Below, in pieces: positions 1-42,721 of a DNA stretch of 42,721 nucleotides; within the stretch, counting starts at the first letter, position 1; every line of letters starts with the position of its first letter. The DNA is from Bacteroidota bacterium (lineage in GTDB: Bacteria; Bacteroidota; Bacteroidia; 2-12-FULL-35-15). The stretch spans positions 1-42,721 of the forward strand of contig JAHEYB010000025.1 of the NCBI GenBank assembly GCA_023251805.1. Direction: 5' to 3'. Both the position numbers and the translations under genes were made by a program. The notes under the pieces were generated by a model, which saw only the letters and a list, made by a program, of their open reading frames with translations, was not told the DNA's origin and did no database searches.

Positions 1-1092
1 ACTGAATCAGATGGAAAATTACTTGAGACGGCTGGAATGTTAAGTATTGCTGCTAAGGCTAATGGACAAGAAGTAGAAATAAAAAGCGATAAAAGAATAG
101 TCATTCATTTTCCAAAATTGAATAAATGGCGCGCAAAAATGGATTTGTTTTATGCTGACAGCAACGTTAGCGATTCTTCTTCCGTTCCCAATTGGAACGT
201 GGATACTATTAATCTTGTTAAAAAAACACTTAAGTTAGGCTCTTATGGTTGGTGGCGACCATCGTATGACGATTCTACTTCCTATGATTTTGTACCTAAA
301 AACTATGTTGATTCAGGTTACTATTGGAATCCATTGGATTTTTATATTTCTGCCTATAATTTTACTCCCGAAACTAGACGAGAGATTGAAACCAATATGA
401 ATAAAAATTCCTACCCCGATTTTGACTCTTGGAACGACTTTGGTGTGGAATGTGAAATGACCATTACCACTGAAGGAAATATTACAGGAGCAAAGGTCGT
501 TTCAAACGTTTCTAAATCTACTAAAAAAGAAATACTTAAATTTTTAAATGGATTGCCTCAATTACAGCCTGGAAAAAATAAGTATGGTAAAATAATTGAA
601 CGAAGAGGACTCTTGTTTATTCAGGGAGGAAATGTAATTCCGCTTTACAAAACAAGCGAAGACTATGTTAAGTCGTTTGATATGAAATATTCTAAATTTG
701 AGAAAAAACCAATCAAAAATTTAGACGATGCAGAATTGAATTATTATATTTTTAGTGTTGCTAAACTTGGATGGATAAATTGTGACCGCTTTTTAGAATC
801 AGAACAAACGCTGGATTATTTTGTACAAACCCCAATAGAAACTGGCACTAAAATTAAAATGATTTTTTCTGACATTGATGGAGTTTTAGAAGGAAAAGTA
901 AACGAAGGAAAGTTTGTTTTTTCGAAAGTTCCAACAGGAATGAGAGTGACGATAGTAGCAATAAAAGACAAAGAAGGGCAACTTCAAACGGCATTTCAGG
1001 ATATCACAATTTCTGATAAACCATTAGTGAACTTAGCCTTTAAAGAAACTACTTTAGCAGAATTAAAAGGGCAATTGGAAAAATTGAATTGA
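1..1092 (+). CDS. Surface/TonB-like hypothetical protein, 5' end outside window
   Basis: The frame is open from base 1 (reads T-E-S-D-G-K-L-L-E-T-A-G) through the first ATG at 37, so the gene almost certainly begins before the window and only its C-terminal 363 residues are seen. Residues after about 140 (E-C-E-M-T-I-T-T-E-G-N-I-T-G-A-K-V-V) resemble the strand-helix-strand pattern of TonB C-terminal-like domains, where 'G.I..akVv' is followed by a helix and a 'P.l.PGk' turn. The last ~90 residues look like a beta-sandwich (carboxypeptidase-regulatory-like). The function is not recognised. The next gene begins 66 bases downstream. An envelope role is inferred only from these weak resemblances. 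Confidence 0.7.
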   Translation, partial: TESDGKLLETAGMLSIAAKANGQEVEIKSDKRIVIHFPKLNKWRAKMDLFYADSNVSDSSSVPNWNVDTINLVKKTLKLGSYGWWRPSYDDSTSYDFVPKNYVDSGYYWNPLDFYISAYNFTPETRREIETNMNKNSYPDFDSWNDFGVECEMTITTEGNITGAKVVSNVSKSTKKEILKFLNGLPQLQPGKNKYGKIIERRGLLFIQGGNVIPLYKTSEDYVKSFDMKYSKFEKKPIKNLDDAELNYYIFSVAKLGWINCDRFLESEQTLDYFVQTPIETGTKIKMIFSDIDGVLEGKVNEGKFVFSKVPTGMRVTIVAIKDKEGQLQTAFQDITISDKPLVNLAFKETTLAELKGQLEKLN

Positions 1093-1158
1093 TGATTTAG
1101 GTTTTGTCGTAATTGTTGTCAATATTCAACATAACGTATCTATAATAAGGAATTACAA

Positions 1159-1860
1159 ATGAAATTCTGGAAATACATATCTACTATAGGTCTAAAAGCC
1201 GATGATTCATTTGACTTTATTAGAAAAGTACAATTGATAAATCGTTTGTGTTTTCTTTCAACAGCCACAGCAACTGTATTTATACCCTTAATTTATTTTA
1301 TTGGAAATTACTTTTATGCTGCGGTTCTTTGCGGTTTTGCTCCTTTGTGCGGATTGTACTTTTTTTTTAGTTTTAAACGACTTTTTTTTGTTGCATTAGC
1401 TTGGTCACAAGTAGTCACCCTTATTAGTGTTTTTTGGGGTAGTATAGAAACTCCGGGTTGTGGTGTTGAATTTTTCTTAATTCCCTTGAGCTTAATTCCA
1501 TTTACCATTGTAGAAAGAACAAAAATTTGTATTTGCTTTGTTGGAATTGCTGCAGGTGCTTTAGTTTTATCTCATATTTTGCAGGAAACCTACCAACCTC
1601 ATAGTGTAGTTGCCCCCTTTTATACGAAACTTACTTATATTATTGGAATAGTTTCAACTTTTGTTTTGACTTCTATAATAATTGTTCAGTTTAAAATTAC
1701 CAATCAAAAATATGAGAGTATTATTGAAGAGCAAAAATTGATAGTTGAAATTAAAAACAAGGATATTACCGATAGTATTAAATATGCGAAGCGCATTCAA
1801 ACTTCTTTACTACCAACCGAAAAATATATTGAACGGATTTTAAGCAGAAAAGATAAATGA
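1159..1860 (+). CDS. Six-TM sensor ending at a SpoIIE linker (no phosphatase domain)
   Basis: This 233-residue protein has about six hydrophobic segments (roughly residues 28-180) and a charged C-terminal helix reading NKDITDSIKYAKRIQTSLLP. That is the linker that precedes PPM/SpoIIE domains in the two complete phosphatases of this window (14834-16135 and 38087-39877). The protein stops at ...ERILSRKDK, the point where those proteins continue with (P)xSFxLxKPxDIVSGDF. The start has a good Shine-Dalgarno (AAGGA, 1149-1153). Its stop codon overlaps the ATG of the next gene (ATGA at 1857-1860), which implies translational coupling. No phosphatase residues occur downstream in any frame, so a recent frameshift is unlikely. 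The signal sensed is unknown. Confidence 0.85.
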   Translation: MKFWKYISTIGLKADDSFDFIRKVQLINRLCFLSTATATVFIPLIYFIGNYFYAAVLCGFAPLCGLYFFFSFKRLFFVALAWSQVVTLISVFWGSIETPGCGVEFFLIPLSLIPFTIVERTKICICFVGIAAGALVLSHILQETYQPHSVVAPFYTKLTYIIGIVSTFVLTSIIIVQFKITNQKYESIIEEQKLIVEIKNKDITDSIKYAKRIQTSLLPTEKYIERILSRKDK

Positions 1861-3134
1861 GAAAAGTGATTAATTATATTATTTTATTAGCAATTTTGTT
1901 ATGTGGTGCTAGCTCCTTTGCTCAGCCTGGTAAAATAGATTTAGAATCAGATACTCAAGCGGAGGTAGATTCTTTATTGAACGAAGCAGATAGAATGTTT
2001 TATGAGACTGGTAATTACAGTCAGTCCGCAGAATGCTACGAAAAGATTTTTTTTCTTCAAAATGGCAAAACTGATTCTGAAATGTTTTATTCTGCCGCAA
2101 AATGTTGGGCACGTGCTGGAAGAAAGGATAAAGCCCTTGACAATATCAATAATGCACTAGAAGCGGGATTTAGTGAAATAGCAAGGTTAAAATCGGATAA
2201 AGACTTTTTAAGTTTACATCAGGAGCAACAATGGCTCGTTCTTATGAAAAAGTACGGACCCCTTTTTACCTATAAGGAGATTTCTTACTTTTGGGGATTT
2301 TACTTAGGGATACTTTTCATTTTCTTTTTTAACAACCTTTTTTTATTTTTTTCTCTAAAAGATGTTTCATTTTTGTATTACTGTCTTCTTGTAATATTTC
2401 ATGCTCAATTCGAATATTATCGTTCACCTGAATTTGGAATATTTGCTGCCAAGTTATTTATTTGGTCCGATAGTCTTGCCTGGATAAAGCATCCATTTCC
2501 CTTTTTTCTTAGTCTTCAAGTAAGTTTTTATATTTTATTTGTTCGAAAATTTTTGAACTTAAAGGAAAATCATCCACTTTTTAATAAAATTGCAAATCGT
2601 TTAATTCTATTATTTTTATTTATTATTATTTTATCAGAATTAGGATATGTAATTGGGCGAATTTGTAATATTTTTGCTTTGCTTTCATATCTACTTTGCT
2701 TTGCTCTCGGCATTGCTGTGTGGCTCAAAGGATATAAGCAAGCTCGTTTTTTTGTTTTTGCAAGTTTTGTCTTGTCAGTTGGTGTTTTAATGTTGCTTCC
2801 ACATGAATTTGGTTTTGGTGATTTGAGTTTTAAAGTGGGAGTTTTGCGTTTTGATAATGTTGGTTACATACTCTTTTTGATTCTGCTTTCATTTGCTCTG
2901 GCTGAAAAAATTAATATTCTTAAAAAAGAAAAAGAAGGAGCACTTGTAAAAGCCTTAGATGTTCTTGAGGAAAAAGTTCAAGAACGAACAGCTGAAGTGG
3001 TGCAACAAAAAATATTAATCGAAGAAAAAAATAAAGACATTATGGATAGTATTCGTTATGCCAAACGCATTCAAACGTCATTATTACCAACTGAAAAATT
3101 CATCGAACGAATTTTAAACAAAAAAAATAAATGA
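1857..3134 (+). CDS. TPR/7TM sensor ending at a SpoIIE linker (no phosphatase domain)
   Basis: This 425-residue protein has a signal peptide (cleavage near SSFAQ-PG). Residues about 35-130 are helical and TPR-like (S-A-E-C-Y-E-K-I, then K-A-L-D-N-I-N-N-A-L-E-A-G-F). About seven membrane segments follow (about 140-350), then a coiled coil (E-K-V-Q-E-R-T-A-E-V-V-Q-Q-K). The tail NKDIMDSIRYAKRIQTSLLP...ERILNKKNK is nearly the same as the tail of the gene before it. The layout matches 7TMR-DISM-type receptors with the output domain removed. It is coupled to both neighbours by ATGA overlaps (1857 and 3131). The similar 3' ends of genes 2 and 3 suggest a duplicated tail. A heteromeric regulator of a full PPM phosphatase is an inference. 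Confidence 0.85.
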   Translation: MRKVINYIILLAILLCGASSFAQPGKIDLESDTQAEVDSLLNEADRMFYETGNYSQSAECYEKIFFLQNGKTDSEMFYSAAKCWARAGRKDKALDNINNALEAGFSEIARLKSDKDFLSLHQEQQWLVLMKKYGPLFTYKEISYFWGFYLGILFIFFFNNLFLFFSLKDVSFLYYCLLVIFHAQFEYYRSPEFGIFAAKLFIWSDSLAWIKHPFPFFLSLQVSFYILFVRKFLNLKENHPLFNKIANRLILLFLFIIILSELGYVIGRICNIFALLSYLLCFALGIAVWLKGYKQARFFVFASFVLSVGVLMLLPHEFGFGDLSFKVGVLRFDNVGYILFLILLSFALAEKINILKKEKEGALVKALDVLEEKVQERTAEVVQQKILIEEKNKDIMDSIRYAKRIQTSLLPTEKFIERILNKKNK

Positions 3135-3862
3135 GAAAGGGTATGAACTATAAATTATTGTTACAAATATTTTTATTGCCTTTTTTCTTTTCTTCTTGTG
3201 GCGACTCAGGAATTAAAAACAATATGCCCGATCCGAATGATACTACAGGACAAGTATATCAAGCTCCCAAGCCACCCAAACCTAACCGCGATTCTATTCA
3301 AATTGATTTAGAAAGTAGTTCAATTGAATGTACGCGCTCAAAACGAGTGAAGGATGTGGACAAGCAAGTAAAACTATTTGGTGCCAGCGTAAATGTGAAA
3401 ATGGATGACGTTTCTTTTTCTGCCGAAACAAAATTGGATATTAAAAATGCATATTGGTATTTACTCTACAAAAAATTTGAAATGGGTGAAATTGTTTTGG
3501 ATATGAAAAGTGTAGCAGCCCTAAAAATAGGGGAGGACGAAAAAGTTGAAATTGGTAACCCCGATTATTTAGAGTCAAAAAAATATCCCACTTCCACCTT
3601 AACTATTTTAGGTTTTGATTCCATAATGGATAATAAAAAGAAACTATTAGTAAAGGCCAAATTGCATATTAAAGATACTGTTGCCGAAATAAGCTTTCCT
3701 GCAAAGCTTGAGTATGCTGATGCCAAACATGCAGATGTACCATCAAAGCTTACAGGTGACTTTTCAATTGATGGGAAAGCCTGGAAATTTAATCCTAAAA
3801 ATGCTAAAGTGATAAAGGATGAATTGCTGTTTAAGGTTGTGTTGGTAACAGGAAAGAAATGA
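3131..3862 (+). CDS. YceI-family lipoprotein
   Basis: The N-terminus is a lipoprotein signal (hydrophobic core, then F-F-S-S-C-G with Cys as the acylated residue), followed by a Pro-rich spacer and a YceI-like domain (about residues 55-243). The domain shows the alternating strands and the late S-K-L-T-G-D-F-S-I-D-G-K motif of this lipocalin-like fold. YceI proteins bind isoprenoid or amphiphilic ligands in the envelope. The annotated ATG overlaps the previous stop (ATGA). A second ATG at 3143 has GAGAAAGG just upstream and gives a more typical signal peptide (MNYKLLLQ), so it may be the true start. Co-transcription with two linker-only sensors is unusual for this family. Confidence 0.85.
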   Translation: MRKGMNYKLLLQIFLLPFFFSSCGDSGIKNNMPDPNDTTGQVYQAPKPPKPNRDSIQIDLESSSIECTRSKRVKDVDKQVKLFGASVNVKMDDVSFSAETKLDIKNAYWYLLYKKFEMGEIVLDMKSVAALKIGEDEKVEIGNPDYLESKKYPTSTLTILGFDSIMDNKKKLLVKAKLHIKDTVAEISFPAKLEYADAKHADVPSKLTGDFSIDGKAWKFNPKNAKVIKDELLFKVVLVTGKK

Positions 3863-4032
3863 TATTAAATGAGAATGCCATTTTTATTTTTTAGTTTGTT
3901 AATTTGCATCACCACTTACCTTGTTATTTGATTATAAAACCAATGTCCTAACGGCTAATTTGATGGCTATTATAATGATGCATTACCAATGAAAATTGGC
4001 GTATTTCCGGACTAATATTACGGTTTCGTATA

Positions 4033-4233
4033 TTAATTATTTATGTAATACGTATTTTTTTTTCTGCAATAACCCAAGGGAATCCCTTGTTTCTTGATAT
4101 TTTGAACCAGTCGAAACAATGTTCGTTCCGAAACATTTATCCTTTTTGCTAATTCTTTTGGTGAGCCGGTTGCATTTCGCTTAGCCAATTCTTTTATGCG
4201 ATTCAAATTCTCCAAGTATTCGTTACAAGTCAT
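4033..4233 (-). CDS. Small HTH DNA-binding protein
   Basis: This 66-residue protein is almost entirely one helix-turn-helix: residues about 24-50 read SPKELAKRINVSERTLFRLV, the pattern of DeoR/HTH_11-type winged helices, and a basic tail (Y-C-R-K-K-N-T-Y-Y-I-N-N) could be the wing. It is probably a local transcriptional regulator. It is not tightly packed with neighbours: 170 bases separate it from the YceI gene (convergent) and 211 bases of noncoding DNA lie upstream. No target site can be assigned with certainty. The dyad at 4370-4399 lies about 140 bases upstream of its start, but could equally be a terminator of the adjacent gene. Confidence 0.7.
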   Translation of the reverse strand: MTCNEYLENLNRIKELAKRNATGSPKELAKRINVSERTLFRLVQNIKKQGIPLGYCRKKNTYYINN

Positions 4234-4369
4234 AAATTTTCAATGACGACAGTCAGGAGAAACTATCGGATTAATAAATAATATCAGGTCGGTAATAGAT
4301 ACTTGCTTTGTGAGTAGCGGCTTTGCAAGTACCACATAATTGGGAGCGATTTTTATGCGAAGCGAAAAT

Positions 4370-4399
4370 AATAAAATTTGTGGAGGTACAAATTTTATT
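4370..4399 (-). terminator. AT-rich 12-bp perfect dyad, terminator or operator
   Basis: Perfect inverted repeat AATAAAATTTGT (4370-4381), loop GGAGGT, ACAAATTTTATT (4388-4399). It lies 45 bases past the stop of the minus-strand membrane protein gene at 4445, which suits a terminator, and upstream of the HTH gene, which would also suit an operator. The stem is AT-only apart from one G-C pair, so termination strength is doubtful. Confidence 0.4.
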
Positions 4400-4444
4400 T
4401 ATTCTTTTTCTAAAGGAAAAATTAAAGGATGTAAGATTTTGTAT

Positions 4445-4873
4445 TTATTTGTGAGAATTGTTTTCTTTTTTTTTCTTCCCCGACATTTTTAAACTAAGCA
4501 TTCCGCCCCAATAGGCAAATGGAAGAAAAATAAAAACGGAAACGATTACAACCCACATAGGGTGCGACACCGAAACCAAGCTAAACATTCCGATTCCCAT
4601 AATTAATCCGCCTAAGGACATCGCCTTGCTCATTTTTTTATCAATAGCAATAGATGCAGAAATGAGGCCGCCAAGAAAGCAAGCAAGGGCATAAATCAGC
4701 AAAATCATAATGTGAAGTGATACAGGTGCATTTGAAATAAATGCTTTAAAAGCTTCTGGGTCCTTAATATCAATTTGTGGGTTCATGATGTGCACCAATG
4801 CTTCACCAATAATAATGATGATGACACTTACAATAACCCCAACAATAACGGCAATAATATTTCTAATTTTCAT
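4445..4873 (-). CDS. Four-TM hypothetical membrane protein
   Basis: This 142-residue protein has four predicted membrane helices (about 5-27, 52-75, 85-102, 105-125) and a Lys-rich cytoplasmic tail (M-S-G-K-K-K-K-E-N-N). A periplasmic loop of about 25 residues between the first two helices is acidic. Gly-rich helix faces (ALACFLGGLISASIAI) suggest close helix packing. I do not recognise a family. Its start lies just downstream of the terminator of the T9SS protein gene, so it is probably transcribed separately. Confidence 0.7.
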   Translation of the reverse strand: MKIRNIIAVIVGVIVSVIIIIIGEALVHIMNPQIDIKDPEAFKAFISNAPVSLHIMILLIYALACFLGGLISASIAIDKKMSKAMSLGGLIMGIGMFSLVSVSHPMWVVIVSVFIFLPFAYWGGMLSLKMSGKKKKENNSHK

Positions 4874-4904
4874 AAAAATGGAATTTAAAGGAATTCAACT
4901 ATAA

Positions 4905-4937
4905 AAAAACCGCTCCGAATGAATCGGAGCGGTTTTT
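4905..4937 (-). terminator. Strong intrinsic terminator
   Basis: Arms AAAAACCGCTCCGA (4905-4918) and TCGGAGCGGTTTTT (4924-4937) form a 14-bp perfect stem with a 5-base loop and T/A runs on both sides. It sits 20 bases after the stop codon of the minus-strand T9SS cargo gene and can also act on the other strand. Confidence 0.85.
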
Positions 4938-4956
4938 AATTCAATTTATTGGAAAT

Positions 4957-6909
4957 TTATTTTACAATTAATTTTTGGCTGTTTGTTTTGCCATCTACAA
5001 CTATATTAACAAAATAAATTCCTGCGTTATAAGCAGAAACATCTAATGTTAAGCTATTGTTTCCATTAGCAAGGTTTTTGTCCATTTGTGAAATTGCTTG
5101 TCCTACCATATTATAAACTGTAATGTTTGCCTTAGTAGCTTTTGTGCTAGTTAAAGATAATGTTACATTGTTTGATGTAGGGTTTGGGAAAAGACTAATT
5201 TCAGAAAGAGCAGAATTATCATCTATGTTAGCACCACAAGCTAAATCAGCAACCGGTATTTTATAATAAATGATGTTAGCAGGTCCTGCTTGTGGGTCAG
5301 GAGTTGTTGTTGTAGAAACACCATGTCCCGGAGCTTGATCATCCTGTACAATCACATGTACAAAACTATCATTGTCTTTTGTCATTGCACCATAAACACC
5401 TTCATGATAATCAAATGCAGGGTCAGCATAATCCGGTTGAGTTAAGTCAATTGGAGCACACCAAGTAGCACCATTGTCATCAGAACGCATTACGTATTGG
5501 TGACGGAAACTTTTTCCTGCACTTGCAGGAGGAATAAGAGTTGAATTTGCAATATCATATCCTTCACCTTGATCATTAATTCCTTCGAACAATGAACTGT
5601 AAGTAACAAATAATTTACCTGTAGCATCAATTCCTGCACTTGGGAAAGATGTTAAAGAACGTTGGTAAGTTCCCATTCCCAAAACTGCCCCTCCTGGGTC
5701 AGTATAAATGTTCATCAAACCATCACCATTATAATCTTTTACCCCAGCAATCATCACCGGAGCAGCAGCGCCCATTCCTTCGTTCCAATACATTAACCCA
5801 TCAGTATAAGGAAAATAAGATAATGCAGCACCATCTCCAACTACTCGCATTCTTCCATAAAATACATGGGCCATATTCGAAGCATCTAAAACAACATTTA
5901 AAGAAGCATCAGAAGCATTTACTGTATCAGGAGCACCATCAGCAGGGTTTGTATCACCAGTCGTCATAAGTGTTGCATCGAACATTGGAACAGCAAATGC
6001 CTCCACAATTGTTTTTGTCCAGGTATTACCATTATCAGTAGATTTAATTAAAACAACGTCCACATCAAATCCACCTGCAACTATAGCAATAGTGTTACCA
6101 TTTGCATCAATTGAATATGAATCTCCACCGAAACCTAAATAAGAAGAAGAGTCAATTTGAGGAATAACAGTTCTAACTTTATCCCAAGTTAATCCACCAT
6201 CTTGAGAGCGCGTGTAAGAAATAGCGCCATCTTGCCCCATATAAGGAGTTGTTCCAACACCTGTAGTTTGAGATATAACGTGCATAGACGTTCCTGCTGT
6301 TCCACCCACTGATAGACGAGCCCAAACATCAGGTACACCTAACATTTGCTCTGTCCAAGCACCTGTTCCTTTTACAGGGCGACTTAAAAAAGCCAAATTA
6401 GTGGTTGCTGTAGTATGGGCTACAACTGCCTCACCATTTGTTCCGGTAGTACCAATATTTGTAAATCCTGTTCTAACTGATTCAATACGAACAGTAGGAG
6501 CAGCCATCCAAGAGGTGCCATCAAAATAATTGTATCCTGTACCTCTGTCTGCCCATGCAGGGTCAGCTGCAAATGTCCAAGTAGCACCAATTGTTCCATC
6601 TGCATTTTTTACAATACGATTACATACTGAAGCATTGGTTTGATTTTGATATTCGGTATTACCAATTGTTGAAGCAGTAACTGCTTTTGTTGTTGGGTGT
6701 GAAGCCACAGTTGGTCTAGAAGCTAGATTGTAAACCATGTTTTCGAACGCATCAGTAGTACTACCAACAGTAGTGATATCCTGAACACGAGCAGTTTGCT
6801 TTGCAGCAACTGGATTAATTTTTTGAAGCGTAAATGAGTTTGAGCTGCCTTGCGCAAAAGCAGTACTTCCAACACCCATTGCCAATCCAACTAGTAAGTA
6901 TTTTTTCAT
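4957..6909 (-). CDS. T9SS type A-sorted secreted protein with Asp-box (BNR) repeats
   Basis: This 650-residue exported protein has a signal peptide (MKKYLLVGLAMGVGSTAFAQ). Three Asp-box motifs of the form S-x-D-x-G-x-T-W are visible: SQDGGLTW (~235), STDNGNTW (~290) and SDDNGATW (~480). This motif marks sialidase-like beta-propellers, where it is structural rather than catalytic. The C-terminal ~75 residues (L-F-P-N-P-T-S-N-N-V ... G-I-Y-F-V-N-I ... K-L-I-V-K) are a type A T9SS sorting domain. The protein is therefore expected on the cell surface or released. I see no arginine triad or other clear sialidase active site, so an adhesin or binding role is as likely. It has its own promoter (6952-6982) and terminator, so it is monocistronic. 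Confidence 0.9.
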   Translation of the reverse strand: MKKYLLVGLAMGVGSTAFAQGSSNSFTLQKINPVAAKQTARVQDITTVGSTTDAFENMVYNLASRPTVASHPTTKAVTASTIGNTEYQNQTNASVCNRIVKNADGTIGATWTFAADPAWADRGTGYNYFDGTSWMAAPTVRIESVRTGFTNIGTTGTNGEAVVAHTTATTNLAFLSRPVKGTGAWTEQMLGVPDVWARLSVGGTAGTSMHVISQTTGVGTTPYMGQDGAISYTRSQDGGLTWDKVRTVIPQIDSSSYLGFGGDSYSIDANGNTIAIVAGGFDVDVVLIKSTDNGNTWTKTIVEAFAVPMFDATLMTTGDTNPADGAPDTVNASDASLNVVLDASNMAHVFYGRMRVVGDGAALSYFPYTDGLMYWNEGMGAAAPVMIAGVKDYNGDGLMNIYTDPGGAVLGMGTYQRSLTSFPSAGIDATGKLFVTYSSLFEGINDQGEGYDIANSTLIPPASAGKSFRHQYVMRSDDNGATWCAPIDLTQPDYADPAFDYHEGVYGAMTKDNDSFVHVIVQDDQAPGHGVSTTTTPDPQAGPANIIYYKIPVADLACGANIDDNSALSEISLFPNPTSNNVTLSLTSTKATKANITVYNMVGQAISQMDKNLANGNNSLTLDVSAYNAGIYFVNIVVDGKTNSQKLIVK

Positions 6910-6951
6910 AGCATTTAAATTTTAGATTAATTGAGGTTTTTTATTGATATA

Positions 6952-6982
6952 CAAATATAATATAATAGACGAAAATAGCAAA
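6952..6982 (-). promoter_or_regulatory. Bacteroidota-type sigma promoter of the T9SS cargo gene
   Basis: On the minus strand, TTTG (6982-6979), a 19-base spacer and TATATTTG (6959-6952) match the Bacteroidota consensus (TTTG, N19, TAnnTTTG) exactly. It lies about 43 bases before the ATG at 6909. Confidence 0.8.
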
Positions 6983-7045
6983 TTGTTTGATTAAAACTTA
7001 AGCTATATTGTTAATAAAAGGCTGATTTTGGGCTAATTTATAGTA

Positions 7046-7846
7046 TTAAATAGCCTTTATATGAATAGCAAAATGCTTTGTTGGAATGTTATAATCCTGC
7101 ATGTATTCGGCATCTTGCACGTGTTCTGAATAAATAGCACATAAGGTATTAGAAACTCGATAAAGGTGCTTGATTTTATCAGGTGGAGTCCCGTCTAATA
7201 TTCCCCTGAAAACATCCCAACGAATATCTCCGGGGCTATTTCCATAGTCGTGCCACACAATTATTGCATTTTCATCTTTTAACAATGTAAAAGCGTTTTT
7301 TGTATCACTCTTCACACTTTCATAATGATGATCGCCATCAATAAACAATAAATCGAACTTTTTATTTAAAGAAGAATAATCAAATGTTAAAGAGTTTCCT
7401 TGTAAATGAGTTACGTTTTTTAAGTCTTTGGAAAAATGGCGGTGCAAATCCACATATTTTTTATTCATTCCCATTGCAAGCATTGTTTCATCAGGAAGAT
7501 TCAAAGTAGTACAAGATTTTGCAACAGGAGAAACATTAGCAACACTTTCACCACGCCAAGTTCCAATTTCAAAATAATCGCAATTGGGTTTTGATGCTGC
7601 TAAACCTTTTAATAATGCAATATCAATGGGAGTGGAGCCACCATCCAAAGCAGCATAAGGTTCAATGGAAATATTAAAATTTGGGAGAAGTTGTGTAATC
7701 TCAACACTTTTTAAGCCTTGAGGCAAATTGTATTTCTTTATTACTTCTTTTCTGTTTACTTCTTCATCGTCCAATACTCTATTCAGCAAAGAGGGCTGTC
7801 CAATGATTAAAGAAATTGCTTTAAAAAGTTTTGATAGTTTACTCAT
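7046..7846 (-). CDS. Class I SAM-dependent methyltransferase (Methyltransf_24-like)
   Basis: In this 266-residue protein a central Rossmann core begins at about residue 95: Y-F-E-I-G-T-W-R-G-E-S (SAM-binding motif I, E/D-x-G-x-x-x-G). Later come K-F-D-L-L-F-I-D-G-D-H-H-Y-E-S-V and I-I-V-W-H-D-Y-G, which are characteristic of the Methyltransf_24 group whose members often act on sugars or carry out surface polysaccharide tailoring. It lies 48 bases downstream of the GT4 gene on the same strand, so a joint role in glycan modification is plausible. The acceptor cannot be read from the sequence. The first ~60 residues are a helical extension without a recognised motif. Confidence 0.85.
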   Translation of the reverse strand: MSKLSKLFKAISLIIGQPSLLNRVLDDEEVNRKEVIKKYNLPQGLKSVEITQLLPNFNISIEPYAALDGGSTPIDIALLKGLAASKPNCDYFEIGTWRGESVANVSPVAKSCTTLNLPDETMLAMGMNKKYVDLHRHFSKDLKNVTHLQGNSLTFDYSSLNKKFDLLFIDGDHHYESVKSDTKNAFTLLKDENAIIVWHDYGNSPGDIRWDVFRGILDGTPPDKIKHLYRVSNTLCAIYSEHVQDAEYMQDYNIPTKHFAIHIKAI

Positions 7847-7861
7847 TCATTTAATTTTTTA

Positions 7862-7897
7862 ATCTGCACATTGGTATATCTGCACATCAGCACATCA
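7862..7897. repeat. Short CTGCACAT/CAGCACAT direct repeats
   Basis: CTGCACAT (7864) and CTGCACAT (7880), followed by CAGCACAT, fill the gap between the GT4 and methyltransferase genes. The last copy contains the stop codon of the GT4 gene (TGA, complement of 7895-7897). It looks like a low-complexity intergenic repeat that has reached the coding end. Confidence 0.55.
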
Positions 7898-9073
7898 TTT
7901 TGTTTCTAATATTCGCTCATACAAATCAATAAATTTTTCTCCTACTTTTTGGTAACTGAAATTATCGATTGCATAATTACTCAATTCTTCCGACTTATAC
8001 TTTCCTTCTTTAATATTATTTATTGCCTTCATTAAAGCGTCCAATAAGGCGGGTTCATCTAGCGGTTTTACAAGTATTCCTAAATTATCTGTAATATGTT
8101 CAGGTATTCCTCCGGCTGTTGAGGATACAATAGGTATTCCGCTTGCCAATGCTTCCACCATTACGCAAGGCAAGTTCTCATAATTCGAAAAAAGTAAGAA
8201 ACAATTGGCATTACGCATAATCTCGGCTACTTCAGCAGTTGTTTTTGTGCCGTCAAAAAATGCAAAGGTGTTGTATATGTTTAAACCTTGTGCAGTTTTA
8301 ATATGTGGCGCTGTATCACCATCGCCAATAAACCAAATTTCAAAATCGTTGCGAAGCTTCGAAAGTTTTTCGGTAACACGTAACATTCCTGAAATATTTT
8401 TATGCGGATCATCCAAAGTGGAAATGTGAATAATTTTTATTTTATCTGTGATCTTGGAGGACAAGGGGTAAAATAATTTAGTATCCGTTACATTGTAAAT
8501 AATTTCATACTTGGTATCAAACCCTTGCAAAATCATTGCTTCCTGCAAATCTTTTGAAACGGGAGTTATATAGCTGGCATTTTTAGCAATTTTTTTAGAT
8601 GCCATTTTTTGAAACCAGCTTACTTGCGTATTCTTCGAAGGTAAATAGCCTGTCCAATTTTCTGTAATGATATACGGAATGCCTTTGAATTTTTTTAAAT
8701 AATAAGCAATTACTCCAGCACGATATAAAATATTGTGGTGCACCAAATCAATTTTTCCTAATCGAGCAGTTGCAATTTTTATTCCGATAAAATGAGCTTT
8801 AAAATAACGGTTTGCTTTTTGAAAAAATGAAAGAATGGGAATGTTGTGAGTTACTTTTTTGTAATACACATTTATAGTATGAACATTATTAATATCGGTT
8901 TCTACAATTTCATATTTTTGCTTGTTGTTGATGTCCGAACAAACGAACAAAGCCACCACATTGGCTTTTAAAGCAACAGATTCGGCATGCTTCTGAACAA
9001 AATTTCCAAACGTAGGTATAACACGATTGGGATACCAAGTAGATAGAAAAAGTATATTTAATTTTTTGTTCAT
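7895..9073 (-). CDS. Family 4 glycosyltransferase
   Basis: This 392-residue GT-B glycosyltransferase shows an N-terminal Rossmann-like domain starting N-I-L-F-L-S-T-W-Y-P-N-R with the acceptor-loop context F-G-N-F-V-Q-K-H-A, and a C-terminal donor domain with I-H-I-S-T-L-D-D-P-H-K-N. The GT4 E-x7-E signature is ENLPCVMVEALASGIPIVSS followed by T-A-G-G-I-P-E. Such enzymes transfer a sugar from a nucleotide sugar to a growing surface glycan at the cytoplasmic face. It has a normal length. It is first in a two-gene unit with the methyltransferase at 7046. The sugar donor is unknown, and the genes sit outside any full polysaccharide cluster visible here. Confidence 0.9.
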   Translation of the reverse strand: MNKKLNILFLSTWYPNRVIPTFGNFVQKHAESVALKANVVALFVCSDINNKQKYEIVETDINNVHTINVYYKKVTHNIPILSFFQKANRYFKAHFIGIKIATARLGKIDLVHHNILYRAGVIAYYLKKFKGIPYIITENWTGYLPSKNTQVSWFQKMASKKIAKNASYITPVSKDLQEAMILQGFDTKYEIIYNVTDTKLFYPLSSKITDKIKIIHISTLDDPHKNISGMLRVTEKLSKLRNDFEIWFIGDGDTAPHIKTAQGLNIYNTFAFFDGTKTTAEVAEIMRNANCFLLFSNYENLPCVMVEALASGIPIVSSTAGGIPEHITDNLGILVKPLDEPALLDALMKAINNIKEGKYKSEELSNYAIDNFSYQKVGEKFIDLYERILETK

Positions 9074-9092
9074 TTTTTCTTTAAATTTTTTT

Positions 9093-9155
9093 GCTCGCAG
9101 ATCTCGCAGATTTTCGCGGAGCTTTCTGCGTATATCTGTGTAATCAGCGTGAAAA
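9093..9155. repeat. CGCAGAT-rich intergenic repeat
   Basis: CTCGCAGATCTCGCAGATTT is followed by CGCGGAGCTTTCTGCG and then ATCTGTGTAATCAGCGTG. Imperfect direct and inverted copies of CGCAGAT make a REP-like sequence filling the gap between the P-ATPase stop and the GT4 start. It is more GC-rich than the surrounding noncoding DNA. Confidence 0.6.
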
Positions 9156-9156
9156 T

Positions 9157-11292
9157 TTATTTCAGCCTTTTTGTTTTCAAACGTATCGAATTCCCAATCA
9201 CTATCACATCCGAAAAGGCCATTGCCAAAGCGCCAACCATTGGATTTAATAATCCGGAAATAGCAATAGGAATCGCTACAATATTATAAAAGAAAGCCCA
9301 AAATAAATTTTGCTTTATCGTTATCAAAGTGTGTTTACTTATTAAATGCGCTTCAGCTAAAGTATTTAAGTCATTATGCTTTAACAGTATTATTTGTGCG
9401 CTTTGTATCGCCACTTGTGTAGCATTGCTCAATGAAATTCCAACTGTTGCCTTTGCCAATGCAGGCGCATCATTTATTCCGTCACCAACCATTGCCGTTG
9501 GAGACAATGCATTTAATTTTTCAATGAGTACTAATTTTTGCTCCGGATTTTGTTCGCTATACACTTTATTCATCCCAATTTTTTGAGCAAGTGACTCACA
9601 TTTTGTTTTTGTATCACCACTCAATAAAACACTTTCAATTCCCGATGCTTGCAATGAATGAATACTTTCTTTCACATTTGTTTTTAATTCATCTTCTAAA
9701 TCTACCGTAGCAATTAGCATATTATTTTTTAATACGTAAACAGTATGCGTATCGTCTTTAGTCAAGTGCTTTGCAGTTTTATAAGAACCAATAGTGTATT
9801 CGTTCTTTGCGTCATCAAAAGCCGTAATGCCTAAGCCTTTTTCTTCTGTAATTGCTGAAAATACTTTTGAGGAAGAATTATTCTTCAATTCCTTCACTAT
9901 CGATTTTGCAATAGGGTGAGAGGAATGCTGTTCCAATTGAAATAAAATTTCTTTTACTTCCTGCTCCGTACTTGTATGACAAGTAATATTTTTTATTTTA
10001 AACTCTCCGGTTGTGAGTGTTCCTGTTTTATCAAAAACTATCGTTTTAATTTTTGCAAACTCTTCCAAAGTGCTACCACCTTTTATCAAAATCCCACGCT
10101 TAGCAGCGCGACCAATTCCAACCATTACTGCTGTTGGGGTTGCTAATCCCATAGCACAGGGACAAGATATAACAAGAACAGCAATGCTTCGCATCATTGC
10201 ATCTTGCATCCCTACATGAAATACAAAAAAGGAAATACAAAAGGTAAGAATTGAAATTCCCAAAACTACGGGAACAAAAATGGCGGAAATTTTATCGCCT
10301 AGTTTTTGAATGTTTGGTTTCGACTGTTGCGCTTTTTTTACTAAGTCGATTATTTTCGAAAGTGTCGTTTCGTTTCCAACTTTTTCAGCACGCATTCTGA
10401 AATTACCATTCAGGAGTATAGTGCCACCAATCACTTTATCTGCAATTGTTTTTTCAGTAGGAATGCTTTCACCTGTCAACATGGCTTCATCAATACTAGC
10501 CTCACCTGAAATAATTTCTCCATCAACAGGAACCTTATCACCTGAATTTACTTGAAGAATAGCACCCACAGGAATATCTTTGTAATTAATTTCTGTAATT
10601 ACCTCTTTTCCCATTTGCAATCCAACAATTTTGGCTGTACTAACGCTCAAGGCAGATAAGTCTTTAATAGCGGAAGTGGTTTGTTTGACCGAACGATGTT
10701 CCAATACATTTCCCAAAAGAACAAGGGTAATAATGGTAGCAGTAGTTTCAAAAAACAGGAAGTTATGCGTTTCATGCCCGGCATATAAATACATTCCCGC
10801 CAAACTATAAACGAATGCCGAAGAAGACCCAATAAAAATAAGAACATCCATATTGGGCACTCCAATTTTTACGGAGCCGAAAGCACTTTTCCCGAATTGC
10901 AAAATTCCAATAATGAATACAGGTATGCAAAGTGTCAATTGCACATACCCTTTATTAAGAAAAAAATCATGTGAAAAAATCATATGACTAAAAAAAAGCA
11001 CAATGGTAAATGGAAGGGTAAAATAAAATCGTTTTTCTATAACAGATAATTTCCCCTCATTTTCTTCTTTTAACTTGCTGTCAATTACTTTATAACCAAG
11101 ATTTTGTATCCCTTTTATAGCCGATTGAAGGGAGCTTTTATTTTTGATATAAAATGTAGCTTCACCCGTTGCAAAATCAATATGAATATTCTGCATTCCA
11201 CTTTTTTGAAGGCTTTTGGTTATGCCCAAAGCGCAGTTGGCGCAGTCCATGCCTTCTATATGCAGGGTTATATTTTGTGTTGGTTGGTCCAT
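9157..11292 (-). CDS. copA: Heavy-metal (copper-type) P1B-ATPase
   Basis: This 711-residue exporter has one N-terminal HMA domain (G-M-D-C-A-N-C, Cys 17 and 20). It carries the TGES actuator loop (273-276), the CPC metal site in the membrane (377-379), the phosphorylation motif DKTGT (Asp421), the HP motif (459-460) and GDGIND (603-608). CPC with a Tyr-Asn in the next helix (F-Y-N, 668-670) fits Cu+ transport out of the cytosol. In the last helix the usual M-x-x-S-S of CopA reads M-A-F-S-D (691-695), a possible specificity change. No copper chaperone or CopY/CueR-type regulator lies next to it. The gene symbol is by family and is not certain because of that substitution. Confidence 0.88.
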   Translation of the reverse strand: MDQPTQNITLHIEGMDCANCALGITKSLQKSGMQNIHIDFATGEATFYIKNKSSLQSAIKGIQNLGYKVIDSKLKEENEGKLSVIEKRFYFTLPFTIVLFFSHMIFSHDFFLNKGYVQLTLCIPVFIIGILQFGKSAFGSVKIGVPNMDVLIFIGSSSAFVYSLAGMYLYAGHETHNFLFFETTATIITLVLLGNVLEHRSVKQTTSAIKDLSALSVSTAKIVGLQMGKEVITEINYKDIPVGAILQVNSGDKVPVDGEIISGEASIDEAMLTGESIPTEKTIADKVIGGTILLNGNFRMRAEKVGNETTLSKIIDLVKKAQQSKPNIQKLGDKISAIFVPVVLGISILTFCISFFVFHVGMQDAMMRSIAVLVISCPCAMGLATPTAVMVGIGRAAKRGILIKGGSTLEEFAKIKTIVFDKTGTLTTGEFKIKNITCHTSTEQEVKEILFQLEQHSSHPIAKSIVKELKNNSSSKVFSAITEEKGLGITAFDDAKNEYTIGSYKTAKHLTKDDTHTVYVLKNNMLIATVDLEDELKTNVKESIHSLQASGIESVLLSGDTKTKCESLAQKIGMNKVYSEQNPEQKLVLIEKLNALSPTAMVGDGINDAPALAKATVGISLSNATQVAIQSAQIILLKHNDLNTLAEAHLISKHTLITIKQNLFWAFFYNIVAIPIAISGLLNPMVGALAMAFSDVIVIGNSIRLKTKRLK

Positions 11293-11373
11293 TTGAGCTA
11301 CGAAATTACTAATAAAACATCGAGTTATAAGATTATAGTAAGTATATAATATAGAAGGAATTTTCGGAGAATG

Positions 11374-11400
11374 TCCCCCTTTGGAGGGGGCAGGGGGAGG
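11374..11400. repeat. GC-rich C5/G5 repeat element
   Basis: TCCCCCTTTGGAGGGGGCAG then GGGGAGG: a short CCCCC/GGGGG hairpin with a second G run, very GC-rich in an AT-rich intergenic region between the divergent P-ATPase and tRNA-His genes. It looks like one copy of a dispersed element. It could also form a hairpin or G-rich structure in the P-ATPase leader. Confidence 0.5.
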
Positions 11401-11425
11401 TTGTACTTAAATATTTGACGTATAG

Positions 11426-11456
11426 TTTCGTACAATTACAAAAAGTCCTATCTTTG
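11426..11456 (+). promoter_or_regulatory. Promoter of tRNA-His
   Basis: TATCTTTG (11449-11456) is a perfect TAnnTTTG element. TTTC at 11426-11429, exactly 19 bases upstream, is a near match to TTTG. The mature tRNA starts 17 bases downstream. Confidence 0.7.
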
Positions 11457-11472
11457 CCCCCGCAAAATACAT

Positions 11473-11547
11473 GGTGGTTGTAGCTCAGTTGGTTAGAGCA
11501 TCGGTTTGTGGTACCGAGGGTCGTGGGTTCGAGCCCCATCATCCACC
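11473..11547 (+). tRNA. tRNA-His (anticodon GTG)
   Basis: The cloverleaf is clear: acceptor GTGGTTG (11474-11480) with the His-specific G-1 at 11473 opposite C73 (11547), D arm GCTC/GAGC, anticodon stem TCGGT/ACCGA with loop TTGTGGT giving anticodon GTG (11508-11510), T arm GTGGG/CCCAT with TTCGAGC, and acceptor 3' CATCCAC. CCA is not encoded. The acceptor stem has one T5-T68 mismatch. A terminator hairpin follows at 11551. Confidence 0.95.
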
Positions 11548-11550
11548 CTT

Positions 11551-11591
11551 AACTAAAAAATGCGTTGCTTTTTGCAAGGCATTTTTTAGTT
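11551..11591 (+). terminator. Terminator hairpin after tRNA-His
   Basis: AACTAAAAAATGC (11551-11563) pairs with GCATTTTTTAGTT (11579-11591). An inner TTGC/GCAA stem closes on TTTTT. It begins three bases past the discriminator base. Confidence 0.75.
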
Positions 11592-11592
11592 T

Positions 11593-11621
11593 AAACGAAT
11601 CAGTGTGCGAGAAGCCTGTCC
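11593..11621 (+). repeat. 29-bp direct repeat, copy 1
   Basis: The 29 bases beginning AAACGAATCAGTGTGCGAG and ending CCTGTCC are repeated exactly at 11730-11758. In both places the repeat directly follows a hairpin that follows a tRNA-His 3' end sequence. Confidence 0.9.
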
Positions 11622-11673
11622 TGAGCGAAGTCGAAGGAAGCCCCACTTGTCCTTCGTAGCAAAGCGAAGAAGG
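11614..11673. repeat. Dispersed palindromic element (GAGCGAAGTCGA family)
   Basis: CCTGTCCTGAGCGAAGTCGA, continuing AGG, is followed by a second palindrome-like block CCTTCGTAGCAAAGCGAAGA and AGG. The core GAGCGAAGTCGA recurs, with changes, at 16205, 20950, 21001 and 28865 in this window. Confidence 0.65.
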
Positions 11674-11685
11674 ATCATCCACCCT
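11674..11685 (+). repeat. Duplicated 3' end of tRNA-His
   Basis: ATCATCCACCCT (11674-11685) exactly repeats 11538-11549, which is the acceptor 3' strand plus the discriminator of tRNA-His. No tRNA body precedes it. It lies 136 bases downstream of the original and is again followed by a terminator-like hairpin. Confidence 0.8.
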
Positions 11686-11728
11686 AAACAGAAAAAGCTC
11701 TGCAAAAAATGCAGAGCTTTTTCTGTTT
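11686..11728 (+). terminator. Second terminator hairpin behind the tRNA tail copy
   Basis: The 18-base arm starting AAACAGAAAAAGCTCTGC (11686-11703) is perfectly complementary to 11711-11728, with a 7-base A-rich loop. It occupies the same position relative to the tRNA tail copy as the first hairpin does to the true tRNA, but its sequence differs. Confidence 0.8.
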
Positions 11729-11729
11729 A

Positions 11730-11758
11730 AAACGAATCAGTGTGCGAGAAGCCTGTCC
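11730..11758 (+). repeat. 29-bp direct repeat, copy 2
   Basis: Exact copy of 11593-11621. From 11759 to 11817 I see nothing further; that stretch leads to the end of the convergent gene at 11818. Confidence 0.9.
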
Positions 11759-11817
11759 CTAGTCTTATGTATTGAGGCTGACATATATAGAGGAGTATAC
11801 AAGTAGATAGTACGAAA

Positions 11818-13278
11818 CTATTTGGATATCATTTTCCCTTCCAGCCATTCATGAAATGGAATTAGCTCCGGACTATAATGCTCCCAAGAGGTAGGTTTGT
11901 TTTTTTGAGCAAGTTCTTTTACCATTTTGGAAACTATTTTATCAGCAGGGTTGTAATTAAATCCTTGTTTTTCCAATTCTCTCAACAATTTCACAATTTT
12001 AATGTCACGTATTTTTATTTCTGAATTCTTTTCATGTCGCTGCACATATTTTCTTAATGATTCCAACAAACGCGATGCCTCATCAATTTTATTTAACTCT
12101 ATACAAAGCATTATGGTCATTATTTTTAAGGAAATGTTCCACCTGGATTTGTCTTTCTCAATTTCTAAAGATTTGCTTAACAACTTGAAAGATTCTCTGT
12201 ACTGCTTTTGAGCAAAAAGTAAAGCAGATTGGTAATAAATGTATTTTGCCTTGGAAAAAGCACCGCTGTCTACCAACTTGTGAGTTAATAATATCTGGAT
12301 ACAATCCGTAGCTTTTTCATATTTTTTATGATAAAAATAGATGTTAAATTCTTGTTCTTTTGCAAGTAAACTACTGTTGCTGTTTTCTATGTAATATTTC
12401 TGTGATTCTTTCGCGAATTTGGCGGCTTCATTATAATTTTCAGTGAACGTTTTATACTGACTTAAATTAATTAATGCATTACCTAGTCTATCCTCTCTAT
12501 ATATAATAGGTGATTTTTTTACAATCAAAAATAAAATTTTACAGTACTTTGCAGAAAGGTGATATTTTTTTTGTTTTTCAAAATAAAACATTAAAATAAT
12601 ATGTAAATAGTAATTAATTTGTTGTGATTTATAGGTTAAATAATCCTGTTTCAAAAGTCGAATTGCCCTAACTATATAATTATGAAACTGCTTGTTGTTT
12701 TTAAATTTCAGCAGATTATTATTAATAATAATCTTAAAGTAGCAATCACCGGCATAATAAATCCTTTTTTGACAATTTTCATAATGTGCAATTTTTTTCT
12801 CAATTTTTTGTATAGAAGATATCCCTTCTTTAAAAGCAAAAAAATATTTTTTTAGCACTAATGCTTCTATTGCTATTTCAAACACCTCATTTTTTTCTGC
12901 TTCACTAATAATTGTATTTAGTATGGTTTTAAATGGACCAAATTTATTTTGATTCAGATTTTTCGAAATAATTCGTGCTAAAAGTATTTTTTTCTTTAAA
13001 CGAAAAAATAGTTGGTCTTGAGCAACAAAATTTCCTTTGTTGTGCAGGTGGTAATTGGAGATTAATATATCTGTAATTTGATCAAATGCCCTTGACTTAA
13101 GCATTCTATTTACTTTTGTTTCACTCTGAGGGCTATTGTTAGTATTCAATTTAGCTTGAATGTACTTTCGTAATAACAACTCTTCTGAGACGCTTTTTCC
13201 CGAATAATGATAATCAACCGATTTTTTTTCAAAATCAGCTAGGTTATTCAATAAATCATCGATGTAGGGAGATGGCAT
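11818..13278 (-). CDS. Helical-repeat (TPR-like) hypothetical protein
   Basis: This 486-residue protein is very rich in Lys, Ile, Tyr and Asn and has no signal peptide or membrane helix, so it is probably cytosolic. It is predicted to be nearly all alpha-helical, with weakly TPR-like pairs such as residues ~265-345 (A-A-K-F-A-K-E-S-Q-K-Y-Y, then Y-E-K-A-T-D-C-I-Q) and ~360-400 (Q-Y-R-E-S-F-K-L-L-S-K-S-L-E-I-E). There is no recognisable catalytic or DNA-binding motif. It is transcribed divergently from the small exported protein at 13656 across a 377-base intergenic region with repeated sequence motifs, which suggests shared control. The family is not recognised. A scaffold or regulator role is a guess from the fold only. 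Confidence 0.75.
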   Translation of the reverse strand: MPSPYIDDLLNNLADFEKKSVDYHYSGKSVSEELLLRKYIQAKLNTNNSPQSETKVNRMLKSRAFDQITDILISNYHLHNKGNFVAQDQLFFRLKKKILLARIISKNLNQNKFGPFKTILNTIISEAEKNEVFEIAIEALVLKKYFFAFKEGISSIQKIEKKIAHYENCQKRIYYAGDCYFKIIINNNLLKFKNNKQFHNYIVRAIRLLKQDYLTYKSQQINYYLHIILMFYFEKQKKYHLSAKYCKILFLIVKKSPIIYREDRLGNALINLSQYKTFTENYNEAAKFAKESQKYYIENSNSSLLAKEQEFNIYFYHKKYEKATDCIQILLTHKLVDSGAFSKAKYIYYQSALLFAQKQYRESFKLLSKSLEIEKDKSRWNISLKIMTIMLCIELNKIDEASRLLESLRKYVQRHEKNSEIKIRDIKIVKLLRELEKQGFNYNPADKIVSKMVKELAQKNKPTSWEHYSPELIPFHEWLEGKMISK

Positions 13279-13356
13279 AAATTTATTTCCTATTTAAATG
13301 ATTCCTGACTCTGTAAAAAAATAATAGATTATTTTAAAATTGTCAATAATTACAGG

Positions 13357-13400
13357 CATTTTATCGATGTTACATGCTGACCTAATTTGTCCATTGATAT
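13357..13400 (+). promoter_or_regulatory. 44-bp motif, copy 1 (possible regulator site)
   Basis: Aligned without gaps to 13546-13589 it matches at roughly 34 of 44 bases. Two blocks are identical: GATGTTACATG, with its ATGT/ACAT dyad, and AATTTGTCCA. The conservation of blocks with diverged spacers looks like protein binding sites rather than recent duplication. Confidence 0.5.
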
Positions 13401-13545
13401 TATAAATATAACAGCAATATTTGTAAAAGTAAAAATAGTTCTTTAATTTAATGCAATATAATTTGTTTTTTATTATTTATAACGAATCGATTATTACTCA
13501 TGTAAGAAAATGGCATATTTTTTATAAAAAATCAATAAAATTGGT

Positions 13546-13589
13546 CATTTTAAAGATGTTACATGGGTAGTCAATTTGTCCACTGATTT
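13546..13589 (+). promoter_or_regulatory. 44-bp motif, copy 2 (possible regulator site)
   Basis: Second copy, with GATGTTACATG at 13555 and AATTTGTCCA at 13573. It ends 66 bases before the ATG of the small exported protein, a position suited to control of that gene. Confidence 0.5.
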
Positions 13590-13655
13590 TCTATTTTTGT
13601 GCCGTTACTTTGTGGGGATAAAATTTAAAAGTAATTAACACAAAAATTAATTAAC

Positions 13656-13958
13656 ATGAAAAATGCAGTAAAATTAGTTCTTAAAGGATTATTAATAATC
13701 GTTCTTTTTACAGGTGTAAGTATTTCATTATCAACAACAGGTGTAAAATCTGTTAATGAGGCAAATGCAGCCGTTTCTTATGAGCAAGTTTATCAATATT
13801 TGGTAGCTCATGGATATACTGTAATTACTTTAGATCCTATAAGTGGTTCAAAAGGTCCAGATTGGATTGCTCACACCATTAAAAATCAAATTCACTATTG
13901 GACGACTGTGGATGTAAATGGCAATGAAATTATTGGTGTTTTAGATGTTCCTTTTTAA
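13656..13958 (+). CDS. Small exported protein of unknown family
   Basis: This 100-residue protein has a long signal peptide (basic start MKNAVKLVLKG, then a hydrophobic stretch, with cleavage probably after E-A-N-A-A). The mature part is about 60 residues: Y-E-Q-V-Y-Q-Y-L-V-A-H-G-Y-T-V, then D-W-I-A-H-T-I-K-N, then W-T-T-V-D-V-N-G-N-E-I-I-G-V. The order is helix, three strands and a conserved-looking D-W-I-A. The mature part aligns with the signal-less protein at 14100-14297. It has no cysteines, no lipobox and no T9SS signal, so a free periplasmic or secreted protein is expected. Function unknown. It is the first gene of a short plus-strand run. Confidence 0.75.
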   Translation: MKNAVKLVLKGLLIIVLFTGVSISLSTTGVKSVNEANAAVSYEQVYQYLVAHGYTVITLDPISGSKGPDWIAHTIKNQIHYWTTVDVNGNEIIGVLDVPF

Positions 13959-13987
13959 TCGAGTTAAATTTAAAATCAAAAGAAGCT

Positions 13988-14086
13988 ATGGCATTTAATG
14001 AAATTGTAGTTTTTGTTTCTGCTTTCAGTTTTGCAATGGCTTCTTTGTTATATACTTTGATATATGCAAACCATAAGCAGAAGTAG
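13988..14086 (+). CDS. 32-residue single-TM peptide
   Basis: ATG at 13988 opens MAFNEIVVFVSAFSFAMASL followed by LYTLIYANHKQK, stop at 14084-14086. About 22 hydrophobic residues and a basic tail (N-H-K-Q-K) form one membrane helix with the C-terminus inside. A purine-rich stretch (AAAAGAAGC) precedes the ATG. It lies between the exported protein and its relative, and ends 13 bases before the preferred start of the next gene. The evidence is composition and position only. Confidence 0.45.
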   Translation: MAFNEIVVFVSAFSFAMASLLYTLIYANHKQK

Positions 14087-14099
14087 ATTAGACAGCAAA

Positions 14100-14297
14100 A
14101 TGTTGGTAAAGGAGGAAACTCTCAGAAATATTTATCGCTTTTTTGAAAAAAGAGGCTTTATAGTTTGTAGTGTAACACGAATGGCGAATAGTACCAATTG
14201 GTTTGCAGTACTTACAAATAAAAAAGATTTTATTCTTTCAACTGTTTTTATAAACGCATCAAAAGTAGAAAGAGTAGAATCAACGATTATGGGTTAA
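14100..14297 (+). CDS. Signal-less relative of the small exported protein
   Basis: This 65-residue product from the ATG at 14100 is preferred because the alternative ATG at 14064 would overlap the membrane peptide and adds only unconserved residues. It reads L-R-N-I-Y-R-F-F-E-K-R-G-F-I-V, then N-W-F-A-V-L-T-N-K-K, then L-S-T-V-F-I-N-A-S-K-V. This follows the same pattern as the mature part of 13656-13958: h-Y-x-[FY]-x4-G-[FY]-x-V, [DN]-W-[IF]-A-x-x-x-[KN], T-V-x-[VI]-N. There is no signal peptide, so it should be cytosolic. The pair looks like two compartments' versions of one domain. No known function. Confidence 0.6.
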   Translation: MLVKEETLRNIYRFFEKRGFIVCSVTRMANSTNWFAVLTNKKDFILSTVFINASKVERVESTIMG

Positions 14298-14436
14298 ATA
14301 AATTTTGTTGTACTAATTGTTGCTTTTCAATTTAGCACAGCGTTTTTTAAGCATTTTGACGAAATTGTGAGTCTAGGAGTAGGGTCTTCATTTTTTCTGT
14401 TAAGATGCTTTTTTTATTTTTGGATATTTTTGAAAA

Positions 14437-14847
14437 ATGGGAATAGCTAGTAAAGGATACGATTTAAGCCTGCCTCATAGTATTTATGAATACTTAAATA
14501 CGTTGATGCTGGAACAAAAAAAAATTGAAACAGAAACTTTCCTAGATACCATTTTTAATTCTCAGAATAACCTTTTTATAATGCTCTCTTTTGATGGTAG
14601 TATTAAGAAAGTTTCGTCTGCTTTAGTTAAGCTATTGGATTATTCGGAGGAAGATATTCTGGTCTTACCCATCAAACATTTGCTGCTTAAGGGCAATTTT
14701 GGTTTAAATGGCAAGTTCAATAATTATTATTTTCAAAACATCATAATAAAAAAGAATAAGTCCCTTTTGCCGATTAAATGGCGTTTGATTCCTGATGTAC
14801 TGGAAGATGCTTATATATATATTGGCTGGGAAATTAAACCACTTTAA
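14437..14847 (+). CDS. Single PAS-domain protein
   Basis: This 136-residue protein has residues about 45-135 that fit a PAS fold: L-F-I-M-L-S-F-D-G-S-I-K-K-V-S-S-A-L, then L-L-D-Y-S-E-E-D-I-L (the PAS 'lGys.eEl' turn), ending in a strand I-Y-I-G-W-E-I. No output domain follows, so it would sense or bind a partner rather than act itself. Its 3' end overlaps the convergent PAS-PPM phosphatase gene by 14 bases. It is preceded by 139 bases containing two TATTTTTG-like sequences close to the ATG, so it may have its own promoter. Confidence 0.7.
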   Translation: MGIASKGYDLSLPHSIYEYLNTLMLEQKKIETETFLDTIFNSQNNLFIMLSFDGSIKKVSSALVKLLDYSEEDILVLPIKHLLLKGNFGLNGKFNNYYFQNIIIKKNKSLLPIKWRLIPDVLEDAYIYIGWEIKPL

Positions 14848-16135
14848 TTCCAATCACTAACACATCGTCAACCTGCTCCAATTCTCCCTTCCAATCTAGT
14901 AATGTCTGATATATCATTTTCTTTTGATCGTCCATGGTATGCTCTTGAACGGCTATTAAGGTTTCTCTAAATCGTTTGTACATAAATTTTTTTCCTTTGG
15001 GTCCACCAAATTGGTCAGCAAAACCATCTGTAAACAAATAAATGGCATCTCCTTTTTGAAGCGCAAACGTTTCATTGGTAAAAGGAATTACAGCACTATC
15101 GCTACTTGCTGTTATCGGTTGCTTATTAGCTTTTAATTCAATCATTTCTCCTGCTCGTACAATATATAAGGGGTTGTTAGCACCTGAAAAACTCAAGCTC
15201 AAATTTTTAAAATCAATTACACTTAGTGCAATGTCCATCCCATCGCGTATGGCAGCTTCATAAGCTTTTTGATTCAAGGTCTTTTTAATCTCACGGTTAA
15301 TAAAGTTTAAGGCATCAGCAGGAGTTGCAATTTCGGGGTTATCAACTGTTCTGTTCAATAAGGTATGACCAATAATACTCATGAATGCTCCTGGAACTCC
15401 ATGGCCTGTGCAATCAACCGCAGCAACTACCAACAAATTGTTTTCGGGTTGCGAAGCGCTGTGTGTTTTGGTGAACCAATAAAAATCTCCACTTACTATA
15501 TCCCGCGGTTTAAATAAAATGAAGGACTCCGGAGCATACTCTTTAATTTTATCTTTTTCAATAAACACCGAACGTTGTATGCGTTTCGAATACTCAATGC
15601 TTGCTGTAATATCTTTATTTTTCTCTTCAATTACTTCATTCTGAATTTTTATTTCATGTTCCATCCTTAAGCGCTCCGTAATATCCCGAGCGTAAATTAC
15701 AATTGCCGGTCGTCCCGCAAATGGCGCTACTTTTGCACTGCATTCAACAGGAATAGTATTGCCAGATTTAGAAATGAATGGAATATCTGAAAAAATTAAT
15801 CCCTTTTTCTCCCAAACATCCGCCACTGTACTCGAACTTTTTTCAATGAGTTCGGTCGGTTGCAATTCAAACAACGATTTTTTTTCCAATTCTGCTTTTG
15901 TATAACCTAACATTGCTGCAGCACTCGGATTACATTGATGAACTCGCCCATCCACAATGTCGATTACAAACATGGCATCGTTTGCTTGCTCTATAATACT
16001 TTCGTAATTGCTTTTTTCTATTTCAATTTTTTTTAGCCTGCCCTCAATAAATTGTTGCTTGAAGTATACCGTTAGTGTAATAACGGATACAACAAGTAGT
16101 GTACTAAGTAATATGACCCAAATAATGTATTGCAT
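14834..16135 (-). CDS. Membrane-anchored PAS-PPM (SpoIIE-type) phosphatase
   Basis: This 433-residue protein has one N-terminal membrane helix (residues 4-24). A PAS domain (~40-155) contains L-G-Y-T-K-A-E-L and ends in the PAC-like I-V-I-Y-A-R-D-I-T-E-R. The linker helix follows (NKDITASIEYSKRIQRSVF), then the PPM serine phosphatase domain (~195-433). Metal-site motifs are visible: D-I-V-S-G-D-F-Y-W, A-A-V-D-C-T-G-H-G-V-P-G, R-D-G-M-D-I-A and Q-V-D-D-V-L-V-I-G. It should dephosphorylate a Ser/Thr-phosphorylated partner, by family an STAS-type anti-sigma antagonist or a similar regulator. None is encoded nearby. It is tail-to-tail with the PAS-only gene. Confidence 0.92.
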   Translation of the reverse strand: MQYIIWVILLSTLLVVSVITLTVYFKQQFIEGRLKKIEIEKSNYESIIEQANDAMFVIDIVDGRVHQCNPSAAAMLGYTKAELEKKSLFELQPTELIEKSSSTVADVWEKKGLIFSDIPFISKSGNTIPVECSAKVAPFAGRPAIVIYARDITERLRMEHEIKIQNEVIEEKNKDITASIEYSKRIQRSVFIEKDKIKEYAPESFILFKPRDIVSGDFYWFTKTHSASQPENNLLVVAAVDCTGHGVPGAFMSIIGHTLLNRTVDNPEIATPADALNFINREIKKTLNQKAYEAAIRDGMDIALSVIDFKNLSLSFSGANNPLYIVRAGEMIELKANKQPITASSDSAVIPFTNETFALQKGDAIYLFTDGFADQFGGPKGKKFMYKRFRETLIAVQEHTMDDQKKMIYQTLLDWKGELEQVDDVLVIGIKVV

Positions 16136-16204
16136 TTATTTTATGCTTTTAAATAAACTTTCATTTCTTTGTTGTCGACTCTAATCGAGCTAACAGCGTT
16201 CATT

Positions 16205-16275
16205 GCCATTTCGAGCGAAGTCGAGAATATATTCTATTCAATTGTCATTTCGAGTCCCGAAATTTCGGGAAGAAA
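16205..16275. repeat. Dispersed repeat with 14-bp palindrome
   Basis: GCCATTTCGAGCGAAGTCGA (16205) and, 38 bases on, GTCATTTCGAGTCCCGAAAT (16243), which contains the perfect palindrome CCCGAAATTTCGGG (16256-16269). Two half-related units begin with the same G(C/T)CATTTCGAG. The second abuts the stop codon of the peroxiredoxin-like gene (16276-16278) and could serve as its terminator stem. Confidence 0.65.
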
Positions 16276-17259
16276 CTAATAATTTAATTTTTCTACAATC
16301 GGAAAAATAGTTCTAGGATCTAAAAATTCTCCAATTTTATCCGGACGAGAAACATATTGTACAATTCCTTTTTTATCTACCAGAAAGGAAGCCGGCAAAG
16401 GAATTCCCTCTTCATACTTTTCAGCAAAATCATTGTCATATTCGGATAACTGAACTCCATATTGCATCGCTGTCTTTTGTCCTTCATCAGCCAACACTTT
16501 AAAATCCAATCCTAATTTTAAAACCATTTCACGGTTTACTCCAACGGGATCGGGACCAATAGCCATTACTAATATATTTTTTTGTTGAAAACGTTCTCGC
16601 TCACGCTCGTATGTTCGTAGCATCATGTGACAACCCGGACACCAATCACCACGAACAAATATTAATAGCAAATTTCTTTTATCCAAAAAATCGGAAAGTT
16701 GAATAGTATTTCCATCTTGGTCAAGCAATGCAAATTGTGGAGCTTCTTTTCCAATCGCAATTTTATAACCTCCCTTTGTGAAACTCGTAAGTTGTTTTTT
16801 GTCTTTAATGATTCCATATGCCAAAATTCCTTGAAAAATAATTAGAATGATGGGAAAAGCCCACCCTGCCCAATTTACAGGATGCAGTATATTTCCAATT
16901 AAGTACAATGAAAATGAAAGAAGAAACATTGTTACTTCAAACCAAGAATGCTGTGTGTAACCAAATGTTCTGAAAAATGCAATTCTGAAAGTGGAGCCTG
17001 CTGCAACAAAAAATAGTGCTATAGATAATAAAGGAAGCGATGTTAGAGAAGCATCAACACTTATTCCTAATAAAATTGCTGATAGTGTAACAACAGTAAA
17101 TTGATAGTTGGAGGTATAAGTAGCAACTTCTTTGATAGAACAAAAATAAGCCAGTAAAGCATAAATAGAAGCGAGAAAGGGAACTTGTGATGGGAATAAA
17201 GCCATTCCCGTAAAGGCGAATATTAATCCTATGCTAGTATATAAGTGTATTCTTTTCAA
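16276..17259 (-). CDS. Membrane-anchored peroxiredoxin-like (AhpC/TSA) protein
   Basis: In this 327-residue protein the first ~150 residues hold about six membrane helices, followed by a redoxin domain (~165-327) starting G-K-E-A-P-Q-F-A-L-L-D-Q-D-G-N. The active site is R-G-D-W-C-P-G-C-H-M-M-L, and the later P-L-P-A-S-F-L-V-D-K-K-G-I-V is typical of AhpC/TSA and thioredoxin-like proteins. The W-C-P-G-C pair suggests disulfide reduction or peroxide reduction at the membrane. A fusion of a multi-helix membrane region to a redoxin is less usual than a soluble enzyme. The membrane part may anchor the domain or pass electrons. The side of the membrane is uncertain. It stands alone between two repeat-filled gaps. 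Confidence 0.85.
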   Translation of the reverse strand: MKRIHLYTSIGLIFAFTGMALFPSQVPFLASIYALLAYFCSIKEVATYTSNYQFTVVTLSAILLGISVDASLTSLPLLSIALFFVAAGSTFRIAFFRTFGYTQHSWFEVTMFLLSFSLYLIGNILHPVNWAGWAFPIILIIFQGILAYGIIKDKKQLTSFTKGGYKIAIGKEAPQFALLDQDGNTIQLSDFLDKRNLLLIFVRGDWCPGCHMMLRTYERERERFQQKNILVMAIGPDPVGVNREMVLKLGLDFKVLADEGQKTAMQYGVQLSEYDNDFAEKYEEGIPLPASFLVDKKGIVQYVSRPDKIGEFLDPRTIFPIVEKLNY

Positions 17260-17274
17260 GTCTTAATAGTATTT

Positions 17275-17453
17275 TTTTTAACACATAGAAGCATAGTTTT
17301 TTAGTTTTAAGTACTTTGCTCTTTTTGATAGATTGAAGCAAGCTTCAAAACATAGGCAAATGTTTAAAAATTTATTTTTCTATTCATAATATTATTACGT
17401 TAAGCAATGTAAATAATTAAACAATGCATAGCTATGTTTCTATCTGTTAAAAA
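17275..17453. repeat. MITE-like intergenic element with terminal inverted repeats
   Basis: A 22-base left arm (17275-17296, core ATAGAAGCATAG) and right arm (17432-17453, core CTATGTTTCTAT) are inverted repeats with about 20 of 22 matches. Between them lies TTGAAGCAAGCTTCAA, a short internal dyad, and otherwise plain AT-rich DNA with no ORF. The element fills nearly all of the 213-base gap between the peroxiredoxin-like and DUF3999 genes. Confidence 0.55.
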
Positions 17454-17472
17454 CCCAATAGCTAGTTAGTGG

Positions 17473-18720
17473 TTAGTTGTCGCCTCCTTGTTCTTTTTTT
17501 AACATACTCAAGGCAAAATATCCTATAATTACCAAAACAACTCCCATTACCACCCAAAGCCAAATTTTACTTTTTATCAGTTGTTCAGGTTGCTTGATAG
17601 AAATTATTTTGACTTGTTCATCACCATAATCTACGTTAGAAAGTTCTTTTGGGATTTTATCTTTGAAATGAACCAAATCATAATTAGGAGGGTTTCCATT
17701 TTCTTTACCATAAGCCAAATAAATATTATCAGATACCGGTAAGTTGGCAACCAACCTGCATTGCTCCGAAAAAGCTTTTACTTCTCCTATCTCAATAGGT
17801 TCATTGTCATAATTAATGATTTCTATCTTTAACTTTTTTGTGTTGTAATTTCCGCAATTGATGACATTATCTTCCATTGAAGAGAAAATAGAGGAATTTA
17901 TCATTTGCCAATTTTCAATTTCACCTTTTGGAGTTTTGTAAGTTCCTTCCAATCGATAAACATTAATGTTTCGATAAAAATCGTTTTTAGTTTTGCTTTT
18001 TATTGTAATGTAATTTACCAAATATGAAAAAGGAAAATCTATAATGATTTCTGAAGTTTTATCTTTTTTGTTTTCTATTTGTTTCTTTCCTTGAATTATT
18101 AATTCATCATATTTCCCTTGTACTAATTGATTTTCGTAAGCATAAGCGTCTGTAACTGAAATACGCTGGCTACCATCATCATCAAATTTTATTCTGAAAT
18201 AGCTGTATTCGGTATTTTGAAAATTAAGAGTAGTATAAGAATAGTCTTCGTTTGAGTTTCTGAAACGAACAATTCGCAGATGTTCTTTTATTGTAAACCA
18301 TTGCTTGTTATCATTGCTACCTTCAATTTTTAAACTTTTGTCGAAATTTGAATCCGAAACATTTAACTTAATTTGATTAATGGTTTGCTTTTTTGGAAAT
18401 TTCAGCGTTTCATAAGAACAACATTTTTCGTTGTAAGTATCATTGATCAATTCAAATGGGATAGAGGCTTCTGTGATTGTGCTTCCCATCCATTCAAATA
18501 AATAAGGTACTTCAGTAGTATCGCTTTCTTTGATATTAAACAAACGAATTTCTTGAAGGCTGCTTTTACAATGTCCTCCAACTTCTGGCGAAATAGAAAT
18601 AGCATAATAACCTTCTTTTTCTACTTTGTTTAATTGTCGTTTAAAAGTGTACCCTTCAATCTGCGAAAAGCAGGTGCTTGAAAATAGAATCGCAATAAAT
18701 AAATTTATTTTTTTACTCAT
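17473..18720 (-). CDS. DUF3999-like membrane-anchored protein
   Basis: This 415-residue protein has a signal peptide (ending T-C-F-S-Q), a long beta-rich extracytoplasmic region, and one C-terminal membrane helix (~383-403) with a short basic, acidic-tipped tail. The middle part (D-S-N-F-D-K-S-L-K-I-E-G-S-N-D-N-K-Q-W) looks like a discoidin/galactose-binding-type beta sandwich. This layout fits DUF3999. It begins 8 bases after the DUF2339 gene, and DUF3999 genes are known as neighbours of DUF2339 genes in other bacteria, so the two probably form an envelope complex. The biochemical role is not known. Two adjacent cysteines (K-C-C-S-Y) could form a disulfide. Confidence 0.75.
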   Translation of the reverse strand: MSKKINLFIAILFSSTCFSQIEGYTFKRQLNKVEKEGYYAISISPEVGGHCKSSLQEIRLFNIKESDTTEVPYLFEWMGSTITEASIPFELINDTYNEKCCSYETLKFPKKQTINQIKLNVSDSNFDKSLKIEGSNDNKQWFTIKEHLRIVRFRNSNEDYSYTTLNFQNTEYSYFRIKFDDDGSQRISVTDAYAYENQLVQGKYDELIIQGKKQIENKKDKTSEIIIDFPFSYLVNYITIKSKTKNDFYRNINVYRLEGTYKTPKGEIENWQMINSSIFSSMEDNVINCGNYNTKKLKIEIINYDNEPIEIGEVKAFSEQCRLVANLPVSDNIYLAYGKENGNPPNYDLVHFKDKIPKELSNVDYGDEQVKIISIKQPEQLIKSKIWLWVVMGVVLVIIGYFALSMLKKEQGGDN

Positions 18721-18728
18721 GTTCTTAT

Positions 18729-21227
18729 TTAATTAGTGTCATCACCAAATATAAATGCTTTGAATTTTTGGTAAAGGAATGAAACCACCAGTAATATTAC
18801 ACCCAATAAGATATAAGCAATTACTTTATAACCGGTAGATAAGTTCCAGGTATCAAAAATCAATAGTTTTACAATTGTAATCCCAAAAAGTGAGATAGCA
18901 GAAATACGCATTATTTTGTTTTTCTTGTACATCCCCACCGCAATCATAATAAAAGAATAAACACCCCAAAGTACTGTGAACCCCAATTTGTAAACAGTAT
19001 TATTTCCATAATAATCATATTCTGCGTTGTGATTTGTTTGCAAGTGCACCAGTTCGTTGCTTAATACAATCAAAATAAAGAAATGCATGATGCAACCAAC
19101 ATAAAATTTGGAGATGGCGAATTTATTGAATGTATCGGTTCTTAAAATTTTATGATTTATAAATAACAATAAAGCAAACAATGTAAAGCAGAGGTAACGC
19201 ACATTCATTGTGAAGGCGCTAGTAGTGTAATAATCAGTTATTTCCCTATAATGTAAGCTCTCATCTAATTTGCTAAGCTGAACTAACCCAATTGTGATAA
19301 AAAAGATGGCCACAAATATATTTAAACCAAATGCGGCCCAACGAATAGCATTCGATTTTAGTTTATATACTGCAAGAACAGAAAAGATACTTACATATAC
19401 CAAATTATAAATGGCATACGATATTATTTTTAAATGTTGAAAGCTAGAATCATAATGAGGAACTAGGTATCCTACTGGATCCCATTCTCCTTTTGATGGA
19501 ACTTGAATTAAAGAGTTTTCATACAACAGCTTAAAATGTATTGCAATTTCTTTGCAAAAAGTCACATAAATAAGCAGAAGAAGTGTAACGGGTAAAAGAT
19601 ATTCCACAATTTGATAAATACTAAATTTTTTATGAACCTCTTCCGTCAGTTCCTTTTTATGATGTACATAAATCATTGCAGCAATTGCGGCACATACAAA
19701 AAGTGAGGTGAAACAATAAATATTTGCAACCGGTGTCCATGATTTATAAAAATAGATAAAACTATAATCCAAGGAATCAACAATTTGCCAGTCGTGCATC
19801 AAGCTTAGGATGGCTAGCAATATCATAATGTATCCCAGCCATTCATAAAAGCGAACGGCTTTGTATCTTCCAATTGAAAATAATAATACTGCTTCTGCAG
19901 CCCAGAATAATGTCACCCAATTGCCTTCCAACTGCACAGGAACAGCAATGGTTATGAAACTTAAAACCAATGCAATCAGTAAATAAAATAATTTTCGGTC
20001 GAGCAATTTGTTTTTAAAGACAATATAGGCGAACACAAAATGAACCAATGCGTTGGCTACAGTAAATATTCCTAAATAATCACTGGTTGAATCGTGGTTT
20101 AATGTTGCATATCCTAATCCGAAAAAGATAAAGCTATTGGAGACAATGCGGATAACATCCATTACTCCAAATTTTTCCTGCTTCATTATTTTATAAGCCA
20201 TATTGCTTAAGTAAAAAATAATAAAGAATAAGAAAGCAAATGTTAACGATAAAACAGTGTGAATTTGATAGTCAAATTTTTGTCCGAACCAAGCTAAAAA
20301 TATCAACCAAGTAAACCCAAATGCTAAATGATTTAAAAGCTGCCAATACTTTTTGAATGACAAAACTAAAATTCCAATATTTACAATCACCATGTAGGAA
20401 AACATGACTTCGATTTTCCCCGAGCCATCACTTAATAACATTGGAACAGCATAAGCTCCTACCAATCCTATTATTCCAATTACTTGTAAATTATATATTG
20501 TTGCCGCAAATACTGTAAACATAGTAAATACAACCATAATGGCAAATGCAGGTATTTGCCCGAACATACCATATAAACTATAAGCGATAAAAGTTGTAAA
20601 GTAAAGTGACGCCATTCCACCGCTAAGTAATACTGCACTAAATGCTTTGTATTTTTCTTTTAAGCGAAATGCTATAAACAACAAAATTCCACCAGCAACA
20701 TAAGCAAGCACTATGCGGGCAAGCGGACCAAGCATATCGTTGTCGATTGCATATTTTACTCCTATTCCTAAGCCAATTACTAAAATGACAATACCAATGA
20801 TGGTGATTAATTTTCCTCCGACAAATGCTTCGAAATTAAAATCTGATTTTGGTTTTGGTGGAGTAGGAGGAATGTATTGTTGCTGAATTGGTGGAACAAT
20901 TGTTTCTGGAATTTTAATAACAGGAATTTCTTCAACTTTAATTTCTTTTGTCACATTGAGCGTAGTTGAAGTATCTGGTATTTCTTTTTTGATTTCGTTT
21001 GTCACACTGAGGGGAGTCGAAGTGTCAATTTTTTGCTCCGAAACTTTCACAACAGGTGGAACAATGTTTTGCTGTTTAATGTTTCCTTGTTGCAGAATCT
21101 CCAATTGTTGTTTCAACTGCTGTAACTCGTTTTGATACTTATCTAAATTATTGGACAACAACAAAATTTTTTGCCCAATCAGATTAATCTTTTCCTCGTT
21201 TGTCATTTTAGCTGGTTTTCGATTCAA
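18729..21227 (-). CDS. DUF2339 polytopic membrane protein
   Basis: This 832-residue protein starts with a cytoplasmic coiled coil (~10-50, L-D-K-Y-Q-N-E-L-Q-Q-L-K-Q-Q-L), followed by a Pro/Thr/Val-rich linker (~55-130). The conserved E-A-F-V-G-G-K-L-I-T-I-I-G element opens the first membrane helix, and about 25 helices run to the C-terminus. This is the DUF2339 layout. Inside the linker two near-identical blocks, DTSTPLSVTN (68-77) and DTSTTLNVTK (85-94), are encoded by copies of a repeat also found between genes here (see 20950-21024). It is the first gene of a pair with the DUF3999 gene. Function unknown; a cell envelope role is inferred. Confidence 0.85.
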   Translation of the reverse strand: MNRKPAKMTNEEKINLIGQKILLLSNNLDKYQNELQQLKQQLEILQQGNIKQQNIVPPVVKVSEQKIDTSTPLSVTNEIKKEIPDTSTTLNVTKEIKVEEIPVIKIPETIVPPIQQQYIPPTPPKPKSDFNFEAFVGGKLITIIGIVILVIGLGIGVKYAIDNDMLGPLARIVLAYVAGGILLFIAFRLKEKYKAFSAVLLSGGMASLYFTTFIAYSLYGMFGQIPAFAIMVVFTMFTVFAATIYNLQVIGIIGLVGAYAVPMLLSDGSGKIEVMFSYMVIVNIGILVLSFKKYWQLLNHLAFGFTWLIFLAWFGQKFDYQIHTVLSLTFAFLFFIIFYLSNMAYKIMKQEKFGVMDVIRIVSNSFIFFGLGYATLNHDSTSDYLGIFTVANALVHFVFAYIVFKNKLLDRKLFYLLIALVLSFITIAVPVQLEGNWVTLFWAAEAVLLFSIGRYKAVRFYEWLGYIMILLAILSLMHDWQIVDSLDYSFIYFYKSWTPVANIYCFTSLFVCAAIAAMIYVHHKKELTEEVHKKFSIYQIVEYLLPVTLLLLIYVTFCKEIAIHFKLLYENSLIQVPSKGEWDPVGYLVPHYDSSFQHLKIISYAIYNLVYVSIFSVLAVYKLKSNAIRWAAFGLNIFVAIFFITIGLVQLSKLDESLHYREITDYYTTSAFTMNVRYLCFTLFALLLFINHKILRTDTFNKFAISKFYVGCIMHFFILIVLSNELVHLQTNHNAEYDYYGNNTVYKLGFTVLWGVYSFIMIAVGMYKKNKIMRISAISLFGITIVKLLIFDTWNLSTGYKVIAYILLGVILLVVSFLYQKFKAFIFGDDTN
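20950..20972. repeat. Dispersed repeat inside DUF2339 coding sequence, copy A
   Basis: GTCACATTGAGCGTAGTTGA then AGT is a diverged copy of the GTCACACTGAGnGnAGTCGA family. It is read on the minus strand as D-T-S-T-T-L-N-V-T, in frame. Confidence 0.65.
21001..21024. repeat. Dispersed repeat inside DUF2339 coding sequence, copy B
   Basis: GTCACACTGAGGGGAGTCGA then AGTG. It is nearly identical to the intergenic copy at 28865-28888, and read on the minus strand gives D-T-S-T-P-L-S-V-T, in frame. Confidence 0.75.
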
Positions 21228-21233
21228 GTTTTC

Positions 21234-21267
21234 AAAAAAAATGCTGATTCTTTATAGAAATCAGCAT
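21234..21267 (-). terminator. Intrinsic terminator of the HTH/coiled-coil gene
   Basis: ATGCTGATT (21241-21249) pairs with AATCAGCAT (21259-21267). On the minus strand the stem is followed by seven Ts (21240-21234). It lies 21 bases after the stop at 21289 and separates that gene from the DUF2339 operon, whose start is at 21227. Confidence 0.8.
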
Positions 21268-21288
21268 AATAATAATTGCTTTATTTTT

Positions 21289-21681
21289 TTACTTTTTAAT
21301 AATTTGTGCTTCTAATGCATCAATCAATAAGTCTTTTTGGCGAACTTCTGCTCGCAATTCTTCTATTTCGTGTCGAAGTGCTTTTAATTCTAGTGTAAAT
21401 TTAGCCTCTTCCTTGCTCCAGATATTTACATTGTAATACGGTTCTTTTTCGAAGTCAAAACCTTCAAAATTTTCACGGAAAAAGCTGTATAAAGGAATAC
21501 GTAATTCTTTAGAAATTAACTCGAGCGTACGAATTTCAAGCGTATTGTTTTCAAGAGCGTAGTCCAATTCCGATTCAGAAATAGCTAAGTACGATGCTAA
21601 ATCAGCGTACGTAAACTTCTTCATCTCTAATACTTGAAGTATTTTCTCTTTCAAGTTCATCATATTCGTAATGGTTTTCAT
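21289..21681 (-). CDS. HTH (XRE-like) protein with C-terminal coiled coil
   Basis: In this 130-residue protein residues ~15-65 form an XRE-like helix-turn-helix (F-T-Y-A-D-L-A-S-Y-L-A-I-S-E-S-E-L-D-Y-A-L-E), followed by a short aromatic linker (P-Y-Y-N-V-N-I-W-S). A heptad-patterned helix (~90-130, L-R-H-E-I-E-E-L-R-A-E-V-R) probably makes it a dimer. It is likely a transcriptional regulator with the ligand domain replaced by a dimerisation helix. Later in-frame ATGs at 21663 and 21660 are possible starts and would leave the HTH intact. It is monocistronic, ending in a terminator at 21234-21267. Confidence 0.75.
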   Translation of the reverse strand: MKTITNMMNLKEKILQVLEMKKFTYADLASYLAISESELDYALENNTLEIRTLELISKELRIPLYSFFRENFEGFDFEKEPYYNVNIWSKEEAKFTLELKALRHEIEELRAEVRQKDLLIDALEAQIIKK

Positions 21682-21762
21682 AAGTTGAGAGCTAAATTAC
21701 AAAATTTAACTACAATACGTGTTTTAGTCTATAAATGTTATGAATTCAGAGGCTAAATTCAC

Positions 21763-22359
21763 TTATTTACCTGGAAAAGGTGCCGGTTCGGGTGCTTTAA
21801 TTTCCGCAACAAAGGTTTTTTGAAAGTCTTCCCAAGGTGTATCCTTGTATTTGCCACTGCCAAAGTATTTCATAATTGGTTCAAACTGTTCTGCCTGGTA
21901 ATAGCCTACTACTGTTTGAATCTTTTTTATGTCCTCATTTAAAAACACAACGGACGGATAGGATAACTTACCTTCTAAAATGGAAACAGCAAAATCATGA
22001 ACAGGACGTTGTGTCCCTTCCGGATTTTTATTGGCAAAAACAAACCCATTGAACTTGACACTGTCGCGTGTTTCAGCATCAAACTTTACAGGATAATAAT
22101 GCTCGTTGAGGTATTTAGCTATAATTTCATTGCCAAAAGTGTTTTTCGACATCATTTTACAGGGGCCACACCAGCTAGTATATACATCTACCATAATGGG
22201 TTTAGGGTTTTTCTTTTGCAGTTCAACAGCTTCGTTGAATGTATACCATTTCACAGGTCCAGCTGTTTCACCATTCATAAATGGCATTTCATTGATGAAA
22301 CTTTGAGCCATCACAACAATTGTTGCAATCCCTAGAGCAAAAAGCAGTTTTTTTATCAT
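21763..22359 (-). CDS. Exported thioredoxin-fold protein
   Basis: In this 198-residue protein an N-terminal hydrophobic segment (residues 5-22) serves as signal peptide or anchor. Then comes a thioredoxin domain with K-P-I-M-V-D-V-Y-T-S-W-C-G-P-C-K-M-M, carrying the W-C-G-P-C redox site, and Y-P-S-V-V-F-L-N with the cis-Pro (S-Y-P). It resembles the DsbD C-terminal/Thioredoxin_7 group that reduces disulfides in the periplasm. An insertion of about 25 residues between helix 2 and the cis-Pro strand contains P-E-G-T-Q-R-P-V-H-D-F. Neighbouring genes are unrelated and it appears to be transcribed alone. Confidence 0.88.
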   Translation of the reverse strand: MIKKLLFALGIATIVVMAQSFINEMPFMNGETAGPVKWYTFNEAVELQKKNPKPIMVDVYTSWCGPCKMMSKNTFGNEIIAKYLNEHYYPVKFDAETRDSVKFNGFVFANKNPEGTQRPVHDFAVSILEGKLSYPSVVFLNEDIKKIQTVVGYYQAEQFEPIMKYFGSGKYKDTPWEDFQKTFVAEIKAPEPAPFPGK

Positions 22360-22402
22360 GACATTAAAATTTTGTTATAGTAAAGATAAGAAGATTTAAT
22401 GC

Positions 22403-22439
22403 AAAAAGGTCAAACATTATATTAACGTTTGACCTTTTT
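22403..22439 (-). terminator. Intrinsic terminator of the POT transporter gene
   Basis: AAAAAGGTCAAAC (22403-22415) and GTTTGACCTTTTT (22427-22439) form a 13-bp perfect stem with an 11-base loop, with T runs on either strand. It lies 19 bases after the minus-strand stop at 22458. Confidence 0.85.
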
Positions 22440-22457
22440 TATGAATTTTTGGCAATC

Positions 22458-24140
22458 TTACTTTACTCCGTGCATCAACTTTTTTAGCAGGGGTTTTAGT
22501 GAAAATAAAACGATGGATGCAATTCCGGTTAATACAACAAACACCATAAAGAACTCATATAAATTATGAATCTCAAACCCAACAAATACAGGGTTTTCAG
22601 GAGCAATATGGTTCTTTGTCATAAGATCTACTTGTTCCGCTGTAGGCACAATCTTTTTATCTAATACACCCTGCAAATCAATTCCTAATTCAGTTGCTTT
22701 TAGAAATTTGTCGCCAGTGTTTGGTAAAATCGAACCTAATGTTCCTGCTAATGCATAACCTGCAGCATTGGACAAAAAGAATACTCCAAATAATAAGGAA
22801 GCAAATCGTTTTGGAGATAATTTACCAACCAATGATAATCCAATTGGAGATAAACATAGCTCAGCAAAGGTTTGGATCAAGTAAAGTAGAATCAGCCATT
22901 TAATTCCCAAAAGACCACTATTGCCAAGGTCTTTTACATTGTTAGCAATAATGAAATAACTTAAAGCAATCAAACCTAATCCTATCGCTTGTTTCATTGG
23001 CGACATAGGTTCTTTGCCTGCTGCTCTCAATTTGTCCCATAAAATACTAAATGGTAAGGCAAACCCGAAAACAAACACTCCATTAAATACCTGAACCATA
23101 GATGGAGGCATTTGCCAACCCAAGAAATTTAAATCCGTTTGGTTGTCCGCAATAAATGTCAAGGAAGAGCCCGCTTGCTCAAATGCTGCCCAGAAAAAGA
23201 TAACGAAAAATGCAACAATATAAATGACAATGATTCTATCTCTTTCAACTTTCGTTAATGACTTATCCGAAATAATTAATCCTGCTAAAGTAATACCACT
23301 TGCATAAATAATCGGATAGATTAATGTTTTAATAAAATTGTGCCCATCTAAAATAAAACGAAAAAGAAAAAACAACGCGACAAATGAAATCAATGCAAGA
23401 ACCAATGATTTAGTTGTAAATTCTGCCTTTTGTGCTTCACCTTCTTCAAAATCCGATGCATCATTTTTGGATGGTAAACCACCTAATGGTTTTCCTTCAG
23501 GAGTTACAACATACTTGTTTTTTAAGAAAAAGAAAACCAAAGTACCTAGAATCATAGCAATAGAAGCTGCTAGGAATCCCCATTTAAATGCATGTACATC
23601 ACGTATTCCGCCTACTTCAACGTCACCTATGTAAGGACAAATTGTTTGACCTAAAAAAGCCCCTAGATTAATACCCATGTAAAAAATGGTAAAAGCTGTA
23701 TCCAGTTTGCTTTTCTCTTGTTTTGGGTACAAACTACCCACCATACTGGAGATGTTGGGCTTAAAAAATCCATTTCCGAATATGATAACTCCCAAAGCTA
23801 TCCACATTAAGCTGTTTGCCAATCCTAAGTTTGTTCCAAAAGTACTTGCCGAGAAAAATAGTAGTAATTGTCCTGTTGCCATCATCAATCCACCCAACAT
23901 AATACAGTTTCTGTTTCCAAAAAAACGATCGGAAATAAAACCACCTAACATAGGTGTTAAGTAACAAAGACCAAGGAATCCACCATATAAAAGAGAAGCA
24001 TCTTCTTCTTTCATTAACAATGAATTCACTAAAAATAATGTAAGTATGGCGCGCATTCCATAAAAGTTGAATCGCTCCCACATTTCTGTACCAAATAACA
24101 CCCATAATCCTTTTGGATGACCTGTTTTTACTTCTGACAT
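22458..24140 (-). CDS. POT-family proton-coupled oligopeptide transporter
   Basis: This 560-residue inner-membrane transporter imports di- or tripeptides with protons. The proton-coupling motif E-x-x-E-R-F is present at the start (T-E-M-W-E-R-F-N-F-Y-G-M-R-A). The POT signatures G-N-G-F-F-K-P-N-I-S-S-M-V-G-S-L-Y and A-F-T-I-F-Y-M-G-I-N-L-G-A follow. About 14 membrane helices are expected. The late soluble loop (~490-520, K-K-I-V-P-T-A-E-Q-V-D-L-M) is longer than in short members and common in Bacteroidota versions. Peptide import fits the DPP IV-like peptidase gene 1 kb away, although the two are not one operon. Confidence 0.92.
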   Translation of the reverse strand: MSEVKTGHPKGLWVLFGTEMWERFNFYGMRAILTLFLVNSLLMKEEDASLLYGGFLGLCYLTPMLGGFISDRFFGNRNCIMLGGLMMATGQLLLFFSASTFGTNLGLANSLMWIALGVIIFGNGFFKPNISSMVGSLYPKQEKSKLDTAFTIFYMGINLGAFLGQTICPYIGDVEVGGIRDVHAFKWGFLAASIAMILGTLVFFFLKNKYVVTPEGKPLGGLPSKNDASDFEEGEAQKAEFTTKSLVLALISFVALFFLFRFILDGHNFIKTLIYPIIYASGITLAGLIISDKSLTKVERDRIIVIYIVAFFVIFFWAAFEQAGSSLTFIADNQTDLNFLGWQMPPSMVQVFNGVFVFGFALPFSILWDKLRAAGKEPMSPMKQAIGLGLIALSYFIIANNVKDLGNSGLLGIKWLILLYLIQTFAELCLSPIGLSLVGKLSPKRFASLLFGVFFLSNAAGYALAGTLGSILPNTGDKFLKATELGIDLQGVLDKKIVPTAEQVDLMTKNHIAPENPVFVGFEIHNLYEFFMVFVVLTGIASIVLFSLKPLLKKLMHGVK

Positions 24141-24264
24141 ATATGCTTTTTTTAGTGTTAATTAAATTTTGAACTCTGCGAATATAAGTAAAATATTGAA
24201 TTTTAATAACTCCCACATATGAAAGGCTAAATGCGACAGATAAATGGACAAAAAACAACATTTT

Positions 24265-24304
24265 TTTGTTTATACGTATTAAATATTTATATTTGTCGTA
24301 TAAA
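24265..24304 (+). promoter_or_regulatory. Promoter and probable operator of the toxin-antitoxin pair
   Basis: TTTG (24265-24268), a 19-base spacer and TATATTTG (24288-24295) match the Bacteroidota consensus exactly. A perfect 8-bp inverted repeat, TTTATACG (24269-24276) and CGTATAAA (24297-24304), brackets the -7 element, as expected for autorepression by a ribbon-helix-helix antitoxin. Confidence 0.8.
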
Positions 24305-24313
24305 TTATTTGTT

Positions 24314-24571
24314 ATGGATGCAAAAATCACCTTATCCTTCGATAAGCAAGTTATTGAAAGAGCAAAACAGTATGCGGAAACTCAAAATGTGAGTCTTTCA
24401 CGCCTTATGGAATTCCTTTTGGATAAAATCACATCTAATCATTTTAATTCTTTAGAGGATTTGCCAGTTTCGGATTGGGTAAATGCTGTGGCAGAAGGTA
24501 AAGCTGAGTACATTACAAAATCCAAAAAGCGTTCAAAACTTAAGGATGAATACATGAATCGTAAGAAATGA
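24314..24571 (+). CDS. DUF6364-type antitoxin (ribbon-helix-helix)
   Basis: This 85-residue protein starts at the ATG at 24314 (M-D-A-K-I-T-L-S-F-D). Upstream in-frame codons lie inside the promoter, so they cannot be coding. The N-terminal strand-helix-helix (K-I-T-L-S-F-D-K-Q-V-I-E-R-A-K-Q-Y-A, then S-L-S-R-L-M-E-F-L-L) is a ribbon-helix-helix DNA-binding fold. The C-terminal part (V-S-D-W-V-N-A-V-A, then a Lys-rich tail) would wrap the toxin. It overlaps the PIN gene by ATGA (24568-24571), so the pair is translationally coupled. It probably represses its own promoter through the inverted repeat just upstream. Confidence 0.88.
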   Translation: MDAKITLSFDKQVIERAKQYAETQNVSLSRLMEFLLDKITSNHFNSLEDLPVSDWVNAVAEGKAEYITKSKKRSKLKDEYMNRKK

Positions 24572-24993
24572 AGATTTTTTTAGACGCCAACATTCTTGTT
24601 TCAGTGCTAAACAAGGAGTATCCATTGTTTACTTATAGTTCTAGGGTTTTAAGTTTAGTTGATAATTCTAAATTCAAAGTGTATACTTCTCCTTTGTGTT
24701 TAGCCATTGCATTTTATTTTGCTGAGAAAAAAAACGGCAACGCAATGGCTCGGAAAAAAATAACTCTTCTTGCTGAAAAACTACTGTTTACTTCTATAGA
24801 TGAAAAAACAGTTTATGAAGTCGAAAAAAATAAAAAGATTCATGATTTCGAAGATGGCTTGCAATATTATTCAGCACTTCAAAAAGACTGCAAGTATATC
24901 ATTACCGAGGATTTGGGGGATTTCTATTTTTCAGAAATTGAAGTGTTAAATAGTAGAGCCTTTTTAGAAGAGCATGTATTTGAAAAGGCATAA
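24568..24993 (+). CDS. PIN-domain ribonuclease toxin (VapC-like)
   Basis: This 141-residue protein carries the acidic residues of the PIN nuclease site: Asp6 in F-L-D-A-N-I-L, Asp93/Asp96 in H-D-F-E-D-G-L-Q-Y-Y-S-A, and Asp115/Asp118 in I-I-T-E-D-L-G-D-F. PIN toxins cut specific RNAs (often tRNA or rRNA) when the antitoxin is lost. The usual first-helix Glu lies in a less standard context (A-I-A-F-Y-F-A-E-K). Full length with no damage, so likely active. Its stop codon runs directly into a strong terminator. Confidence 0.9.
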   Translation: MKIFLDANILVSVLNKEYPLFTYSSRVLSLVDNSKFKVYTSPLCLAIAFYFAEKKNGNAMARKKITLLAEKLLFTSIDEKTVYEVEKNKKIHDFEDGLQYYSALQKDCKYIITEDLGDFYFSEIEVLNSRAFLEEHVFEKA

Positions 24994-25028
24994 AAAAACG
25001 CTGCTTAATATTTTAAGCAGCGTTTTTT
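24993..25028. terminator. Bidirectional terminator between convergent genes
   Basis: AAAAAACGCTGCTTAA (24993-25008), loop TATT, TTAAGCAGCGTTTTTT (25013-25028): a 16-bp perfect stem with T runs on both strands. It serves the PIN toxin gene (+) and the DPP IV-like gene (-, ending at 25080). Confidence 0.9.
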
Positions 25029-25079
25029 AATAAATAAAATAATCTTTAAAGCTATCAGATAAATTTTTGTTTGCTTAAC

Positions 25080-27260
25080 TTAAAGGTTGTCAATAATAAA
25101 ATCGGTCATTTTATTATATAGATGTAATCGTGTATATCCTCCGTAAATTCCATGGTTTTTATCAGGATATATGAATAAATCAAATTGCTTGTTGGCATTT
25201 ACTAAAGCATTTACCATTTCCATCGTATTTTGGAAATGAACATTGTCATCGGCACTTCCGTGAATCAGCAAGTATTTTCCTTTTAACTTATTTACATAGT
25301 TTATAGGAGAATTGTCATCATATCCGCTAGCATTTTCTTGCGGCAAACTCATAAAACGTTCGGTATAAATATTGTCGTAATAGCGCCAATTGGTTACAGG
25401 AGCAACAGCTATTGCCATTTTAAAATAATCTGCTCCTTTGGTTATACACAATGAACTTAAATACCCGCCAAAACTCCAGCCAAATGTTCCAATGCGGCTT
25501 TTATCAACGTAAGGCAATGTTCCTAAATATTTGGCGGTCTCAATTTGATCGGCCACTTCCAGTTTTCCTAGTTGTTTGTATGTGCTATGCTTAAATGCTT
25601 TTCCACGATACATCGTTCCTCTATTATCAACACACATAATAATATAACCTTTTTCTGCAAGCATCTGATGCCAATAATAATTTCTGCCGTCAAACGAATT
25701 ATTTACTTGATTACTGCCCGGACCGCCATAAAATGTAAGAAATACCGGATATTTTTTTGATGCATCAAAATTACTTGGCTTAATCATCCAGGCATTTAAT
25801 TCAACTCCTTCCAATGTCTTAAACATAAACAAGTCTTTTTTGCTCATATCAAATTCTGCCATTTTCTTTATTAACTCTTCATTTTTTTCCAACACCCGAA
25901 TTTGTTTTCCTTGAGCATCATAAATAGAAATATAATTAGGCGTATTTGCAGATGAATAAGTATTAATATAATATTTCATTCCACTACTAAATTCGGGAGA
26001 GTGAGTTCCCTTTTCTGTTGAGATTTTTTTCTTTCCAGAACCATCCGTTTTTATCGAATAAATATCTTTCTCAGTTGCTGTAGTTTCTGATGCAGTGTAA
26101 AAAATGGTTTTGGTTTTTTCATCTATACCTTGAAAATTTACTACATCCCAATTTCCTTTTGTTACTTGATTGATAAGCTTTCCGTTCATATCGTATCTGT
26201 AAATATGATTATAGCCATCTTGTTCTTGGGTAATAATAAAACTCATTTTATCGGCAGTAAAATATACGTAATCTCCCTGCCCTTCATGAATATCAATATA
26301 GGTATCACAACTTTCGGTATAAACAACTTTCGATTCTCCTGTTGTTGCATTGTTAAACAATAACTCTAATTTATTTTGATGGCGATTCATTCGAACAATA
26401 GAAAGCGTGTTTGCATCCATCGTCCATTTCACGCGGGGAATGTATTGGTCAACTACTTTTCCAATATCCATTAGTTTGTCTGCTGCACTTGCTAAATCGT
26501 AAGTATGAATAGTTACCACCGAATTATCTTCCCCTGCTTTTGGATATTTGTATTTGTTTTCGGAAGGATAAAGCTGGTTGTTAAATTCATTGAAAGAAAA
26601 TTCTTTTACTTTACTTTCATCAAATTTATAGTAGGCTATTTTTTTACTATCTGGACTCCAGAAATAAGCAATCGAGAATGCAAATTCTTCCTCGTGAACC
26701 CAATCAGTAGCTCCATTGATAATACTATTGTGTAATCCGTCTGTAGTTACTTGGGTTTCTTTTTCGGAAGCTAAATCTTTTATGAAAATATTATTTCCTC
26801 TTACAAAACCTACTTTATTTCCGTCAGGAGAAAAGGTAGCATACATTTGTTTTTCACCATTACTCACTGCTGTTAATGATTTTGTTTTTCTATCATATAC
26901 ATAGTAGTTTTCTCTAGTTGAATGACGATAAATTTGTTCTGTTCCTGTTGAAATAAGCATTTTTGTTTCATCCGGACTAAATTGATACCCATCAATGCTA
27001 ATTGATTTCCCTTCGATTTTCAAATCTGCCTCTGCAACAATCGACACAGGCACAGAATTTTTTGCATATTCATATTGTAAGATTTTTCCATCATCCATTG
27101 CTGAATAATGAATCCCATCTTTCATAGAAACTAATCCGTAAACACCATTTGTCCTAAATGTTCCAGTTTTCCAGATGTCCTCAACTGTAATGCTCTTTTT
27201 TTGCGCAATTAGGTTAAGAACTGACAGTATTGAAAAACCAATGATAAATAGTCGTTTCAT
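25080..27260 (-). CDS. Exported DPP IV-like S9 peptidase
   Basis: This 726-residue protein has a signal peptide (MKRLFIIGFSILSVLNLIAQ), an eight-bladed propeller region (~40-480) and a C-terminal alpha/beta hydrolase. The catalytic triad is visible: Ser ~596 in G-W-S-F-G-G-Y, Asp ~671 in G-S-A-D-D-N-V-H, and His ~703 in D-K-N-H-G-I. The Glu-Glu motif of DPP IV, which binds the substrate N-terminus, is present in W-V-H-E-E-E-F-A-F. It should release X-Pro or X-Ala dipeptides from peptides in the periplasm, and the products could feed the POT transporter at 22458. Normal length and complete. Confidence 0.93.
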   Translation of the reverse strand: MKRLFIIGFSILSVLNLIAQKKSITVEDIWKTGTFRTNGVYGLVSMKDGIHYSAMDDGKILQYEYAKNSVPVSIVAEADLKIEGKSISIDGYQFSPDETKMLISTGTEQIYRHSTRENYYVYDRKTKSLTAVSNGEKQMYATFSPDGNKVGFVRGNNIFIKDLASEKETQVTTDGLHNSIINGATDWVHEEEFAFSIAYFWSPDSKKIAYYKFDESKVKEFSFNEFNNQLYPSENKYKYPKAGEDNSVVTIHTYDLASAADKLMDIGKVVDQYIPRVKWTMDANTLSIVRMNRHQNKLELLFNNATTGESKVVYTESCDTYIDIHEGQGDYVYFTADKMSFIITQEQDGYNHIYRYDMNGKLINQVTKGNWDVVNFQGIDEKTKTIFYTASETTATEKDIYSIKTDGSGKKKISTEKGTHSPEFSSGMKYYINTYSSANTPNYISIYDAQGKQIRVLEKNEELIKKMAEFDMSKKDLFMFKTLEGVELNAWMIKPSNFDASKKYPVFLTFYGGPGSNQVNNSFDGRNYYWHQMLAEKGYIIMCVDNRGTMYRGKAFKHSTYKQLGKLEVADQIETAKYLGTLPYVDKSRIGTFGWSFGGYLSSLCITKGADYFKMAIAVAPVTNWRYYDNIYTERFMSLPQENASGYDDNSPINYVNKLKGKYLLIHGSADDNVHFQNTMEMVNALVNANKQFDLFIYPDKNHGIYGGYTRLHLYNKMTDFIIDNL

Positions 27261-27406
27261 AATAGCTTTATTTAATTAAATTTGTTTGAACGAAAATAGC
27301 AAAATTCATTTAAAATGATGTTAAAAAAGTGATGAGCGGTTGGATTGGTTGATTTTCTAGCTATGTGTTAAAAAATAGCAAATGTCATTTTTATTGGGAA
27401 GTAAAC

Positions 27407-28834
27407 ATGGGTAAACAAAATAAAATGAATTACAATAAAATAACTCCTTCCATTGTTAAAAAATTTCAGCTATTACTAGGTGAGCAGTATGTTTTAGTGG
27501 ATGTAGAAAGCCTTACTAACTATGGCCACGATGAAACAGAGGAGCTTTTGTTTTTACCTGAAGTAGTTTTAAAACCGAGAACAGCAAAAGAAATTTCAGA
27601 AATACTAAAACTTGCAAATGATGAACTTATTCCTGTAACACCTCGTGGAGCAGGAACAGGTTTGAGCGGTGGTGCATTACCTATTTATTCTGGTATTATT
27701 CTATCGCTGGAGCGTTTCAATCAAATTTTGCAAATTGATGAACGAAATTTACAAGCAACTGTTGAGCCAGGAGTAATAAATGAGATGTTTCAAAATGCAG
27801 TGAAAGAATTGGGTTTATTTTATCCGCCTGATCCTGCAAGCAAAGGAAGTTGCTTTTTAGGCGGAAATGTTGCTGAAAGTAGTGGAGGACCCAAATGTGT
27901 AAAATATGGTACTACAAAAGATTATATTTTAAATTTAGAAGTGGTTTTACCCACTGGAGAAATTATTGAAACAGGAGCAAACACATTAAAAAACTCTACA
28001 GGATATAATTTAACACAGTTGATGGTGGGTAGTGAAGGAACGTTGGGAATCGCTACAAAAATTATTGTGAAACTATTACCGCTACCAAAATATGATTTAC
28101 TCATGTTGGTTCCGTTTAGGAGTTTAGATGAAGCTTGTGCGGCTGTGAGCCAAGTGTTTCGTGCTGGATTTACTCCAAGTGCAATGGAACTAATGGAAAG
28201 AGATGCATTGGATTGGGTGAGCAAATATGTAAAAAGTAATGTTGTAAAATTGGAAGATGACATTCAAGCACATTTATTAATTGAAGTAGATGGAAACGAT
28301 TTGGATGTGTTGATGAAAGAGATGGAAGCGATTTCTGAATTGATGACAAAGTATAATATTGCAGATGTGTTATTTGCAGAGTCGGCTGCACAAAAAGCAG
28401 AATTGTGGCGATTGCGGAGAGGGATTAATGAAGCAGTTAAAAACAATGCCATTAGCAAAGAACAAGATACTGTGGTGCCTCGTGCCGAACTTCCTAAATT
28501 AGTAAAAGGCGTAAAAGAAGTAGGAGGGAAGTATAAATTTAAAACGGTTTGTTACGGACATGCAGGGGATGGAAATTTGCACATTCGCTTAATTAAAGGC
28601 GATTTATCTGATGAACAATGGAATGGAGATCATATCAAAAAAGCCATTGCCGAAATTTTTACCATTTGCAAACAATTAGGCGGAACAATTAGTGGCGAGC
28701 ATGGTATTGGATTGGTACAACAAGAATATATGAATATTGTTTTTTCTGAAAAAGCACTGGAAATTCAACGTTCTATTAAAAAGGTATTCGATCCAAATGG
28801 GATTTTAAATCCGGGAAAAATGTTTGGAAAATAA
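27407..28834 (+). CDS. GlcD-type FAD-binding oxidoreductase
   Basis: This protein of about 475 residues starts at the ATG at 27407, preceded by GGGAAG. An upstream ATG at 27365 lacks such a site. The PCMH-type FAD domain shows T-P-R-G-A-G-T-G-L-S-G-G and F-L-G-G-N-V-A-E-S-S-G-G-P-K, followed by G-S-E-G-T-L-G-I. The C-terminal GlcD/D-lactate dehydrogenase domain has G-H-A-G-D-G-N-L-H and I-S-G-E-H-G-I-G. It oxidises a 2-hydroxy acid such as glycolate or D-lactate, passing electrons to the quinone pool or another acceptor. No GlcE or GlcF (Fe-S) partner is adjacent, so it may act alone. Confidence 0.9.
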   Translation: MGKQNKMNYNKITPSIVKKFQLLLGEQYVLVDVESLTNYGHDETEELLFLPEVVLKPRTAKEISEILKLANDELIPVTPRGAGTGLSGGALPIYSGIILSLERFNQILQIDERNLQATVEPGVINEMFQNAVKELGLFYPPDPASKGSCFLGGNVAESSGGPKCVKYGTTKDYILNLEVVLPTGEIIETGANTLKNSTGYNLTQLMVGSEGTLGIATKIIVKLLPLPKYDLLMLVPFRSLDEACAAVSQVFRAGFTPSAMELMERDALDWVSKYVKSNVVKLEDDIQAHLLIEVDGNDLDVLMKEMEAISELMTKYNIADVLFAESAAQKAELWRLRRGINEAVKNNAISKEQDTVVPRAELPKLVKGVKEVGGKYKFKTVCYGHAGDGNLHIRLIKGDLSDEQWNGDHIKKAIAEIFTICKQLGGTISGEHGIGLVQQEYMNIVFSEKALEIQRSIKKVFDPNGILNPGKMFGK

Positions 28835-28836
28835 AA

Positions 28837-28888
28837 ACTCAGTGCGACATAGTTTTTTTACAACGTCACACTGAGTGTAGTCGAAGTG
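28837..28888. repeat. Dispersed repeat forming a hairpin between convergent genes
   Basis: ACTCAGTGCGAC (28837-28848) pairs with GTCACACTGAGT (28865-28876), one mismatch, around a T-rich loop. The right arm is the start of the repeat GTCACACTGAGTGTAGTCGA then AGTG (28865-28888). It begins two bases after the stop of the GlcD-like gene and may terminate it. Confidence 0.7.
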
Positions 28889-28907
28889 TTTTATATTGAT
28901 AAGGCTA

Positions 28908-29330
28908 TTATTTTTTGATTACAACCGAATCTTTCTTCATCATTTTGTTTTTACAGCAATCTTTTGCAGCACCTTTTTCGCACTCTTCTTTCATCTCTTC
29001 TCCATTTATTACAATTGTTTTTTCAATGCACATTTCTCCTTCTCCTTCTTCACACATATCCATTCTGCTACAAGATTTTTTGTGTTTGTTTTTTTTGTGA
29101 CAATCATCACCTTTTTTACAATGGCTTTCACACTGTGCAACGGCATGTCTCATGCATTTTTTTGCCATAAAAAGAGCACCGCCACCAAAAAGATTTAAAA
29201 AGCCAACAAGGATTACGAAATATGAAACGTATTTAAAGAAATTAGAAAGATTTTCTTTCTGCGTTTTTGCTAACAAAAACATACCCGCAATTATTACGAG
29301 TAAGGACATAGAAGCTGCTATTAGTATCAT
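28908..29330 (-). CDS. Two-TM protein with Cys/His/Lys-rich tail
   Basis: This 140-residue protein has two membrane helices (~2-20 and ~33-55) followed by an ~85-residue tail with ten cysteines, several histidines and many lysines and glutamates (K-K-C-M-R-H-A-V-A-Q-C, E-S-H-C-K-K-G-D-D-C-H-K-K, E-K-G-A-A-K-D-C-C-K-N-K). The spacing is not a standard zinc finger. The composition suggests metal binding or disulfide formation; with two helices both ends should be on the same side. The tail was checked and is not low-complexity repeat DNA. No family recognised. Confidence 0.65.
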   Translation of the reverse strand: MILIAASMSLLVIIAGMFLLAKTQKENLSNFFKYVSYFVILVGFLNLFGGGALFMAKKCMRHAVAQCESHCKKGDDCHKKNKHKKSCSRMDMCEEGEGEMCIEKTIVINGEEMKEECEKGAAKDCCKNKMMKKDSVVIKK

Positions 29331-29580
29331 TTGTTTAAGGGTTTAGTGAATGGTTATTTTTTGTTTGTATTACGAATATACCAAATTTAAAATTGTTGTG
29401 ATAGTTTAGCCTTATTTTTTAGTGTTATCAATAAATTTAGTAAAGTACAGGAGCAGAATTTGATTGATGCGTGACCTTTACTTTTAGCCCTGTTGCATTG
29501 AATTTGATTTTTATTTTTGGGACAGATAGATTCTTAATAACAACATTAAGCTAAATAAATCATAATACAAAAATTAATTA

Positions 29581-30615
29581 TCACTTGATTACTTCTTTCT
29601 CGTGTTGAAGTACCCAAGGAGCGTATGCAGGGTCGGACAAGTTTGCATTGTTTTTTGTTCTTTTCAAAACACTTTCGTGTATACACAATTCACCGTGAAT
29701 TTTCTCGTTCCAAAATCTTCCTTGTTTTCTGAATATGAATCCAAAAGCTCCTAAAAGTTCATTGTGCATGATTCCTTCCACATTTAATTCAGCAGTCAAA
29801 AGTCGTTGATAAGCAGGTGCTTTTTCATAAATAACTAATCCTTTTGAAGTTGCTTCCTGTATCATCCAACGTAAAGATATGTTTGACAAATCTTCTTCTT
29901 TGTAACCGCCTCCAACATCGGTATGTACACCACAAAACCAAACTTGTTTTAATCTATCTTTTGGTTGGTCATCTTTTAATTTGTTCCAAAGTGTTGGTAA
30001 AAATGTTTTTCTCTCTTCATCAATTGATAAGGCATGTCGAGCAAACTCAACACTTTCACTTAGTTCAAATGAGTGAAATTTGAATGGGTGAATCTTATCA
30101 AGAATAGCGCTAATCCATTTGTTAGGCAAACCCAATGCAGAAACTGTATCAAACACGCCAACAAATTTTATTTTTGCCCACATCGTATGGTGTTTTGCGA
30201 TAAAAGCTTTCGCAATTTTTTCTCTTTTTACTTTTTCAACAATCTGATATATTTCAAAAGCTTCATCAATGATATCAGGTCGGGATATTGGTAATATTCC
30301 AAATAAATGAACAAATCCTGATAAACTTCTTACTGTTGCAGCGCCTCTGCTAAAACCGAAAAGATAAATATGGTCTCCTGCCTTAAAATTTTCAAAGAGA
30401 AAACGATAACAATCTAAAATATTTTTAGAAAACCCTCGTCCCGAGATATTGCCTGAGACTTTTCTCCAATCGGTTCCTAACCCAGGATCATAATATGCAA
30501 TCTGCTTGTCCGTTCTGTCCTCAACCATATTGAATAACTTATACACATTGGTATTGTTATTTACACCACCTTTTTGGCCGGTACCATCTGAAAAAATTAC
30601 AATATTTTTCCCCAT
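29581..30615 (-). CDS. DUF2235 alpha/beta hydrolase (Tle1-like)
   Basis: This 344-residue protein starts I-V-I-F-S-D-G-T-G-Q-K-G-G and carries the nucleophile elbow G-F-S-R-G-A (Ser89), followed by K-F-V-G-V-F-D-T-V-S-A-L-G (with the Asp) and the H-T-D-V-G-G-G-Y signature near residue 230. This is the DUF2235 fold, whose best-studied members are type VI phospholipase effectors (Tle1), though many are stand-alone enzymes. It has no signal peptide, and no T6SS genes are present here, so a housekeeping lipase or esterase role is possible. It is last in a tight three-gene run (17 bases after the membrane protein gene). Confidence 0.9.
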   Translation of the reverse strand: MGKNIVIFSDGTGQKGGVNNNTNVYKLFNMVEDRTDKQIAYYDPGLGTDWRKVSGNISGRGFSKNILDCYRFLFENFKAGDHIYLFGFSRGAATVRSLSGFVHLFGILPISRPDIIDEAFEIYQIVEKVKREKIAKAFIAKHHTMWAKIKFVGVFDTVSALGLPNKWISAILDKIHPFKFHSFELSESVEFARHALSIDEERKTFLPTLWNKLKDDQPKDRLKQVWFCGVHTDVGGGYKEEDLSNISLRWMIQEATSKGLVIYEKAPAYQRLLTAELNVEGIMHNELLGAFGFIFRKQGRFWNEKIHGELCIHESVLKRTKNNANLSDPAYAPWVLQHEKEVIK

Positions 30616-30632
30616 AGTTTTAAATGTTTGTA

Positions 30633-31802
30633 TTAAGGTGAAACTTCTTCATTGTCACGAGTAAACCCTCTTGACAACTCATTGAGTTTTAATTTTGGGG
30701 TAAACATAAAATATATTTCTGATGAATCAGAAGCATATTTATAAAAACTTTTTGTAATGGAAGCGAAATTTCTTTTTTCAGGATAAGCAGGCACTCCAAG
30801 TTCCATCATACACCAATATTTAATAGTAATTTGATTTAAATTCATTTCCCCTTTTGAATACTGTTTTATTTCAGGAGGAAGCTTGGATTCAACACTATCT
30901 GAAATATAAATTACTCCATTACTGGTATTGCCCGAATATAAATTATGAGATAAATAGGAGTCCCAAGTATTGAAAAAATTCAATAAAGGCATAAGTACAA
31001 AAAATAAAATGACAATTTTAATCGAATGAAATTGAAAAGCATTTTTGATTTGATGAAAGGAAGTTGCTTCGGAATTATAAAATAGAATTGCCGAAAATGC
31101 CATCATCGCCATATTCCAAGGCCAAATTACCGGATTGTAGTTGTGGCCGAATGGTCCCAAAACAAAAAGAATAAACAGGTGCATGAAGAACAACATCACA
31201 ACAGCCTTCTTCTTGAATTTATTACTGAACAATGCTAATGATGTAGTGATTTCAATCATTGGAAATGCTTTTCCTAGCCAGTCGGTTTTTGAAACTGCAC
31301 TTTCACTTAGATGATTGGTGATAGGTTCCATTAACCAAGGATAGGTATCGGTAATAAAATTCGGATTTAATTTTTGTAACCCACTCCAAAAATAAATAGC
31401 GCCAATCATTAATTTAAACACAAGAAGAATGCTTTCCGAATGTAAATTGCTTTTGCCTTCAAAATCATAAAATGCAAGAATAAAAAACATCATTAAATAT
31501 TGATAAAACCAAGGTTGCCAACGGTTTTGATCCATCAATGCCAAGAGTAAAGCCAATACTAAAAATGCAACAATAAATTTTTTAGGATTTTTGAAAAATA
31601 CTATGCATTGAAGTAGAAGTAGGGTAATAGAAAATAAAATAAGATCTATAGGATGATGAAGAGAAGGAAGAAAATCAGCAATAGGACTTAATGGAAATGC
31701 TCTCTCTCCCAACCATAACTTGTAACACAAAAGCATGCTTAGGAAACACGCAATGGCTGTAATGCGTGTAATCAGTAGTATGTGTGAGCGGTTATTTTTC
31801 AT
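30633..31802 (-). CDS. Polytopic membrane protein (HTTM/DoxX-like)
   Basis: This 389-residue protein has about eight membrane helices in the first ~280 residues and a soluble C-terminal ~100 residues. The segments I-G-A-I-Y-F-W-S-G-L-Q-K-L-N and F-P-M-I-E-I-T-T-S-L-A-L-F resemble HTTM (vitamin K carboxylase-like) and DoxX-type proteins, whose function in bacteria is mostly unknown. The C-terminal region is beta-rich (I-T-I-K-Y-W-C-M-M-E-L-G-V-P-A-Y-P). It lies between the NlpC/P60 gene (5-base gap) and the DUF2235 gene (17-base gap), so the three are probably co-transcribed. Confidence 0.75.
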   Translation of the reverse strand: MKNNRSHILLITRITAIACFLSMLLCYKLWLGERAFPLSPIADFLPSLHHPIDLILFSITLLLLQCIVFFKNPKKFIVAFLVLALLLALMDQNRWQPWFYQYLMMFFILAFYDFEGKSNLHSESILLVFKLMIGAIYFWSGLQKLNPNFITDTYPWLMEPITNHLSESAVSKTDWLGKAFPMIEITTSLALFSNKFKKKAVVMLFFMHLFILFVLGPFGHNYNPVIWPWNMAMMAFSAILFYNSEATSFHQIKNAFQFHSIKIVILFFVLMPLLNFFNTWDSYLSHNLYSGNTSNGVIYISDSVESKLPPEIKQYSKGEMNLNQITIKYWCMMELGVPAYPEKRNFASITKSFYKYASDSSEIYFMFTPKLKLNELSRGFTRDNEEVSP

Positions 31803-31807
31803 TGTGA

Positions 31808-32374
31808 TTAGTTTATTCTTCCTCCTTTATAAAAATATTTTTTATAATAAGGTTCATCTATATCGTCAATCATTACTCCTTTTTTTGTAGTAGCGTGCAC
31901 AAATTTATTATTCTGAAGATACACACCTATGTGAGAAATCTTATCTCCATCAATTTTAAAAAAAACGAAGTCGCCTTCTTCTAAATTATTTTTTGAAACA
32001 GACTTGCATTGTTCAAAAATGGAGGAGGAGGAGCCGATGAGTGGCTTGTTATAAACAGCGTTATAAAGTGTAGAAGTAAAATTAGAACAATCAATTCCAC
32101 TTTTGTTTTTACCTCCATATTTATAAGGAACGCCATACCACTCATCAATAAATGAATAGAGTTTTATATTACCAATTTTATTTTCATCTACGCTTAAAAT
32201 TTGGGCATACTTCGATTGTATTTTTTTCGACTTAGTTGAAGATGAATTATCATTAGTTGATGAAATGTTTTTGTGAGAGTGGCAAAAACTAGTTGAAACT
32301 GCAATAAATAGCAAGATCATAAAGTAACAACATCGATATGTATTTTTGAAAAAGTACATTAAAGCTTTTACCAA
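31808..32374 (-). CDS. Exported NlpC/P60 peptidase
   Basis: In this 188-residue protein an N-terminal hydrophobic segment (~17-31) ends in S-T-S-F-C, a possible but non-canonical lipobox. A Ser/Thr/Lys-rich spacer and an NlpC/P60 domain (~75-188) follow. Catalytic residues are Cys96 (G-I-D-C-S-N-F), His148 (S-H-I-G-V-Y) and His160 (F-V-H-A-T). The family cuts peptide stems of peptidoglycan. It is the first gene of the run with the HTTM-like and DUF2235 genes. An ATG at residue 6 (M-Y-F-F-K-N) is an alternative start. Confidence 0.88.
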   Translation of the reverse strand: MVKALMYFFKNTYRCCYFMILLFIAVSTSFCHSHKNISSTNDNSSSTKSKKIQSKYAQILSVDENKIGNIKLYSFIDEWYGVPYKYGGKNKSGIDCSNFTSTLYNAVYNKPLIGSSSSIFEQCKSVSKNNLEEGDFVFFKIDGDKISHIGVYLQNNKFVHATTKKGVMIDDIDEPYYKKYFYKGGRIN

Positions 32375-32447
32375 ATATACTTTGGAAAAAAGCCTATTTA
32401 TGATGATTGTGTAAAGGTTATTAAATATGGAATGTTAATAAGGGGGC

Positions 32448-33941
32448 TTATTTTATTTCCAACTGAATGGGTAAGTTATAATAAACTGAAACAGGTTTGC
32501 CATTTTGTTTCCCGGGCTTCCATTTTGGCATAAGTTTGATTACGCGCAGTGCTTCTTTATCTAATTCTGGAGTACTTCCTTTGATAATCCTAGGATTTCT
32601 AATAGCACCATCCATCCCAACAATAAATTGAACATAAATTTTGGTACTTGGAAGAACAGTATTAGAATCCACTTTTTTGCTATAATCGAAATTTTGTAAT
32701 AAAAATTTATTCATTTCGGGTTGACCACCGGGGTATTCTGGTGTTTGTTCAACATAAGAATAGATTGGTTCTGCGCTTATTGAATCTGCTATTGTGGTAC
32801 TTGTATTATTATTCAGTGTAACTTCGGATTTTAATTCGTCATTTTGTTGCATAACACTTTGTGGTTCATACGCAACTTCTCCTGACACTTTAATGTTTCC
32901 TGAATCTTCGTCTTTGTTGCCACGAGCTTTTTCTTCTTTTCCAGCTATTTTTGCGGGTTCTTTCTTTTCTTTTTCTTTCGTTTCCAAACGATATTTGCCC
33001 CCTATATCTGCTTTTTTAGCCAATTCCGTTTGTTCACCATTTGCTTTGTCTTCCGCAGCTTTGGTCACAATTTTTTGATTTTTACTTTGATCGGGAGTGG
33101 GTGTCGACCAAGTATAAGTGCCCGTTCCTCCAGCTACTCCTGCAGGTTTTTCTTCTGCTTTTTTGCCATCATCCAACTTTGCATCTTTATCTCTCTCAAC
33201 AATTCCCGTTTTTGGAATAGAAACCGTTTCTAAATTATTATCTTTTCTATCATCACTTGTAGAAGCAGCATCTGATACACTAAGAGTGCCATTTGCAGCA
33301 TTTTCTGCAGGCACTTGTTTGTTCCTGTTTTCGCCATCTCCGGAAGAATTTTTATAATAACCATCTTCAGGTTTTGATTGTCCTTCTGATAAGGTGACTT
33401 CCTGATCGGCTATTGTAAGTGGAGCCGAAAATGTTACGCTTTTTGTTGAGCTAGCTGCTGTTCCTGTTCCACTTGCGGTTGTTTCATTTGTTAGCGTTTC
33501 TTTTTCTTCTTCAGTGGCAGGAGTTGGTGGTGGTGGTGGAAGTGTGGCAGGACTATCAGTTTGTTTTAATTCAGCAAGATCATTCGTTGCCGCTTTTTTC
33601 AAATTTATTTTATTGAAAAAGAAAACACCTGCCACTAATAAAGCTATTGATGCAGCTATAGAAAAGGCCATTTTATAATTAAACTTAATAACAACAGCTT
33701 CTTTCTCTATAGATTCTAAAACTCGTTTAGCAATGGCATCTTTTATTAAAGTAATTTTATTCCTGTCTGTTGTTTGATCTAATCCTTCAAGTGCATCAGA
33801 ACACATTTCACAATCGAGCAAATGTTTTTCAACGAGGTGTCTCTCTTTATGATTTAATTTGTTGTCGATATAATCGAACAACATCTTTTCAGAAAGACAA
33901 TCGGAGGGTGAATAAATGGTATGTTTTAAATCCTTGCTCAT
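32448..33941 (-). CDS. Anti-sigma factor fused to a TonB-like C-terminal domain
   Basis: This is a 497-residue protein. Residues 1-60 are an anti-sigma zinc-binding-like domain (H-L-V-E-K-H-L-L-D-C-E-M-C-S-D, His and Cys-x-x-Cys). One membrane helix lies at ~91-110. Then a long low-complexity periplasmic stretch starts with P-P-P-P-P (135-139) and is rich in Lys/Glu/Gly, with G-G-T-G-T-Y-T-W at ~271. The last ~100 residues (P-E-Y-P-G-G-Q-P-E-M, then G-A-I-R-N-P-R-I-I-K-G, then M-P-K-W-K-P-G-K) are a TonB C-terminal domain. Its start overlaps the sigma factor stop by one base. It should hold the sigma factor at the membrane, possibly reading envelope state through the TonB-like domain. Confidence 0.88.
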   Translation of the reverse strand: MSKDLKHTIYSPSDCLSEKMLFDYIDNKLNHKERHLVEKHLLDCEMCSDALEGLDQTTDRNKITLIKDAIAKRVLESIEKEAVVIKFNYKMAFSIAASIALLVAGVFFFNKINLKKAATNDLAELKQTDSPATLPPPPPTPATEEEKETLTNETTASGTGTAASSTKSVTFSAPLTIADQEVTLSEGQSKPEDGYYKNSSGDGENRNKQVPAENAANGTLSVSDAASTSDDRKDNNLETVSIPKTGIVERDKDAKLDDGKKAEEKPAGVAGGTGTYTWSTPTPDQSKNQKIVTKAAEDKANGEQTELAKKADIGGKYRLETKEKEKKEPAKIAGKEEKARGNKDEDSGNIKVSGEVAYEPQSVMQQNDELKSEVTLNNNTSTTIADSISAEPIYSYVEQTPEYPGGQPEMNKFLLQNFDYSKKVDSNTVLPSTKIYVQFIVGMDGAIRNPRIIKGSTPELDKEALRVIKLMPKWKPGKQNGKPVSVYYNLPIQLEIK

Positions 33942-34525
33942 TATTTTTTTGCACTTTTATTTTCAATGCAAATTTTTAAATTTCGTTTTCCGTTTTGAAT
34001 ATAGCTTTTAACATTGTTCATGTTATAGCTTGTTAATTCTGTTACTTCCTGGTAACTTTTTTCTTGTAAAAAAAACAATTCAAGACATAACTTTTGCTCT
34101 TCGTTTAAACCTTTTAGACACTCTTCCATAAAGGTTAATTGTACTTCTTTTGTGTTTTCGATTGTAAGATGCACTTCGCTATCTGATTCCATAAACGATA
34201 CCAAATCTTTTTGCATTTCTTTGGCGCGCTTTAATTTAGAAGCACCGGAGCGCAATTGCATTAGACAAAAGTTTTTGCAAACCATATGCAGCCAAGCTTT
34301 AAATTGTTGCACTTCATGTTTTCTTAAATCCACCAAAAGTTTTTCAAAAATTTGCATACTGGCATCTTGCGCATCATCTTCATTCTTCAAATATTTCATG
34401 CACACACCAAAAATTAAGTGAGTATAGCGTTTGTGTAATTCGCCAACAAATACATTATTATTGGTTTGCTTGTATTCAGCAACCAATTGTAAATCGTCAT
34501 ATTTATTTAATGCTGGATTACTCAT
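33941..34525 (-). CDS. ECF-type RNA polymerase sigma factor
   Basis: This 194-residue protein starts at the ATG at 34525 (M-S-N-P-A-L-N-K-Y-D-D). An in-frame ATG at 34540 overlaps a TATTTTTG element (complement of 34538-34545) and is less likely. Region 2 is seen in Y-L-K-N-E-D-D-A-Q-D-A-S-M-Q-I-F-E-K and F-K-A-W-L-H-M-V-C-K-N, and region 4 in L-N-E-E-Q-K-L-C-L-E-L-F-F, then S-Y-Q-E-V-T-E. Region 4 has the HTH for the -35 box. It directs polymerase to a specific gene set when released by the membrane anti-sigma encoded just downstream, with TAATG coupling. Confidence 0.92.
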   Translation of the reverse strand: MSNPALNKYDDLQLVAEYKQTNNNVFVGELHKRYTHLIFGVCMKYLKNEDDAQDASMQIFEKLLVDLRKHEVQQFKAWLHMVCKNFCLMQLRSGASKLKRAKEMQKDLVSFMESDSEVHLTIENTKEVQLTFMEECLKGLNEEQKLCLELFFLQEKSYQEVTELTSYNMNNVKSYIQNGKRNLKICIENKSAKK

Positions 34526-34591
34526 ATATAGTATATACAAAAATAGACAATTTATAAAGAAGATGGATTAGAAATAAAAAATACGTGTGGA

Positions 34592-34631
34592 ATTTTTAAT
34601 TCAACTGCATCCTAATTGTCGAATTAAAAAT
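34592..34631. promoter_or_regulatory. 11-bp perfect dyad in the sigma/DUF4139 intergenic region
   Basis: ATTTTTAATTC (34592-34602) and GAATTAAAAAT (34621-34631) are perfect inverted repeats separated by 18 bases, 31 bases before the ATG at 34662. It could be an operator or an mRNA leader hairpin. No ECF promoter can be called with confidence. Confidence 0.45.
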
Positions 34632-34661
34632 AAAATTGTTTTAAACTTAAAATAAAAAAAT

Positions 34662-36407
34662 ATGAAATCAAAAATTCACGAACTCATGAACTTTAAAAAT
34701 AAAGCTGTGAGTAAAACCTTAAAAACAACTATTCTTGCAACAGCATTTGTAAGTCTATTTGCAAGCAATTATTCTTTTGGAGTTACCACCTCCAGTGAAA
34801 AGAATATTAAATCAAAAATTGAAAATGTAACGGTATTTACACAAGGAGCACAAATTTATCGCACTTCATTGATAAATGTAAATGCAGGAATAAGCACATT
34901 AATTTTTGAAGGATTGGAGGCTACAATTGACCCTAAAAGTATTCAGGCCAGTGGTTTTGGCAATTTTGTGATTATGGATGTGCAACATAGCATTAAATAT
35001 CCTGAACCAAAAAATAGTGACCTTTCTCAAAATCCAAAAAATTTAAAGCAAATAAAAATGTTGCAGGACTCTTTGGTAATGATTGATTTTGATTTGATGG
35101 ATATTACAGATAGACAAGCGTCTTTAAACATCGAAAAAAATACCCTTTTAAATAACAGAATAATTAAAGGTGAAACAAAAAAAGATACCCTAAATTTAGT
35201 AAAAGATGCACTGACTTTTTTAAGAGAAAAATTAAATAATATCAATTCAGAATTATTGAAATTAAAAAAAGAAGAGTATCGCGTAAATATCAAAAAACAA
35301 CGCATGCAAGAGAATTTACTTGCTTTACAAACATACAATGTAAACATTGGTGATATAGTAAAGGATGAAACAAATTACCGCGTAATCATCACTGTTTCGG
35401 CCGATGTAGCAACGAATGGGACAATGAATATTAATTACATGTTGCAAGATGCAGGTTGGACACCTTCTTATGATTTGCGTGCAAAAGGTACCGGTGGAAA
35501 TATGCAATTGACATACAAAGCGCAAGTGTATCAAAATACAGGACTTGATTGGAATGATGTAAAATTAACGCTTTCAACAGCCAGCCCAAATCAAAGCAAT
35601 ATAAAACCAACACTTAATACATGGTGGCTGAATTATTATAATCCTTACGCATACGATTATAAAAGAAAACAATCAGAAGGCCAAAAAGATGATGGCTTGG
35701 CAAAAACTTCCGTAAGTGGTGGAGCAGGAACTTACTCTTGGTCAGCACCCGAAGAAATTGCTCAAACCACTGCCGATTATACGGTTGCAGAAGAAAACAT
35801 AACTACTGTAGAATATGAAATCAAATTGGCGTATAGCATTCCCTGTGATGGCAAAACACATTTTGTTGCAGTGCAAACAAAAGATGTTCCAGCAAATTAT
35901 ATTCATTTCGCTGCTCCCAAAATAGATAAAGATGCATTTTTGGTTGCGAAAATTACCAATTGGGATGAATTAAATTTAGCTCCAGGAAGTGCTAACATCT
36001 ATTTTGATGGCACATTTGTGGGCGAATCATATATTGATCCTACGAATTTATCTGACACATTGGATTTGACTTTGGGAAGAGATAAAAATATGGTTGTGAC
36101 TCGTGTTAAACAAAAAGATAAAACCAAAGAAAAATTAATTGGAGAAGATAAAGTTAAAACAGTTACTTATGAAATTACTGTTCGTAATACAAAATCATCG
36201 TCCTCCAATTTCAACTTACAAGACCAAATTCCGGTTTCTCAAACAAAGGACATTGTAGTCTCTTTGCTTGATTCATCAGGAGGCGAATTAGATGAAACAA
36301 GTGGAATTGTGAATTGGAAGTTTAATTTGAAGCCAAAAGAAACAAAAAAAGTAATCATTTCTTATACAGTTAAATTTCCTAAAGATAAAGCTTTAGCGGG
36401 TTTATAA
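34662..36407 (+). CDS. MuiA-like DUF4140/DUF4139 envelope protein
   Basis: In this 581-residue protein an N-terminal hydrophobic segment (~20-40) acts as a signal peptide. DUF4140 (~52-150) has I-E-N-V-T-V-F-T-Q-G-A-Q-I, then a Lys-rich coiled coil (~140-215), and DUF4139 (~230-575) shows its hallmark A-G-W-T-P-S-Y-D-L-R-A. Such proteins (mucoidy inhibitor A and relatives) are exported and poorly understood. A low-complexity loop contains S-G-G-A-G-T-Y-S-W-S-A-P (352-363), matching a motif in the anti-sigma protein encoded by the divergent operon. Sharing that intergenic region with the ECF gene suggests it belongs to the regulon. Confidence 0.88.
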   Translation: MKSKIHELMNFKNKAVSKTLKTTILATAFVSLFASNYSFGVTTSSEKNIKSKIENVTVFTQGAQIYRTSLINVNAGISTLIFEGLEATIDPKSIQASGFGNFVIMDVQHSIKYPEPKNSDLSQNPKNLKQIKMLQDSLVMIDFDLMDITDRQASLNIEKNTLLNNRIIKGETKKDTLNLVKDALTFLREKLNNINSELLKLKKEEYRVNIKKQRMQENLLALQTYNVNIGDIVKDETNYRVIITVSADVATNGTMNINYMLQDAGWTPSYDLRAKGTGGNMQLTYKAQVYQNTGLDWNDVKLTLSTASPNQSNIKPTLNTWWLNYYNPYAYDYKRKQSEGQKDDGLAKTSVSGGAGTYSWSAPEEIAQTTADYTVAEENITTVEYEIKLAYSIPCDGKTHFVAVQTKDVPANYIHFAAPKIDKDAFLVAKITNWDELNLAPGSANIYFDGTFVGESYIDPTNLSDTLDLTLGRDKNMVVTRVKQKDKTKEKLIGEDKVKTVTYEITVRNTKSSSSNFNLQDQIPVSQTKDIVVSLLDSSGGELDETSGIVNWKFNLKPKETKKVIISYTVKFPKDKALAGL

Positions 36408-36426
36408 AAGGAAGCTGGTACAAATT

Positions 36427-36473
36427 AAATGCCTTAGAATTTCTCAGTAAAATGGAAATTTTAGGGCATTTTT
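36427..36473 (+). terminator. Terminator of the DUF4139 gene
   Basis: AAATGCC (36427-36433) pairs with GGCATTT (36465-36471), and the stem continues imperfectly inward (TTAGAATTTC against GGAAATTTTA). T residues follow. It starts 20 bases after the stop. Confidence 0.65.
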
Positions 36474-36545
36474 ACTTTCTTCAATTCAGCTCGTCTAAAA
36501 TTTGGTTTAAAACTCTTAAAGGCTTCATTTTTAATGAAAAAATCG

Positions 36546-36553
36546 TATATTTG
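36546..36553 (+). promoter_or_regulatory. -7 element of the YfiR-like operon
   Basis: TATATTTG matches TAnnTTTG and lies 53 bases before the ATG at 36607. A good TTTG -33 partner at 19 bases is missing. Confidence 0.5.
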
Positions 36554-36606
36554 CACGTCTTTAAAAAAAATATGGCTTGCAATTTGTTTTGCAGCATAAT
36601 ATAACA

Positions 36607-37137
36607 ATGAAAAAATTGGTCTTTATATTCGTTTCTGTTATGCTACTGTCTTCTTGGATGGTGGTTCCGGCTGACCAATCGGAAGAGGCTAATGCTAAAA
36701 TTAAGGCCATTTACATCTATAATTTCACGAAATACATCGAATGGCCAGAAACTTACAAAGAGGGTAATTTTGTTGTAGGTGTTTTAGGAACGAGTATTCC
36801 TTTGGTGAACGAATTGAATAAAATGGCTACTTCTAAGACAGTTGGAACTCAAAAATTTGAGATAAAATCCGTTGTTTCCCCTTCCGAATGCGCAAAATGT
36901 CACATAGTTTACATACTTTCTGATAACTCTGCACAGCTTCCTGACGTATTAGGGAAAGTAAAGGGGAAAAGTGCCTTAATTGTTACGGATAAATCAGGTT
37001 TAGCAACAAAAGGTTCAGCGATTAACTTCTTTGTAGATGGGAATAAGCAAAAAATTGAATTAAATAAGTCAAATATAGAGAAATACAAGCTTAAAGTGGC
37101 GTCAACATTGGTGGAGATGTCGGTACAGGTAAAATAA
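36607..37137 (+). CDS. YfiR-like periplasmic protein (DUF4154)
   Basis: This 176-residue protein starts at the ATG at 36607, which opens a proper signal peptide (MKKLVFIFVSVMLLSSWMVV); an upstream ATG at 36577 would spoil it. The YfiR family signature A-K-I-K-A-I-Y-I-Y-N-F-T-K-Y-I-E-W-P (30-46) is clear, as are F-V-V-G-V-L-G and C-A-K-C-H-I-V-Y-I-L (Cys95, Cys98). In Pseudomonas YfiR is a redox-sensitive periplasmic inhibitor of the HAMP-GGDEF enzyme YfiN. Here the same strand carries, 27 bases on, a TPR gene and then a HAMP-PPM phosphatase, so the target is likely to be that phosphatase. This is an inference from order and domain likeness. Confidence 0.88.
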   Translation: MKKLVFIFVSVMLLSSWMVVPADQSEEANAKIKAIYIYNFTKYIEWPETYKEGNFVVGVLGTSIPLVNELNKMATSKTVGTQKFEIKSVVSPSECAKCHIVYILSDNSAQLPDVLGKVKGKSALIVTDKSGLATKGSAINFFVDGNKQKIELNKSNIEKYKLKVASTLVEMSVQVK

Positions 37138-37164
37138 AATTATTTTTTATATATTTACAAATTA

Positions 37165-38052
37165 ATGTTAAAACTTAGAAGAACACTTATTTTTGGAATA
37201 CTGCTTTTAATGGGCTTTGTTTCGAATGCACAGCAATCCAAAGTGACTGCTGCGTATACGTTCTTGCAACAAGGCAAATTGGATAGCGCAAAAGCGAATA
37301 TCGATGCTGCTGTTGTTCATCCTGAAACAATAGGAGATGGCCAGGCTTGGTACATTCGCGGATTTGTTTACAAAACCATTTACAATCAAACAGAAAAAGC
37401 AAATAAAGAATCTAAAATCAGAATTGAAGCATTGATTTCTTTCAAAAAATCGCTTTCAATTGATACTGCCCAAGAAAATGTTCAGGAAAATATTAAAAAC
37501 ATTAAGTATTTAGCAACTACGCTGTACAATGATGCTGCCGCTAGTTTAGATACAATTGATTATAAAATTGCTGTGAAAAATTTTGACATTTTTAGAGAGT
37601 ACTATTTGTTGGTTGACCCTTCAAAAGAAAATTTTAAACGAAAAGAAATTGATTTTGCAAATGCAATTGCAACCGTTTATACACGAATTTATGAAGGAGA
37701 CAGAAAAGGGAAAGTTGATTTCTTGAATTTGGCGAAAGCAGCATACAATAGAGCATTAGCATTTGATCCAAACAATATTAATGCAAACTATAACATGGGT
37801 ATTTTGTACTATAATCAAGCGGTTAATTTAATTAATCAAAGCGATTATGATTTAGATATTGTGGCTTTAAATGATGTTCAGGATAATTCTATCAACTTAT
37901 TTAAGGCATCATTACCTTTTATGGAAAAGGCTTACTCACTTGATCCAAATAGAAAAGAAACACTGTTGGGTTTATCGGGAATCTATTTTAGTTTAAATGA
38001 AAAAGAGAAATCGAATGAGTTTAAACAGAAATTAGAACAAATAGGAAAATAA
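37165..38052 (+). CDS. Exported TPR protein
   Basis: In this 295-residue protein a signal peptide ends near V-S-N-A-Q-Q. TPR-like helices follow: A-Y-T-F-L-Q-Q-G-K-L-D-S-A-K-A-N-I, then A-W-Y-I-R-G-F-V-Y-K-T-I-Y, and later A-K-A-A-Y-N-R-A-L-A-F-D-P-N-N-I-N-A-N-Y-N-M-G-I-L-Y-Y. It is an expected periplasmic scaffold. Located 27 bases after the YfiR-like gene and 34 bases before the HAMP-PPM gene, it is probably part of the same signalling complex. Confidence 0.85.
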   Translation: MLKLRRTLIFGILLLMGFVSNAQQSKVTAAYTFLQQGKLDSAKANIDAAVVHPETIGDGQAWYIRGFVYKTIYNQTEKANKESKIRIEALISFKKSLSIDTAQENVQENIKNIKYLATTLYNDAAASLDTIDYKIAVKNFDIFREYYLLVDPSKENFKRKEIDFANAIATVYTRIYEGDRKGKVDFLNLAKAAYNRALAFDPNNINANYNMGILYYNQAVNLINQSDYDLDIVALNDVQDNSINLFKASLPFMEKAYSLDPNRKETLLGLSGIYFSLNEKEKSNEFKQKLEQIGK

Positions 38053-38086
38053 AAAACGATAAATTAAAACACCCTCAATAGTTTCT

Positions 38087-39877
38087 ATGAAGTTAAGATT
38101 TACAATTGGTAGAAAGATAGGATTAGGCTTTGGCGTAATCATTTTTTTGGTAATTGTAGCATTTTGGCTCACCAATGTTACCCTCAACGACAGTCGTAAA
38201 AAAACAGATCAGGTAACTGAAATTTACAACCCTTCCGTTGCTTCTCTTAAGGAATTAAATTACCTTCTTATCCGTTCAAAATTTTTAATTACCAAATGGT
38301 TTTATGTTCAAACCGGTGATGATGCCATTGATAAAAAAGCATTACGTGTGTTGATAAAAGACGAATACCCAGCTCTGAAAACAAAAATCAAAAAATATTC
38401 CGTTAACTGGAATAAAGATGAGCAGGAAAGTATTGATGGTATTTTGGCCTTGATTGAACAAATGTTTAAAAGCTATCAAGATGATGTAATGCTTACGCTT
38501 AACTCGTTTGACACATACAACGATGCTGCTATTAAATTCACCGCTTTAATTCCATTCGAAGATTTAGATTCAAAATTTAAAGTAATCAATGAAAATTTAA
38601 GTTCGCTAATCGATAAACAAAATGCAAACGCATCAGCAAATTCTGATGAAATGTTGCAATCCTTTGGTTCGCTTCAAAAAATTGTGATATGGTTATTTTT
38701 TATTCTTCCTTTTGGTGCTATTTTAATTGCCATTTTTACTGTGAGAACAATTGTTCGCCCGATTCATCAACTGAAAAAAATATTAGTGATGATGGGAAGA
38801 GGAGTGCTGCCTAGAGAAAGAATTAAAGATAGAAATGATGAAATAGGGGAGATGTCCATTGCCTTGAACGATTTAGTTGATGGGATGGGCAGGACAACTG
38901 AGTTTGCCAAACAAGTAGGTTCCGGAAATTTTGATTCGCATTACCGAGCTTTGAGCAAAGATGATACCTTGGGTGCTGCATTGTTAAAAATGCGTGAAGA
39001 TTTGCGAGAAAATGAGCGTGTTTTGGAGGCAAAAGTAATTGAGCGTACCGAGCAAGTTGTTCGACAAAAAGAAGAAATTGAAACTCAAAATCAAGAGTTG
39101 GAAGTGCTTTATAAGCACGTTACAGACAGTATCAAATATGCGAAACGTATTCAAGAAGCCATTTTGCCTCCCGATAGCTTAGTAAAACGTATTCTTCCAA
39201 ATTCTTTTGTTTTATACAAACCGAAAGATATTGTTTCGGGAGATTTTTTCTGGGTGGATGAAAAAAATGGAAAATCGATGTATGCTGCTGTAGATTGTAC
39301 AGGGCATGGTGTGCCAGGAGCTTTTATGTCGATAGTAGGTTACAACTTGTTAAAACACGTTGTAAACAGTAATAATAGCACAACACCATCCGAAATCTTA
39401 GACCGTTTAAATGAAGGGGTAAGCGAAACCTTGCATCACGGCCATGAGGATTCGCAAGCCAAAGATGGAATGGATCTTTCTTTTTGTACGATTGATTTTA
39501 AAACGCTTGAATTGCAATACGCAGGGGCTTATAACCCTTTATATTTAATTCGTGACGGTAAATTAATTCAAACGAAAGCGGATAAATTTCCAATCGGTTT
39601 GTTTTTAGGAGAAGAAAAAAAGAAATTTAAAAATCATACAGTTCAGCTTCAAAAAGGAGATTCTGTTTATATTTTCTCAGATGGTTATGCCGATCAATTT
39701 GGTGGTCCAAATGGCAAAAAATTCATGGCAAACCATTTCCGCGATTTGTTAATGGAAGTTCACAATGAACCCATCGATAAACAAAAGGAAGTTTTGAACA
39801 AAACCATTGAAGATTGGCGTGGACCACTTGACCAAGTGGACGATATACTTGTGATTGGGCTTAAAATTCCTTACTAA
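38087..39877 (+). CDS. HAMP-PPM (SpoIIE-type) membrane phosphatase
   Basis: This 596-residue protein has TM1 at 11-31, a periplasmic four-helix-bundle-like sensor (~32-195), TM2 (~198-220), HAMP (~220-272, R-P-I-H-Q-L-K-K-I, then N-D-E-I-G-E-M), a coiled coil, the linker DSIKYAKRIQEAILPPDS and the PPM domain (~375-596). Metal-binding motifs are intact: D-I-V-S-G-D-F-F-W, A-V-D-C-T-G-H-G-V-P-G, K-D-G-M-D-L and V-D-D-I-L-V-I-G. It is the probable output of the YfiR-like operon. The sensor-HAMP half resembles the arrangement of YfiN, with a Ser/Thr phosphatase in place of a diguanylate cyclase. Confidence 0.93.
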   Translation: MKLRFTIGRKIGLGFGVIIFLVIVAFWLTNVTLNDSRKKTDQVTEIYNPSVASLKELNYLLIRSKFLITKWFYVQTGDDAIDKKALRVLIKDEYPALKTKIKKYSVNWNKDEQESIDGILALIEQMFKSYQDDVMLTLNSFDTYNDAAIKFTALIPFEDLDSKFKVINENLSSLIDKQNANASANSDEMLQSFGSLQKIVIWLFFILPFGAILIAIFTVRTIVRPIHQLKKILVMMGRGVLPRERIKDRNDEIGEMSIALNDLVDGMGRTTEFAKQVGSGNFDSHYRALSKDDTLGAALLKMREDLRENERVLEAKVIERTEQVVRQKEEIETQNQELEVLYKHVTDSIKYAKRIQEAILPPDSLVKRILPNSFVLYKPKDIVSGDFFWVDEKNGKSMYAAVDCTGHGVPGAFMSIVGYNLLKHVVNSNNSTTPSEILDRLNEGVSETLHHGHEDSQAKDGMDLSFCTIDFKTLELQYAGAYNPLYLIRDGKLIQTKADKFPIGLFLGEEKKKFKNHTVQLQKGDSVYIFSDGYADQFGGPNGKKFMANHFRDLLMEVHNEPIDKQKEVLNKTIEDWRGPLDQVDDILVIGLKIPY

Positions 39878-39974
39878 TTATCTCTTCACCTCTGTTAATT
39901 AATCTTTTGTCGACTAAAAGCTTATTTTAATCAAAAATTGCTTATTTTTATTCCGTAGAAAATCTTAGGGATAA

Positions 39975-42593
39975 ATGGCAAGAAAAATACTCTATTTCAC
40001 TTTGTTTGTTTCATTGTTGCTGACTTCAAAACTTGCAGAAGCTCAGCCAAATGACTTTCAGTGTACGCCAAACAATTTAGGATTTCTTCCACTTGCATCT
40101 CCACCCTGTTCTTCAAGTGCTGGTGTTTCATACGGGTCTCCTGTGTCAGCAGCCGGTTCAACATTATTTGCTACGAATGATTCGCTGAGTGGTTATCTGA
40201 CATCTTGTTATTCCGGTCCTCCACTCAAAGACGTATGGTTTACTTTTAATGCTACTGAAGCTCACGTAGAAGTGCAAATACAAGGAGCAGGAGCAACACC
40301 TTTATCTGATTCTTATGTTGCAATTTATGAAGCATTAACCGGTGAATGTGTTGGTTTAATTCCTAGAGAATGCTCATTAGGTAGCGGTACAGGACTTCAT
40401 ACGATGGACTTCGGTCCTTTAACTTTAGGGGTTCAGTATTATTTGCAAGTTGCAAGTGGAATAGCTGGAGGAAATGGAACTTTTACAATGGTGATAAGAA
40501 GTAAAACTATTTGTTCTGACTGTTCTAAAAATTCTGTTTTGAATGCTTACCCTCTTCCGGTTAATGCAGCTTATCCTCCTGATACAACCGTAGGTTTTTG
40601 TTACTCTGTAATTGGCTATAACGAATTGTTTGGAAATGGTTTTCATGGAATGGTTCCTTTGTTTGGCAGTGGTTGGGATGCTTCCACTTTAACAATATAT
40701 GATGCAGCCGATTCGGCTGATTTTTTAGGACAATGGAAATGGTTTAGCAATATTGACATAGGCGGAACAAGCGGTATTGTTAGCGGCTTTTTTTATGACA
40801 TAGGAGGAGATGGTGATCCAACAAATAATTTAGGAGACCATGGAACTTTTTCAACCATTTGGACTTTCTGTTTTACTATTAAAACTCAAACGGCTGCTTT
40901 ATGCAGTGCAGGGCAGAATGATTTGAGTATTCGTTTTTTAAATTATGCTGACGGAGAATCAGGTTCCTTAGTTTCAACTTATGACTGTTCCGGAGACGAG
41001 GATTATGTTTTGGATGCCCATATGGAATGTTGCCCTAAACCTTTTGGCGTTTTTGCTCAAGCAGCCGGTTGTAATAGTACTCCCGATGGATCAATTGTAG
41101 CATATGCTGGATTTTCTGCCTTTGGTTATATTTATGAATTATATAATTCAGTTGGATCACTGGTTAGTACTTTCACTTCTCCTCCTTTTTCAACTACTCC
41201 TTATACTTTTACCGGATTGCTTGAAGGAAACTATTATTGGTACTTCCATGAAAATGTTGGAGGTGCTTGCCAAACAGGATATAACGTTTATGTTCCTGGT
41301 CCGGTAACTTATGATATTCAACAAACTGTTTTTGGCTGTCCTTCTTCTACTAGCTGTACAAATTCTGCCCAAGTATTAATTACGAGTGGCGCAGTTACAA
41401 GTGTTACGTGGAGTAACGGAGAAACAGGATTTATTGCAGATTCATTGTGCACAGGATGGAACTATGTTACAATTGTTGATACAGGTTCTGTTGCATGTTT
41501 TATTTTCGATTCCGTTTACATTACAAACTCTCCTTTTGCAAGTCCTTATTTTGATTATAATCAAAGTGTTTATTGTACTTCCGATTCATTTGCTGTGCTG
41601 TCTGATTTTCCTGCAGCAGCTGGTGGAACGTTTTCAATTGTTACAGCACCTCCTGGAATAAATTCTACTGACCTTAACTCAAGTACGGGCACAGTTGATA
41701 TTTCTGGAGCAACATTTTCCGGATTTTTAATCATTAAGTATTCTTCACCGCCTCCTTGTATAGCAAATTATACCGATACAATGAATATTGAAATTAGTCC
41801 TCCGCCTCCTTTGACAAGTATATTTCCTTGTCAGTATTTGTGTACGGGTGATGTGGCAAATCCATACAGCAATACCTCATCCTTTAATGTGGAATGGTAT
41901 AGCGATCCTACTCTTGGCGCTCTTATTACAACTCAGATGGTAGGAAATTCTTTTGATTTTTTTAGTGGGATTCCTTTTACAGGTCCGGGATTATTTTCTT
42001 TTTATCTTGTAAATACGAGCACAACCAATTCTTGTAAAAGTGCTGTATTGCCTGTTACAGTTACTGTTTATCCTACACCAGTTGTTGATGCAGGCCCCTC
42101 TTTAACAGTTTGCCCAGGTTTTGGAATTAACTTAAACTGTACAACCGGGCCAAGTACTTTTAGTTGGTCTCCTGCTAGTGTGTTAACTAATCCAAACATA
42201 GCTAATCCAGTTGCCAATATTTCTTCCACAACTTTATTCACGGTTGTTGCCACTGATGCTTCTTCCGGATGTTCTTCCAGCGATACAGTTACTGTTTTTG
42301 TTGATGACAATGGAACATGCGATATTGTTATTTACAATGGATTTACTCCTAATGGTGATAACAATAATGATTTCTGGTTTATAGATGGTATTTCAGTCGA
42401 CCGTAAAAATCAAGTGTATATTTTTAATCGTTGGGGAGATAAAGTTTGGGAAACAACCGGTTACAATAATATTGATAACAGATGGGAAGGAAAAACATAC
42501 AAAGGAAAAAATTTAGTTCCCGATGGAACTTATTTTTACATCATTCACTTTCAAGATAAAGATTATAAAGGTTATATCGAGCTAACGAAATAA
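39975..42593 (+). CDS. Large secreted protein with T9SS type B (gliding-motility) C-terminal domain
   Basis: This 872-residue protein has a signal peptide (MARKILYFTLFVSLLLTSKL, then A-E-A-Q). The Thr/Ser/Gly-rich body contains many cysteines and probable Ig/PKD-like beta domains; the ~715-790 region (P-V-V-D-A-G-P-S-L-T-V-C-P-G) is typical. The C-terminal ~90 residues are the CHU_C/type B domain: N-G-F-T-P-N-G-D-N-N-N-D-F-W, then I-F-N-R-W-G-D-K-V-W-E, then V-P-D-G-T-Y-F-Y. It should be exported by the T9SS and attached to the surface. Its ligand is unknown. The N-terminal C-Y-S-G-P-P-L-K-D-V-W-F-T-F region resembles a jelly-roll domain. Confidence 0.9.
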   Translation: MARKILYFTLFVSLLLTSKLAEAQPNDFQCTPNNLGFLPLASPPCSSSAGVSYGSPVSAAGSTLFATNDSLSGYLTSCYSGPPLKDVWFTFNATEAHVEVQIQGAGATPLSDSYVAIYEALTGECVGLIPRECSLGSGTGLHTMDFGPLTLGVQYYLQVASGIAGGNGTFTMVIRSKTICSDCSKNSVLNAYPLPVNAAYPPDTTVGFCYSVIGYNELFGNGFHGMVPLFGSGWDASTLTIYDAADSADFLGQWKWFSNIDIGGTSGIVSGFFYDIGGDGDPTNNLGDHGTFSTIWTFCFTIKTQTAALCSAGQNDLSIRFLNYADGESGSLVSTYDCSGDEDYVLDAHMECCPKPFGVFAQAAGCNSTPDGSIVAYAGFSAFGYIYELYNSVGSLVSTFTSPPFSTTPYTFTGLLEGNYYWYFHENVGGACQTGYNVYVPGPVTYDIQQTVFGCPSSTSCTNSAQVLITSGAVTSVTWSNGETGFIADSLCTGWNYVTIVDTGSVACFIFDSVYITNSPFASPYFDYNQSVYCTSDSFAVLSDFPAAAGGTFSIVTAPPGINSTDLNSSTGTVDISGATFSGFLIIKYSSPPPCIANYTDTMNIEISPPPPLTSIFPCQYLCTGDVANPYSNTSSFNVEWYSDPTLGALITTQMVGNSFDFFSGIPFTGPGLFSFYLVNTSTTNSCKSAVLPVTVTVYPTPVVDAGPSLTVCPGFGINLNCTTGPSTFSWSPASVLTNPNIANPVANISSTTLFTVVATDASSGCSSSDTVTVFVDDNGTCDIVIYNGFTPNGDNNNDFWFIDGISVDRKNQVYIFNRWGDKVWETTGYNNIDNRWEGKTYKGKNLVPDGTYFYIIHFQDKDYKGYIELTK

Positions 42594-42614
42594 AAGTATT
42601 TTAAAAAAAATACC

Positions 42615-42721
42615 ATGAAAAAAATTATTTTACTACTCACAGTATTCTTAGTAAGTGCAAATGTATTTGCACAAGCTCCTCCTCAGGGAATAAACTATCA
42701 AGCGGTAGCTCGTGATAATTC
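42615..42721 (+). CDS. Exported protein, 3' end outside window
   Basis: Only 35 residues are visible: signal peptide MKKIILLLTVFLVSANVFAQ and the start of the mature protein, A-P-P-Q-G-I-N-Y-Q-A-V-A-R-D-N. The G-I-N-Y-Q-A-V-A-R-D opening is common to many Bacteroidota surface proteins, including tail-fibre-like and Ig-like ones. It lies 21 bases after the T9SS type B gene on the same strand. The remainder cannot be assessed. Confidence 0.8.
   Translation, partial: MKKIILLLTVFLVSANVFAQAPPQGINYQAVARDN

Follow-up and report, generated by a model that had tools for sequence, protein, structure and literature searches.

In Pseudomonas and E. coli, YfiR represses a diguanylate cyclase, an enzyme that makes c-di-GMP. 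The closest described systems are YfiBNR (TpbB) of P. aeruginosa and YfiR-DgcN of E. coli, and in YfiR two conserved pairs of cysteines form an essential disulfide (C145-C152) and a labile one (C71-C110) (PMC4655355). Modular relatives of the YfiR-YfiN[PAS] pair, in which the output is a kinase, GGDEF-EAL, Hpt or MCP domain, have also been proposed (Malone 2012; PMC3375315). These relatives keep the PAS/HAMP core, and the passages on them name neither a PPM output nor a member of the Bacteroidota; the terms "SpoIIE" and "Bacteroid" are absent from that paper, in which "phosphatase" is met with a single time, within its references.

On the side of the phosphatases, control of PPM enzymes by switch helices and coiled-coil linkers has been published (PMC5468089; PMC12143880), and the dimeric coiled-coil linker is a control route shared by PPM, kinase and cyclase outputs (PMC12143880). 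SiaA, from the SiaABCD system of P. aeruginosa, is a TM-HAMP-PPM phosphatase, and RsbU, RsbP and SpoIIE have in common the PPM fold, the switch helices and a dimer linker.

The locus described here resembles YfiBNR and YfiR-DgcN in that a secreted protein of YfiR fold, with a conserved C-terminal strip, is encoded beside a TM-HAMP enzyme, and control of the cytoplasmic output is probably exerted from the periplasm. It differs from them in its output, which is PPM instead of GGDEF, in its four-helix sensor, which takes the place of CHASE8/PAS, in the TPR protein that stands in the position of YfiB, and in the absence of the YfiR disulfide cysteines. With the relatives of Malone (2012) it shares the principle of one YfiR-type input for varied outputs (PMC3375315); since modular Yfi outputs were proposed there, the general idea of the preliminary description of this DNA, that of a periplasmic input joined to another output, was already known. 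Its phosphatase has the architecture of SiaA and the fold, switch helices and linker of RsbU, RsbP and SpoIIE. However, it falls below the SiaA cut-off (NF038263), no SiaC gene adjoins it and a search of the draft genome found no GGDEF domain, and it would be controlled by a periplasmic partner and not by RsbT, PAS or septal signals. A search of mainly open-access literature found no published description of a DUF4154-TPR-SpoIIE operon, and the PPM output, the helical partner and the TPR third gene appear to be undescribed before.

The operon and its genomic setting

The window is the whole 42,721-nucleotide stretch of DNA that was analysed, a contig of a Bacteroidota draft genome. ORF starts were assigned mechanically, and flanks are bounded by MAG contig ends. 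Between 36607 and 39877, three ORFs follow each other on one strand, with intergenic gaps of 27 bp (DUF4154-TPR) and 34 bp (TPR-phosphatase); they make up the three-gene set that had been proposed before, namely DUF4154, TPR and TM-sensor-TM-HAMP-SpoIIE/PPM (Table 1).

Table 1. Coordinates of the three genes and of their domains and motifs in the window.
Feature	Position	Strand	Remarks
DUF4154/YfiR-fold secreted protein, 176 aa	36607..37137	+	ATG at 36607; signal peptide at about residues 1-22
DUF4154 domain	36697-37122	+	Pfam PF13689, 115 bits, E 3e-33
CxxC (C95, C98), proposed redox switch	36889..36900	+	Present in the window protein, not conserved
Secreted TPR protein, 295 aa, signal peptide	37165..38052	+	Pfam TPR_11, E 3e-6; no other membrane segment apparent
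Membrane PPM phosphatase, 596 aa: TM1-periplasmic four-helix sensor-TM2-HAMP-coiled coil-SpoIIE/PPM	38087..39877	+	Pfam HAMP, E 3e-7; SpoIIE, E 1e-20
Periplasmic sensor, residues about 32-198, predicted four-helix bundle	38180..38680	+	AlphaFold
HAMP domain, residues 217-265	38735..38881	+	Pfam
Linker helix/switch region before the phosphatase core, residues 310-359	39014..39163	+	TDSIxYA invariant (orthologue alignment)
SpoIIE/PPM catalytic domain	39278..39868	+	Pfam PF07228

The product of the first gene covers positions 2-142 of the 143 in the Pfam profile (YfiR/HmsC-like), at a score to be compared with a cut-off of 24.9 bits. Its AlphaFold model (pLDDT 89) has the YfiR fold: in a Foldseek search of the PDB, YfiR entries take ranks 1-15, with E-values down to 5e-8 and a TM-score of about 0.7. 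The next ranks go to Rhodothermus marinus structures deposited as "substrate-binding protein" (5z6v, 6k1x, 6k1y, 8wgl), which may be DUF4154 relatives under another name. The alignment to the YfiR sequence is weak (profile E 0.26) yet colinear, and a PDB sequence search with the single protein gave noise only, whereas profile and fold searches did reach YfiR. The protein stays below the cut-offs of YfiR proper (NF053586, NCBIfam equivalog; 19 against 85 bits) and of the TOL_0243 YfiR-like family (104 against 125 bits). Its conserved C-terminal strip, E151 and N153, aligns with YfiR E163 and N165.

A redox switch had been proposed for the CxxC motif of this protein. Among 58 orthologues, however, C95 is found in 4, C98 in 36 and the complete CxxC in 5, while 21 are devoid of cysteine after residue 22, that is, in the mature protein. 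Of the two cysteine pairs of YfiR, the equivalent of C110 alone is present, as C98; the positions of C71, C145 and C152 are held by other residues. As CxxC is rare and these three equivalents are non-cysteine, a conserved redox switch is unsupported.

The third product is, on sequence grounds, a Ser/Thr phosphatase of the SpoIIE/PPM family with the metal-site acidic residues expected. Its PF07228 match scores 75 bits (cut-off 25), and the candidate metal-binding residues D386, which lies just upstream of the Pfam match, D403, D460/D463, D532 and D585/D586 are invariant, D386, D403, D463 and D586 in 61 orthologues. SiaA is its best NCBIfam match (223 against a required 700 bits), from residue 269 onwards only, and the closest solved structure to the PPM domain is SiaA-PP2C (6k4e; 31% identity). 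The sensor region has no Pfam match, CHASE8 included, while the E. coli DgcN/YfiN control gives CHASE8 and GGDEF as expected. In the AlphaFold model, the N-terminal helices (7-73, 81-105, 110-135 and 147-237) form a bundle that is continuous with both TM helices, and W71, P49, S50 and K83 are conserved. The YfiN-like sensor implied by the preliminary description is thus replaced by a predicted four-helix bundle, and for this reason the system is not YfiN with an exchanged output.

As had been described, the window is free of GGDEF domains; the 2.98-Mb draft assembly also gave no GGDEF match, an absence short of proof at about 80% completeness. The same search detected GGDEF in 8 of 14 control genomes. 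The draft genome contains 35 SpoIIE domains, one of which belongs to another phosphatase in the window (14837-16135, minus strand), a PAS-SpoIIE protein without membrane sensor domain matches. Each of the three DUF4154 genes of the genome lies near SpoIIE, the other two (G000:C37:8647-9063 and G000:C52:54947-55360, loci L058 and L094) near TPR-SpoIIE proteins. Relatives do not preserve either of these two adjacencies, which shows that with 35 SpoIIE genes some will adjoin DUF4154 by chance, and the count of three out of three was set aside as evidence.

Genes further upstream and downstream vary between families and were rejected as core parts. A type IX secretion (CHU_C) protein is encoded 97 bp downstream of the phosphatase (39975-42593); because CHU_C was found in 11 of 25 sampled downstream neighbours, that of the window included, and about ten relatives are 28-72% identical, part of the group may have it as a fourth member. 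Upstream, 32448-34540 (minus strand) and 34662-36407 hold an ECF sigma factor accompanied by an anti-sigma-like gene (zf-HC2/TonB_C), and a gene of the DUF4139/MuiA family; ORFs of like length recur 5' of the operon in relatives of the same genus.

Gene order and pairing in relatives

In 59 relatives and 148 genomes of the phylum, DUF4154 genes were selected solely by family membership, with about 8 kb read on each side where contigs allowed, and two large classes appear among the 85 loci. In class 1, that of the window, a TPR gene (about 300 aa) comes after DUF4154, and the gene for a helical-sensor-HAMP-SpoIIE protein after that. Class 2 usually has a TonB-receptor gene adjoining DUF4154, and its partner protein, a CHASE8-HAMP histidine kinase, is a true output swap of the YfiN sensor. 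Class 2 loci (L037-L043, L046, L048, L051, L052, L106-L109, L111, L113, L118 and L120) are widespread in Bacteroidota. Across the 85 loci, CHASE8 pairs with histidine kinase and never with SpoIIE, and no GGDEF was detected near the DUF4154 genes with the E. coli DgcN seed, which as a single sequence is a weak detector. In the evenly drawn phylum sample, DUF4154 occurs in only 19 of 148 genomes, few of them with class 1. In a GC-rich locus (L093), Pfam and profile matches give the normal order.

Conservation of the order was examined further in a scan of named genomes, which yielded 80 loci. The DUF4154-TPR-SpoIIE order is intact in 71 of the 80, a figure that measures the consistency of the class and not its frequency across DUF4154 at large, since the scan was seeded with class 1 patterns. 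In eight others the ORFs are broken or run off a contig end, and the sole real exception, from Bacteroidales (L203, 2010-3509), has two successive DUF4154 genes and lacks SpoIIE. Where the order is intact, the median gaps are 1 and 24 bp. The named loci lie in Flavobacteriales, Vicingaceae and records labelled Chitinophagales and Cytophagales, with one isolate, Acidiluteibacter ferrifornacis S-15 (L182). The order on which the preliminary description had staked its idea is therefore kept in relatives.

The strongest test examined pairing from the side of the sensor, used alone as query in the 59 relatives, where it occurs about once per genome. Among 37 strong matches (E < 1e-57), 35 are at most 3.5 kb from a DUF4154 gene (34 on the same strand, one convergent). 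The remaining two are at contig ends, with the missing neighbours at other contig ends; in one of these relatives, G020, the TPR gene itself is split between two contigs. The chance of such proximity is, by our estimate, well under 1% per match, given about 1-3 DUF4154 genes in 3-5 Mb; the 37 matches are non-independent, being mostly from one genus, and span at least eight further families. In addition, six relatives without the sensor (G008, G022, G023, G026, G030 and G034) are also without DUF4154. More distant sensor relatives on histidine kinases adjoin DUF4154 (L049, L066), and two to four weak matches do not. The full-length orthologues of the TPR protein in the 59 relatives adjoin DUF4154 genes as well, in a pairing almost as strict as that of the sensor.

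Fusions, co-divergence and competing explanations

In two loci (L097, L105), a single chain runs from signal peptide and DUF4154 through a long coiled coil, TM and coiled coil to SpoIIE. Other chains of this build end in adenylate cyclase (L097) or histidine kinase (L115, L116, L117). Such architectures speak for a direct control of the output by DUF4154, even if the helical-bundle sensor is missing from the fused proteins. Locus L097 (G058:C142, 7899-15403) encodes in tandem DUF4154-SpoIIE, DUF4154-adenylate cyclase and TPR-adenylate cyclase proteins, two outputs on the same input domain.

Co-divergence was measured in 72 operons by distance-matrix correlation, with HAMP and PPM distances regressed out and a Mantel test. 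The DUF4154-sensor partial correlation is 0.43 (Mantel p 0.0005); rank-based values are 0.36 for all operons, 0.46 minus outliers, 0.28 after thinning and 0.38 after thinning minus outliers (p 0.0005 each). It exceeds DUF4154-TPR (0.15-0.23) in every subset, while TPR-sensor gives 0.09-0.28. This favours, short of proof, a contact between DUF4154 and the sensor, shared operon history being incompletely removed.

Taken as a whole, the locus can be read as a three-gene transmembrane signalling module, in which a YfiR-type periplasmic regulator switches a PPM phosphatase through a four-helix sensor; we give this a probability of roughly 0.6. The DUF4154 protein, free in the periplasm, would dock on the phosphatase dimer at its four-helix domain. 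As it docks or is released, helix packing would alter, and the change would reach the PPM switch helices by way of TM2, HAMP and the coiled-coil linker, so that the enzyme is turned off or on. If YfiR is taken as the model, the DUF4154-bound state is probably the off state. Because the partner domain differs from the PAS-like domain bound by YfiR, the mode of binding cannot be carried over. The secreted TPR protein probably sets the amount of free DUF4154 protein, or what it senses, and may thereby stand in for the YfiB of Pseudomonas as the upstream input. The substrate would probably be a switch protein of SiaC or STAS type whose gene lies at another site. Against the module stand the weak sequence similarity to YfiR and the location of the substrate candidates (three SiaC genes, one STAS gene) on other contigs of the draft genome.

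An unlikely alternative is that DUF4154 acts indirectly, the TPR protein being the true ligand of the sensor and DUF4154 regulating the TPR protein or an outer-membrane partner. The TPR gene does sit between the other two, its family pairs with DUF4154 nearly as strictly, and one locus (L079) keeps DUF4154 and TPR together without an adjoining phosphatase. However, co-divergence is higher for DUF4154 and the sensor than for either pair with TPR, the sensor protein directly follows DUF4154 in two loci (L100, L049), and the fusions bypass the TPR protein.

Still less probable is a divergent YfiBNR, in which the GGDEF of YfiN was exchanged for PPM and all else is as in Pseudomonas. The fold, the alignment of the C-terminal strip with a YfiR region proposed to bind YfiN, and the modularity proposed in PMC3375315 would agree with it, but the sensor is a helical bundle without CHASE8/PAS, the set has no YfiB-like OmpA protein, the NCBIfam YfiR score is far under its cut-off, and in the 85 DUF4154 loci read CHASE8 keeps to histidine kinases. 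Operons can join unrelated genes, and the two unconserved adjacencies on C37 and C52 illustrate chance, so the neighbourhood might reflect shared transcription without functional coupling; this is very improbable, given the fusions, the kinase versions with the same sensor and a pairing that, over many families, is exclusive to a single sensor type. What stands of the original proposal is that a YfiR-fold protein is genetically coupled to a Ser/Thr phosphatase in a conserved order; its derivation from YfiN by a swapped output, the sensor being helical, does not.

Implications for periplasmic signalling

More generally, there is about an even chance that DUF4154 is a general periplasmic docking module, which would use at least two unrelated receptor folds (the PAS-like CHASE8 and the four-helix bundle), could be fused via a periplasmic coiled coil, and would serve four outputs (histidine kinase, PPM phosphatase, adenylate cyclase and diguanylate cyclase), Ser/Thr dephosphorylation replacing c-di-GMP control in these Bacteroidota. 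A conserved operon that would place a YfiR-fold protein over a PPM phosphatase, in a draft genome where 35 SpoIIE domains and no GGDEF were detected, is a natural experiment on how a single periplasmic input comes to serve unrelated outputs. With it, the proposal that coiled-coil linkers can be exchanged (PMC12143880) becomes directly testable, and one of the many SpoIIE phosphatases that are orphans in Bacteroidota would gain an input.
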